Below are positions 1-64,000 of a stretch of DNA of 64,000 nucleotides, one piece after another. The stretch is taken from contig OU342630.1 of assembly GCA_910589415.1 (NCBI GenBank), positions 16,959,867 through 17,023,866 on the forward strand, in the 5' to 3' direction. Each line of letters starts with the position of its first letter. Position 1 is the stretch's first letter. Origin of the DNA: Malachius bipustulatus. Taxonomy: Eukaryota > Arthropoda > Insecta > Coleoptera > Melyridae. Under the pieces are notes generated by a model. It ran no database searches, was not told the origin of the DNA, and saw nothing but the letters and a program-made list of their open reading frames with translations. The translations under genes were made by a program, and so were the position numbers.

Positions 1-304
1 GCAGTATAAATACATACATATCTAATGTGGTTCATTTTATCTTACCTAGCAGCTTACTAGATAATTAGATTACAAACACTTTAACAAGAAAAGAAAAAAA
101 CAATTAGGGACCTACCTACTTAAATTAATCTGTTTCTTTGGGGCTCTGCTGTCACAAAACGAGGCGCTAAAATAAGCTTTTATCAATGTTTTCAAAATTT
201 TACATAAACAATATTATTTACCTAAATATACAGCAAAATCTTCAGCCACCAACCCAAGAATGCTCCAGAACTTGGAATTGTCACCCACTTTATTGGTAAT
301 TATG

Positions 305-420
305 CACAGGATGTTTCAAAACTTCATCAAAAAAACTTATAATTCATTGGCGTATATTCTGAGAAAAAATCATATTAACAAGAAACGGCTAACGGTTTTG
401 GGATAGAGGGTATCAAAATA
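305..420 (+). repeat. Related fragment of the same foldback family
   Basis: It begins CACAGGATGTTTCAAAA, followed by ATTCATTGG and CTGAGAAAAAATCATATTAAC, and is similar in order to 17501-17610. Confidence 0.45.
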
Positions 421-2046
421 GTATACTACTGCAAAAAATTAGGGAAACACTTTATGGAGTTCCCTTGCCGACAAAGCGGTCACTAGATTTTTTTCAAAAT
501 TTTACATGAATCGAGCGGCAAGGGCATTCTTGAAGTTCTCAAACTCCCAGGTTTGTCTGCATTATGGGAGTGACGTCACTTGTAATGCACCACCAAAATC
601 GACTTCACACGATTTTCAGTTGAAATTTAGAGCCTGCCCTATAACTGATCATAAATCAGAATTTAATCATCCTTTAACAGGCTTGAGTGATAGATTCAAA
701 TTCCCTGCAGGCCCTTTGTACCAAAGGCTTACCGATATCGTCATTCTTTGTAAATTAGAGTTTCTTTGTTCGAACTCCTGAAAATTGACCACAAGATTTT
801 CAAAGATGGCTCAAGTTTGAGTCAAAACATTTTTTCTCATCACAAAAGAGGTCATCCAATTGTGAATTATTGTTTATCGTTCAACGATTTGTTTAACGTT
901 TAACGTTTTCACTTGTTTGCAACATGTTTGCAACTTCTTCATCTACTAGGAGGTTGTACTTCTTTTTTGACCATTAGATGTTATTTAGAAACATTTTTAC
1001 TGGCACATTCGGATTCATTTTAATTGGAGTCTTTGGTATCCGTTGATACCATTCTTTCAATTCTACCCCTCCCCCCATTAGATTCTCTACAGCTTCTTCC
1101 CTCCTCCTGGAAGAATGATAAAGAGTTCTTGCATGAAAACATGTTAGGGTACACCTGAAATGTTCTTAAATGATTCATTTATACTGTTGAAGACCTAAGA
1201 AATAATTGTCTTGTTACCGAAAAGTAAATTTTTGCAGATTTTTACAGCACATTTTAGGCCCATGTAACTTTCAGAATTTTAACATTTTTTTATTATCGCA
1301 AGATTGAAGGTAGATCAACTATTTTACTTACCAATAAAATTAACGAAATTCACACAGAACGTTCTCAACTCTGTGTCCAAACCTTTATTTGCAAGTTGCG
1401 AGGCAATTTCAAAAGGATCAACGGACACTATGGTTAGAGGCACCAATTGCAAAAGTAATTATGTCGTTTAGACAGCTCTTGCTTTCAGAGTTTTAAGCAG
1501 TTTTAAGGACTGCCTCAAGGCTTCAATACTCGAGTCAACTCATATTGGTGTTAACAGCAATATGTCAAGAAAATCTTAAAATAACCTAGAAAGTCTTTAT
1601 TTAATAACAAGATAAACGAAAAAAATCCTACCTATTTGATTAAAATTGTCAAAATGTTGGTATTCAGGGCTAATTTTTCCTCCACCTTGTGCCGGTTTCG
1701 TTGTATAGGGCCTGTAACTTTGAAAATTGCAATTTTCACTTGTCTATAACTCAAAAATTTCTGAATTCAAACTCAAACTATAAATACCAATCTTATTTTT
1801 TTCTTCTCAGACAATTTAAAAATGCAATAACATAAGAGCATTCCATTTAAAAAGATATGTTTCATATTTTTGGGACACTGTACATTATTAATATAATTAT
1901 AGTAACGTGTTAGTTGCCTCCCTTATAGCGTTACTTTGAGTGCTTTTGTTAATTACCTATGCAAAGGTCGTGTTTCCATTACTAATTTGGCTCGGAGGCT
2001 CGGTGTCATTTCTTGTAGTTGCACTAAGGGAGTAATACCCCCAACC
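421..2046. other. No gene recognised
   Basis: AT-rich DNA with short open frames only. GTTTAACGTTTAACG near 890 and a TTTTTGGGACACTGTAC end near 1870 hint at old TE pieces. Confidence 0.5.
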
Positions 2047-2059
2047 TAGTTGTCGTGTC

Positions 2060-2700
2060 GTGACTAAAGGTCTTCACTAGAGGCAACGGCGCAGGAGAAT
2101 GTCCGAATGTGGGCTCTTCGCCAAACCGTATATCGCTGTGTCGTGGGCATGTCTCGCGCACGGAGAGATATGTGGGGGTCTTGACTTAACCGTTCGGACT
2201 GCGTGGATGAGCACCACTATAAAAACCTCCCCAATCTCAAGGTATTGCGCGCGCCGAAGAGATGCATGACTGTGCGGTAGCTCAGTCTTAGCGGCAAACA
2301 TAACCTCGGGGCACCGGGCACACCCCGCTGTATTAAGCCTTACTCTTCGCATACGGGTTCTGCGGGGTGGACCTTTCCAAGTCACTCCTGAGACATTCAT
2401 GGAGTGTGTAAAACAAAAATATGGTTCGTAACCTGTGGAGATCGGTTCTAATCCGACTCCAAGAAACAGCTCGATTTCGCTGGACCAGGAGGAGAAACAA
2501 ATCTCCCCTGAGAAAAAGGACGACAAATAACCAGAGTACAAACCTTCGGGGAAGACTTTCTCACACCGGAGGACCTGGATACATTAGCAACAGTCAAGAT
2601 GCTTTCAAGAGGCTGACATGATGGGGTTAATGTAGCACGACTAGATGTGAGCGACAGTATACCTGCGGTCGCAGTGGAGGTGTCAAAATAGCCCACTCAC
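2060..2700 (+). mobile_element. LINE (jockey/R1-like) remnant, 5' part fused to 3' tail
   Basis: The 3' part (about 2547-2700) matches the reverse complement of 28819-28975 and encodes the C-terminal tail FLTPEDLDTLATVKM seen after the RNase H zinc motif of that LINE. The upstream GC-rich 2060-2530 looks like a 5' UTR and ORF1 start (for example SDSKKQLDFAGPGGETNLP). The whole middle, including reverse transcriptase, is missing, so this is an internal deletion or a mosaic. Confidence 0.6.
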
Positions 2701-4589
2701 GATGAATCTAATTCTAATTCTCTAAGGGAGCATTAGGTCGTAGCCTTTTTTTATACGCCGGGGGCAATCTCGTGTAATATGTCCCGGCTCATTACATAAT
2801 CATACATGTCCTTATTTACTTTGTTCTGGGTATGTGGCTAAGGATCTGGATATGTGGCTAAGGACGTATGTTCTTTCCTTCTTTCAGTTCTAAATATGAG
2901 GGGACCGGTGATTTCATATACATTTTCACAGTTCGTACTCCATTTTCAACCGAATAGATAAAGTCGTTCCCTTTCCATAAGTCGCTTCGTTCGTTTTTTA
3001 TATCCGCATTGCTCCATTCTATTGGGAAGTCGAATATCTTGACTCTAACTTCTGGTTCCTCCTGGCATATGATCCTCATGTCTTGTTTTGTATACACTTG
3101 ACTTTCCCTGTGTGAACTTGAAATTTTCACATCATTTTATGCAATTTAGACATGCACGTAAAATCTAACGTTATTGTATCTCGCCGCCGAATAGACATTT
3201 CTGGCGTTTACACCGGATCGGCAAATGTAAACAACTTTCAACGCTAATCACTGCTCTTGAGCACTTTCTGGGTTTTGGATTTGTACGAGGGCAGTACAAG
3301 TCCGCTGAAGCCACATATGGCCCATTGTGCTTCCACCATAAAAATAGCAACGTGTTTTGTTATGGGCAAAAACATTTTTTATAATTTATTTGTTTCGTTG
3401 CCATATGAAAAAAGTAAAGTACTCAAAAAGTGAATAAATATGAATTATAAGATGTTGACAGCTACAGAGATACGGGCATCTCATACATATGCCTGAAGAT
3501 GCTGCTTTGAAAGTGGCGAAACCCGTGTAACATCGATAATATATCAATATTACACAGTAGAATTTGAACATTATTGTTTTGTTTAAGAAATCTTTTAATT
3601 CATTATTATAAGAAAAAACGATAAATAAATAAAAATACGAGCTAAAGATTGCGATCCAATTTTTATTGTTATTGTGTAACTCTCTGAAATATGAACATAT
3701 CATTATATTTAGAAAAATGATCATCAATAGCTCTCATGGAAACCTCAATTTCCACAAAACAACTTTCAATCTGGATACTTTGTGCTCGACTTTGTGTATG
3801 TGTAAATTTTGCCTGCAGAAACGAACATCATTAAATACAAGAGTTAATTTTGCAGCCGAATTTCATGTCTTGTTAATGAAAAAACTTCTCTCGATTTGCC
3901 TACTACAATAACGAGTACAATAACATCTTGACATACTGGCATGTGAATATCTATCTGACTATTATCAAGTTTATTTTTAATTATTTCGACCTTAATTACA
4001 ATAATTGGTTTCTGAATATTTTCGACGTTAAAACATACATTATACTTTGTTGTTAATTTTTATACGATATAACATCTCTACATAATCGTAAACATATTTA
4101 TGAATGGAGTGAACTCGTGAATTTATCTGATATCGCCTCGTAATTTTTCTTATTAACCCACGACAAATTAAATGATATAAGAGTAGCTTTTAAGTTGATG
4201 AAGGAAATTTTTATACTGCTATTGTAGCTTTAATCATGAAGTTATTGAGTACCTACTTACCTCGTTATTGTATATAAAATCACTTATAAATGTTGATTGC
4301 GATTTTTGATCACTTATGGATTCATCAACGAAATTTTTTGTTGATAATATAAGTCTTTGAACAAAGAAAGAGAAAAATAGAAGTCCCAGATAAAAAAGTT
4401 CTGGGTTTAAAGGTGAGACCAAAGCCATACACAATTCTCCTAATAAACATTAATACTTCTAATAATGCTTCCTATGATTAGTTTTTTTACGTCAACGGTC
4501 AAGTCGTCAACCAACAAGAATGACCACATTTACTGGCTGACACGACACTATCAAGAACAGTCTGTACGTCTCATGATCGAGACGAACTT
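2701..4589. other. No gene recognised apart from the hammerhead-like motif
   Basis: It includes a short direct repeat GTATGTGGCTAAGGA (2830-2865) and otherwise AT-rich sequence. Frames on both strands look fortuitous. Confidence 0.5.
3486..3542 (+). ncRNA. Hammerhead-ribozyme-like motif
   Basis: CTGAAGA matches the CUGANGA core. It is followed by a helix II candidate (GCTGC/GTGGC with loop TTTGAAA) and GAAA. Downstream CCCGTGT can pair with upstream ATACGGG (3472-3478 area) as helix III. The conserved U at the cleavage junction appears to be C, and one extra base sits before helix II. It is therefore probably a degenerate copy of the kind carried by Penelope-like and other retroelements. Confidence 0.35.
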
Positions 4590-4660
4590 CACTTGTGGCG
4601 TTCTCGTCTTCAGGATTTAAATCCAATGGGTTTCTCCTGTGGATCTTCATTTCATTCATT
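4590..4660 (+). pseudogene. Possible transposase C-terminal scrap
   Basis: The frame LQDLNPMGFLLWIF resembles the SPDLNPMDFFLW motif around the last catalytic residue of mariner-type transposases. It is very short and decayed. Confidence 0.3.
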
Positions 4661-5289
4661 ATTTCAGGCAATTCTAATGGATTTTTTTTAATCAGAAAGA
4701 GAACATTGTAGATAATGAACTAGTTAAGGAACAATTCGGGTATTTTTTAAAAAGCTCGTCAGTCAGTGAGGAAAAAACTGAATTCTTTTATATAGGGTAC
4801 CTAATTAGAAGTTTGTTGAAATTTTAGTGGTAGGTAGGAAGTGCCACTAGAACACGCCAGCCAAGTTTACCCTCTTAAATTCCGCAGGGGGTGCCCCCCC
4901 CCCATCTTGAATTGAAGAAATAGAATTGTTCAAAAGTTGCAAATTTTCAAAAATTACACTTGGGGGCAGCAACGGTTTTCATGATTTTAGAACAAAACAG
5001 TCAATCTGAGCGAAAATAGGTTACTACAAAAATTGTAACTTTTGAGTTTTCCTGCGGCGTGTTTGTCATCAAATAAAATATTGCATGCTTGATAGGAATA
5101 GAGAGGACGCCAAAAGTCGACAAGCGCCAATATTTTTGAAAATTTTATAATTTTGTACATAACTGATTAAAAATTGATAAACTTAAATGAAAGATGTTCG
5201 TCATATTGGATCCACCGTATCATATTATGTCATTTCACATAATTATGTGAATAGGTACCATTCGGTTTGTTATAATAGGGATACGTATT

Positions 5290-5568
5290 TCTTTGTTGTC
5301 ACTATTTTGAGTATCGATGTATGACTATGACTGAATTGTTCTCATTGCAATTAAGTGCCTACTTGCTTTATCTGGGAGGGAATTGTGTGGTACTTATGTG
5401 TATAAATACATTCTCTGTTGAACTTGTTTTTCGATTGTATTGTTGGTTTTTAATTTTATATCTAATATAAGGGGAAAATTTAAATGTGAATTGAGAATCA
5501 AATCCATTGTGATGGGAGATTTTTTCCTTTGGACACAATAAACGTTATTGTTATTATTATTATTGGAT
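5290..5568 (+). mobile_element. Retroposon 3' end with ATTATT tail
   Basis: The segment ends ACAATAAACGTTATTG followed by (TTA)n, the usual form of a LINE or SINE 3' terminus with a microsatellite tail. A TTGGATCCACC motif occurs just after it (5563) and again at 5207, so it may have inserted into or duplicated an older repeat. Confidence 0.4.
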
Positions 5569-6862
5569 CCACCATATTGTTTTATGGAAATTGGATATCG
5601 AAATCTTAATCATCGACACCGCATGTATCTTTATTTATATATTTTTTTTTTTGAAAATGCATTTGCACTGCAGGGGAATCCTTTTGAGGCTCTGGGAGCG
5701 GTGCAGGAGTGGAGATTCACGCTCACGAATGCTATTCCAAAGTGATGCGGTTCTATACATAAAAGACGTCTGAAATAAGGTGATACGAGATGTAATGAGC
5801 TGAACTTGATATGGATGAGCTATTGCATCTCGTCGCGTGTTTCTGCCCTGCCTTGTTCTAGTTAGGATCAAACGGTCAAAAATACTACAACTTGAATTAA
5901 TTAGGTATTGGCAAAATTAAAAAGTTTTCAAATATGTTGGCACCGGTTGACTTTTCGCGGCCTCTGTATGCGTACCAAGCCTGCAAAAAATTTTAAGACA
6001 CTTTATATAGGAAAACTCAAAAGGTACGTACAACTTTTTTCATACCTATCGAACATCTGTTCTTGTCTTAGTCTGCACGGCACTGAATGTTTGAAATAAA
6101 TTGATTTTCAGAAAATCATCAAGGATGACACAAGTTGATGGGTATATCCTTACAAAAACGTAATCAATCATTACTAAAATGTTTGCCGCTTTTTTTGTAA
6201 ATATTGTGCATAAGATAGATAGTCTTTACAGAAGCTATTAACCACCCACATTTTAGGAGGGTTGGTCAAGTTGCAAACTAATCCTCTCTATTTTCCTCTT
6301 AGTAAATAGATAAAGTTCTGATATAATACTCGTAATAAAGGAGACATTTAATTTTACAGATATAAATCACAAGGATGCTATTTTTCTCTACCTAATATTT
6401 TCAGATGTAGGTAATTAAAACATCTAACAATACTTACGTAACATAAGCAAACCTCAACTTTTTATACTACCTACTTAACTATAATAACCGTATAAAATTA
6501 AATATGTTATGAGAAAATCATGCACTCAATTATTTTGTTTGCTTTATTATCACCGCGAAATTAATTACTATAGGATTGTTTTAAAATAAAAAAGACGAAG
6601 CTGTAGCAGCAGTACTAAGAAAAATCTTACCAATAATACTAACTGATTACTAACTGATCGAACGCCGGGAACATAATTCTTGAACAATTCGATTGTCTAA
6701 GCAAAGGTGGTTTCATTATGATTAAATAATTAAGAATACATTTTAAAAATCATAACATGGACTCAAAATAAGCTACTTTCAATTAAGAAATAACAAAAAC
6801 GTTCAGAATTTTTTTTATAATGAAGCATCTATTCGGTCAAGTATTTTTATTTTTAGTCTCCT
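5569..6862. other. No gene recognised
   Basis: AT-rich. I see no domain or clear repeat beyond the TTGGATCCACC word at its left edge. Confidence 0.5.
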
Positions 6863-7350
6863 GATTCATTCTTGCGTGGGGTTCCCTTTGCTCTATCAAC
6901 ACCTGCCGATGCCTAGTGGGAGGGGTGCATTTTCAACAAGACCAGGAGATGTAAAACCCTCAAACCCATCACAATTCGATTAGTGATTCAGGGTATGTTT
7001 CACATGTTTGCCGTCACTGTTTTTGATTGGATCGCGCAGCTTGTTGCTCACTTGTTCATACCACAAGCAATTATTATCTCAATTATTTGCTCAACCTTAA
7101 GTGTTTCAAATAAAATTTCAATTTTCAAATTCAATCTCAATTTTCGCTCAAATGGCTCACGTGTCTGCTAAAGTAGCTCAAATGTCCGCTCAAAATATAG
7201 CTCACAGGTCCACTCTAGTAGTCCAAATGTCCGCTCAAGTGATTTAAACGCCCGCTAAAATATCTGCTCAAGTAACTCATATTTTCATATGTAGCTCTCC
7301 GGAATGTGGGGATCCCCTTGCTCCATCTGCGCCTGCTAATTCATAGCTCT
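6863..7350 (+). repeat. Degenerate minisatellite with flanking direct repeats
   Basis: Between about 7075 and 7275 the words GCTCAA, GCTCAC and GTCCGCTCAA recur every 15-25 bases. The flanks share a direct repeat: GTGGGGTTCCCTTTGCTC near 6878 and GTGGGGATCCCCTTGCTCC near 7306. Confidence 0.55.
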
Positions 7351-10300
7351 ATCCTCGCCCGACATGGATAACTCGGGCGAGGGCCTTAAACAACTGTAGA
7401 CGCTACTATACTGTCTTTTCTGTTCATAGACCATTTTCTAATGCATCTTCTCAACATTACGTATTTTCGGTATCTCTCGCTTAGTGAAAACCGCAACCGC
7501 CTGTGTGCTCCATTTGTTCGTACGTGTCTTAAACTCTTTTGCAAGTTTTGCCCATCGCCGCAACATTTTTTGTTTTCTTCTTAGCTAATTGAAAATCTTA
7601 AACCACCTCTTCTTTGCCTTTTCAATTTCCACCCGTGTATTCATTGTGTTCTCCACCTTGAACACGTGGTTTCCCTAGATTTCCATCTGACAGTCTGCAA
7701 CTACCAATCTACGTTTTCCTGGTAAACTTTATCAACTTAACACCTCGCTGTTTTTCGCTTTGTATTATAGCGTTGATTAAACGACCTTCAATCAACGATT
7801 ATAGGTTTGCTACTTTCCACTTGTTAAATGTTTCATAGGACACCATATTTTGACACCTAATCAATATGGTTTGTTCTATTCCCGCTCTCGTAGTTTGTAA
7901 GAACGTTCACGAAACTTCTTCAGTGGTCACCAGATCGAAGTTCACAAGTATTTCTCTCATCTCTGTTCCTTCTTCAAATCTCTACCATTCATTTACACCT
8001 ATCAGGTATTATTACTTGTTTCAATTGTCTTCATAAACTCTCCCCCTCATATTTTTGCCCCCTTAGACAAGGGGACATAAATTACTGTGCCCAAAGGAAA
8101 TTTTTCAAATTCTTGACATGAAAGTAATTACAAAAATATTAATAAAAGTCATTTGACGTCGATATTAGCTTCAAAACGAGCACAGTTATCAAATCTGCCC
8201 GTTAGCCTAATTAGCCTTTATAATATTGGCTGTTGGTCTCTTCGCTTTACGAGTATATTCCCCTCCATCTTTTTAACTGTACACACATTATCTCAAATTT
8301 TATTCTGTAAGTCAAAGTCTTTGCACCATCCCTTTTACATGACATCTTCATAAAATGAAGAGGCTTCTCAATCCAAGTAATTTGAAATTATGCCGTCGAT
8401 GATAAAAATGTTATGCCGTTAATGTGACACAAGAATCTAAAGTATCTGGTCCTTTTATCATAACTTGACATGAAAAATGATGATTGCACCAAACTATTAC
8501 ACACCGCAATGCTTTGTTTACTTTGAAGCGTTTTCTTTCCTTGTAAGCTTCATGACAGAAATAGATCTCCAGATCCTAACCCGATACAAGGAACTCAATA
8601 AAACCATAACACTTTTGATTCCTAAGATATTCCCCGTTTTATCATGGTGCCCCTTGTTTTTTTTTCCGGAATTTTTGGTAACATTCTTGAATATTGTTTA
8701 TCGAAAGAACCTACAATGAAAATCGTCACTAGAATAAAATGTCATATAATAATTTAGACCTATCCCTTTAAATCTGGTTTCATGGCCTCATAAAACATGA
8801 ACCGACCTTAACCCTTTTTGCTCGTGTCACCGCTAATGATTTTTTTTTTTTATTAAATCATCGTGTTCTTTTCTGAATTTCACAAGTAACAGTTAGCTTT
8901 CACTCCATTTGCTATCTACACTCTATTTGGTCTTTGGTACAGCTTCGTCAGGTTTTTTCGATAGATTTCCTGAAGCTGTTGTTATTATAGCGCTTTTTTA
9001 GTTGTATCCAATTCCTTCTAAACAAGCCACATTATCCCATCGCTCAAGATATCTTTTCGGCTTTATATGAAAGATTCTAAGTGCATGTAATGCATTCTAA
9101 GGTAAAAGTTTTGTGTTATTTCCACCTAACTTGAGCACAGGTCTTATTAAGTGATCAGCGTAAAATAAAACTTCGAAACAGTACAAGTAGGTAAGTAGTA
9201 AGTACTAAGAGGAACGAGTTTTATTTGGTGAATATTAATTTGGCGACATAGGTTGCATCTTAGTCTGACCATAATTACTCTTGATCTCTGAACTGGTTAT
9301 CAACTTAAATACAAAATGAAAATCATTTGTGTTACCGATTACCTATAATAGGTCCTCACATCAAAAAATATAAAAAGTTTGTTAAATCAGTTCGAACAAT
9401 TTATAAAGCTTCATTTATATAAACACATACTCATCTGATACTCGATCATCATGGCTTCTTAATTTAAAAACACATTTGGGGGCCTATAATTGGATTAACT
9501 TATTTCGTCACGGATGCCGTGCGAGGATTGTCATTTTGTGAAAACTTTTCATAACTATTGATGCGGTTTGAAAATATTAAATGTGGTTATAAACAGTACG
9601 TGCACGTTTATAAGTGATGTCCGCTTATATAATTCATATAATGTTTAACATTTCAAGCAAATGAAATAATTCTTTCTTGACTTGAAAACATACAAATATT
9701 GAGTTAGAGATTATTATGAATTGTGAAAAGAGTTATTTAAATGAATTTATGTCAGTAGTCTATTTACCTTGTTAATAAAAAACAATGGGGGAATTGCTTA
9801 AATAAGGTATAGTCGCAGTTAATCTATCTAAATTTATTGGAGCATGTAAATCCTAGCGAGTTAATAATCCATTTAACAGGTATCAGAGACACACATAATT
9901 CAAAAATATTTATTAAAGCGGTAGGATTACCTATTACCTATCACCTACCTACGATTTAAATTAAATTATTTTTGAGCAAAATTAACTACATAAAATGGTT
10001 GTATCGACCTTGCTACCCTCAGGTGCAAAATAAACGGACCTCGTACTATTTTTTTAAAACGAGTATATTTAGATATTTTGGCTTTCGGGTTATACTTTTG
10101 ATTTTTTTTTGATAAAGGCCTTCCTCCTGAACGATTCAAGAAACAATGATTGATTTTTTTTTTCGTTTTATTAAACAACAACATCGCTTATAACCGTAAC
10201 TGTCACTTAACTATAGTCTGTCTCATTAACAACAAGCTACCTTGCAACCAAAAAACGTCACACAATTGCACAACACAGGCACTCTGCGAATTAAATAAAT

Positions 10301-10800
10301 AATAAATGTGAAATGATTGAATTTCAATTTTCTAAAGTTGTTAATTTGAAATGAGATTAATTATCATTCTCTTTTTTTGATCCAGGGTAAATCAAAAGTG
10401 TATACTAAAAGCATAATTATTCCAAATAAATAACAAAACTTTTAATAAAAACCATTTAAAAAATAAATATAAAAATTTAAAGAGGTTTTTTTGCAACTTA
10501 GTGTGTAACTTTAACCAGAAGAGTATAAAGTTCTTAGAATTAATTAAACTCGAATAGAGCATATTCAAATCAGAAGGAAAACGTTTTTTTTTTTTTTTAG
10601 TTATTAGTTTTTTTCTTTATTATTAGCTGTTACTTGCATTCCAAGAGGCAATAAGTGAAGTTTTTATCTGAGGTGGTCGTAAGCTGAGTCCGCAAAGCCT
10701 GGTCCACAATTTCCACAAAGCTACCCAAGTTATAAACGAAATTTACCAACACGGAACGCATGATGTTTTTCTCACTACCATAACTACAAACCAGAAAATA
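7351..10800. other. No gene recognised apart from the MITE fragment at 8.1 kb
   Basis: Short frames only (up to 80 codons), no recognisable motif and no strong inverted repeat. Confidence 0.5.
8113..8236 (-). mobile_element. Partial copy of the Harbinger-type MITE
   Basis: The reverse complement of this stretch matches 55675-55800, including the end CAGCCAATATTATAAAGGCT and the word AACGGGCAGAT. The other terminus is not found, so the copy is truncated. Confidence 0.7.
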
Positions 10801-11050
10801 TACACTGTGTTGCATAGGAAAGGTAACATAGGGAAAACCTAGAGTGAATATTATTAAGGATCCAAGCCACTCCGGTTTAAAAGCTGATATCCATTCTGCT
10901 TCTATCTATTAGATAGTTTCTATATCCTAGGAAACCTGGTAGTTTCCAAGGAAACTGTATTTTTTAAAGGATGTTATTTATTTTCAAAGTATTGTTGAAA
11001 TATTCTTTACACGTATTCCCTATGTTACCTTTTCTATGTAACACGGTGTA
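10801..11050. mobile_element. 250-bp MITE with TA target duplication
   Basis: Inverted ends of about 38 bp (TACAC(T/C)GTGTT(G/A)CATAG and onward) are flanked by TA at 10799-10800 and 11051-11052. It is non-coding. Confidence 0.85.
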
Positions 11051-11844
11051 TATTTTTTAATTGTGACATTTATTATTGACGTTTTAAACTATGAATTTAT
11101 AATCTGGCGTCGATAGGTCTGTCTCTATCTTCATAATTTTTATTGTTAACACGAACTTTGGTTTGTTGCAACTTTCTACGAAAAGTGAGCTGTCGCGGTA
11201 AGTCGTTTTTTCTGTCCTTAGTTACAGTTAAGTACTGTCTTTATTTAAGCAACGTGCATGTTTTACTATCCATTACAGTCGACTTTTTAACAATGAAATG
11301 TCAGGTCATGGTAGTGAGAAAAATCATTTATTCGCCTTCTCTAAATATCCCTCTCTATTAGCGGAGTTGTCAAAGTGCGAACATTATCACTTCTGTTCTT
11401 TCAATATCAAGGCATCTCTTTGACTTGTACTTGCTAGATGCGAATAAAATGATTAGGCAGGGGTTGACAGGATGTTTCCTCGTTCTGCTTTGTTCCTGCT
11501 TGAACTTCTCCATCTCCTCATCGTGCATTGCAACACACAGTTTCCAAAATGGCAAGCTGACGTATGCTTACGATGAACAGTCAATGGTTTATCTCTTACT
11601 ACCTCTTACTTCGAATAGCTGAGAAAACTTTAAATACACCACCAGCCAAAAGCAGCACAAATCAAAAATAAAGCACAGAAGAAGATTCTAGTTTTCTCTA
11701 GTTGTCATATAGCCGAATTGGGTGATCCATAATTAGCCGACACGATATACAGATTGTTGTAGATAACGTTAAAAAAAAAACGTGAATTCGAAACAAAAAT
11801 TGTTGCCATGGCTTCGTGTACTATTGAGGAACTATTAAGGTCCT

Positions 11845-12055
11845 TCAAGCTCGCGCGCATTGGCGGCTTGCGCGGTGATCGGGTCGCAGCGGCCAGGCCG
11901 CGGTGGCCAGGTCGCGTGGCTAGGTCACCCAAAATTCATAAGCGGCCAATCCAACGCGACCAGAACATGAGCGCCACGCGCTCGAGTTCTCGTTGGTCGC
12001 CGATACTCCCTGGCCTCGGGTTCCAGTGGCCACCAAGTGCGCGGTCTGCATTTAT
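11845..12055. other. GC/CpG-rich island
   Basis: A sharply GC-rich block (many CGCG and GCGGCC words) in AT-rich DNA. A frame starting ATGGCTTCG at 11808 with a fair Kozak context runs 84 codons but is Arg/Pro-rich and has no recognised domain. It could be a promoter or first-exon region or TE-derived; I see no partner exon. Confidence 0.4.
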
Positions 12056-13396
12056 TATGTAATAGTACATTAATGTACTTTTACAGCACAAATTAAAAAT
12101 ATATGTTTAAATGTAATATGACTGATATTCAGAGACATAGCAGAATAACAATCGTGTGATTTTTGCAATAGAGGTTAGAAAACACGGGTGTAATTCATGG
12201 ATGGAATGTCAAATTTCAAATTAATAAAGATGTTCATTTCTTCACATCTAATGAGTCCGTTTTTTAAATTGCGCAATTGTAGCGAATAATTACTTTCTTA
12301 CATAGGTACTTTACCCTTATTGTATTTTTTTGATTAACATCGTGATGATCAAATTATTTGTATTGTGCTTATGTAATTACAATTACATAATAAGAGACTT
12401 TCGTCTTTTGTTTTTTTTTTTAAGAAAATACTTTTTATGGTTCCCTAAAATACGATAATAGAAATTATAAAATCATCCGCGAGGTCTATAGGTAAATATT
12501 TACCAAAACTGAAGAACTGATTTATAGGCGACTTTTGAAAGTTCAAGGTTATTCAGTATTATCTAATTACGAGTACACATGCTGTGAAAGTGATTAATGA
12601 TTATTTACTTGACATTTGACTTCAGATAAATTTTAAGGATGTGAATTCATACAATATTATTTTTTCGGTTCGACTTTGTTTTATGTTATTGTTTTGAGAA
12701 TGAAAGTAAAGTCATCAAGAGCATCAACATCAAAATTGTAGAGAAATTATATTGAATGATTCACAAAACCTTATCGCTCACATGACAAAATTGCGGAAAC
12801 GATTCATTAAATAATAAAACACATCAGAAAAGCCGCGCTAAACCAACGCTGTAAAGATATAACACCCTTAGCTTATATCACATTCTGCCAGAAAGTAAAG
12901 TAAAAATTAAAAATATAATTACAAGAATTAGTTAAATTTTTTTAAATAGTACGAATGAAGTAGGTACTTCCTATAATAATTGGGTACAATATTTTATCTA
13001 CGAGTGATTCATAAAATGAACTTTTTTAGACGTTTCTTAGTTCATAAAATGTATGATTATATTGAAGAGTTAAATAAAGTAGTTTGGGTGTAATAAAGTG
13101 CCGTAGCGGTTCATTATTTAACGCTAAATCTGTCACGTTAGTGCACGCTCGCCCAGTGCAAGTAGTGAGCGGAGAGCGGAGCGGCTCAGTCATGGCGTTC
13201 GCAACTAACAACAACAACTGAACAGTGAACACGAGACGCTGAACGCTGAATTACATTGTATCCCGATTTATAATTACCATGCACCTATTATACTAGAGAA
13301 ACGTTTATTATCAGAGTTTATTAGCAGTTTATTAGCAGAGCGCCAGATCTATGTACAATTATTAATATTTTGTGTTTTTCGTCGTTTATACCTAAA

Positions 13397-13475
13397 ATGG
13401 ATAACATTGTAGATGATTCAATGAATGAAATATCTTCTACCCCAGAAGAAATTATTTTTCAATCAAATGTGGCTA
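13397..13475 (+). pseudogene. N-terminal stub of a TE-associated protein, cut by the mariner element
   Basis: An ATG at 13397 opens a reading frame with MNEISSTPEEIIFQSNVA, which I associate weakly with the N-terminus of a tyrosine-recombinase or zinc-finger-like family repeated in insect genomes. It runs into the mariner end and stops at 13501. A second related start lies beyond the mariner at 15092. The family assignment is from memory of similar N-termini and is uncertain. Confidence 0.4.
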
Positions 13476-15059
13476 TACAGGATGTTCTACAAGCTCTATG
13501 ACAAACTTTGACAGATGGTAGGTTGCTTGATTTTAAACATATTTTTTTAATAAACATGGGTCCGATTCGTTTTTGTTTAGAAGTTACAAGCATTTAAAGA
13601 ATCGTAATTTTTTCAGTCAACCAGGAAGTGACACTAAATCGCTATGTCACTAAGACACTATGTTGACCAATGTACACTTATAAAATATACACTTACTTCA
13701 ATGAAAAACGTAGGCTGATAAATAGAAATATCGGTTGTTATGACAATAATAATTGTTAGTGTCATTTTAATTATTTATTAGATATTTCGTGTGAAAGTTA
13801 TAAATAAAAAATGCATTTATTCTCGACTGAGGAATATGCAGATATTGTGTTTGTATATGGGTATTCCAATGGTAACGCCAGACAAGCTGCTCAAAAATAC
13901 CGACGCAGGTATCCAAATAGACATCAACCTGCCCACACGGTGTTTAGTGCATCATTTCGTATACTTCGAGAAGCAGGTAATCCCGCTCCAAAGAAGGCTA
14001 TTCGCCCTACTGAAGTAAATGTACAAGATGAAGAAAATGTGATAGATGCTGTCCTCGATAACCCTTCAATCAGTGTTCGGCGTATTTCTAGTAACCTTCA
14101 TGTATCATCGAATTTTGTATGGCGTGTATTGAACAGAGAAATGTTACACCCGTTTCATCGCCAAAATGTACAGGCATTGCATGCTGGAGATGCCCCACAG
14201 CGATTAGGATTTTGTCGCTGGTTACTTCAGCAACAAGCACAAAATGATAGATTCATTTCGCTCGTCATGTGGTCTGATGAAGCGTGCTTTACTAGGGATG
14301 GCATAAATAATAATCATAATGAACATGTATGGGCGTTGCAAAATCCACTTGCAATTAGACCAAGACGATTTCAGCAACGATTCAGTGTCAACGTTTGGGG
14401 TGGCATTTTCAACAATAATTTATTACCTGTGCATGTTCTAAATGATCGTTTAAATGCAGATCTTTATAGACATTTCTTAGAACACGACCTTTTAGAGTTT
14501 ATTGATGACGTGCAACTCAATATTATTCAAAATATGTGGTATCAGCATGACGGTGCACCACCACATAGAGGAAGACAAGTTGCTGCTTGGCTAAATGAAC
14601 ATTTCCCGAATAAATGGATAGGTCAAGGAGGTCCAATATCATGGCCACCTCGTTCTCCCGATCTGAATCCTCTGGATTTTTATTTATAGGGACACATGAA
14701 GCAGCTGGTCTACCATGTTGAAATCGCTACCCATCAGCAGTTACTTGAAAGAATTCAAGATGCAGCTAACCAAATAAGAAATGATCCAAATCTCATTCTT
14801 CGAGTGACCGAATCTTTAGTTCGTCGATGTGAGGCTTGCATTCAAGCTGAGGGTGGACATTTCGAACAATTTTTATAGTCTTAAGTTTTGTGATTATCAT
14901 TTAATTTAAATTTTTATTGTTGATTGTTAATAAAGGTTAAATGCTTGTAACTTCTAAACAAAAACGAATCAGACCCATGTTTATTAAAAAAAATATGTTT
15001 AAAATCAAGCAACCTACCATCTGTCAAAGTTTGTCATAGAGCTTGTAGAACACCCTGTA
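13476..15059 (+). mobile_element. Mariner/Tc1-superfamily DNA transposon with 122-bp TIRs
   Basis: A 1584-bp element bounded by near-perfect terminal inverted repeats of about 122 bp (13476-13597 and 14937-15059) and flanked by TA target duplications at 13474-13475 and 15060-15061. The outer ends read TACAGG(A/G)TGTTCTACAAGC. One transposase gene occupies the interior, with an AATAAA signal at 14929-14934 just after the stop and inside the right end. TIR similarity of roughly 97 percent and a single obvious coding lesion point to a fairly recent insertion. Confidence 0.95.
13811..14878 (+). pseudogene. Mariner-type transposase, one in-frame stop
   Basis: A 355-codon cut-and-paste transposase. 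The N-terminus has a helix-turn-helix of the type common in insect transposases (YADIVFVYGYSNGNARQAAQ), followed by a second HTH (SVRRISSNLHVSSNFVWRVL). The catalytic region follows: first Asp in WSDEACF, second in QHDGAPPH, third in SPDLNPLDFYL. There are 41 residues between the second Asp and the Asp of PLDF, which suggests the DD41D branch rather than classic DD34D mariner or DD34E Tc1. A TAG at 14687-14689, just after DFYL where the family usually has Trp-Gly, breaks the frame. The reading frame then resumes unchanged for 62 codons. The product should be inactive unless the stop is read through. Confidence 0.9.
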
Positions 15060-15091
15060 TAATTTATATATTTTATGTTTACATTTTAATC

Positions 15092-15225
15092 ATGAATGAA
15101 ATATCTTCCGCACTAGAAGAAATTCTTATTCCATCATATATGGCTGCACAAAATCTGTTAGGTACCTACCTCAAAAATCTAAAGAAGCGTATTATATTAA
15201 GCAATATTATGTCACCTTTATGAAC
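15092..15225 (+). pseudogene. Second copy of the same N-terminal stub
   Basis: Bases 15092-15146 align with 13421-13475 and encode MNEISSALEEILIPSYMAAQ, followed by NLLG and then a stop. It is a diverged duplicate of the stub left of the mariner element. The pair suggests a local duplication or rearrangement around the insertion. Confidence 0.4.
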
Positions 15226-15454
15226 TGACGTGATGAAAAAAGCGTTAACAGCTTCAAAGAAACGCTTACATATAAGATATGAATGCATTGGAAAGTTTTT
15301 TTTTTTATAATAATAAATTTTCGTTCTAATTTAAGTCACTCGTAGATAAAATTTTGTATGCAACATATGCATAAAGTGGTACTTTTTTTCACGACTGGGA
15401 AGATTGACCGCATGAGCCGCAGGCGAATGCGGCAATCCCAGAAGTCAAGGTTCT

Positions 15455-15598
15455 ATTGAAGTCAAGGTTCTATCTCTGTTGGATTCAAAATCTTAATTTT
15501 TCAATTTGATTCAATTTGAATTGATTCAAAGACTTAAATTTAAAATCTTGGGCATGTCGCCATTTTGAATCCAACAGAGATAGAACCTTGACTTCAAT
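15455..15598. repeat. Perfect 37-bp snapback
   Basis: Arms 15455-15491 and 15562-15598 are exact reverse complements around a 70-nt loop. A partial direct repeat of the left arm (GAAGTCAAGGTTCTAT) lies just outside at 15441. Confidence 0.9.
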
Positions 15599-17207
15599 AT
15601 GAAAGTTGTAACTGAAGCTAAGGAGTTTCCAAAACTAGTTACAGTTTGGGCGAGAACCTAAAAATGCCGAAACTGGAGCCAAAAAACTAAAAACCGGAAG
15701 TCGGCCATATTTCCGCAACGAAGGTCCAAATCCAAAAGCTTCAAATAAAAAACCGTTTCGTCTTGACGAGACCTACACGGCCCTTACCGTTATGTCTAAA
15801 TCGAGCTGGTACATCCTGTATATGACTGTGTATGTTTGGTGATAAATATTCTTCCCTATTTTGAGCTCTAATGAATATAGGTCCTTTCATCAGTGTTTGT
15901 TCTTCCCTTATGCTCCTTCTTTTCCGTATGGGCATTATAATATTCAAGCTAAGTTGTTTATTATTCTTGTTGAACCTTCTTCGTTAGTTTCCTCTTCTAC
16001 ATATTCTCTAGCTTATCGTCAGCATCCTTCTATCTTTCTATATACAATATAATATCCATATTATACATAGATGTTTTCGATCTATAATAATTTTTCTGTG
16101 GGTCTAGTGTCCCTAAAATTAATAAAGTACAATAATAATTGGGATAAAGTATCGTTGCGATCATTCTTGTACTTGATTATATATGTTGCGATCATATAGC
16201 TGATTGTGGAAGATAAACCTTTTTTCTACAGGGGGGATATGAGGCAATTATAAAGCTCACCTACTAAGGGAAAATGGATATTTCTGATTGCTCGAATAGA
16301 ATCTACCCACCCATAAAAATTAGTACTGTAATATCAAATTAGAAGGTCTGATTTTTCCACTAAATTAGAAAATTGTATCACATTATCCATACCTATACCA
16401 TGACATCAATAAGCTTTAGATTCGGATTAAAAATTTTTCCATTGAGTAAATTCTGGCTTTAGCCGGATACACAAGATAAGAATATAAAAAAAAACGATCA
16501 TGAATATTAATGCCGAACACAATGACACACAGCAGATGTAGACATCATAGACATCGCGCTTGGAGTTCCATCTCCAGATAGGCCGGCAAGACATAATAAT
16601 AATCAGTCAGAAGCGCGCCATTCCAAAGACGACCTTGATGGTGTTACGAAACTACGGTTCGACCACGTGCTCGCTTGCTCAATGAAACCATAAACTCATC
16701 CGATGAAATGAAAACAACATGATGATACTAGGACTAGGATCTAGGTTTCCAATCAAGTTCGACGGGCAAGATTCATTGTTATTGCTAAATGAGATTGATC
16801 CATCGCAGTGAATGCAAATCATATCGGATTCTCCTACTTTCTTCTTGTACTTTGCACATTATACACATTGATGTTTTCCTTGAAAGAGCTCATTATACCT
16901 CTGAACTGAGCATCTATTTAATAAAAATAAGCAGTACCTAATCTATAGTATTTTGACGGATTTTTTTTACAAAGTCGGATAATAAGACCTATGATATCAA
17001 AGACTATTCTCCATTTTACGTAGTATGTAACGGAAAAGAGTCGACGATTTGCATAAATTGTAAACACTGGACAAAAGCGTTTAAAACAGTATAGTAGCCG
17101 TGGGTTTTCCCAGAAAAATTTCTTGCTGCGTGTCTAGCATTTAGGACAAGTCTTCATTTCAAAACAAAATGGCCAGGCCGAGGTTGAAAATTTATTTATA
17201 GTTTCTT
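15599..17207. other. No gene recognised
   Basis: A CATCCTGTATATGACTG end-like sequence near 15810 suggests old TE material. Nothing else can be supported. Confidence 0.45.
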
Positions 17208-17354
17208 GCCCGTATTCACAAACGATAATTTCCTAAATAATTACGTAATTATTTAAATGAGTGAGATGGAGATATGCAGTTTTTTTGCAATAGAATGAGA
17301 TGGGGATATTTGATTACGTAATTATTTAGGAGATTATCGTTTGTGAATACGGGC
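17208..17354. mobile_element. 147-bp MITE with GCCCGTATTCACAAAC ends
   Basis: Near-perfect inverted arms begin GCCCGTATTCACAAACGATAA and include ATTACGTAATTATTTA. The terminal motif resembles that of the MITE at 47694 (TGTCCGTATTCATCAAAC). No intact TA duplication is visible. Confidence 0.85.
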
Positions 17355-17500
17355 GTCTGTCTTGTCAGTCAGGTTTTCTTAGCGTCGATTACGATATTCT
17401 TGAGGCTTCGACGACCCACCTGAAAACTCAAAAGTATACCCCCAAGAACCACTTTTTATGTTGGGTTGGGATGTTGATGTTTTTAGCACGTGAAATACAG

Positions 17501-18425
17501 GGTGTTTCAAAAAATATATCGAAAAATAAAAGGTGTTTTATTCATTGGCTAATTCTAAGAAAAAACTTCATATCAACATAATGTCCGCAAACGCTTCGTT
17601 TTCGCTATATGGGAAGCAAAAACAATTGTAGTTTTTTGGCGGTACCACAGGAACCGTTTGAGACACACAATTCAGATTCAGCACACATCTTAGCAATAAT
17701 TTTCTTCACTTTTTTAGCGTAACTAATTTTTTTTTAGTTATATGATAGTAAAGTAAATCATCAAAAACAAATGTTGTTTTTGTCCACAACAAAACGTTTT
17801 GCTATTTTTATGTTTTTCATCATACATTGCCGTTTTTCTCGAAACTTCACCACCATTTGACCAATTTTTTATGTAGAATTGTCGGTACAAAATATGCTTT
17901 CAAAATCACAGTTTTCTAGTGCCCTAGAAATTAGGGACAAAAAAACTCACGCAATCTTAAAATCTTTGCCACTTTCATATTTAAAAAATAATAATAATGC
18001 TTAAAAAGTAATCAATGATATGATGTGCGGGTACAAAATCAGAAAATGATAAAAAAAAATTAATTTTTGTTTCTAAAACATTTCCTGTATAGTCAAAGAA
18101 CTGTAAAAAAATTACACTCTATTATTATAGTTATCTCGAAAGCAGTACGTTTGCGGATCGATGTTAATAGGAACTTTTTTCTCAGAATCACACCTTTCAT
18201 TTTCCTACACACATGTTGAACGTCCTTATTACTGAATACCAACATAGATCGAAGAATTTTCAAAAAGGGCGAAATAGAATTATTGCGACCCAGCATGTAG
18301 ATATCTTCGAAGAGTATTTTTAGCTGATTGATCACTTTGTTGTTGGTTATCCCTCAAAAATTATTCAAAAGCTGCTATAAGTCCTTTGGCTTTACTATTA
18401 AAGTCAATTTTTTCAACACCTTGTG
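17501..18425. mobile_element. Foldback element, ACAGGGTGTTTCAAAA family
   Basis: The inverted segments 17540-17610 and 18130-18205 share TTCTAAGAAAAAACTT-like and CCGCAAACG words. The left end is ACAGGGTGTTTCAAAA and a matching AACACCTTGTGAC occurs near 18420. It is non-coding. The left arm is related to 305-410. Confidence 0.55.
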
Positions 18426-18559
18426 ACTGTTGTTACCGCCTAATGGAATCCATGAGTTAGGAATTCATTTGATTTAGAACGGAAGAGAGACGTTATATTT
18501 CTAGAAGTAACACTAGATAACCTGTAGAACCAACACTTGAATAAAAAAAATAAGTAAAG

Positions 18560-19575
18560 CCACTTGACAAATATGTCATGCAGAAGAATGGCGCGCAGAA
18601 CATGGGGTTGTAGCCCATACATTATGCGCCAGATGTATACACCACGTTATAGTGAGACGTATCATCACATACGGTGCGCATGCCTGGTACAAGAGGACCA
18701 AGCTAGTAACAGCAAAGAAAGTTTCAAACACACTTGAGAAGATCCAGAGGCTCACATGTCTTTGCATCACAGGAGCAATGAAAACTTGTCCAACTGCGGC
18801 GTGGTAAATAATCTTGGATATTTCACCATTACATTTAGTGAGAGAGAGAGAGAGAAGAGCCGGAGAAGCTCACCTTAGAATGACTGCGTGAATTCACACT
18901 TTCATCGCGTAAATGGAACAACACCATGGTACACATACGGCTCCAAAACCGTCGAGGGAACCGGGGCAGGAGTCTATGGATCGCACATCAAGTACTCCAA
19001 ACCCATGGGAACATCCCCAACCATACTTCAAGCGGAACTACACGCAATAGAAGTATGTATTCAAATGAACCTTGACAGAAACTATGAAAACATATAAATT
19101 GAAACATTGACGAATAATCAAGCAGTTATAAAGATTCTGAGTCTTCAAAAAGGAGTTGATGGTCGACATCAGCTCCAAAATGTAGTGCCTTAAGAACTTG
19201 ACAAATTGGACAAGAAAAATAAAATTAACCTCAAGTGGATACCAGGTCATACTGAAATTGTAGGAAATTAACGTGCCCACTCATTGGCAAGAAAATGGGC
19301 CTCAACATCCTTTATAGGACCAGAGCCATTCCGTGGCGTCAAAGACGCATTTTTCAAAGCAGAAATCCGAAATGAGAAAAACTGAAAGAAATTCATTGAA
19401 GGAACCTCTCGGGGTTGAGAGGAGCTCCTTGGGAACTTCAACCGCGAGAGATCAAAGATACTCATCAACATGTAAGGAACATCTCAGAACACTGACGGTA
19501 TTCCTGACGGGACGTTGTATAAGCTGAAGGAACATCTGAGGAAGTTAGGCATAGAAGAGAACGGCGTCGGTAGAT
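18560..19575 (+). pseudogene. LINE fragment: RT C-terminus plus RNase H
   Basis: The sequence RIITYGAHAWYKRTK, then KIQRLTCLCITGAMKTCPTA (18655-18806), is the thumb/connection region that follows LINE reverse transcriptase. RNase H follows: YTYGSKTVEGTGAGVYG, AELHAIEVCIQMN, NNQAVIKIL and LKWIPGHTEIVGN. It ends in LKEHLRKLGIEENGVGR. Multiple stops and a (GA)n tract near 18840 show decay. It is a different lineage from the copy at 28.8-29.6 kb. Confidence 0.85.
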
Positions 19576-19757
19576 GACGCCTCGTCACCTGCTGCGTTAG
19601 GTGTCTCTTTCTTCTTGAAGAAACGCTCTGGGTGCTTCATAAATGGGATTTCGTACCAGGAGGAAGCATAGTAGAGGGGAGACAATAGATCTCTTGATCG
19701 TATTCTGCTATTATTTCCTCGCGTATTCTAATAAGTTTTGGTACCTCATACCTAATA

Positions 19758-19815
19758 CCTTTTGGTATGATTGTCTACTGGTATACAACTGGTATGATTG
19801 ACAACTGGTATACAG
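19758..19815 (+). repeat. Two-copy 27-bp tandem repeat
   Basis: GGTATGATTG, then CTGGTATACA, occurs twice in tandem with few differences. Confidence 0.7.
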
Positions 19816-20441
19816 AATTTTTTATATGTTCAACAATATAATTATGTAATTTAAAAAAAAAATTATAACATTAGCATTTAATTACTTGTGTTTTACTTGG
19901 TATGATAAAAATAGAAATAGACTTGAGTACTAACGATTTGACCAGAACACAAAGTCTTTCATAAACTCATTTTGAAAAATTTTTAATCGCACGCAATATC
20001 ACATATTTCAAGTTTGTTTTTGTTTCGAAGAAATATTAAGCCATAAAAATTATCTACAATATTAAGATTAGAAACACTTTCAAAGTTACATTAATCGTAA
20101 TCATAATACGTTCATGAGCATGCCTTACCAATACCGTAAAACACAAATTTTTGCAGTAAAATTACAACAATTAAGATCAAATAATGAAACAATACAACTT
20201 GTAAAAATAACATTTTGTGGCGGATAAATTGTAAACTGTTAGGTACTGATACCTGATCGCATTAGATTAGAATAATAAATATTTGTAGAATAAATGGACC
20301 CATAAAGAATCAGGAGTAGCTCGTGTGTTGCCTTTTTGGTAATATTATTTTTTGTATGAGTGTTTTTTTGTCATTATTAAGCGTCATTTTGCCTTTAGAG
20401 ACTAGAAACAAATTATAGGTTATTTTGTCACTTGCCACAAT

Positions 20442-20645
20442 ATGACATGTTTAAAATGTAAGCGGAGTGGACATACTGCAAGGCGGTGTCATCATAAAAC
20501 TTCTGAAGAAACACCTCTACTACAAAAATATTCTTCACACTCATCCCTAAACACTAGTCAACCTAAGAAAATCTCTCTTCGACCAACTGCCTTAACAACA
20601 CACTTGGCGAAAAATAGTTGTTTATTATACAAGGACAATAAGTAA
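20442..20645 (+). pseudogene. Zinc-knuckle gag/ORF1 fragment
   Basis: A 67-codon frame starts with a perfect CX2CX4HX4C knuckle (CLKCKRSGHTARRC). Such knuckles occur in LTR gag proteins and in LINE ORF1 products. The remainder is Ser/Thr/Lys-rich without further domains. The frame is also open just upstream of the ATG (VTCHN), so the ATG need not be the start. Confidence 0.6.
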
Positions 20646-23429
20646 TAGATTTTATCTCGAGATGAAGTGATCTCGTCGAGATGTGACACATCAAGAGCTA
20701 AAATCGCACGTATCTCTTGTGTATATTACACAAATTTTTTATGTGACAACAAAACCCTGGTATTAGAACATCGAAAAACGTAATTAGATAACTGAAAATT
20801 GTTGAATTTGAATTTGAATTTTAAAACTGGTTTACTTTTGTAGTAATCGACGTTGTCTGTTAACGAAATGATTCAATAATCCGATAAATGTCATAATTTA
20901 ATTAAAATTCATGAAATTTTTACGAAGATTCTTGTAAGTTTTCGATGAATGAATTTAATAATATGGATAGTGATTATTAATATTTATGAAAATTACCTGA
21001 ATATTAAATTGTCATTTGGACATTAAGGATAATAATGTGTAGCTTTCATCTCCGTGTTGGATATAAATTTGATGATATTCTAGTGGTAATAGTATAGCTA
21101 TACCTAAGCGGCCATATCGGGGAAAAAAGTAGGTACTCATTTTTTCCCTGTTAAAGTACTTTTTCGCCGATAAAAAGCAGTTTCCTTAAATAAAGAGGCA
21201 TTTTATACCTGCCAAAGGGGATAAAATGTCATACTTTTTGCCCGTCGCAGAGAAAACTATAAATACGGAAAACCGATAAGTAAAGAAAATTTTAATTTTG
21301 ATAAAAAAATATATTTAATACATTTTGTAGGTAGGTACCTAATGCATTAAAAAAATAAATTATTTTTTAATTTTTTAATGAAAATTTACTTTTGAACTTA
21401 CTACAAATATTAATATTGCGTTCATGAGAAATGCCAAAGCGTTGATGGATGATTTCGATTACCCGAAACTAAATTTGAAATCATACTAAACGGACTAAAG
21501 CTGTCCAAAAAATATTTCTATTATTCAAAAATAATAAGAAATAAAAAAGGTATGAGTATATTTAGAAAATGTAGTATCCGAATTTCTTCAAAATATCTCA
21601 AAATCTAAGTTTGCTATGACCGTTTGGCGAGAGATTTTAAATAAGTCATAGGTAAGTACCTATTCTCTGTAAAATTTTCTCTATTTATTAGATCTCCTAA
21701 TCAGTAGCCGAGATACCAATGCATGCAGCACTAATCGGGAACACACTGTATATTATTTACAAAATTACATTGTTTAAAAAGTCGATGGCATGAGTAGTGA
21801 GTAGGTACTCTTCTTGTTATTCTACGAATAAGAACTTAATGCACTCCTTAATTATTATTCTTAAGTAAAATTCTCAATCTTCCTTAATCCTAAATTTGAT
21901 ATCTATAGATAGATCCGCGAGTAAAGACATATCTTTACTTCGTTTATCATGCTAGCCATACCTATATCAAAAGCTTCCACAGAAGTCACAGAACATCCAA
22001 TTCTGTAACTATGACGTATAAACTTGTTCTAAATATTCCCCTCGTCACGCTTTTTTTCAAGACAACTTCAGATTAGAAATTCAGTCAAGTTATACAAGTA
22101 CAAGCTTCCGATGAGGATGCATAAAGAATGTGCGTTTAATTTATAATTTGCATATAATTTATTATCCAATAGTCTGGGCTGATTAATAAATCACATACAT
22201 AAAACCCAGCAGGTTTGCAATAAAACGGTTCGATGTTCTTCCTTTTTGAAAATAAATTACTGAAGTCTTGTAAGTCGCATCTGTAACACGGTAGCTATTT
22301 TTAGCCAATCAGGTTTGCTGCGATCGAGTCGCGGTTTGAGGAATGCAGTATATTGAAGATGACTGGTGAGAAGCTGCATTGGGTAAATCCATGCTAATTT
22401 TATTAAACAATTTTGCCTATTAATGGGTCTTTAAAAGCTTTTTTGGTGCTGAATTTGTCTGGGGCCCAGTAAATGCAATTTATGAGTGAACATTTATTTA
22501 ACGGTTCTATATGAATACATATATAACGGTTTGAGGATTTATATTAGAAGTATTTGTTGAATTATTTACTGAAGAGTGGAGGACGAAAGATTTTATTTTT
22601 ATCACTGAAAGTGTGTTCTTCTGTATAAATATATAATTCTATATAATTGTCATACCTACCAATTAAAAAAAATTAAGATCAGTTACAGTGATAAACTTAT
22701 TTAATTATTATTATTACAAACTTCTCCAGTATAATCAATAATATTGTGCTTTTGAAAATCACATGTTGAAATTACAACGGGCGCCTTGTAATATCACCAT
22801 TTGGGAATATAGATTCTTAATTATTATTATTATATACTTAAACAACAAAAGTTAGGTAAAGAGATATAGAGAAATGAATAAATGGCCAACAAAATTTAAA
22901 ATATTAAATTTAAATCAATGTTAGAGATCGGAATTTTCTGTAACAAGATGAAATTTTGGGGGTTATGAAAAAAACATAAAATACGAAATTTCTCCAGTTT
23001 TCTGCCTTCCTGAGTTTGGAGGGTGAATTAGTTTTTTAGATTTTTAAGTCTCAGCTTTTTTATATAGCGAAATGAGTGAGGAATACTTTTATGTAGAACA
23101 TACAAATCACAACAAAACTATTATGTCTTGAACGTTAAGACATTTGCATAAACAAAATTATTGTGATGGTATAAAAAAAATCGAAAAAATGTTTTCTCCC
23201 GAGTATCTTGGAAGCGTCCGTGATTTCGTTAACAACGTTTCAGGAAAAAGTTTTCCCAACTTATTTTTGAAAATAGCAAATGATAAGGAATACCTACTTT
23301 CTCGTATAGCGTGAACAGTCTGTGTCTAACGATTAGATGTTTGTTTAAATAAAATTGTGATTGCGATTGTTTTTATAAAAAAAAAATATTTTTATCACTG
23401 AAAAAATTCTCAGAAAGCACTTTTTTAAT
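20646..23429. other. No gene recognised
   Basis: AT-rich, with low-complexity TTATTATTATT tracts near 22705 and 22825. Confidence 0.5.
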
Positions 23430-23610
23430 TATGTAAATGTCATATCGTTAGTGGCAATGTTTTGTAGGAATTTTCACACTCTACAAAAAAGTATTAATTA
23501 CTCATATCGGTATTTTCAAAAATATGCTTGGAAAACATTGAAAACTAACTTACCAGTTAGGTATCACCAAAATCAAGATGGCGGAAAATTCACAAGAAGC
23601 GTTTTTCCTT
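23430..23610 (+). repeat. Dispersed repeat, copy 1
   Basis: It shares ATATCGTTAG, GGAATTTTCACACT.TACAAAA and CAAGATGGCGGAAAA-type words in order with 25045-25180. Confidence 0.5.
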
Positions 23611-23742
23611 GTTGCGGCAGTTTCAATTATTTCAAAATGTTTGAAATGGCAATTTTGACGTTTATAACTAACTGTTTCTCTCTTCTTGCCCGAATAATAA
23701 TTAAAATTTCGGTAATAATTTCTTACTAATAGAAAAATCGTA

Positions 23743-24521
23743 TACAGGATGTTATGTAATTAAATGTCAATATTTAAGGGGGTGATTTTTGGGTCCATTT
23801 TAAGAAGAAAACTTTATAAGAACATATGTCCTAAGAGTCTTAACTTTTGAGCTACAGGGCTGTAAAGTTTTTAAAAATAAATCATTTTTTCATAATATCT
23901 GTAAATACCGTTCTAGATATTTTAATGAAATTTCGTATACAGGTATTACACATCAAGGGGCATTTGTTCGTGTACACGTTTCATTTTATTACCACTAGTG
24001 ACGATGGTGCACGATCGTGCAGAATTTTACCTGCATATTTTGGCAGACATTGATGGTACGCCACTGATTTCTGTTCAAATAGAAATCATTTTTGGAATCC
24101 CCATTCATTTCCAAACAAATTTGATTACTTTATTGTTTTCAATCCGATGCACGGTTTTCGTCTAAAAAAAATAAAATCTTTTTCTCTATACATGCACACG
24201 ATTAACGTTAAAATGACAATATAAAAATATAAAAATATGCAGGTAAAATTCTGCAAGATGTCACTAGTGGAGATAAAACGAAATATGGTACATGAAAGAA
24301 TGCCTCTTGATGAGTAACCTGTCTATTAAATTTTATTAAAATATACAGAGCGGTATTACAGATACTTATTATGAAAAAATTATTTATTTTTAAAAACTTA
24401 ACCACCCTGTATCTCAAAAGTTAAGACTTTTAGGGCATACGTTCTTATGAAGTTTTCTTCTTAAAACGGACCCACGAATCACCCCCTTAAATATTGACGT
24501 TCAATTACAAAACACCCTGTA
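23743..24521. mobile_element. 779-bp foldback with TA target duplication
   Basis: Arms of about 310 bp (23743-24050 and 24215-24521) are reverse complements with moderate divergence. The ends are TACAGGATGTT and AACACCCTGTA, with TA on both sides. Open frames in the arms are mirror images and not genes. It is a non-autonomous Tc1/mariner-like element. Confidence 0.9.
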
Positions 24522-25044
24522 TACATTGTTATTGTCTACTATTAATCGACGTTATAGTAGGTTAGAAACGCAGTCTTGTGTTTTTATTTTGACGCTTTAC
24601 GTTTTAAAAGCTGTCTTCCATCGGCTTAAAACTGTTTTAAAACCCTGTAATCAGTTTAAATTCTGACGTCATCAGTTTATGACGAAGATGATATGTTTCA
24701 AAATCATAGACGTGGTTCGAAGAAAAAAGAAAGGTGTTGGAGCTCGAGAACTTGGGAAGTTCCTTCTTTTATGGTCTTCTAACAACCTCCAAAATTTCGG
24801 CTTGTTCCAGAAAATTCTGAACCTTGAGATTGATTTTAACGCGATGTTGTAATTTTTGCTTCAATTCTATCAACTCCCAGGGCGGAAAATAGACCGATAG
24901 GATAAATTCCTTGCATCACTTATTTGAAAACTGGCTTTCCACATTTTTTTAAATCACGAAATCAGACATTTTGCGAGATATTCGAGAGAAGAAACACGTT
25001 CCTATTTTTGTGAAGAACAATCGCAATTTTTTTATTCGTCCAAA

Positions 25045-25185
25045 TATCATATCGTTAGAGGCTAGAGAGATATTGTTGGAATTTTCACACTGTACAAAAG
25101 AGATATTTTCAAAGTGAAACAGCTGGGTCGCTTTAAAACTATTTCACCCCGAAGGCAAGATGACGGAAAACGCACAAGGAACCCT
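25045..25185 (+). repeat. Dispersed repeat, copy 2
   Basis: The partner of 23430-23610 in the same orientation. Confidence 0.5.
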
Positions 25186-25319
25186 GAGAAATCTAATCTT
25201 TTTTTCTATTTTACAACACTCAACATGTCGGCATCTTCTAGAAAATTCCGATCTAAGGGGTAGTTTTGTTATACTAAAATAGATTAAATTTGGTCGCTTA
25301 ATAGAGCAGAGTGAAAGTA

Positions 25320-25766
25320 TACCGGGTGTTGTATCGGCAAACCGTCCATAGGAAATTCAGAGGGAAATCCCATGCAAATTTTAATACCCCCGATTCATTT
25401 TAGAGAAAAATTTTATCAGACTTTTTTGAAGGTCCTTGTATGATGGACTCATATGCAAAATATGAATTCATTTTTTATGAATTTACGTTCAGCGAATTTA
25501 GAGATATTTTGAAAAACGTTTCCTAAAACAGAATTTTTATTTTACAAATAATATCAGCAGAAGACGTTTTTCTAATATCTTTAAAATCGCTGAACGAGAA
25601 TTCATAAAAAATTAATTCATATTTTGCATGTGAGTCCATCATACAAGGACCTTCAAAAAGTCCGATTCAATTTTGCTCTAAAATGAATCGGGGACATAAT
25701 ATTAGGGGGTATTAAAATTTGTATGGGATTTCTTATACATCGGGTTTGCCGATGCAACACCCGTTA
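25320..25766. mobile_element. 447-bp foldback with TA target duplication
   Basis: Long inverted arms start TACCGGGTGTTGTATCGGCA on the left and end in the reverse complement of TAACGGGTGTTGCATCGGCA on the right. TA flanks both sides. The arms continue with GATGGACTCA(T/C)ATGCAAAAT. It is non-coding. Confidence 0.9.
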
Positions 25767-25920
25767 TAAATATGTTTTATATTTTTTTATTTTATTGAGT
25801 TTTGAGTTCTGGCTTGAATTTTCTGGGACAGCTCAGAATACACCAACAATTTCTGTAGCTAAGTTTTAGACGTCAGCACGGTTTAGTTGGCAATTCATAG
25901 AAATGTTAAAGTTTATCTCT

Positions 25921-26062
25921 ATTTATTTCTCTCTCTCTCTTCCTCTCCCTACCTTCCTCCCTCCCTCCCTATCACTCCCCCTCCCTCTTTTTCTCTCTCT
26001 CTCCCTCTCCCTACCTTCCTCCCTCCCTCCCTATCACTCCCCCCTCCCTCTTTTTCTCTCTC

Positions 26063-26105
<43 letters not shown>
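25921..26105 (+). repeat. CT-rich microsatellite with internal duplication
   Basis: A (CT)n tract interrupted by two nearly identical 67-69 bp units containing CCTACCTTCCTCCCTCCC and TATCACTCCCC. Confidence 0.95.
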
Positions 26106-26107
<2 letters not shown>

Positions 26108-26588
26108 TTTCGACCTTTCACAATGTTGCTGCTGCTCTTGAAATGAACATGTTTAGTATGAAATTCCTGGTTTGACATCAAATCAGCCCAAGGAGAGGCT
26201 AGCTATGTCAGCGGAGATATTATATGCCTATTTTGGACGAGTAACCGATCGAGATTTAAAATACAAAAAATATCATCATTGAATCGTTTGGGAGAGGTCG
26301 AAAAAAAGTAGATAATGGAAAATTGTTAAATTTCATCTCTCGAGAGTCAGCCATTTATGGAATCTCGCATATTCAGTTTTGTTTGACTCGATATTGTGTT
26401 TTCAAAGTTTATTGGGGCTTAAAATAAACTCTATGAGAATACAAGGCTTTCATTTAAAGGCGTAGTCGGTCTCGAAAATAATTCCGCTCCAAAATAGTGG
26501 CAGATGATGAAACCTTCTATACGCATAATCTTATGATCGATAAATGTACCAGCTTACCTGATATAGCTTTATGATCAATGCAGCTTTA

Positions 26589-27274
26589 TACAGGGTGTCC
26601 CGTATCGTTATGTTCAAATTTTTTGAGCATATAGTAGGCTTAATTTTGAGCCCAAAAAACCCAAAAGTGGTAGGTCTATCTTTATTCGTTACGAAATTAC
26701 AGGCCTAAGAAAATTATGACTAGTGAATAACAAAGATTCAACTTTGAAAACCACACAACCACATGTGTTGTGGTTTAGGCTAATAATTTATTGTTATGCT
26801 AACGACATGAGTAAATGTGACCAAAATAAACATTAGAAGAGGTTCTCCTGCTCATACAAAATGGCATTTGGATTCAAATAAATGGGGCACCAGCATATTT
26901 CGGAATTGGCGTTTGTAACTAAATTCCAAAAAGCAATTATTATTGGATCGTATTCAGCATGCTGATCAAGAGATCGGTCGCGAAAAAAGACGAGAAATTA
27001 GAACTGTTACTTCTGCATTAGGCTTCGGGGCACAAGTTTGTATTCAGCAAGGAATAGGGCATTTTTAACACATGATAAACTAAAGATTTAGTCAATAAAA
27101 TAAGCTTTATGTGGTTTTCAAAGTTAAATCTGGTATTTACTAGACATTATTTTCTTAGGCCTCTAACTTCGTAACGAATGCAGATAGACCTGCCACTTTT
27201 GGGTTTTTTAGGCTTAGAAATAAGCCTACTATATGCTCACAAGATTTGAACATAACGATACGGGACACCCTGTA
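26589..27274. mobile_element. 686-bp Tc1/mariner-like deletion derivative
   Basis: Inverted arms of roughly 150-175 bp start TACAGGGTGTCCCGTATCGT and are flanked by TA. In the middle, NGAPAYFGIGVCN resembles the DGAPAHF region at the second catalytic Asp of mariner-type transposases, suggesting an internally deleted element rather than a MITE of unknown origin. Confidence 0.85.
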
Positions 27275-27523
27275 TAACAACATGATCCAGTGTCAACTAG
27301 TCAACTAATCAAATAGTATAACGTAATTATGTTGTTTTCCTTATAAATATCGCTGTCATTAAGCTTCAGAATAAGCGCACAGCTAACAGGGTAGATATAC
27401 CACAAAACGTTTACCTTGTGGTCTTAGGGAATTATATTACAGAATGATGCTCAAACATGATTTTACCAAACAATAACTATTACCTATAATGTTATAATTA
27501 TATTATCTATCGTGTAAACTTTC

Positions 27524-27646
27524 AGGCAGTCGTTGAGAAAAATTTATGTCTGAGATTGAATCTGAAATATTGTAAAATGATAGATTCTCACAGTTTAAAA
27601 TTTTACAGAGTCAATCTCAGACATGATTTTTTCCCAAAGCCTGCCT
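27524..27646. mobile_element. 123-bp MITE
   Basis: Inverted ends of about 45 bp share AGGCAG, ATGTCTGAGATTGA and TGTAAAAT words around a short spacer. Confidence 0.75.
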
Positions 27647-28818
27647 AAATTACATTTTCATTTGCTCACATCATAGAAGAATCACGCATAAAAAGTGGCA
27701 CATGGATTAACTGGATTATCAACAACGAAGATAAATTAAATATCTAATTATTATTCGTGAAAAAGCCTCATATAAAATAATAAAGATTGTCATTTCATTA
27801 TCCCATAAACCTTAAAAAGATGGGCTTCAAGTATTAATGTTTACAAATCACGAACAACCGCGATTGATAGCAAATATTAATTGCAAGCTTGCGAACAGCG
27901 CCTCGGGGAAGGTGTATAGTTGTCTTAACGGTTCCTTGGTTACTGCGACCGCGTAATGCCTGCCTGCCTGCAAGCCTCAAGGTCGTCCGCTTACGAAGTA
28001 CGTTCAACAACCCCAAACTAGCCTGAGATGCTGCTGGTCCTAAATCTCTTCATCTACGCCAACCATGGTAATCCCACTTCGCGAGAAGACACTGAAGCGA
28101 GGATGCTCCGCCTCTGGCAGCAAGTACCATGGCTTTAAGTGACATAAAATATTATTAAAGATCTTTGCAATCTTTGCATTTCTGTAAAGCAGCGTCCAGA
28201 CTGCGGTACCTACTGAAGAATCTCTATGAGATTTCTAAAGAATTTGACAACATTTGGTCAAATTTCCAAATTGCAAAATGCAAATATAGAATAATATAAC
28301 AAAATTAAAAAGAGATTGCAGACTGTATTTTCTTACTTGAAAATTCAATGCAATGTTGCCATACCTTAAAAATAAATTATTGCGATAATTCGGAAAAAAA
28401 TGATGATAGAATTTTTTTATTTTGATTTTTGAAGTCACACAATACCGTTTCATAGTGTATTGTTTATTATTTCCACGAGTTTTCCAACAGCCTATATAAA
28501 GGAACCTAATTTAATCGATTCACAAATCGATAACTAGTTGAAATCGCACGAGTTTAACTTGCCACATTGTGGGAAATACACTAGTCGAATTATGGCGGTA
28601 AAACTTACTCAAAAAAGCGTGAGTAATGTTGAATCGAAATGTTGAGCCTGAAGGAAATGACCTAAGTATACAATTAAGTTTTCATCATATTATATCCAAC
28701 AAACTTGCCGATTTATCACGATCCGCATGCATAAGTTTCACATATGATTTCAATATGTCTTGAGTCATGAGAACTAAACACAAAAGTAGATTAGATTGTA
28801 ATGGATTTTTCGTAAGTG

Positions 28819-29640
28819 GGTCATTGTGACACCTCCTCTGCGACCGTAGGTCTATTGTGGCTCACATCTCGTCGTGCTACATTAACCCCATCTGGTCAAC
28901 CTCTTTGAGGAATCTGACCATCTTGGCTATTGGTAATGTATCCATGTACTCCGGTGTGAGGAAGTTTCTCCCGAAGGCTTATAATCTCGTTCTTCTCAAA
29001 GCAAAACACTCGCATTAGATGTGTTTTGCTGTTGCGTCATCCTCCAAGCACAGGCCGCATTCAATGCTGATCGCTAAACCCATCCTTTGCAGATGATGGT
29101 TCATCTTGCAGTGTCCAGTATAGACATATTAAGGCTTTCAAGCGCTTTAGGTGTTCAGCCCAGTTGCGGATTTTTATTTTGGCAATATTCGTTAAACGCT
29201 AAACGTTAAACGCTTGTTGTGGAGCGATTAATTCTGATTCGGCACCTTTCTTTTAGCCAGAGAGTCGCCAAGTTCGTTCTCTCCGTATCCAACATGGCCT
29301 GGAATCCAGATCAGAGTTACTTTGTTACTCCTTGCTAGGGCATTCATTCAGAGTTAATTGACAGTTCTCTACGAACTTGGATTTGCAGTGCCTGTAGCTA
29401 AGGGCTTTTAGAGCCGCTGCCTGTCTGAAAATATCTTTGTTGATCCGCGCTGACAGTGCATATTTTTCTGCATCCGCTCACAGAACTCTATGGCATAGAT
29501 TTCTGCCTGAACAGTTGTTGCGTGAAGGCCCAGGTTCTAGAAGACTCTCTTCTTCGATTCACCGTTACACACCCCCGCTCCAGTTCCTGTGGATGTCTTA
29601 GATCCATCGGTGAACCATCTGAAATTTGTTGCTAAATAAA
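28819..29640 (-). pseudogene. LINE RNase H and CCHC tail, decayed
   Basis: On the minus strand, the start reads WFTDGSKTSTGTGAGV, then AEIYAIEFCERM, then LIWIPGHVGYGENELGDSLA. These are the ordered motifs of the RNase H domain of jockey/R1-type LINEs. They are followed by TGHCKMNHHLQRMGLA and a CCHC-like CGLCLEDDATAKHI.CEC, then the conserved C-terminal tail ending QMGLM. Several stops and frameshifts interrupt it. The 5' part (endonuclease, RT) is absent. Confidence 0.85.
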
Positions 29641-32600
29641 AGTAACTACCGTTCTTTTCAAAGATAATGAGAAAAATAAGTTGTGACATTGTTTCTAATC
29701 ACTGCAATATGTATTAGGTACACCAAAATAAACGATAAGTCTATCGGCTCCTCGTTTCTTAGTCGTCGAAGCCATGATAAACATCTTCCAGGATCTGCCG
29801 TAATAACACCAGGAAGTCGACTTCCATGGATGGGGTTTGTTCCCAATTTACCTGCTCTATTATATATTTTATTTATACTTTATATAATTTATACTCGATT
29901 ATAATAAATACTCGATTAAAGGTTCAGCAAAAATAAATTCTGGGCTCTTTTATTGGGCTTATCCAATCGTTTCGTTACCTGACTGGTCTCCATGAAGGTA
30001 CTATCGAGGACAGTAGTTTAATAGCACATATTTTTGTCTTCATTTCTTACGCTGGGCAGTTCAAAAACAACCATCATGAAGCAGATCACCCACTGATATG
30101 TAGGTAGTGTTTTTTTTTTAAACAACTGCAATACTTTATCAAGTGATAACAACTGTTCATACTTTAATTCCTATCCTTTTTTTTATATTAATGATAATAA
30201 GATAATAATAATAAATTATCAACCATCTATTTCTTCTAGTGGACTACTTGTAGTGAATAGACAACAATAATCCATTATAAATAATGTCTTATTTCCATAG
30301 CGACCCTCCTGGCATGGGCCTCAATAGACATACCGGTTACTATCTAGTGAAAGTGAGAGAAAATTAGATTGTGAATCAACAGTTGATAATTAATCGTTCG
30401 CCGATTATGATGGTGTTATGCATCGCCCATCAATGTAGTAGGAAGTGCTCAGAGGCAAGCGTGATCGGTTCCATTCTCATGCGCTTACAATTTAACAAGG
30501 AGTATTCTCACGCTCGATAATTATTGCTTATTATCGAGGAGGGTTTTGTTTTCCGAAAATTAAGGCCATCAAAGATGACATTCCGCGTGTGCACCCCGAC
30601 GACCTTGGCACTCCATAGCACGGATGCCCGTAATCGTACGTTTCCGGCATTAAAATTAGCAATAATTACTAACTTATATGGGAACAAGTATCGTATGAAT
30701 AATTATCCAGGACCTGTATGTATATCTGATCATTCTTAGAGTAAATATCGCGAAAGCGGTGTGTTAATAAACAGGGGTAAGTTTATTAGTAACAACTATA
30801 CTTGGTACTTTACAACTTTGTTGGATTATAAACTTATAAATATTCAAAATTTCCCATAGTTTTTAAATAAATTGAGTATAAACTACCTCATACTACAAAC
30901 ATAAGTAAATTTTTCCAATAATAATAATTATAATCTCTGAATAAATAATAATAACATAAATCTGTAATTTTGTATAGCTAAATAAATGGTATGAGGAAGT
31001 TTAGACTCAATTTACTTAAAAACTATGGGGAATTTCTTATATTCATAAGTATCCCTTTAAAAAAAAACTTCATGGAATTAATAGTTGAAAAGAATGGTCT
31101 CGTAAGTCCATGAGCAAAAAAATTTTAGGAAAAAAAGGGGACATGTACCCTGTATCTACGCCACTGAAGATTCCATATGTTTAAATTCCTTTTGTCTGCT
31201 CTAAATTATAATAAATAACCCCTCGAGATAAAATTAAAAAATTTAAGTTTGCCCAACGCGTAAAACGAAAACAAAATCTTGCAACACCCTAGGTATATAA
31301 TAAGCTATTTAGGATAATATTTAGGGTACCTACTTTTATTCATTAAAAAAGGTCGTTTATCAACTGGTAAGGTCCTACTACAACAATCCTACTCTTTATA
31401 AAACAGAAACAAATTTTTCATAATTTGATGATATTGCTGATATTCAACGAAGAGTAGGTACTGTCCACTAATTTATGGAATTTCGTCCAGTTTGCTTATT
31501 GAAAATTCGAATTTGGTTGTGGTATTGATGGTACAAGAAGAATTTGAACGCCAATCTGGAATTTTTTAGCTTCTAAAATTATCGCTAGGTGGCGTAATAA
31601 TCATGCGAAGCTCGAAAATTCGTATTTTATCCATTTTTTTTTTTTAATATATCCAAAATACATAATATTACTATATTTCTCAAATAATTTGGAATCTTTT
31701 TTATTTGAGAGTTCTTATTGGAACCTCAAAACTTCCGATAGCCATTCTTAGTTGCCTGTTTTTTCTGTTTTTGAATGACCTACGGTTCTCGCGCCGCACT
31801 CTGTAGATGTAGATTAACTGTTTTAGCAATATATCTGCATTATTTCTGAAAAAGAAAATAATTGTAGGTATTTATTGAACTAATTGCTGATTATATTCTA
31901 AAAGTCTACTAAAAACAAAACCTAAACTCAAGAAACTATTCAAAATATTATTTCTGAAAGGTGGTTCATTATAAATGATGGGTTGATCTGCTACCTGGCC
32001 TCTGAGAGCTCTGAACATTCTCACTACAGTGTCATACCCCTCTATCAGAACACCTTGCATTACGCAACACTATTGCAAAATGTTGGAGGCACCTTCTGCT
32101 TTGCTCAACCAGCCATGCACATCCTCGTTAGATATGAGTTTTCGTGATTATATCCCAGGTCGGTAACACGTTGACCCTCAATTATTTAGACTTAGGTTGT
32201 TACCAACCTTGTCTTATTTGTCTTTTCCCCTCATCCCCTCACTATACTTATGTTTCAATTGCTTCTAAAATGATTGGTTGACTGGTGAACCTAAAAACTC
32301 TTGTTGTCAACAACGCCATGAACTCATCGAGTTCAGTATATTAATTCCTGGAAAAGTCATTCTCACCTGCTCTCCATTATGATCGGTAATTGATGAGTCA
32401 ACATGATGAACGAATAAAAGCGTTTGATTATTGGATAGATAGAATTATATTTATGTTTCACGTATCAAATCCCTTACTTTTCTCATGCAGCTTCTTTGAT
32501 TTTACATTCCCATGCTACCACAGGTAAACGTACCTTGGCGGTAATAACGTTATGATGAGCTAACATTTTACTTTTTGCTTTCAAGGAGAAGCTTTCAAGG

Positions 32601-33402
32601 CATACCAATCATACCATCCCAGACAGCTTCTCAACCCCTACTTGTTTTTATCGTTTTATCGACTACGTTTTACCGCATCTCGTCAAAGTCCTTTCAGGCT
32701 ATGCAAGTTCAATCTTCCGCTGCATACCACTGTTTTAAATCATTCATAAATTTTAAATATTAAACTTAAATTCATTAAAGTTACCGGATGGTAACTAGCT
32801 ATATTAGGGAGTTTTTGACGATGTTTTTGAAAAGGGCGTATTCGTTAGAGTGCTTATATAGAAAGTTTTAGACTCAGCACAATGGTAATAAACAAAAGTC
32901 TGAAGTACTTTAGCATTATAATCAACGTGGGCTTACAGCACGATATGCAAGAACTACCATTGCTAGACACGGTGTTTGGTAATTATTAACAGAATGTAAA
33001 ACAGAATAAAACAACCTATTTATCGGGCAGAACTTAACCAATATTTCTTTACTGTAATATATCCTCCATGTGTTGTATTATACATAACTCCTTCGTATTC
33101 AATGTTGCAGTGAAGTACCACAATAAAAGTGGCGTTTAGTTTATGTACCTACTAATAAAATATCAGCGTTCGATTGCCGATATAGACGATTCTATATTTG
33201 GGAGTTTGGATTTTAAAATTTGGTATAGCGTCCCAAATATTGATTCTAAACAACTTTTTTGAATAACTTGTCGTATTCGCCACATAAAAAAGCGCTTTGC
33301 TTGACGTAAAAAAAGATTTCGTGAAAATTTCCAGCGCGTACTTGATTTTTCAAGACTAAATTAAGTTAGAACTTGGTCTTTCGTACAAGCTAGTTTGAAC
33401 CC
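29641..33402. other. No gene recognised apart from the MITE at 30.8 kb
   Basis: A GC-richer stretch at 30480-30680 carries a 71-codon frame without recognisable features. The LTR element inserted at the right edge. Confidence 0.45.
30832..31050. mobile_element. 219-bp MITE
   Basis: Inverted arms of about 62 bp: ACTTATAAATATTCAAAATT on the left, with a diverged complement ending ATTCATAAGT on the right. They share CATAGTTTTTAA.TAAATTGA. Confidence 0.85.
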
Positions 33403-34167
33403 TGAAATGGATCGCACCTAGGTAGGATTATAAGGAAATTATTTCCTTCGCCTCAGTAAATCAGCTCAAACCGAAAAAGCAAATAGTGCGAGATTAGGTA
33501 CGTAAATACCTAAAGGTAAAATTGTTAGAAAATTCAAACACAGCCACCCGCCGTTACATCAAGTAAACGATCCCGCCAGCACATTAAATATTCATAAAAC
33601 AAAATCGCTCCAGCTAGCCACAATTCAGTCCTTCGAGAAAGCGGCAACGGCGAGGGCAAACCTTTGCCAGATGTTAGGGCAGACACTGTCGGTCCGCGTG
33701 ATGAAATAATAGGTGACCTACATACAAGAACGGATGGAAAGAAACAGACCGTGTGAAGGAATGTGAAATCAGAATTTAAACAATAAGCCTTCGCAGAGAC
33801 AATGGTATCTCGTGGGATATCATACCTACGAATATTAAAATTACACCAATCGATAGGGCGAATTAATAAACCCCAATAGCCGGAAAAGCACCCCGGTACC
33901 TAAACGACAAGTAAGGGAAAACACGAAGTGAAAGTTAAGTCGGTGTAATTATAATAACTAGACACAATGAGAAGTACCAAAACGCGTTGACCGATTTGAA
34001 GGAAAATTTAGATAGTGCAGGTTTAGGAAAATTCAGTGAGATAGCCGCGAGGCCGAATCGCTAAGTCCAGTAATAAGGAAAACACGATTAAGGACTAAAT
34101 CACGGCAGGAGAGAAGAGTCAATAAGGTTCATTATTGCGCGGTGTTTAGAAATCGGGCGACTGCTTC

Positions 34168-34175
34168 TATAAAAG
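34168..34175 (+). promoter_or_regulatory. TATA box in left LTR
   Basis: TATAAAAG lies 765 bp into the LTR, with the same motif at 37888-37895 in the right LTR. A start about 25-31 bases downstream would leave roughly 2.8 kb of R plus U5, which is unusually long. Confidence 0.5.
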
Positions 34176-34240
34176 CAGACGTCCTGCCGCTGTTCGAGGC
34201 AGATGAGATCAGCTTTCGAGCAGGTCACGTCTGACTCCAT

Positions 34241-34450
34241 AACCCTTTGGCGTAAACCCGACGAGAAGGCGTTTAGTGAACTCTCGGTCGCCCAATCCTT
34301 ATCTAAACCAAACCCTTTGGACGTAAACCCGACGAGAAGGCGTTTAGTGAACTCTCGGTCGCCCAATCCTTATCTAAACCCAACCCTTTGGACGTAAACC
34401 CGACGAGAAGGCGTTTAGCGAACTCTCGGTCGCCCAATTCTTATCTAAAC
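34241..34450 (+). repeat. Three-copy 70-bp tandem repeat in left LTR
   Basis: Units start AACCCTTTGG at 34241, 34311 and 34382. They are near identical and share the core CGACGAGAAGGCGTTTAG. They sit just downstream of the TATA box. Confidence 0.9.
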
Positions 34451-36264
34451 TTTACCCATATCAATTTGCATCTCTCCTCTAAACAACTCAAACTTCGCAG
34501 TTGGCAAACTCTCTTCACAACAAAATCCACATCGATAAATAATTATACAGATTCGCCCAATCCATGAGTGCAGGTCCCATTTTAAATCAGACACAATAAT
34601 CAACTAGGTATTAGGCGACACCACAATAGGTACCTACGCGATTACGTCAATAATTAGAAATAAACCAAGTTAGGCAGAAAACAGGAATAAATAATTACAT
34701 ATTCACGCATAGGAAATTGAGATAGAGCTAGGAGCGAAAATAGACTTAGGTCAGGAAATAACCTGTAAACAAAACGGCCCATGATTCAATCATCCTATTC
34801 TTCGAAGAGTCCGAGTTTTTAAATAGCGCAGATGGTTAGGCAGGAAGTAGTCCCTTTAAATGCGATTTAGAAAGTGAAAGGAATTTCTTGCCATTATATG
34901 ACACCATAAATAAAGATCACATAGCAGAGCACCCCCGGTTGGCACAGGTCCGGATAGAGCAGGGCGGCGTTGTCAGATGTAGCATCCGCTACTTCGCAAA
35001 TATTATCAGGAAATACTAATTCCATTACAACCCCAATTAGGAGTTAAAATAGGTAATCGATTAACCCCCGGGGGAGGCATTCACCTCGATGTCCAGGTGA
35101 AGACCTCCGTTGTACCGGAAAGTGGAAATCATAGATCGCAACAGGGTAAAAGCACCCTCAGAGTAGGACAGCGTAATCAAAGCAAGGTTGTCAGGTGTAA
35201 TAACCGCCCTCACATATCAGGAAATCCAATAACCAAAATAAAGTTAGGATTATGAATTGCAATTCACAAATAAAGACTCAAAACACCTCAAATTAATCTC
35301 GAGTATGGGAAAGCCAAAAAAGAAAGTCAAGCAACCAAAGTATCATTGTAAGATCGTTTTTCCGAGGCTCTTCTATTTAAACAGAGACAAAATTGTCCTG
35401 TGCAATCAACCCAGGTATTCAGTAAAATCTCCACACTCACAGTTGATCAAAGCGACAATATAAAAACTCTAATGACCAATCAAATAACTCATTGCCTAAG
35501 GAGGCAAGGTAAAACAAACAGGTTGCAACCAATAGTATAACAATCAGTACTGTTAACAGGTATATAGGGCAATACTGTGCACGGTGGGGGCGATTGCTGG
35601 TCTCGTTACAATTGTATTCCCGAAACCAAGCCGGCACCAGTAGGTACCAATTACAAATTCCAGCATTTTTATCAGTACTGACTAGTTAGGGGTAGAAACC
35701 AGGAACACGGTGGAATCGATGGTTGGTCTCGATGTCCGCAAATATGCCGGTTCCAGGAGGTACCAAACTAAAAATTCCAACATTTCAATTCTTCGCCAGG
35801 TAGCCCACAGGGGCAAAAAGGTAATCAAAAGGTTAAACCAAAGTAAACAAACAAGGTTTACCAAATAGCGATAATATGAGTTATCAAGCAGGTCATGAGT
35901 AAAAGTAAACGGAGGCGAAATAATTCCCTCTCCCAGTAAAAATACACGGAGGTGAAACAATTCCCTCTCCCAGGTAAATCAACTGTGAAAATAAAATCAC
36001 TAAATAAAAGAGAATCGGAAAGAACGATTTCATAAAGATACTAACTCAACATTCAAGAGAAATGGCAACCCCGTACTAGAATCCACTCGCTAGGTAAAAA
36101 TCAACTTAAACGGCCCGTATCTCAATCCGTTGGCTATTATAGCTAGGCAACCAATATGCCAACAGCCCTCCATGCTCGATGTTTAACTCACGTTAGACTT
36201 ACAGGCGACGCAGCTAGACATACAGGGTGATTCTCCCGGTTGGAAATTGAGTAGCAAATCATTC

Positions 36265-36498
36265 AGACATTCCCGCAATATACCGGGTCGTCTGAAAACA
36301 ACCTAGTTGTATTCTTTAATTAATTCAAGCAGTTGCTTGAAGTGAAGTCAAAGAAACTAGAAAAAGGAAATTAGGCAAGGAAAATCGTTGAATAGTTAAA
36401 CGCACGGACATTTCCGCATATACCGGATAGTCTGTAACCGAAACAAAAGCGAAAACGAAATAATAAGACATTCCCGCATATACCGGGTAGTCTGTAAA
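36265..36498 (+). repeat. Three dispersed copies of a 33-bp motif in LTR
   Basis: The motif (A/G)GACATTCCCGCATATACCG followed by GGTAGTCTG occurs at 36265, 36406 and 36466, and again in the right LTR at +3720. A shorter duplicated motif, GGAGG(C/T)GAAA(T/C)AATTCCC, occurs at 35911 and 35948. Confidence 0.8.
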
Positions 36499-36969
36499 CG
36501 AAACAAAAACAAAAAGAAAGCACAGGTGTGCAAAAGAGTGGAATCCGAAATGGATTATAGTTTGAAAGATGGATGAAAGGGATCCCTCTTCGCTTTCCAT
36601 TTTTTTGTACTATCTATGCAAAATCACAGCCCATCTCGCCATTCACCATTTACGCCCTTGAAAACGAATTCTCTCGCTCATCACTCGCTTTTAAACATCT
36701 GATAGGAAGCCAACAGTTAACAACGAGTCTCAGTAAATTTCCCCGCTTTTCCGACAAAAGAAAAATCCCACTAGGTTCTTTGCGCATCCGTTTCGGCCAT
36801 AGTAATCCTGGCATACCTCAATCAAAGAGCAGGGGCGACTACGGTAATGACTACGGTAAACACAACGTAGGAAAACTCAGCGGTTCTATTAGGAGAAATT
36901 AGGGAAACTAGACGATCACACGGTGGCTTTTCGCGACAGATCATCGGGCCGGGGGTCTCGTCGTTACAT

Positions 36970-36988
36970 TGGTGCCGTGACCAGGATT
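36970..36988 (+). promoter_or_regulatory. tRNA-His primer-binding site
   Basis: TGGTGCCGTGACCAGGATT lies one base after the left LTR. It is the complement of a tRNA 3' end reading ...GGTCACGGCA-CCA. The CACGGCA acceptor strand is that of tRNA-His, whose 5' end is GCCGTG. It would prime minus-strand DNA synthesis. Confidence 0.85.
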
Positions 36989-37072
36989 GAGGGCTAATAC
37001 GCGGGAATAAATTGGCCGAGAAGGAAAACCCAAAACCAAAAACACCAAAACCAAGTAGGAGAGTTAGGGGGC

Positions 37073-37112
37073 GTCTTCCGTCTATCAGGGTACCCTCTGA
37101 TAGCCTGAAGAC
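37073..37112 (+). promoter_or_regulatory. Stem-loop in the LTR element interior
   Basis: GTCTTC pairs with GAAGAC and CTATCAG with CTGATAG around an 8-nt loop containing GGTACC. It lies between the primer site and the polypurine tract, a plausible place for an RNA packaging or dimerisation signal. That role is inference only. Confidence 0.6.
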
Positions 37113-37122
37113 GAGGGGGCGG
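37109..37122 (+). promoter_or_regulatory. Polypurine tract
   Basis: AAGACGAGGGGGCGG directly abuts the TGAAATGG start of the right LTR, the expected position for the plus-strand primer. Confidence 0.8.
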
Positions 37123-40100
37123 TGAAATGGATCGCACCTAGGTAGGATTATAAGGAAATTATTTCCTTCGCCTCAGTAAATCAGCTCAAACCGAAAAAGC
37201 AAATAGTGCGAGATTAGGTACGTAAATACCTAAAGGTAAAATTGTTAGAAAATTCAAACACAGCCACCCGCCGTTACATCAAGTAAACGATCCCGCCAGC
37301 ACATTAAATATTCATAAAACAAAATCGCTCCAGCTAGCCACAATTCAGTCCTTCGAGAAAGCGGCAACGGCGAGGGCAAACCTTTGCCAGATGTTAGGGC
37401 AGACACTGTCGGTCCGCGTGATGAAATAATAGGTGACCTACATACAAGAACGGATGGAAAGAAACAGACCGTGTGAAGGAATGTGAAATCAGAATTTAAA
37501 CAATAAGCCTTCGCAGAGACAATGGTATCTCGTGGGATATCATACCTACGAATATTAAAATTACACCAATCGATAGGGCGAATTAATAAACCCCAATAGC
37601 CGGAAAAGCACCCCGGTACCTAAACGACAAGTAAGGGAAAACACGAAGTGAAAGTTAAGTCGGTGTAATTATAATAACTAGACACAATGAGAAGTACCAA
37701 AACGCGTTGACCGATTTGAAGGAAAATTTAGATAGTGCAGGTTTAGGAAAATTCAGTGAGATAGCCGCGAGGCCGAATCGCTAAGTCCAGTAATAAGGAA
37801 AACACGATTAAGGACTAAATCACGGCAGGAGAGAAGAGTCAATAAGGTTCATTATTGCGCGGTGTTTAGAAATCGGGCGACTGCTTCTATAAAAGCAGAC
37901 GTCCTGCCGCTGTTCGAGGCAGATGAGATCAGCTTTCGAGCAGGTCACGTCTGACTCCATAACCCTTTGGCGTAAACCCGACGAGAAGGCGTTTAGTGAA
38001 CTCTCGGTCGCCCAATCCTTATCTAAACCAAACCCTTTGGACGTAAACCCGACGAGAAGGCGTTTAGTGAACTCTCGGTCGCCCAATCCTTATCTAAACC
38101 CAACCCTTTGGACGTAAACCCGACGAGAAGGCGTTTAGCGAACTCTCGGTCGCCCAATTCTTATCTAAACTTTACCCATATCAATTTGCATCTCTCCTCT
38201 AAACAACTCAAACTTCGCAGTTGGCAAACTCTCTTCACAACAAAATCCACATCGATAAATAATTATACAGATTCGCCCAATCCATGAGTGCAGGTCCCAT
38301 TTTAAATCAGACACAATAATCAACTAGGTATTAGGCGACACCACAATAGGTACCTACGCGATTACGTCAATAATTAGAAATAAACCAAGTTAGGCAGAAA
38401 ACAGGAATAAATAATTACATATTCACGCATAGGAAATTGAGATAGAGCTAGGAGCGAAAATAGACTTAGGTCAGGAAATAACCTGTAAACAAAACGGCCC
38501 ATGATTCAATCATCCTATTCTTCGAAGAGTCCGAGTTTTTAAATAGCGCAGATGGTTAGGCAGGAAGTAGTCCCTTTAAATGCGATTTAGAAAGTGAAAG
38601 GAATTTCTTGCCATTATATGACACCATAAATAAAGATCACATAGCAGAGCACCCCCGGTTGGCACAGGTCCGGATAGAGCAGGGCGGCGTTGTCAGATGT
38701 AGCATCCGCTACTTCGCAAATATTATCAGGAAATACTAATTCCATTACAACCCCAATTAGGAGTTAAAATAGGTAATCGATTAACCCCCGGGGGAGGCAT
38801 TCACCTCGATGTCCAGGTGAAGACCTCCGTTGTACCGGAAAGTGGAAATCATAGATCGCAACAGGGTAAAAGCACCCTCAGAGTAGGACAGCGTAATCAA
38901 AGCAAGGTTGTCAGGTGTAATAACCGCCCTCACATATCAGGAAATCCAATAACCAAAATAAAGTTAGGATTATGAATTGCAATTCACAAATAAAGACTCA
39001 AAACACCTCAAATTAATCTCGAGTATGGGAAAGCCAAAAAAGAAAGTCAAGCAACCAAAGTATCATTGTAAGATCGTTTTTCCGAGGCTCTTCTATTTAA
39101 ACAGAGACAAAATTGTCCTGTGCAATCAACCCAGGTATTCAGTAAAATCTCCACACTCACAGTTGATCAAAGCGACAATATAAAAACTCTAATGACCAAT
39201 CAAATAACTCATTGCCTAAGGAGGCAAGGTAAAACAAACAGGTTGCAACCAATAGTATAACAATCAGTACTGTTAACAGGTATATAGGGCAATACTGTGC
39301 ACGGTGGGGGCGATTGCTGGTCTCGTTACAATTGTATTCCCGAAACCAAGCCGGCACCAGTAGGTACCAATTACAAATTCCAGCATTTTTATCAGTACTG
39401 ACTAGTTAGGGGTAGAAACCAGGAACACGGTGGAATCGATGGTTGGTCTCGATGTCCGCAAATATGCCGGTTCCAGGAGGTACCAAACTAAAAATTCCAA
39501 CATTTCAATTCTTCGCCAGGTAGCCCACAGGGGCAAAAAGGTAATCAAAAGGTTAAACCAAAGTAAACAAACAAGGTTTACCAAATAGCGATAATATGAG
39601 TTATCAAGCAGGTCATGAGTAAAAGTAAACGGAGGCGAAATAATTCCCTCTCCCAGTAAAAATACACGGAGGTGAAACAATTCCCTCTCCCAGGTAAATC
39701 AACTGTGAAAATAAAATCACTAAATAAAAGAGAATCGGAAAGAACGATTTCATAAAGATACTAACTCAACATTCAAGAGAAATGGCAACCCCGTACTAGA
39801 ATCCACTCGCTAGGTAAAAATCAACTTAAACGGCCCGTATCTCAATCCGTTGGCTATTATAGCTAGGCAACCAATATGCCAACAGCCCTCCATGCTCGAT
39901 GTTTAACTCACGTTAGACTTACAGGCGACGCAGCTAGACATACAGGGTGATTCTCCCGGTTGGAAATTGAGTAGCAAATCATTCAGACATTCCCGCAATA
40001 TACCGGGTCGTCTGAAAACAACCTAGTTGTATTCTTTAATTAATTCAAGCAGTTGCTTGAAGTGAAGTCAAAGAAACTAGAAAAAGGAAATTAGGCAAGG

Positions 40101-40688
40101 AAAATCGTTGAATAGTTAAACGCACGGACATTTCCGCATATACCGGATAGTCTGTAACCGAAACAAAAGCGAAAACGAAATAATAAGACATTCCCGCATA
40201 TACCGGGTAGTCTGTAAACGAAACAAAAACAAAAAGAAAGCACAGGTGTGCAAAAGAGTGGAATCCGAAATGGATTATAGTTTGAAAGATGGATGAAAGG
40301 GATCCCTCTTCGCTTTCCATTTTTTTGTACTATCTATGCAAAATCACAGCCCATCTCGCCATTCACCATTTACGCCCTTGAAAACGAATTCTCTCGCTCA
40401 TCACTCGCTTTTAAACATCTGATAGGAAGCCAACAGTTAACAACGAGTCTCAGTAAATTTCCCCGCTTTTCCGACAAAAGAAAAATCCCACTAGGTTCTT
40501 TGCGCATCCGTTTCGGCCATAGTAATCCTGGCATACCTCAATCAAAGAGCAGGGGCGACTACGGTAATGACTACGGTAAACACAACGTAGGAAAACTCAG
40601 CGGTTCTATTAGGAGAAATTAGGGAAACTAGACGATCACACGGTGGCTTTTCGCGACAGATCATCGGGCCGGGGGTCTCGTAATTACA
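37123..40688 (+). repeat. Right (3') giant LTR
   Basis: A copy of 33403-36968. The only difference I found is AA at 40682-40683 where the left LTR has CG at 36962-36963. It is followed by the ACCC target duplication. Confidence 0.93.
37961..38170 (+). repeat. Three-copy 70-bp tandem repeat in right LTR
   Basis: The exact counterpart of 34241-34450. Confidence 0.9.
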
Positions 40689-41374
40689 ACCCTAAAAAAT
40701 TAAAATTAAAATTGAGAATTTTTTATCTTTTACCAGAGTGGTTTCACATATCACTGTACAAATTAGTACCTGGAATAGATTTATACTGTTCACTAATAGT
40801 ACTTTCATGCTCCAACCTTTCAGTGAAGATAATATGGTCTACATAAACGGTTTCGATTAAATCAATGTTATTTAATAGAGTTATATTTTGTTTTGATTTA
40901 TGAGTTGTGTTAAGGTATTAGTGTATTTTTTTTTCTTATCATTAATAGCTACTTATATGCGGTAATTTTATAAAAGAAATTAAAGTGATCAGCAACAAGG
41001 CACCGGTCGTTGTATTTTGTAGGTATGTCGTATGTCGTTTTCAAGGGGAATATTTTTTATACAGTGTGGAACAGCTAGACAGAATAAATTCATTATTTCA
41101 TTAATTGGGCATACCTAAGAAATCCCGAAACATGTCGATTTTAGATTATATTTGACATCCTACAGCGTAGAAATTTCATCCCTAAAGTCAACCCGCTTTG
41201 AGCGACAGTTGTGACTCCTAAGTTTTTAAAAAACCTCATTTGCATTTATTGCAATTAAGTTTTATTTTTTACAATATAGCGTCTCGCCCGTTAGAGATAG
41301 AAAAAAAAAAGATGTGAGAGAAAAGTTGTATGGTTTGAAGAGATCTATAACCTAAAATTATTTTCAGTAATACA

Positions 41375-41470
41375 GTGGCCCAATATCGCTGTACCCCATA
41401 CAACTTTGTTATTTTAAATAGGACACCCTGTTATATTATTACATTCTTAGATTTTCTGAGAAAATTCAGT
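41375..41470 (+). repeat. Partial copy of the 48.4-49.2 kb foldback
   Basis: GTGGCCCAATATCG followed by CCATACAACTTTGT and GGACACCCTGTTATATTATT matches 48501-48580. Confidence 0.7.
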
Positions 41471-41499
41471 ATAAGAATCGTTTTTGAACAATGGATTTT

Positions 41500-41960
41500 C
41501 AATAAGCCAGCAAGAAAAAATCCATTGGAGTCAAGTCGGGTGATCTAGGAGGCCATTCAACAGGTAGGTACTCTTCTGCCAATCCACCGATAGGAATAAT
41601 AATTATTCAGCCATTGCCTGACTGGCAAAACAAAATGAGGACTTGCAGAATCTGAAAATCGGATAATAAGTTTTCTGTTAATATCAAGTTTAAATCAGCG
41701 CCAGTTTGATTTTCTAATTCATGAACAATCAGATGAGGCACCTCCTCATTTGGTTTTCCCAATCAGGCAATGGCTGAATGATCATTATCCCAACCAATGG
41801 ATTGGCAGAAGAGGACATTGAATCGCCTCCTAGATCACCCGACTTGACTGCAATGGATTTGTTCTTGTGGGGTTACTTGACATCCTTTTTTTATAAAATC
41901 AAACCAGATCAATTTGAATAACTACGACAGATAATAATTACTGGAGATTCATCGACCTCT
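41500..41960. pseudogene. Inverted pair of mariner-type transposase C-termini
   Basis: Plus-strand 41725-41960 encodes APPHLVFPIRQWLNDHYPN, QWIGRRG and, after a frameshift, SPPRSPDLTAMDLFLWGYL. Minus-strand 41500-41640 is a second copy of the same region. Both are decayed and face each other, so this is either the core of a foldback or a head-to-head duplication. Confidence 0.7.
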
Positions 41961-42060
41961 GACCCCAGGGAGCTTCGGAATGGTTCAGCAAGAGCTCGAC
42001 AATACCCTATGAATTATTTTATGGTCAGTGATGGAAACTTTTTTTAAATGTACTGTCTCG

Positions 42061-43033
42061 AGAAAATGACAAGTTATATTTTTTCATTTAAATGAAATCA
42101 AATTGACTTGCATCAATATAATGAAAACAAACATCTGTACATTATAGGACATTGTCTGATATAATACAATTACTATTAATATCAATAACAATACGTCAAA
42201 GTACTTTGACAATAGGCAACAATTAATTTTATTAACATGGAAACATTGGTATCACTGGAAAGCATTTTTCAAGCAGGGGATTGTCATTAAAAAATTTATA
42301 TTTGGGGTGGGTGAACCTTTAGGGGTTGATGGGGGTGAGTCTTTCTCTTACATTTTGGTTCCCATACGTATTGTCCAAACGAGTTTTTGCGATCTTTTAT
42401 ATCCTTTTTTGCTTAAAAAATATCGCCAATGGCAACTTTTATGTCACTCTGTACAATAACTCCTACAATAACTCAAGTGGCATTTCTCAAGATACAATAA
42501 TTATCGGACGGCATTAACAATAAATTATCATAAACTAAAACGACATTAGACACATATTATAATACGTAATGTATCAATATTAAACGTAAACTCTTGAATA
42601 GGTACTTAACAATAACCGGTGTCTCTCATAATAGAGACAAATAAATATATCTAGAAGCACGTTCTTGGGCAAATTATGATATTCTGACCATTCTCTAATT
42701 GAATGTAAAGTGAAACACGGTTAATGTAAGGTGAAGTAAAGTATGACGGTCAAGTTCAGAGAGATCTGCAGCAGACTTCGCAAAATAGAATTTCAAACAT
42801 ACTGATTCTCCCAATAAAGTATTCCTTGCTCTGAGAGATATTGGTCAGCTTTCCTGAGATCGCAGATTCAATGTTAGACACGTTGTTAGCCTTCATGGTT
42901 TGCCTATCGTAATCATACTTATAGTTGCTTTATAATAATAACCTCTTAATAAATCCATAAATTGATCAATTGTCACCAAAGTTGGTATCTCATCACACAT
43001 GAGAATGTGGAAGCTTCAAGGTCGTACTTTCAA
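42061..43033. other. No gene recognised
   Basis: Short frames only, with no repeat structure that I can support. Confidence 0.5.
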
Positions 43034-43159
43034 TTATTTTTGTTTTTGCATTTCTTGGCAACACTGCTCAGCTATTGTGTTGCGGTCAGTTACAGGATCA
43101 TAAACTTGTAATAACCGCCTGGCTAAGGTCTTTAAAAGCGGCTCATCAAACACTGACAT
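43034..43159 (-). CDS. Small minus-strand ORF, possibly a terminal exon
   Basis: A 41-codon frame starts MSVFDEPLLKTLARRLLQVY, continues with DPVTDRNTIAEQCCQEM and ends QKQK. It has balanced, protein-like composition, unlike its AT-rich surroundings. A pyrimidine-rich tract followed by TCAG lies just inside its 5' end, so it could be a last exon entered at about 43153. I do not recognise the product. No clear AATAAA follows closely, and no upstream exon is identified. It could also be TE-derived. Confidence 0.3.
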   Translation of the reverse strand: MSVFDEPLLKTLARRLLQVYDPVTDRNTIAEQCCQEMQKQK

Positions 43160-43752
43160 TAGATGAAGAATAATTAGATGTTTCGGTTATTTATTTCCCA
43201 GAATAAACACTGAACATAAAAACTATGAATTGAGTTCGAAGTTTTTCACATCATTATGTGTATATGAATGTTATTTACTGTTCACATCTACAATTAATCA
43301 AGGCATTATTAAAATAATTTAGTTGTAGGTTCTGATACCCAATTCGTGTCGCATTGTGTCCACCTTATAATTAATATTACTACATGATACTACTATTTGT
43401 TTTACTCGTTACCAATAATCTCAATTCCTTTCAAATAAAAAACCCGTCATTAGAATGATCCGAGGAATAATGGAATCTTGTGCTAAGTGTGTACTAGCAT
43501 GTTTAATTGGGTTCTTTCATAAGGAACGGGCCTTAATATAATGAGGATTAGATTGCTTGAAAAATTGACAAGTTTTTTTCTGATTAATTTTCTTCAAGAA
43601 AAGCAAATCGAGTATGTTATTTTTGAATACAATACATATAGTTCTTGAAATACCTAATAACGTATCGTCTACCATTAGCGATGAATAATTAAAATAATTT
43701 ATGCCCGATTTCAGAGTTTTTTAAAGTTCTGGCTCAACTTAAGTAGGACTTG

Positions 43753-44083
43753 GTTATTATGACAATATTTATTGTAGCAAAAATGCAACTTTGGTGGTAA
43801 AGCCCTACTTTATTAGTTAAGGCAGGATTTAAAAATATGGTGAAAACGGCATTAGAGTCGCCAGAACGTCTCTCAAAAACGATATAATCGTCATTCAAAC
43901 AACATTATTGAAGATACATATACAAGTAACATTTTGGAGTGACCGAAAATTAGGATAGGTATCTCTAGTTTAGACTACAACCAAAAAATCAGCATTCTTG
44001 GCACTTGTGTGCCCGATCTTAGCTAAAGTAGGATTTTATCACCATAGTAACATTTGTTACAATGAACATTGTCATTATAACTA
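43753..44083. mobile_element. 331-bp foldback MITE
   Basis: The arms share GTTAT(T/A)ATGACAAT, TTGTA.CAAA and CCTACTTTA words in inverted order. It is moderately diverged and non-coding. Confidence 0.65.
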
Positions 44084-45074
44084 TTATATTTAAAAATACG
44101 ATGGCCCATTTAGAGTAGCGCCATTTCTGTGAAACCTAGGTCGGTGCGCATCAACGCCATCAACGATAAAACCAAAATAGTAAAGGCGAAATCTAAAGTT
44201 GTTTCAAAACTTCTTATATTTGTTTGTAACTAAGTAGGTGTGAGCTTTACTGCACGAAGAGGATGCGAAAGCTGTGACGGAAGCAAATTATCAGTTGTAA
44301 GTAGAACAAAAATGGAAATAAATCTTCCTTCGTTTAGCTTCTGTTTCTAAAGCAGCTTCTTCTTCTTCATTGAGATTGATTTACCGAGACCATGCAGTTG
44401 GCACTAATACAAATATTAAGGATCAGATCTTCGAATAAATCTGCTTCACACATTCACTTTCGGTGTCTCGAGTGAGAACTACTGTCATTCGGTGAAATAA
44501 ATCTGCTGATCGAACTGCTTCTCCTCCGCTTCGAGAGGTCACAAGTTCCATGTTTTTTGGTACCAAACTTATGGGTCGCGAAGTATGCTGAGGAGCAAAT
44601 TGTAGAATTTCGAATTCAAACAACGACTTATTTGCATACTTCGTTAAGTTTAGCAGTTCAAACAAAATGAATGTGACCTAAATCTGTATGGTAAATATCG
44701 ATTTATGGAATTGTTGCCGGTTATCAGATAAAAAGTCATAAAAAAATAATGACAGGAAGTGTCACAATTTATCGATTTTTATACAATAAGATCAATTTTT
44801 GAACAGTTCTGTTTACATAGGGATATAATTCTGTGATGATAAAATCATTTCAAGTGAATAATTTGAAAGGAGAAATAACATGCCATTAAAAATATTTCTT
44901 TTTTTTCTTTAACTATTTCGCTAACATCTAGCCTTTTGCAATATCGGCCCTTACATGCAGCATCATACTTTTATCATTTAACATTAAATTTAAACTGATC
45001 ACTAATTCATGGTTTATGCCAATCAATTTTTGCGTTAAAACCAATAACTCTAAATTTGTTTTGTGTTTCTGCAG
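44084..45074. other. Region upstream of UNC-93 exon, intron or promoter
   Basis: It ends in a good 3' splice site, so at least the right part is intronic. No upstream coding exon could be identified. Confidence 0.5.
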
Positions 45075-45368
45075 ATTGAGGAGGGCGAAGGCGGGCAGGA
45101 GATGACCGCGTCCCCCGACAACTCCGGAAGCGGCCGAAACGGCACGCGTCGGGGTGAGGACGGGTACCCGGTGACTGGCTACGAGAACAAGGGCTACAAA
45201 ACAGACGGCAGCGATGGACCAGGAGGAAAGCCACCTCAGCGAGAACTCACCGATGAAGAGGCCTCACAACTCGGCAAATTCAAGCTCTCCCGCAAAGAAA
45301 AATGGCGGATTCTGAAAAACGTTTCTGCAGTCTCCTGCGCCTTCATGATACAGTTCACCGCTTTCCAG
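45075..45368 (+). CDS. UNC-93-like protein, first visible coding exon
   Basis: This 98-codon exon begins a protein of the UNC93 family, MFS-like multi-pass membrane proteins linked to potassium-channel regulation in worms and to trafficking roles in vertebrates. It runs from a TTTCTGCAG acceptor to a CAG|GTAAAT donor, phase 0 at both ends. The N-terminal part is hydrophilic, Gly/Asp-rich and probably cytosolic. It is followed by the conserved sequence SRKEKWRILKNVSAVSCAFM and the first membrane segment, ending TAFQ. Codon use is GC-richer than the surroundings, as expected of real coding sequence. The true start is unsettled: an in-frame ATG at 45102 (G at -3) could be the initiator, making the first 27 bases 5' UTR. 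Alternatively an upstream exon supplies the start. The exon joins in frame to 45580. Confidence 0.9.
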
Positions 45369-45579
45369 GTAAATATTCATAGCGTATACATAGGCAGTAC
45401 ACAGCTCTTATTCTTATTCCGAACACAATAAGAAAAAAATTCACGTTATTGATTTTAATTTTTGTACCAAAGTTCTATCCGAATCGGTTCAAAATTTAGA
45501 GGGGAGGGGAGACTAATAACGTCCCCAGGGTATAACTAAAAATAAATTATTCTAAACATAACGTCGTTTCCTATTTCAG
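45369..45579 (+). other. UNC-93-like intron 1
   Basis: A short 211-bp GT-AG intron, AT-rich compared with the flanking exons. I see no repeat in it. Confidence 0.85.
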
Positions 45580-45985
45580 GGCACGGCTAATTTACAAAGC
45601 AGTATCAACGCAGAGGGCGGCCTGGGTACGATATCACTTTGTTCGATATTTGCCGCTCTAGCCGTCAGCTGTATTTTTGTACCAACGTTCCTGATAAAAA
45701 GGCTAACCGTAAAGTGGACGCTGGTCGTGTCAATGCTCTGCTATGCCCCTTACATGGGGGCCCAATTCTATCCCAAGTTCTACACACTAGTACCAGCTGG
45801 AGTACTCCTAGGTCTGGGCGCAGCACCCATGTGGGCGTCTAAAGCTACCTACCTCACACAAGTGGCAGGAGTCTACGCGAAGCTAACTGATCAAGCAGTG
45901 GATGGCATTATCGTGCGCTTCTTCGGGTTCTTCTTCTTGGCTTGGCAGACGGCCGAGCTCTGGGGGAACCTTATCTCATCACTAG
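45580..45985 (+). CDS. UNC-93-like protein, second exon
   Basis: This exon follows a 211-bp intron, with acceptor CTATTTCAG and donor CTAG|GTAAG, and contributes 135 codons plus one base. It opens with GTANLQSSINAEGGLGTISL, the hallmark region after the first membrane helix in UNC-93 proteins. Further hydrophobic segments follow, around CSIFAALAVSCIF, VVSMLCYAPYMGAQF and AGVLLGLGAAPMWASKATYL. The Gly/Ala-rich WASKATYL stretch is a strong family signature. The exon ends in another helix (FFGFFFLAWQTAELWGNLIS). The order of motifs matches the family, with no stop or frameshift. The split last codon is completed by TA of the next exon to give Val. Confidence 0.93.
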
Positions 45986-46011
45986 GTAAGATGCTATTGC
46001 GTTACTTAAAT

Positions 46012-46204
46012 TATCGGGTGATCCACAAAATTTTTCATCAACCAGTGCCTTGGTAAAAATGAAGCATGTCTGCCAGTCTGTCGTCAGATAAAATGCAAAC
46101 TACTGGTAGGTGTGCTCAGGTGCAGTGAGCTCAGACGTGACTGCAATAGCTATCTCTCTCTTCCAAGGCACTAGTTGATGAAAAATTTTGTGGATCACAC
46201 GATA
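46012..46204. mobile_element. 193-bp MITE next to exon 2 donor
   Basis: Arms of 42 bp (46012-46053 and 46163-46204) match except for a few bases, for example GATCCACAAAATTTTTCATC. It lies only 26 bp after the UNC-93 exon 2 donor. Confidence 0.85.
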
Positions 46205-46479
46205 TAAGTCGTTATTGCTTTCGAGCTTTAAGAATTGGTCAAAGATTCACATTCCGGATGACAATGCATGCACACCGTTTTCCCGTTCTATTCAGATTCA
46301 GATAAGAATTTGTACGAAATTATCTCTTCAGCTTTTTTTTTCAATTGGAGCAATGTTAAATTTGATATAAGAAAATACCACTTGTCGGTATAAATATTTT
46401 CAGTTCTATGAATTTTTTTTTTGTATTTAACCTCTCAACTACTTATATTTGTTTCGGACGGGTTTTCCATACCAGATTG

Positions 46480-47060
46480 TCCGCTATTGGAGCCCCCGAC
46501 GAACTGACTATTATAGTAGGTATATCTACCTGAGGTCCAATAACTATTGTATTGTACCTACTGTATTAATTGCGGATGTATCTACACTAGGACCTAGAAG
46601 ATCTTTTGTATCTCCCCTTCTAGTGACTATATTCAATTATAGCACCGCATCCAGTTCCACTTCTCGGAGAAGATTTAGGAGTTTCGGTGGTTCTAAAGTT
46701 TGTAAGTCTTTTTCCTTTGGTTGGTAAAGACTTAGACAGCGGAATCTTCTTTATTGTACCTACTGCATGGCCCTCGATTAACAGATGTATTGGAGTGCCT
46801 TTCCATGCAGAATCTACAGATTTGGTCATTTGTAAACCAATCTTGCGAAGGTGTGCTCCAAGTTTACAATGCCTTGTGAGAAAACCTATTAGATTCTAAA
46901 ACCATTTTTATTCTGTTTAATGCAAGCTTCGAATCTTTGTTGATTGTATTTCCCAAGCATTAATTTAGCCTGTCTTATTCCTGGGAGCTTATTGCACAGG
47001 TTTTTTCTTTGGATTTCCTCTGAGGTCTAATAGATGATTCAGAAATTGCTTTGGAGTTGT
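46480..47060 (-). pseudogene. LINE 3' tail (CCHC region) in UNC-93 intron 2
   Basis: The minus strand encodes FLTRHCKLGAHLRKIGLQMT, then ICRFCME and, after a frameshift, TPIHLLIEGHAVGTI. This is the CCHC zinc-knuckle region found after RNase H in jockey/R1-type LINEs. It is broken by frameshifts, lies antisense to the host gene and lacks everything upstream. Confidence 0.75.
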
Positions 47061-47389
47061 AGTTGACAGGAAAACAAAAGAATATTATATCACATAAAAA
47101 TGGATGCCTAGGAAAACATCACAGACGATTCGAAAATTGGGGCTATAATAGTTATAAACTTTGGGTGATATAATAGTATAAACTTTACTATACCTCTTTA
47201 ATAGTTTAACCAAATTTAACAAAATACCTGACTGGCAGATTTTTTTAGATTCCATAAAAACAGATTTAACAACTGAATGATAGGTAAGGTCAATTCGAAA
47301 ATGTCATCGAGTTTGTTAAATGGTTAATAATTCGTTAATAATTCTGGTTTTTGATGCACCTTAGTAGACTTTTTGTATCCTTTACATTA

Positions 47390-47692
47390 TGCAGGGTGAG
47401 TCAAGTTCTTTTTTTACTTTACCAACTTCTACCATATCGATGGTCTAATTCTAATACCCCGTAACTGTATCAATCAATATTTTACAGGAGAGAGCTTTTT
47501 TAGTTTTAAAGGGCTAAATATGATTCAGGAGGTTACAAAACTTTTTTTGTAGCTAATTTTACAAGCCAATACGGTGTATTTCAACTCATGACAGAGTAAA
47601 CGTACAACCGAATGGCGCGAAAAAGTAAAATTTGGATTTTTGCAGATACGGGGTATTAGAATTATTAGACCATCGTTATGTAAAGTCCCCTT
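47390..47692. mobile_element. Foldback remnant interrupted by a MITE
   Basis: TCGATGGTCTAATTCTAATA and CCCCGTA are repeated inverted at 47640-47685. The left end is GCAGGGTGAGTCAAG. The right end is interrupted at 47692 and resumes at 48130 (AAGTGGAATATCAT). A related uninterrupted stretch lies at 49430-49505. Confidence 0.6.
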
Positions 47693-47693
47693 A

Positions 47694-48129
47694 TGTCCGT
47701 ATTCATCAAACTTCAAAATATAACTCTGGGGTTATATTTTGAATTTTCTGACAGCTGATTGGTCTAATGCTCAAACCCTACGAACGCTACGAATTTTAAA
47801 CCAATGACATGTTCTAAAATTTAACCCCAGGGGTTATATTTTTAATTTTTTAATTAAATTTAATTTTTTTTAATTTAAATTTAAATTTAATTTAATTTTA
47901 ATTTTGAATTTTCTGACAGCTGATTGGTCTAATGCTCAAACCCTACGAACGCTACGAATTTTAAACCAATGACATGTTCTAAAATTTAACCCCAGGGGTT
48001 ATATTTTGGAACATGTGATTGGTTTAAAATTCGTAGCGTTCGTAGGGTTTGAGCATTAGACCAATCAGCTGTCAGAAAATTCAAAATATAACCCCAGAGT
48101 TATATTTTGCAGTTTGATGAATACGGACA
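47694..48129. mobile_element. 436-bp MITE with partly duplicated arm, TA target
   Basis: The ends are TGTCCGTATTCATCAAAC, flanked by TA at 47692-47693 and 48130-48131. Arms of about 130 bp include ACAGCTGATTGGTCTAATGC. The left arm is present one and a half times, separated by an A/T-only spacer (47850-47900). Confidence 0.9.
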
Positions 48130-48379
48130 TAAGTGGAATATCATATGACCCTTCAAAAGTGTCAACTCCCCTGCTCTGTTATAATACAGGGTAATTTGTT
48201 AAATTTGAAAAATATTCATTTCGCTATAATATCTACACGGGTCATTAGAATTTTCTAATTTTATACATTTTGTCTAGCATTCGATCAGCGTTCTCTAAAC
48301 TTAGAATTTCACACTGTAAACGATTTTTGAAAATGTATTTATTGATTTTCAAACAAATAGACAATGCATACAATATGTA

Positions 48380-49233
48380 TACAGAGTGAGTCCCCTAAGA
48401 TGGAAAGCTCGATTACACCTACACCATTAAAGATATCGAAATGAACCAAAAAGTGCTGTAAGGGGGAGGGAAAAGTGCAATTTGTAAACTTATTTTCAGA
48501 TATACAGGTGGCCCAATATCGTTGTACGCCATACAACTTTGTCATTTTAAATACGACACCCTCTATATTATTACATCTTCAGATTGTTTGAGAAAATTAA
48601 AAAAGAATGGTTTGTAAAGTTAAAGTTTGTAACGAGTGATTCATGAGTTATAAACAAATGAAAATCACGGTTTTCCATTCTCAAAGCAACTTATCTTAAA
48701 AATGGCTCAAGATAGAGGAAAACGGCTTGCATGTTCCTATCTTAATTTTTCATTTGGTATCCTATCATGTAGGTGAAATTTTTATACCGGGTGATAAAAA
48801 TTATCAAATTTTTTACAACTCTGTAAAAAAATTTCATACACCCAAGAGGGATGCCGGATTAAAAGTTAAGATAGGAACATGTAAGCCATTTTCCCATATC
48901 TCGAGCCGTTTTCAATATAAGCTGCTTTGAAAAAGGAAAATCGTGATTATTATTTTTTAATAACTCATAAATTGCTCATTACAAACTTCAACTTTACAAA
49001 CCATTATTTTTGACTTTTCTTAAACAATATGAAAATGTGATAATATTTAATAATATCCTATTTAAAATGACAAAGTTGTATGGCGTACAGCGATATTGGG
49101 CCATCCTGTATATCTGAAAATAATTTTACAAACTGCACTTTGTCCTCCCCTTCACAGCACTTTTTGGTTCATTCCGATATCTTTAATGGTGTAGGTGTAA
49201 TCGAGCTTTCCATCTCAGGCGACTCACCCTGTA
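48380..49233. mobile_element. 854-bp foldback element
   Basis: Almost the whole element is palindromic at moderate identity. The ends are TACAGAGTGAGTC and GACTCACCCTGTA. The inner arms carry ATACAGGTGGCCCAATATCG and its complement, which resembles a second set of termini nested inside. A partial copy is at 41375. Confidence 0.85.
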
Positions 49234-49389
49234 TGTGTCATTGTTGTCACACTTTCATAGAATTTTTCATAAGCGATCGAATGTGATCAAAACTGAAAAG
49301 CCACCAGGACGCACCACATTATAATGGCGGTATGCAGGGTATACATACATAATAAGGTACACAGTTTGAACTCTTCGTACGAACTCTTC

Positions 49390-49507
49390 CAATCAATATT
49401 TCTAAGCCGGTCCTAGAATTTAGAAGTTTTAAGGGTTATGATATTCCCCTTAAGGGACTCTACATATGGTAGAAGTTTGTAAAGTTCCTCATGACTTTCC
49501 CTGTATA
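49390..49507 (-). repeat. Related end fragment
   Basis: The reverse complement begins ACAGGGAAAGTCATGAGG and contains CAAACTTCTACCATAT, like the left end at 47392. It also carries CCCTTAAGGGGAATATCAT, the unoccupied version of the MITE target at 47692. Confidence 0.55.
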
Positions 49508-50179
49508 CTTACCTTGAGTTGTCATCGTTCTTTGTAAGGCAAGTAACGGCCAACAAACAAAAAAAATTAAATTACGAATTCCCACCATAGATGAGGTCAA
49601 GAGGCGCTTCGGAATACTGACTGCATATTGAAATCATTACACACCTCTGCCGTATCTTATTCATGAAATCATAAATGTTTATCACGTTTGCTCTATATAG
49701 TATAAACGCAATGACAAGAGTTTAGCTCCTTTCAATATGGTATTCTTAGCCCCTGTTGCATCATGTAACTATTCAATGGACTAGTTAGTCTTCAATGTCA
49801 AGACTTACTTGATATATTTACTTACTTGTAAAATATTATTGTAATGGTTTATCAAACCATTAATCTGCATTATAGACCTACCTAAAGAAAATCAAGATAT
49901 GTAAACACCATTTATACCTCAACCCCGTTTTTATTGATCTGCTTTGTTTCGCTTTTTTTTTCATCATAATATTAAGATGCTGCAGCGTTTTCTATTAAAA
50001 AATATGCTTTAAAAATTTTCGAATTATTTTTATCATGATCTCCGCGAAAACTGGTAGGTACAGACCCAAAAATTGGCTCTATAGACATAACAATTATTAT
50101 TATTGATACTTAAGAATTAAATGTATGTTTTCAACCATTATTTTGTAGAATCTCTGCATACTGATGTAGTATCTTAATT

Positions 50180-50325
50180 ATAATATAATATCCATCAATA
50201 TACAGTAGAATTATTTAAAACATTAGTGTTTTATTTATCGTCCATGGATATTATAATATAATATCCATGAATATACCTACAGTAGATTTTTTTAAGCATT
50301 AGTGTTTCATTTATCATCCATCAGT
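50180..50325 (+). repeat. Two-copy 73-bp tandem repeat
   Basis: TATAATATAATATCCAT.AATATAC, ACAGTAGA.TT and CATTAGTGTTT.ATTTATC recur in order. It lies 150 bp before the exon 3 acceptor. Confidence 0.8.
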
Positions 50326-50469
50326 ACTTGAGAATGACTTGTTTTTTGGGAAAAAAATCAATCTGTGCCAAGCATCTCGTAAATAAAATGATGCACCTCA
50401 AAAGGTTTCTGAAAAACTATAAGAGTAATTAATTAAGAAATACAACATAATTTTATTGTAACCTTTCAG

Positions 50470-50686
50470 TATTAACAAACCCTCACGGCGGCAGTGGTGA
50501 GGAACATTCAACTGAAAATATCAGCTTCGAGAGCTGCGGATCCAACTTCTGTGTAAGCGCTGTGGAAAGTAATGCAAATCTGGAAAGGCCCGCAGACGCT
50601 GAGGTGTACGAGATATTCTCCATTTACTTAGCATGTATTTTCGCAGCAGTCACCATCATAGCCTTAGTCGTAGATCCTCTATCAAG
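50470..50686 (+). CDS. UNC-93-like protein, third exon
   Basis: This 217-bp exon sits between long introns of 4484 and 8923 bp, with acceptor ACCTTTCAG and donor TCAAG|GTAAG. It encodes a hydrophilic loop containing an N-glycosylation sequon (Asn-Ile-Ser) and Cys residues (SCGSNFC), so the loop is probably luminal or extracellular. A membrane segment follows (IYLACIFAAVTIIALVV), then DPLSR. It joins in frame both ways: one base from exon 2 plus TA gives Val, and its final AG plus G of the next exon gives Arg. The family usually carries a variable glycosylated loop here, midway through the protein. Confidence 0.9.
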
Positions 50687-51347
50687 GTAAGTTCAAATAC
50701 TTCACATTTCCAAATTCAATTTGATATAAGCACTAAGGTAAATATTGTTTCAAAAATAAACAATCTTATTATTTTTCATGATTTCAATGATGCCAAAAAC
50801 AACTACATAATAATGTTTAATAGTTTTTAAGGCTGTTAATTATAATAAAAACAAAAATATACTTTATCTACTCCTATTAGATAACAAATCAATTATTAGT
50901 CTAATTTTAACGAAGTAATGGCATGCATTACTATTGCCCTATCGAATAATAGTGTCAGATCGATTGAACAATGAGCTCATTATTCAATCGTTAATGTCAA
51001 TTGTTTAACTTTACCGCCCTATTCTGTCCTACGTTTGGCAGATTCAAACTACTGACTACTGCCAATGGTCCACTGACGTGAAAGTAGAGTCCCTAAACGT
51101 TTATTTTACGTTTAATAAAATGTTTTAAAAATATGAAAGTCGCTGAATATTAGGATGATTTTGATCTTTCAACTACTATAGCATACGAAGCTACTTATCA
51201 TAATACTAAAATGAACATGTTTTAGTATCCGTGCGTAGTTTTAAAGCCCTAGTCACACCCTAGTCAACCGCTGTGAAAGTTGATTCCTTTGGAACGCTGC
51301 CAATAGGTTTAGTCGACTAACAGTAGTGACAGCTAATAATCACGATA

Positions 51348-52137
51348 ACCTAAAGCCTTGTCCACACCGAAAGCAACACATAGGAACATTTTGTTTATGT
51401 TGCTTGTTCCTGGAACTTGTTTCTGAATGTTGCCAAAAGTTTATTTAAGTTCCTCATTGTTTACGGTTGCAGGAACAAAAGTTCCTATAAGTTGCTTGTT
51501 TCCATATTTAGCGGCAAAGATCAAAGAAAATATAGAAACATTGGTAAACATTTTTTGTTTCTCAACGGTATTTTTATCAGTGTGGACACGCTGTTGTTTG
51601 TTCCCAAATCTCGAAACTCCCGTTGCAAGAAATCGAAGTGTTAATAGGATATAGGTAGTTCGTATCTTTTTGAATTAAAACTGAAATTTTGCACAGTAAC
51701 CATTCCAAATCAGTACTACTCAGACGACAAATTTTTTTTTAAATATCCATTATCGATACATTCTGATATTATATCATCTTTCTTTAATGAACTTAGAAGA
51801 CGTATGACACCATGTGACTTTCTGTCTAAAAGACTTGGTCTAGTCCAACATTTACGGATTCGTTTTTTGTGTTTTTGTAAAATAATTACAATTGCAGCAG
51901 CTGCTGCCTGTAATCTTCTTCGTCGTACCACATTGTTTAGAAACATACACTGCACTGGTGTAGACACAACGTTTCCTGTTGCAGCAACACAACGAAACAT
52001 TCACAAAACTGAATTACCTTGGTGTGGACAGAATGTTTACGGAACTTTTGCTGTTGTTTCTGTTTCCATAAACAGGTTGCGGCAACCAGCAACAAAATGT
52101 TCCTCTGTGTTTCTTTGGTGTGGACAAGGCTTTACAT
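51348..52137 (-). mobile_element. PIF/Harbinger-like deletion derivative
   Basis: Inverted ends start AAAGCCTTGTCCACACC, and similar sequence continues inward for over 50 bp. The left context TAA and right context TTA fit a TWA target. A minus-strand frame at 51716-52000 includes HKKRIRKCWTRPSLLDRKSH, resembling the start of Harbinger (HARBI1-type) transposases (KKR.WW.RPWL.RR). The catalytic domain is missing. Confidence 0.65.
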
Positions 52138-52591
52138 TCACATTTGTTTATGTTTAGTTTCAATTTTACAATACAAATTATTGTATTATAAAAATTAAAC
52201 TTAAAATTATTATAAACAGAATAATACAGGATGTTCTTCGAAGAAAATAACATCCTGAATAATACGCTACCTGATATAAATAGGGGAAACGCAACAAATG
52301 CATCAATTAATGGTTTACTGCCTGCAAAATCAAAAGTGAAATACGATGCGCGACGAAGTCTTTCACCCTGATTTTGTTATTTTTCTCCTTTTAAAGTTAT
52401 TTTACAATTTTCAGTCGACAGTGAAGTATGTAATATTTTCTGTACATTTGCAATATTTCAATAACCAAATTATTTACTTAAAGAGAACCATATTTTTTAA
52501 TAATTAAAACTGCAATCCCTAAAACTTTTTTACCTAAAAATTTATTTGTGCCGTAAGTAAAATTATTTTTATTCAAGCATACTCGTAGATA

Positions 52592-52730
52592 AAGTATAGT
52601 ATTCCACTCGCGCATAATGGCTATTATCCACTTAGATGTTACAGCACTCGCCAGAGGCTCGTGCTGCAATTTTCATCTTCGTGGATAATAGCTATCATTA
52701 TGCGCTTGTTGAATAATATACTATTATGTA
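52592..52730. mobile_element. Small foldback
   Basis: Arms of about 40 bp contain GCGCATAATG and CTATTATCCAC. The loop itself holds a smaller palindrome (CAGCAC...GTGCTG). The flank ACTCGTAGATAAA also occurs at the composite-repeat ends near 12990 and 15335. Confidence 0.7.
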
Positions 52731-53296
52731 GTGTAGCGGCAAAAATACCTACTTATACACATGTGCCTAATTTTTGGCTCATCTCGCTATATGTATAGTT
52801 TTATCATGATAAATTATTGACGGTGAAAATTACCTATATTCAATTCGCGAATAACAAAAGAACACTTACCGTATATCTCAACTCTACCTACTTGCACTTT
52901 TTCTGTCAAACGGACGTTTTTCAAGTCGCTTGAAAAACAGGCGGTTTACTGATCTCGGCGAAAAGTTTCCGTAGAGTCAATGAGTTTTCTCTCAGCTCAG
53001 AATACCCAAAAATAAAATCATTACCAGAGGTAGCATATTCACTAAAATATGGTCGATGGGCTAACTAACCTTTTCATCTAAGGCTACCTTTTATTAGAAC
53101 CGTTTCTAATCATGATGAGGCAGTCAGGAATATAATCATTTTTATAGTTTTCTCTTAGCATTGCTTGAGTCATATATAGTGTCGTTGGGTATTCGTTGAT
53201 TTACTTCTGCCGAGAAGTTTACTATAAATCTATGCGTATGGGGTGTATAGATTCATTCATAAATAGAAAAATGATTTCACTGGATCTCTGATAATT

Positions 53297-54606
53297 TGTA
53301 TCGGGTGAGTCATTAAGAATGGTCACCAGGAATATCTCAGAAACTAAGCATCGCACAGCCTCAGGCTAAAAATTTTAAGGATAGTGGCTCTAAAAAATCG
53401 TTGGAAAATTGTTTTGAGCTTCTAAATACTGACTGATGAAAACTTGGCTATTTTCTATTTTTTTCTGTTGACGACCGATGGTAAGTTCGTTATTATTGGA
53501 GCTAGGAAGTCGGTTCAATTAGTAAACGAGAAGAAGTTTTACCGCTTATTATAGTGGTGAAAATAGAAAAACAATAATTGAAAGTTGACGTCATGAGATA
53601 TTCCCAAAAAGGCAATTCTTTGATATAAAAATAGGAATACTCTCTGTACACTGAGAGTTGTCCGTTGTCATGCCGCACTGATTCTGACTAAACAATTTCA
53701 TTTAATTCGATTTGAATCGTACACTTATTTCTAAGTCGAACCAGATGTGGTATCGCAGTTCGTGTCAGTGGCGTGTGTTGAGGAATAATGAATATCCTAC
53801 AAATATATTATTTCGACAAGTTATTGACGAAGTAGAGCCTTGCAACTTTTTGATAACAAATATATGTAATGCAAGTAAGTAAGAATGATAATAATTATTG
53901 TTATCATCATGATAGAAATATCATGTCACCTACCTGCTGGTTGCCGTTTAAAAGAAAGAATAACACCTCCTTTTTCTTATTTGCAAGTAAAATATTCCAG
54001 CAATTTTACCACAAGACCACGTACTAGGGAGTTCAATCGTTTCCCAGGCAAAACAAGGAAATAGATTTTTAGGCATTCGCGAAATTAAGTTACTCATAGT
54101 TTATCACACCGTACAATATAACACAGGTAATTCTGCTAATTTCGTATTAAAAACGTTTCAAATCACAACAAAAACCTTATTTAGTATATTTACCGCTGAC
54201 ACTGACACTACTGACAGTAGCGACGACAATCTTATCGTAATATCGTATCAATCTAAGCGTATCAAGACGCGAGTCGGTACTTCCGTCTCACTCTCGCTCA
54301 TCTTTTTAGAATTGCTGACGATTCAAACGTATTTCTGACAATACGTCCCATTTTAACTCGATTGACTATGCAATGCAATAGAAGGAGTAAGAAACATAAC
54401 GAGATGATGTATCCTTAGTTCTCACAACAGACAACTCTCAGTGTACAGACTTTATATCTCATGACGTCAACTTTCAATTATTATTTTTCTGTTTTTACTC
54501 CTGCAATAAACGACAAAAATTCTTCATGTTTGCTAATTGAACCGACTTCATAGCTCCAATAATAACGAGGTTACCAATGGTGAACAGAAAAAAAATAGAA
54601 AATAGC
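53297..54606. mobile_element. Long foldback, right end lost
   Basis: The left arm (53445-53670) and right arm (54418-54606) are inverted copies sharing TATTTTCTATTTTTTTCTGTT, GTTATTATTGGAGCTA and CTGTACACTGAGAGTTGTC. The outer 150 bp of the right arm are absent where the next element begins. Confidence 0.75.
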
Positions 54607-54830
54607 ATAATTCCCATATTTTTTTTTTCCTAGCGACCCTCCCCACGAAGATCCGGCCTCCTAAAGGACGCCATAGGAAATCAATTTTTCTTGAATAACT
54701 TTTAAACTACTTAATAAAATTTAATGAAAATTTAATATGATAAACAGTAGTAAGAACCTCTTAGATTACTGCCGCTAAAACATAAATTAGCTCAAATTGC
54801 TGTCTGATGCTGGTGGAGTGAAGATAATTC

Positions 54831-54941
54831 ATACTGGGAAAACAATAAATTGGAGCCCTTATTCTTCACACTACATGTGTATGTACACTACATAAATGTA
54901 GTGTGAAGAATAAGGGCTCCAATTTATTGTTTTCCCAGTAT
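54831..54941. repeat. Perfect 45-bp snapback
   Basis: 54831-54875 and 54897-54941 are exact reverse complements with a 21-nt loop. An 11-bp direct repeat, ATAAATTAGCT, flanks the larger insert (54782-54792 and 54940-54950). The opposite foldback arm has the uninterrupted sequence. Confidence 0.92.
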
Positions 54942-55674
54942 AAATTAGCTTGTTTAGTTTACCAGAGGCGGACTAGGCTGTACATTTTATTGCTTACATT
55001 TTTAACATCCTGCATGATAAGGATTAAACAAAAATTGGATACCTCGAATATTAAGGTATAGAAAAGGTACTCTTGTTCCTTGTCGATAAAATGAACCGTT
55101 TTCGAGAAAAAAAATGTACCAAGATATTCACAATAATTCAATAAATTAATATCGAAGTAAAGGATCAATGTGTTAACAATAATATGAAAGATGACACGAT
55201 TTAAAATGTACTCGTCAATGCAAGATATTTATATTACTAATAATTCTTATTAGATACCATAGTAATGATTGTAAAAACAATGCGTTTTTTAATACTGGAA
55301 ACAGTTTTATTTCACTGGCTTTCGTATCACACTTTGTTGCAGACAAAAAAATTAGAAATCGTGGTTCTACAATTTAATAGAAATAAAACATTAATTCTTT
55401 TATAATTATTTTTTTCTCGAAAACGGTTCATTTTATCGACAAGGAATGAAGAGTACCTTTTCTGTAGCTTAATGTTCAAGGTACCTATCCAAATTTGTTT
55501 TTTTTTTTTTACTCCCTATCATGCAGGGTGTTAAAAATGTGAGCATTAAAATGTACAACCTAGTCCACCCCTGACCCCTGGTAAACTAAACAAGCTAATT
55601 CATGTTTTAAGGGCGGTAGTTTAAGAGGTCCTTACTACTGTTTATCATATTAAATTTTCATTAAATTTTATTAA

Positions 55675-55896
55675 CAGCCAATATTATAAAGGCTCATAGG
55701 CTAACGGGCAGATTTCTGTGCTCGTTTTTGAAGCTAATATCGACGACAAAAAAATGACTTTTATTAACATTTTTGTAATTACTTTCATGTCAAGAATAGA
55801 TAAATTTAAAAAATTTCCACTTAGCCTCGATACCTTCTTCAGAAATGGCCACAGAAATCTGCCCGTTAACTTAACGAGCCTTTATAATACCCGCTG
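55675..55896. mobile_element. 222-bp Harbinger-type MITE, TAA target
   Basis: The ends are CAGC...GCTG, with inner words TATAAAGGCTC and AACGGGCAGATTTCTGTG inverted on the other side. TAA is duplicated at 55672-55674 and 55897-55899. The opposite arm (near 54705-54720) preserves the pre-insertion sequence with a single TAA. Confidence 0.9.
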
Positions 55897-56069
55897 TAAG
55901 TAGTTTAAAAGTTATTTAAGAAAACTTGATTTCCAATGACGTCCTTTTTAGGAGGCCATATCTCCGTAGGGAGGGCCGCTAGGAAAAAAAATTATGGGAA
56001 CTTGTCATCTTTTTTTTAATGTTCTATCTGATTCCGAGAGATTTCCCACATTTTCCCGGACACCCTGTA

Positions 56070-56555
56070 TACAGGTGTCCCGTAATTAGCGTGCAATACT
56101 GAAACGGCAGATTCTATTTTCAAAAATTTGAAAAAAAAGTTCCCATAAAAATAAGTCGAGAAATGCTTCCTAAGGGAGCTACAGCCCCCGAAAGCGGGGA
56201 GCCCATGAAGATGGTTTTTATTTAATATCACCGAATCCGTTCAAGATAGAAAAGTGAAATTTTGGAAATTTATCAAACTTTTTATGGCCAATAAGATGCA
56301 ATTACAACAATTTTAAAATTTCCATTAGGGGGGGTCAGATAGGTGAGGAGTGAGGTTAAAACCACCCTAACTTTTTTAAACTTTTTTTGTACGTACCTCG
56401 TGCCAGGATTTGATATGAGATTATGAAATGCTGAAGTTTTTTACACAAAAAAGGTCGTCTTGTTGAATTTCGATAACATGCACCGTTTTTTTTCATATTT
56501 TTGAAAATAGAATCTGCTGTTCCAGTATTGCACGCTAATTACGGGACACCCTGCA
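56070..56555. mobile_element. 486-bp foldback abutting the previous element
   Basis: The ends are TACAGGTGTCCCGTAATTAG and CTAATTACGGGACACCCTGCA, with arms of about 80 bp. The TA on the left (56068-56069) is also the last two bases of the preceding element. The right target is TA at 56556-56557. Confidence 0.88.
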
Positions 56556-56557
56556 TA

Positions 56558-58870
56558 ATCTATAAATGAAGATGGAGTTTTGCTTCTAACAGCTACACTA
56601 CACCAAGGATCAAGGTACATGCATATAAAAATACTCGTAATATGAAAGATGTTGTACAGATTACCAAACGGCACTGCATTTCAAGAAATAAAATAACTAT
56701 CTCAACACTTATTAAAAGTGTAGTACCTAAGTAAGCTAAAGTGAATGAACTTGTTGACAGATTGAAATGAATGATTCATCGTGAAACTGGGGAAGACAAT
56801 ATGTGCTTATAAAATTAGCGTTATTTTATTTCAATTTAGCACTAAAATATCTTCATATTGATGTTTACAGTCATAAAGTGGTCGAAGTAATAGTGTCAAT
56901 AAAGGTTAGCATTCTAACTGTACGTTGCGATCTCCAGCATTGTTATTTCCAGGAAGTGTCATACAAATAATATACAACAGGTTAATTCCACATTTTGCAG
57001 TAATATAATATTGGAACATTAATTATTTCTGCAGTGTTTTACTTAAACTGGTTTTGAAATAACAAAAGAAAAATAAATTTTCAATAATAATTTCAATTAA
57101 CTGTTAATTATATTTATTTTATTTCTGTGATGGAAGTAGGACACAAATTGAAGAATTAAATAGATATTTAAAGTACAAAAATATTATTTTAGAGCTCACA
57201 AATAAATTAAAATAATCATCTGAATTGAAACTTCTCAGCTATCTTAATAATAGCGAAAGCTAAAATAATCAAAAATCAAAAATTATTTGAAAAGGAATAA
57301 ATTTTGCATTGCGTCGAACATGGTGTAACTAGGATAGTTTAACTAGGAGTATAATTAAAATGGCAAATCCTAGATGGCAACTATCTAGAATGTAGTTTTT
57401 AAATGAATTAATCTGAATAAAAGTATAATGCAGGGTGACAATAATTTTGGTTAACTTTGTTATTGTAAGAGAGTTACAGATTAGATTAAATTGGCAAAGC
57501 TCTGCCAAATCTAATACTTATTAAGAATCTGGAAGGAAATTTAGAATAACTTCAGTCGACATTTTTATTTAGCGATATCTTTTTTTATCATATAAGATTA
57601 ACGAATTATTTTTTGTAGCCTTACATAAATCGTCATGAGTTACCTACAAATTTGATTTTTCAAAAATTTTCCAGGCCGACTAGATCCTATAGGATTTTGA
57701 TTTTCAACTTTCGGTTTTCCTAAAAACATCAAACATAACTCACATTCAAAAAATAATCAAAATTTTATTCTTCTTTAATAAAAGACATAAAGATAGTCAA
57801 CTTCGTTTAGTGATATTTTTTCACATAATTATTATTTACAAGTTGTCATGAAACCAACACACAAAACTGTTTAAAATAATTATCCATTCTTCAGTTCACG
57901 TGCAATAAGATACAGCCGTAGTTGAAAAAAAAATTAAGCAAATACCATTTAACTGTGAATACATATTTCAAAAATATATTAAGTTTTTTTTTTAATCAGC
58001 TTAGAGTAGCTAAAGCAATAATAAACAAAGTCATCAAGGTCGAAAGATATCAAAGTGCCTAAAGATTCTCTCGGTGTGTTAATGCTCCATTCTAACCCTC
58101 GATGAAGGATTAATTGTTATTTTTATTATTCTGATAAAGTGTTGGCCAATGGCAAGGGGGGAGAATCTTACCAAGGTAAGATTACATGTTACGAAGCACA
58201 TATGGAAGTCGATAAAAGCTTTCAAAGACTGCAAACTTACACAAGCGAAATTCATGCCAATTTAAAAACTTTTCACATCAACCTGTGCTTTTTTAAAAAT
58301 ACAAACCCGTTTGACTTTCTGTTAGCACCATCAGTTAATTACGTAATGATTACGGGAAACGCTGCAGCAAAATAAATCCGCTGTTTTGTTACAGCCGTTT
58401 CCCAAATAATTTATTTTGAAAGTTTGATGATAATATTTCGAAGCTTAGTGTCTCACCTCAAAACTGTTTTGAAATTTTCGATGCAATAGCTGCATTTACA
58501 GGATGATCAACGGTTTGCTTTTGAAGTTATAACTTATTTCTTCGCCGAACGATTTTTGGAATTTTAGCCTCATATTGAAGTTAAAACTTCAGACAACAGA
58601 TTCCAGGAATTCAGTAATACAGAAAATAAAGAGCAGCTACTGACATGAGAAAACTAAATCAAAATCCCTTATGAATACCGAAAGTTGTCCCCAATCAAAA
58701 TGAAACAAAATTTTTGGGTTGCATTTTTGCGACACTTTCATTTTTGAGTAATGTAGAATAAACCAAAATTTCGTTCGCTTGCACATTTTTATCTTGCACA
58801 GAAAACTTTATCTATTATAAACCAAAATGTCATAAAATTGTAGCCATAAACTGAGTTGAAATCACATTTT
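56558..58870. other. Intronic DNA without recognised elements
   Basis: A GCAGGGTGACAAT end-like word occurs near 57430. The 78-codon frame at 58139 has no recognised domain. Confidence 0.5.
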
Positions 58871-59291
58871 AGTTTTTTTATCTGAAGATTCATATTTCCA
58901 GGGCCAAATTGAACTTCGAATTTTTAAATACGGCTCTGTACGGTTTTAAATACGGTTCAAATATCTTTCGGACTAATAGTTATTGACATCATTAGTTTAA
59001 TTTCCCCTTAACACGGATCTGTGCTCTTATTAAACCTCTTGGACTTCTCGCATTGTGATGACGATGAGTCCAAGAAATTTAACAAGAGCACAGATCCAAA
59101 TTAATGTGAAATTAAATTGATGATGTCAATAGCTATAGTCCGAAACACGTTTGAACCACTATGTATGGCATATCATAACATTCAGAATTAAAGCATCTTT
59201 TAATTTTTGAAATAAAATAATCCAGGTCCGTATTTAAAAAATCGAAATTCGGTCCGGCCCTGCAAAACATGAATCGTCAGATAAACAAACT
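58871..59291. mobile_element. 421-bp foldback
   Basis: Nearly full-length inverted arms include AGTTTTTTTATCTGA, CAGGGCC, AAATACGG and CAAGAG(C)ACAGATCC words around a short centre near 59050. No clean target duplication is seen. Confidence 0.85.
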
Positions 59292-59609
59292 GGCATCGCA
59301 AAAAAAGGCTGGTGAATTACTGCAATGGAAATGTGTTTTGAGTTTTTCCCAATATTTAATAATAACGTCAACAAATAAGAAAACGTAAAATTGAATTTTT
59401 TTTTTTTGCAAAATAATTCGAAAATCAAATATAATTTTTAAAATCTCTTTCTCCATTGCATTGTCCTTCTGGCTTTCCAACTTATTCCACATTTAACCAA
59501 CCCTGTATCTGAGATCCTGATTCTGTTCATTCTTATCTTAGACACAGAGTAGGTCTAAGGTCTAAGGTAGATCATCAAAATGTTTAACAGTAGGTATCAT
59601 TGTTTTTAG

Positions 59610-60040
59610 GTACGGCGAGAAGCAACGACGCAACAGCACCGTAGAGCTTACCGGTCTCCAACTTCTTTCGGCTACCGCGTACCAGCTAAAAAAACCCTAC
59701 CAGCAACTACTGATCCCGCTGACCGTCTTTATTGGCATGGAACAGGCCTTCATCAGCGCCGACTTTACTCAAGCTTACGTGGCCTGCGCGCTGGGTGTTT
59801 CCTCGGTCGGCTTCGTAATGATCTCCTTCGGCGTAGTAAATGCCATCTGCAGTTTGTTTTTCGGTACCATGATGAAGTACATCGGTAGGATCCCTATAAT
59901 TTTGCTGGGCGCCTTCGTTCATCTTGGTCTCCTGTCGTGGTTGCTGATCTGGCGCCCGCATCCCAGCAATGATTACCTCTTCTTCCTCGCCGCAGGATTA
60001 TGGGGGGTAGCTGATGCTGTATGGCAGACGCAAATTAATG
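59610..60040 (+). CDS. UNC-93-like protein, fourth exon (gene continues beyond window)
   Basis: This 431-bp exon runs from a GTTTTTAG acceptor to an AATG|GTAAG donor. It starts with a charged cytosolic linker (YGEKQRRNSTVEL), then the second half of the transporter-like fold. Four hydrophobic segments are centred on LLIPLTVFIGMEQAFISADF, VSSVGFVMISFGVVNAICS, IPIILLGAFVHLGLLSWLLI and YLFFLAAGLWGVADAVWQTQ. The motifs GMEQAF.ADFTQAYVACALG and GLWGVADAVWQTQIN are highly diagnostic of UNC93 proteins. The four visible exons give about 449 residues. The last conserved helices and C-tail must be encoded further right; I find no further exon up to 64000. Confidence 0.93.
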
Positions 60041-60085
60041 GTAAGTAATTTTTTCTGTAGGATAAGATTCTCTCTAGACGTAAAC

Positions 60086-60474
60086 AAATTAGAAAAGTTT
60101 CGCACAGTATGTGAGGTGAAACCGAAGATATGGACAGTACCGTTTCGTCATTTTTTGGCCCCCTCAGCATATCACATCAGTTAGGTCACACACTGCACAT
60201 ATTATGCGTAATATTGGAACTAACTATACAAAAGTCGTTTATATGGTACACACCTGTTTCTCTTGTTGCCTATACTAATCATTAAAAATTGCAGGTCACT
60301 CTACAACTATCGGACACCACTGAAGACTTTAAATATTATTTCCAAACTTCGCATATAGTATGTGTAGTGCGTTCCTGACTGATGTGACATGCTGATGAGT
60401 CAAAATAAGGACGAAACTGTACCGTCCATGTATTCAGTTTCACCTCACATACTGTGCGAAAGTTTTCTATTTGG
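60086..60474. mobile_element. 389-bp foldback just after exon 4
   Basis: Arms of over 100 bp share TTTCGCACAGTATGTGAGGT and ACATCAGT(T/C)AGG. It begins 46 bp after the exon 4 donor. It is non-coding. Confidence 0.85.
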
Positions 60475-60829
60475 TTCTGTAAAAGGAACCTATAGTGGCC
60501 ATTGAATTAGAACCTAAATCCCAAAAAATTCACAAATATTGCATTTTAAATTAAAAGTACCTACTGTTGCATATCTCGATAACTTTGCAAGGATATCGTA
60601 ACTGACTGGCATTCTCTTTTAGTGGAGTGAAATGAGACGAAAAATGTGTTGGTTTTTTCGGCGTATTACCAGCTGCCACTTATACGTACCTATTGTGTAT
60701 TATTAGACTACTCCCAACAAGAAATGGACATTTACGACCTTTTTTTCGTAGGTCAGGACTTTTAAATTGAAATAAATCACAAAATAAAATATATATTAAA
60801 AAAAAATTAAAATTAAGGTTTTTGTGTTG

Positions 60830-61312
60830 AAAAATCGTTAAAAAGTGATGTTTTCTCTCATAAAATGCAATTTTTCTTGGAAACGGTTAATTTTAGAGTC
60901 GTTAACCAAGAGTACCTTTTTGGTATAGAAAACATGGGCGGTTCAAAGGCGCATCCAATAAAATCGCATTTATTCCAATGGCGTAGAAATTTGGGGGTCG
61001 AAACCCTCTAAATATCTTAAATCTACGCCACTGAATTTTTTTAAAACCTTTTTTACGGCGAAAATAAGGGGATCAGTTAACATATAGTGTGTATAAGAGC
61101 TGAACATTGTATCTCATATGGACACGGTTCCCGAGATATCGCCAAAAAACTGGAAAAAGAATATTTCTTCGACACCTGTATCTCAAAAACTCCTGTATCT
61201 CATTTCCGGACACACCTTAATGGAATTTTTTTGTTATTTTGGTCTGAAGAATCAGACTGTGAAGGCTCTGAAGACTCTGAAGGCTAACCTTACATTAAAC
61301 ACCCTGTATACA
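60830..61312. mobile_element. TE fragments with a terminal CACCCTGTA end
   Basis: 60850-60940 resembles the arm of the 54.6-56.1 kb foldback. The segment ends AAACACCCTGTATACAT at 61298-61314, a typical right terminus next to TA. The matching left end is not evident. Confidence 0.45.
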
Positions 61313-61364
61313 TACAAATAGAACTTATCTGATGATTGATTAAACTTACCAATTTGCACTGATG

Positions 61365-61722
61365 TCAAACCCTGCTTTTTTTCTTACCACATTTGTTACA
61401 AAACATGCACATAGTTCGAATATTAAATAAAGCACTGTTAGATTGACGGGTTTCAGTTTTTGAAGTGTGACCATTATCCCGCTGAGAAGACTTAATATTC
61501 TGATTACTTGTATAACTTTTCCTACATGGCTTATGATATTTAACTAAAAACTTTCCACTTAAAATACTTTCTTTTTGTAACAGAATTCGCTTTCCGAATT
61601 CATTTTGCCGGTTTTTTCGCACAAGCAATTAATGACTACAAACCTTGTAGGAGTTTCGGTTTTTGTAGAACTGTTTTGTCTTCAACACTCACAGATTTTC
61701 TACAAATAATGCACTTCATCAT
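61365..61722 (-). pseudogene. TE-associated Cys/His protein fragment
   Basis: The minus strand begins MMKCIICRKSVSVEDKTVLQ. After a frameshift it continues with GKFLVKYHKPCRKSYTSNQN and then CMFCNKCGKKK. The spaced CxxC / YHxxC..YT / CxFC pattern recalls an N-terminal zinc-binding module common in TE-related proteins of insects and cnidarians. I cannot name the family. It is interrupted and truncated. Confidence 0.4.
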
Positions 61723-63077
61723 TGAAGACACTTTGTTGGCTAAAACTTTAGAAGGATAGAAGATCGAAAAAAGAATCATTTTGATATCTTAATTACTCTT
61801 CAAGATGTACCTAGTCATGTAAATGTTCAAAAGTACAATTTTTTTTAAATCACAGATTTTTATGTTTTTTCAAATATAAAAGTTCTGACCTACCAAAAAA
61901 AGTCGTAAATAGCTGTTTTGAATACAGAATTTTGCAATTAACAAAACCTATTAGGTCTCACCAAAAAAAATCGATAACGAAGCGACTTTTACAATGAATT
62001 TCGCTCCACTTTTTTGGTATAATTAAAGTTCCATTCTTGTGTTTGGTGCACTAATTCAGCAAGCAAGAGAAGCCCCTACAGATTAATAATTATAAACAAT
62101 GACGTTCCATAAAAATGTGTCAACAGCCCAAGATTTCTAAAAGTTCTGTTTGTTAAGGCACAAATGTCTGTAAGTAAATTAATAATAATGAATCGCTTTA
62201 AATAAAAAGCTTTATAGCTTTGGGCGTTCTTGACCTGTTCTTGGTCTACATGTTGTAGTAATTTAATCTAACGTTGACCGTTATTACTAAACTAGGAGAG
62301 GCAAGGACGTAATCGAATTATTATACTTCGCCACCAAAATGATTGATGATTCAGGCGTTGTGTAGCGAGTTGTTTTTGGAGAAAGTTGCAATTTGAGGCT
62401 TCTGAGCGTTGAACTCTTTTATTCCTTGAGGCTGCCTCTTGCCTTGATATCTTTAAGTTCGCATCAAAGCTGCATTAATACTTACAATCTTAGATTGGTA
62501 CAGCAACTACTGATAGTTTTTAACGGCTATAGGTAATCGACAGTTAAAGTATTTTCTTCTATACATATTTTTTCTTGTATAGATAAAGAGACTTCTATTG
62601 TGCTAGTTGGCAAGATTACTTCAACAAACAAAAAAATAGATCAATATAATACTTTTACTTCATATTTCTCATTATTCATTCCTTTGCTTCACCGTACTGA
62701 TAAAATAATTTCTTAAATCGGCCAATAATTTAAGATATAACATCGTAACATTTTAAGGGTGCATCATGCCTCATCACTCCTTTAGAATGTTACAATTTAA
62801 CTCTACTTAATATCAACGAATGCTTTTGGTACACTCACAACACGTACCAAATTTAATTTTTAAATAAGTGTAACTGATATAATGATTTTATTCGCAATTT
62901 GAAACCCCTATTTCAAGGCCTATAACTTCTCAGGAGTGCTGTTTAATATGAAGATATGTTGCGTTAAAACGACATATTTGGGGTTCCCCTACACGTCCCT
63001 GCTCTGTGTCGGTTCTTATGCGAAACATCCTGTATATAAAAATCATAAAAACGCCATTAGAAATTTAAACAAACTAT
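61723..63077. other. No gene recognised
   Basis: AT-rich. The next UNC-93 exon is not present here. Confidence 0.5.
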
Positions 63078-63320
63078 CCACACCATTTACCACCAACAAA
63101 GGTTTTCGCCTGGGCTACCACTGTCTGTCTCCAACTCTGTTTAAGATATACTTGGAGTATATTTAAAAAAATTGGCAATATAAGTGGAGAAGCATGGACG
63201 TACCAATGGATGATGACCACATAATGTACTCTACGCTGTTTGCTGACAATCAGATAATCATGGCAGGAGACAAATGTAACATACAATATATGATGAGAAA
63301 ACTTGCAGAGATTTTTTAAA
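63078..63320 (+). pseudogene. LINE reverse transcriptase core fragment
   Basis: The frame contains KGFRLGYHCLSPTLFKIYLE (RT motif B region) and then STLFADNQIIMAGDK, equivalent to the catalytic FADD box but with the second Asp changed to Asn. An in-frame stop separates the two. IQYMMRKLAE matches the usual helix after the active site. It is dead by both criteria. Confidence 0.8.
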
Positions 63321-63326
63321 GCCGTA

Positions 63327-63661
63327 TACGAGGTTTGTCAAAAAATATCAATTTAACGCAAGAGTAAAGTACCTTTATTTTTGAGAATATCAACAATTGT
63401 TACTTAAAAAAGTGGATCAGTACTGTAAATGACATTCAAATATGCAATTCATCAAATATTTGTTTTATCAAAGAGATAGGGTTTATCAGCAGCGGTTTAG
63501 CTTTTATGCTGTTTTTTATTGGTTAAGCAACTGCATGTTATTGCATATTTGAATGTTATTTGCAACTCTGATCAACTTTTTTGAATAACAATTTTTGATA
63601 TTGTCGAAAATACAGGTACTTTACTCTTGCATTGAATTGATATTTTTTAACAAACCTTTTA
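63327..63661. mobile_element. 335-bp MITE, TACGAGGTTTGTCAAAA ends
   Basis: Inverted arms of about 75 bp start TACGAGGTTTGTCAAAAAAT, with TA before the left end; the right TA has changed to TG. The terminal sequence resembles mariner-type ends. It sits directly after the RT fragment. Confidence 0.8.
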
Positions 63662-64000
63662 TGCGGCTTAAAAAAAAAGTTATCTGACGGTTGAATTTTA
63701 AGTTTTGGACCATGCACAACTTTTTATCAAGAATACATTTTATCATAAAACCAACAATTAAAAAGTTTTCCATATGGTTTCAACTTAAGCAGACACACTG
63801 TATGAATCGAACGGGCTAAAAGTCAAATAGGTACAAGACAACTAAATACATGGTTATAGAAGTGGAAGGCAGAGACCCGCAAGTGCATACATGGATATAC
63901 AATACATAAACCATTTTGCGCATCAATCGCATAAGTAGATAGTGTATTTTTATCCGATTCATGTATCAATATTTTCACCGCTTTTTAAACTGGCTTTCTG

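What the first reader, a model, noticed from the sequence alone, without database searches (positions are those of the whole stretch)
33403..40688. LTR retroelement with 3.57-kb LTRs and only 154 bp between them
Seen directly: two 3566-bp direct repeats, TG...CA ends, an ACCC target duplication, a primer-binding site directly after the left LTR and a purine tract directly before the right one. Known categories do not fit well: TRIMs have short LTRs, and LARDs have multi-kb interiors. About 98 percent of this element is LTR. Near identity of the LTRs implies recent mobility, so some autonomous partner must recognise it. This may be an undescribed class of non-autonomous element in which almost all sequence is duplicated at each transposition.
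Basis: partly seen in the sequence, partly recalled or inferred. Interest (0 to 1): 0.88.

Follow-up and report, generated by a model that had tools for sequence, protein, structure and literature searches.

The report
Retroelement family made almost entirely of LTRs
This animal genome holds a whole family of gene-less jumping elements that consist of two very long, nearly identical ends with only about 154 bases between them, a layout that the standard categories do not cover and whose end sequences vary in an odd, clustered way.

Summary
It is not a one-off deletion or an assembly error. In the same 544-Mb genome I read 15 full copies and 10 solo LTRs. All 15 full copies have a 154-157 bp interior; 24 of 25 copies have matching 4-bp target duplications, of 14 different sequences. 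The LTR start occurs 994 times exactly, control 0. None of the 25 carries gag-pol, and 24 LTRs checked are non-coding. [quoted passage not shown] A relative with a 98-bp LTR and homologous interior and U5 end suggests a TRIM lineage whose LTRs grew. A second oddity: the last ~10-55 bp of U5 differ between the two LTRs in 6 of 15 copies, at ~125 times the substitution rate of the LTR body (14 copies), and terminal cassettes are swapped between LTRs otherwise 98-99% identical. Its mechanism is inferred only.

The parts
33399..33402 (+). target-site duplication ACCC, left copy
   Evidence: read directly
33403..36968 (+). left LTR, 3566 bp, TG...CA
   Evidence: the LTR-start 20-mer occurs 994 times in the genome
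34168..34173 (+). TATAAA, likely promoter; U3 would then be about 33403-34195 (start site inferred)
   Evidence: motif scan; transcription start inferred, not shown
34241..34450 (+). 3 copies of a 71-bp tandem repeat inside the LTR (again at 37961-38170)
36935..36962 (+). hypervariable U5 terminus of the left LTR, just before (G)TTACA
36969..37122 (+). whole interior, 154 bp, no gene found
   Evidence: 154-157 bp in 15 of 15 full copies
36970..36988 (+). primer-binding site, 19 nt; that it matches the 3' end of animal tRNA-His is recalled
   Evidence: sequence direct; tRNA identity recalled, the genome check did not complete
37072..37113 (+). hairpin, loop with palindrome GGTACC; possible packaging or dimer signal (inferred)
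   Evidence: region nearly invariant in 15 copies
37110..37122 (+). polypurine tract GACGAGGGGGCGG
   Evidence: read directly; invariant in the 15 interiors aligned
37123..40688 (+). right LTR, 3566 bp
40655..40682 (+). hypervariable U5 terminus of the right LTR; differs from the left at 40682 (and at 40683)
40689..40692 (+). target-site duplication ACCC, right copy

Best explanation
A young copy of a recently mobile, non-autonomous LTR retrotransposon family whose normal form is giant LTR (3.4-4.1 kb in the copies read) - about 154 bp - giant LTR. Likely cycle (inferred from known LTR-retrotransposon biology): host RNA polymerase II starts at the TATA box in U3; the RNA has about 2.8 kb of R-U5 leader, then primer site, hairpin, purine tract and U3-R; a partner element's gag packages it; a tRNA (tRNA-His, recalled) primes minus-strand DNA; the purine tract primes the plus strand; the partner's integrase inserts it with a 4-bp duplication, preferring TA in the middle. 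The interior is thus reduced to the cis signals of reverse transcription, while the promoter and most other sequence sit in the LTR and are doubled in each DNA copy. A relative with a 98-bp LTR suggests that the family is a TRIM lineage whose LTRs were inflated by captured sequence (direction inferred).
For: Structure exact. 15 of 15 full copies have a 154-157 bp interior that varies at few columns, while LTR middles differ or do not align. 4-bp duplications match in 14 of 15 full copies and 10 of 10 solo LTRs; 16 of these 24 have central TA. LTR bodies within a copy differ by substitution at 19 of 49,532 aligned positions (14 copies, L017 left out), so insertions are recent. 994 exact LTR starts, control 0; 75 U5-end+primer sites, control 1. 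No reading frame above 145 aa in 24 LTRs. Relative L038: interior and U5 end align far above 500 letter shuffles.
Against: No partner found: 0 of 142 high-scoring Gypsy RNase-H matches lie within 15 kb of a listed primer site on the same strand, 1 on the opposite strand; the BEL search did not complete and Copia was not searched. Transcription, priming and packaging are untested. L009 lacks a matching target duplication (its right flank is LTR-like sequence of the family). One assembly only, no reads.
Confidence: 0.87

Rival explanations
1. One-off internal deletion of an autonomous element that has 3.57-kb LTRs.
For: A primer site and purine tract at the two edges are what a deletion would leave.
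Against: 15 of 15 full copies at different loci have the same interior, and so do 7 of 10 further sites that I sampled. Among the 100 listed LTR starts the same-strand gaps under 20 kb are seven of 3.7-5.0 kb and one each of 5.8, 8.0 and 16.5 kb; the 8.0-kb one starts at a solo LTR that has its own target duplication (L024), the other two were not read.
Confidence: 0.03
2. Assembly duplication or collapse of a single 3.7-kb unit.
For: Near-identical 3.57-kb repeats next to each other are hard to assemble; no reads were available to check.
Against: Same form at 15 loci, 14 with matching target duplications that differ between loci; in many copies the two LTRs carry private differences, clustered at U5.
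Confidence: 0.02
3. For the U5 oddity: the swapped U5 ends arise after insertion by gene conversion from other copies rather than during reverse transcription.
For: About a thousand LTR starts mark possible donors; terminal cassettes recur in other copies (the right end of L010 and the ends of L011 share the last 31 nt).
Against: Conversion has no reason to stay within the last ~55 bp; the rest of the 3.5-kb LTR pairs hardly differs.
Confidence: 0.25
4. Ordinary LARD or ordinary TRIM.
For: LTR size as in LARDs, interior size and content as in TRIMs (definitions in passages of PMC3532108).
Against: Interior 154 bp against ~3.5 kb for LARDs; total 7.3 kb against <1 kb for TRIMs.
Confidence: 0.08

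Closest known systems
TRIM (terminal-repeat retrotransposon in miniature), e.g. PbTRIM of the harvester ant (PMC3532108)
   Same: Non-coding interior with primer site and purine tract; 4-bp duplications in PbTRIM; solo LTRs; partner unknown there too (passages).
   Different: TRIMs are under 1000 bp with LTRs of ~100-350 bp (passages); here LTRs are 3.4-4.1 kb and full elements about 6.9-8.4 kb (6.5 kb for L017 with its deleted LTR).
LARD (large retrotransposon derivative)
   Same: Multi-kb LTRs, non-autonomous.
   Different: LARDs have ~4.4-kb LTRs with ~3.5-kb central domains (passages of PMC3532108); here the centre is 154 bp.
Helenus / Ajax / Cassandra (TRIMs with small-RNA promoters, PMC10886601)
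   Same: TRIM layout; animal Helenus makes 4-bp duplications; some vertebrate and bivalve Helenus use tRNA-His as primer (passages).
   Different: Helenus is 311-1263 bp with tRNA-like sequence in the LTR; no tRNA gene and no Rfam family found in this window.
RLG_Cereba / RLG_Quinta autonomous and non-autonomous pair (PMC11302176)
   Same: Model for mobilisation in trans: shared primer site and LTR termini (passages).
   Different: Quinta still encodes gag; here no gene was found and no partner identified.

Membership tests
LTR retrotransposon (any) | direct LTRs with TG...CA, target duplication, PBS, PPT | tested here: met
LTR retrotransposon (any) | copies at independent sites with different target duplications | tested here: met
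   24 of 25 copies read
TRIM | total size under 1000 bp, LTR ~100-350 bp | tested here: not met
   7286 bp, LTR 3566 bp; LTRs 3.4-4.1 kb in the other copies, apart from one deleted LTR (L017) and one with an insert (L029)
TRIM | no coding capacity; interior with PBS and PPT | tested here: met
LARD | multi-kb LTR | tested here: met
LARD | multi-kb non-coding central domain | tested here: not met
   154-157 bp in 15 of 15
Helenus/Cassandra (TRIMp3) | tRNA or 5S rRNA sequence in the LTR | tested here: not met
   no Rfam match at gathering score, ARAGORN none; weaker, partial likeness was not tested
Gypsy-mobilised element | shares primer site and LTR termini with a Gypsy element of the genome | tested here: inconclusive
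   0 of 142 high-scoring PF17917 sites near a listed primer site on the same strand; only 150 of 2983 candidates were scored
BEL- or Copia-mobilised element | shares primer site and termini with such an element | not tested
   PF05380 search did not complete; Copia not searched

The most novel reading that the evidence does not exclude
The family reverse-transcribes in a way that gives its two LTRs different U5 ends: minus-strand synthesis reads through the primer site into the first ~10-55 nt of U5 of a second, co-packaged RNA (or of a partner's RNA) before jumping to the plus-strand strong-stop DNA. The U5 terminus and primer site would then be swapped as cassettes between cycles, which could let one passenger fit several partners' integrases and primer tRNAs. 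The inflated LTR would be a further novelty: a passenger that moved nearly all its sequence into the part that is doubled in each DNA copy.
Probability: 0.3. Interest if true: 0.83.

Novelty: new variant of a known kind. Interest (0 to 1): 0.68.

Why it matters
It shows that a successful retroelement passenger need not be small: it can carry 98% of its length in LTRs with about 150 bp between, so the usual TRIM/LARD split misses a form. The 994 exact LTR starts would amount to some 3.5 Mb or 0.65% of the genome if each marked a full-length LTR (arithmetic). Of the 100 listed starts, 85 are not in a full-copy pair, as expected if long LTRs with a tiny spacer recombine easily to solos. The clustered difference between the two U5 ends of one insertion is not expected from textbook reverse transcription, in which both LTRs are copied from one strong-stop DNA; it also warns that LTR dating should leave out the U5 terminus.

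Tried and rejected
One-off deletion and assembly artefact: rejected (see rivals). U5 cassettes copied from elsewhere in the element: no support, only one 13-nt match of a cassette (L020) to the interior's purine-tract region at E 0.032. Coding capacity hidden in the LTR: none above 145 aa in 24 LTRs; Pfam found nothing at E 0.01 in the three frames from the element that I gave it. The divergent U3 relative at L036 2790-3582 (77.8%) as autonomous partner: no frame above 125 aa in the 7.2 kb behind it. Partner by Gypsy RNase H near primer sites: none on the same strand. Prokaryotic and viral collections: no match to exact patterns or by blastn. Two distinct primer-site forms (GTGACC 9, AGCGACC 6 of 15) as proof of two primer tRNAs: not shown, tRNA genes could not be searched. 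Compensatory change in the hairpin: the few variable bases do not look compensatory by eye, so no covariation support.

Full report
WHAT IS THERE. The window lies in an unnamed 544-Mb genome in 52 contigs, at G000:C1:16959867-17023866. UNC-93-like stretches (45562-46056, 59566-60048) and a transposase frame (13808-14689) were recognised by Pfam; that the host is an animal, probably an arthropod, is my inference from these. The described element is real: LTRs 33403-36968 and 37123-40688, 3566 bp each, 2 adjacent differences; interior 36969-37122; ACCC on both sides.

IT IS A FAMILY. A genome search with the first 998 bp of the LTR scored 40 of 1264 candidates; 28 of the 40 main matches form 14 pairs 2.6-4.3 kb apart. 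I fetched 28 stretches; L029 and L030 are longer cuts of L014 and L018, and L036 overlaps L022. With the window they give 15 full copies (window, L009-L013, L014=L029, L015-L017, L018=L030, L019-L021, L032), 10 solo LTRs (L022-L028, L031, L034, L035) and one rearranged stretch (L033). These are the best-scoring relatives of the window's LTR, not a random sample. All 15 full copies have an interior of 154-157 bp. Matching 4-bp target duplications flank 14 of 15 full copies and 10 of 10 solos; 16 of these 24 have TA in the middle, against a TA frequency of 0.088 in the window. L009 is the exception: its right flank is LTR-like sequence of the family.

WHOLE-GENOME COUNTS. The exact 20-mer at the LTR start occurs 994 times (489 + 505), control 0; only the first 100 places are listed. 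Among these 100 the same-strand gaps under 20 kb are seven of 3.7-5.0 kb and single ones of 5.8, 8.0 and 16.5 kb. The string GTTACATTGGTGCC (U5 end plus primer site) occurs 75 times, control 1. I have read 25 of these 75 sites: 14 in the full copies (L009 ends in CTTACA and is not among the 75), one in L033, and 10 that I picked by hand from the other 60. Of the 25, 21 have the ~154-bp interior, L033 is rearranged, L038 is a small relative, L047 continues into other sequence, and L044 looks like a chance match. By coordinates alone, all 8 family sites on C1 below 63.5 Mb have the next LTR start 153-156 bp after the primer site; the ninth site there is L038.

WHAT IS CONSERVED. The interior varies at few columns in 15 copies: primer site, an A-rich middle, hairpin, purine tract. 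In the LTR the first ~1.8 kb and the last ~0.7 kb align in 20-23 of 23 other LTRs at 91-99% mean identity per bin, while bins between 1951 and 2550 align in only 5-13 of 23. No LTR of 24 has an open frame above 145 aa. So the family has a fixed core of signals and an exchangeable middle without recognisable genes.

A SMALL RELATIVE. L038 (C1:28459400-28459730) has a 98-bp right LTR and a 127-bp interior; its left LTR is only partly in the stretch fetched. Outside the primer site its interior aligns with the window's at score 45 against 21.8 +- 4.3 for letter shuffles (0 of 500 reach it); the U5 ends align at 30 against 14.9 +- 2.8 (0 of 500); both have a predicted hairpin directly before the purine tract. 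I read this as a TRIM of the same clan, and the giant-LTR family as a TRIM whose LTRs grew. The direction is inferred; loss in the other direction is possible. The primer-site search (81 places, control 0) also shows clusters 117-480 bp apart, perhaps arrays of small elements; these were not read.

THE U5 ODDITY. Within a copy the two LTRs are nearly identical except, often, at the very end of U5. Over 14 copies (L017 left out, because its left LTR carries a large deletion that confuses the alignment) 40 of 831 positions differ in the last 60 bp against 19 of 49,532 in the rest, about 125-fold; indels are not counted. With L017 kept the figures are 40 of 891 against 105 of 51,956, 22-fold. Six of 15 copies carry the difference (window, L009, L010, L012, L019, L020); 28 of the 40 come from L010 (13) and L019 (15). 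L032 has instead 5 extra bases at the right end. Nine of 15 show no substitution there, so the effect is common but not universal. Between copies the terminal cassettes are exchanged irrespective of the LTR body: the window and L025 are 98.9% identical over 3506 bp but differ at 12 of the last 40. The primer site has two forms (GTGACC in 9, AGCGACC in 6 of 15) that are likewise exchanged between otherwise identical interiors (L013, L015). In textbook reverse transcription both LTRs derive from one strong-stop DNA (recalled), so this needs read-through past the primer site on a second RNA, or later conversion. I cannot decide between them.

HOW IT PROBABLY WORKS. Shown: structure, copy number, target duplications, recent insertions, lack of recognisable genes. 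Inferred: transcription from the TATA box at 34168, tRNA priming (tRNA-His recalled), packaging by a partner's gag through leader and hairpin, integration by a partner's integrase. A TA-centred 4-bp target fits Gypsy-type integrases (recalled). Gypsy-type RNase-H matches abound: 150 of 2983 candidates were scored, all without a stop in the match, in open frames of 302-1414 aa. But none of the 142 I compared lies within 15 kb of a listed primer site on the same strand, and one does on the opposite strand. That leaves a BEL or Copia partner, a lower-ranked Gypsy, a partner with another primer site, or an extinct one.

COMPARED WITH WHAT IS KNOWN. By the definitions in PMC3532108 (passages) TRIMs are under 1000 bp with LTRs of ~100-350 bp, and LARDs have ~4.4-kb LTRs with ~3.5-kb centres. 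This family fails the size test of TRIMs and the interior test of LARDs. I saw no paper describing giant LTRs with a TRIM interior in the answered searches (open-access library only; I saw listings, and passages of five papers: PMC10886601, PMC3532108, PMC11302176, PMC3212995, PMC3442997). Repbase and subscription journals were not searched, so such a family may be recorded there. Verdict: a new variant of a known kind, with an unexplained U5 pattern that deserves follow-up.

Noticed in passing
L038 (G000:C1:28459400-28459730): TRIM-size relative with 98-bp right LTR, 127-bp interior, homologous U5 end, hairpin and purine tract; its two U5 ends also differ.
   Followed up: partly
G000 C1:54443742-54444416, C4:34932685-34933110, C4:46312135-46312632, C13:4696987-4697123, C16:36906372-36906675: Clusters of the same 20-nt primer site 117-480 bp apart, perhaps arrays of small elements.
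   Followed up: no
L047 (G000:C6:18409675-18410005): Homologous U5 end and primer site followed by another interior; could be a partner or a broken copy.
   Followed up: no
L009 and L033 (G000:C13:9199000-9215800): Rearranged cluster: a full copy next to inverted LTR pieces of the same family, no matching target duplication.
   Followed up: partly
L036 2790-3582: A 77.8%-identical U3 piece head to head with a solo LTR, a possible second, older subfamily.
   Followed up: partly
L029 right LTR; L017 left LTR; L032 right end: Right LTR 565 bp longer in L029; left LTR 1.3 kb shorter in L017; 5 extra terminal bases at the right end of L032.
   Followed up: no
window 13808-14689 (+): Transposase-like frame of 293 aa (DUF4817 helix-turn-helix; weaker DDE_3 and Tc3-type matches below their cut-offs).
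   Followed up: no
window 45562-46056 and 59566-60048 (+): Two exon-like stretches of an UNC-93-like transporter.
   Followed up: no
G000, many places: Dozens of Gypsy-type frames of exactly 1143 aa with the same RNase-H score, a recently expanded family.
   Followed up: no
window 48379-49234 and 47686-48137: Large inverted repeats: 48379-49234 matches its own reverse complement at 84%, 47686-47842 matches 47981-48137 inverted at 95.5%.
   Followed up: no
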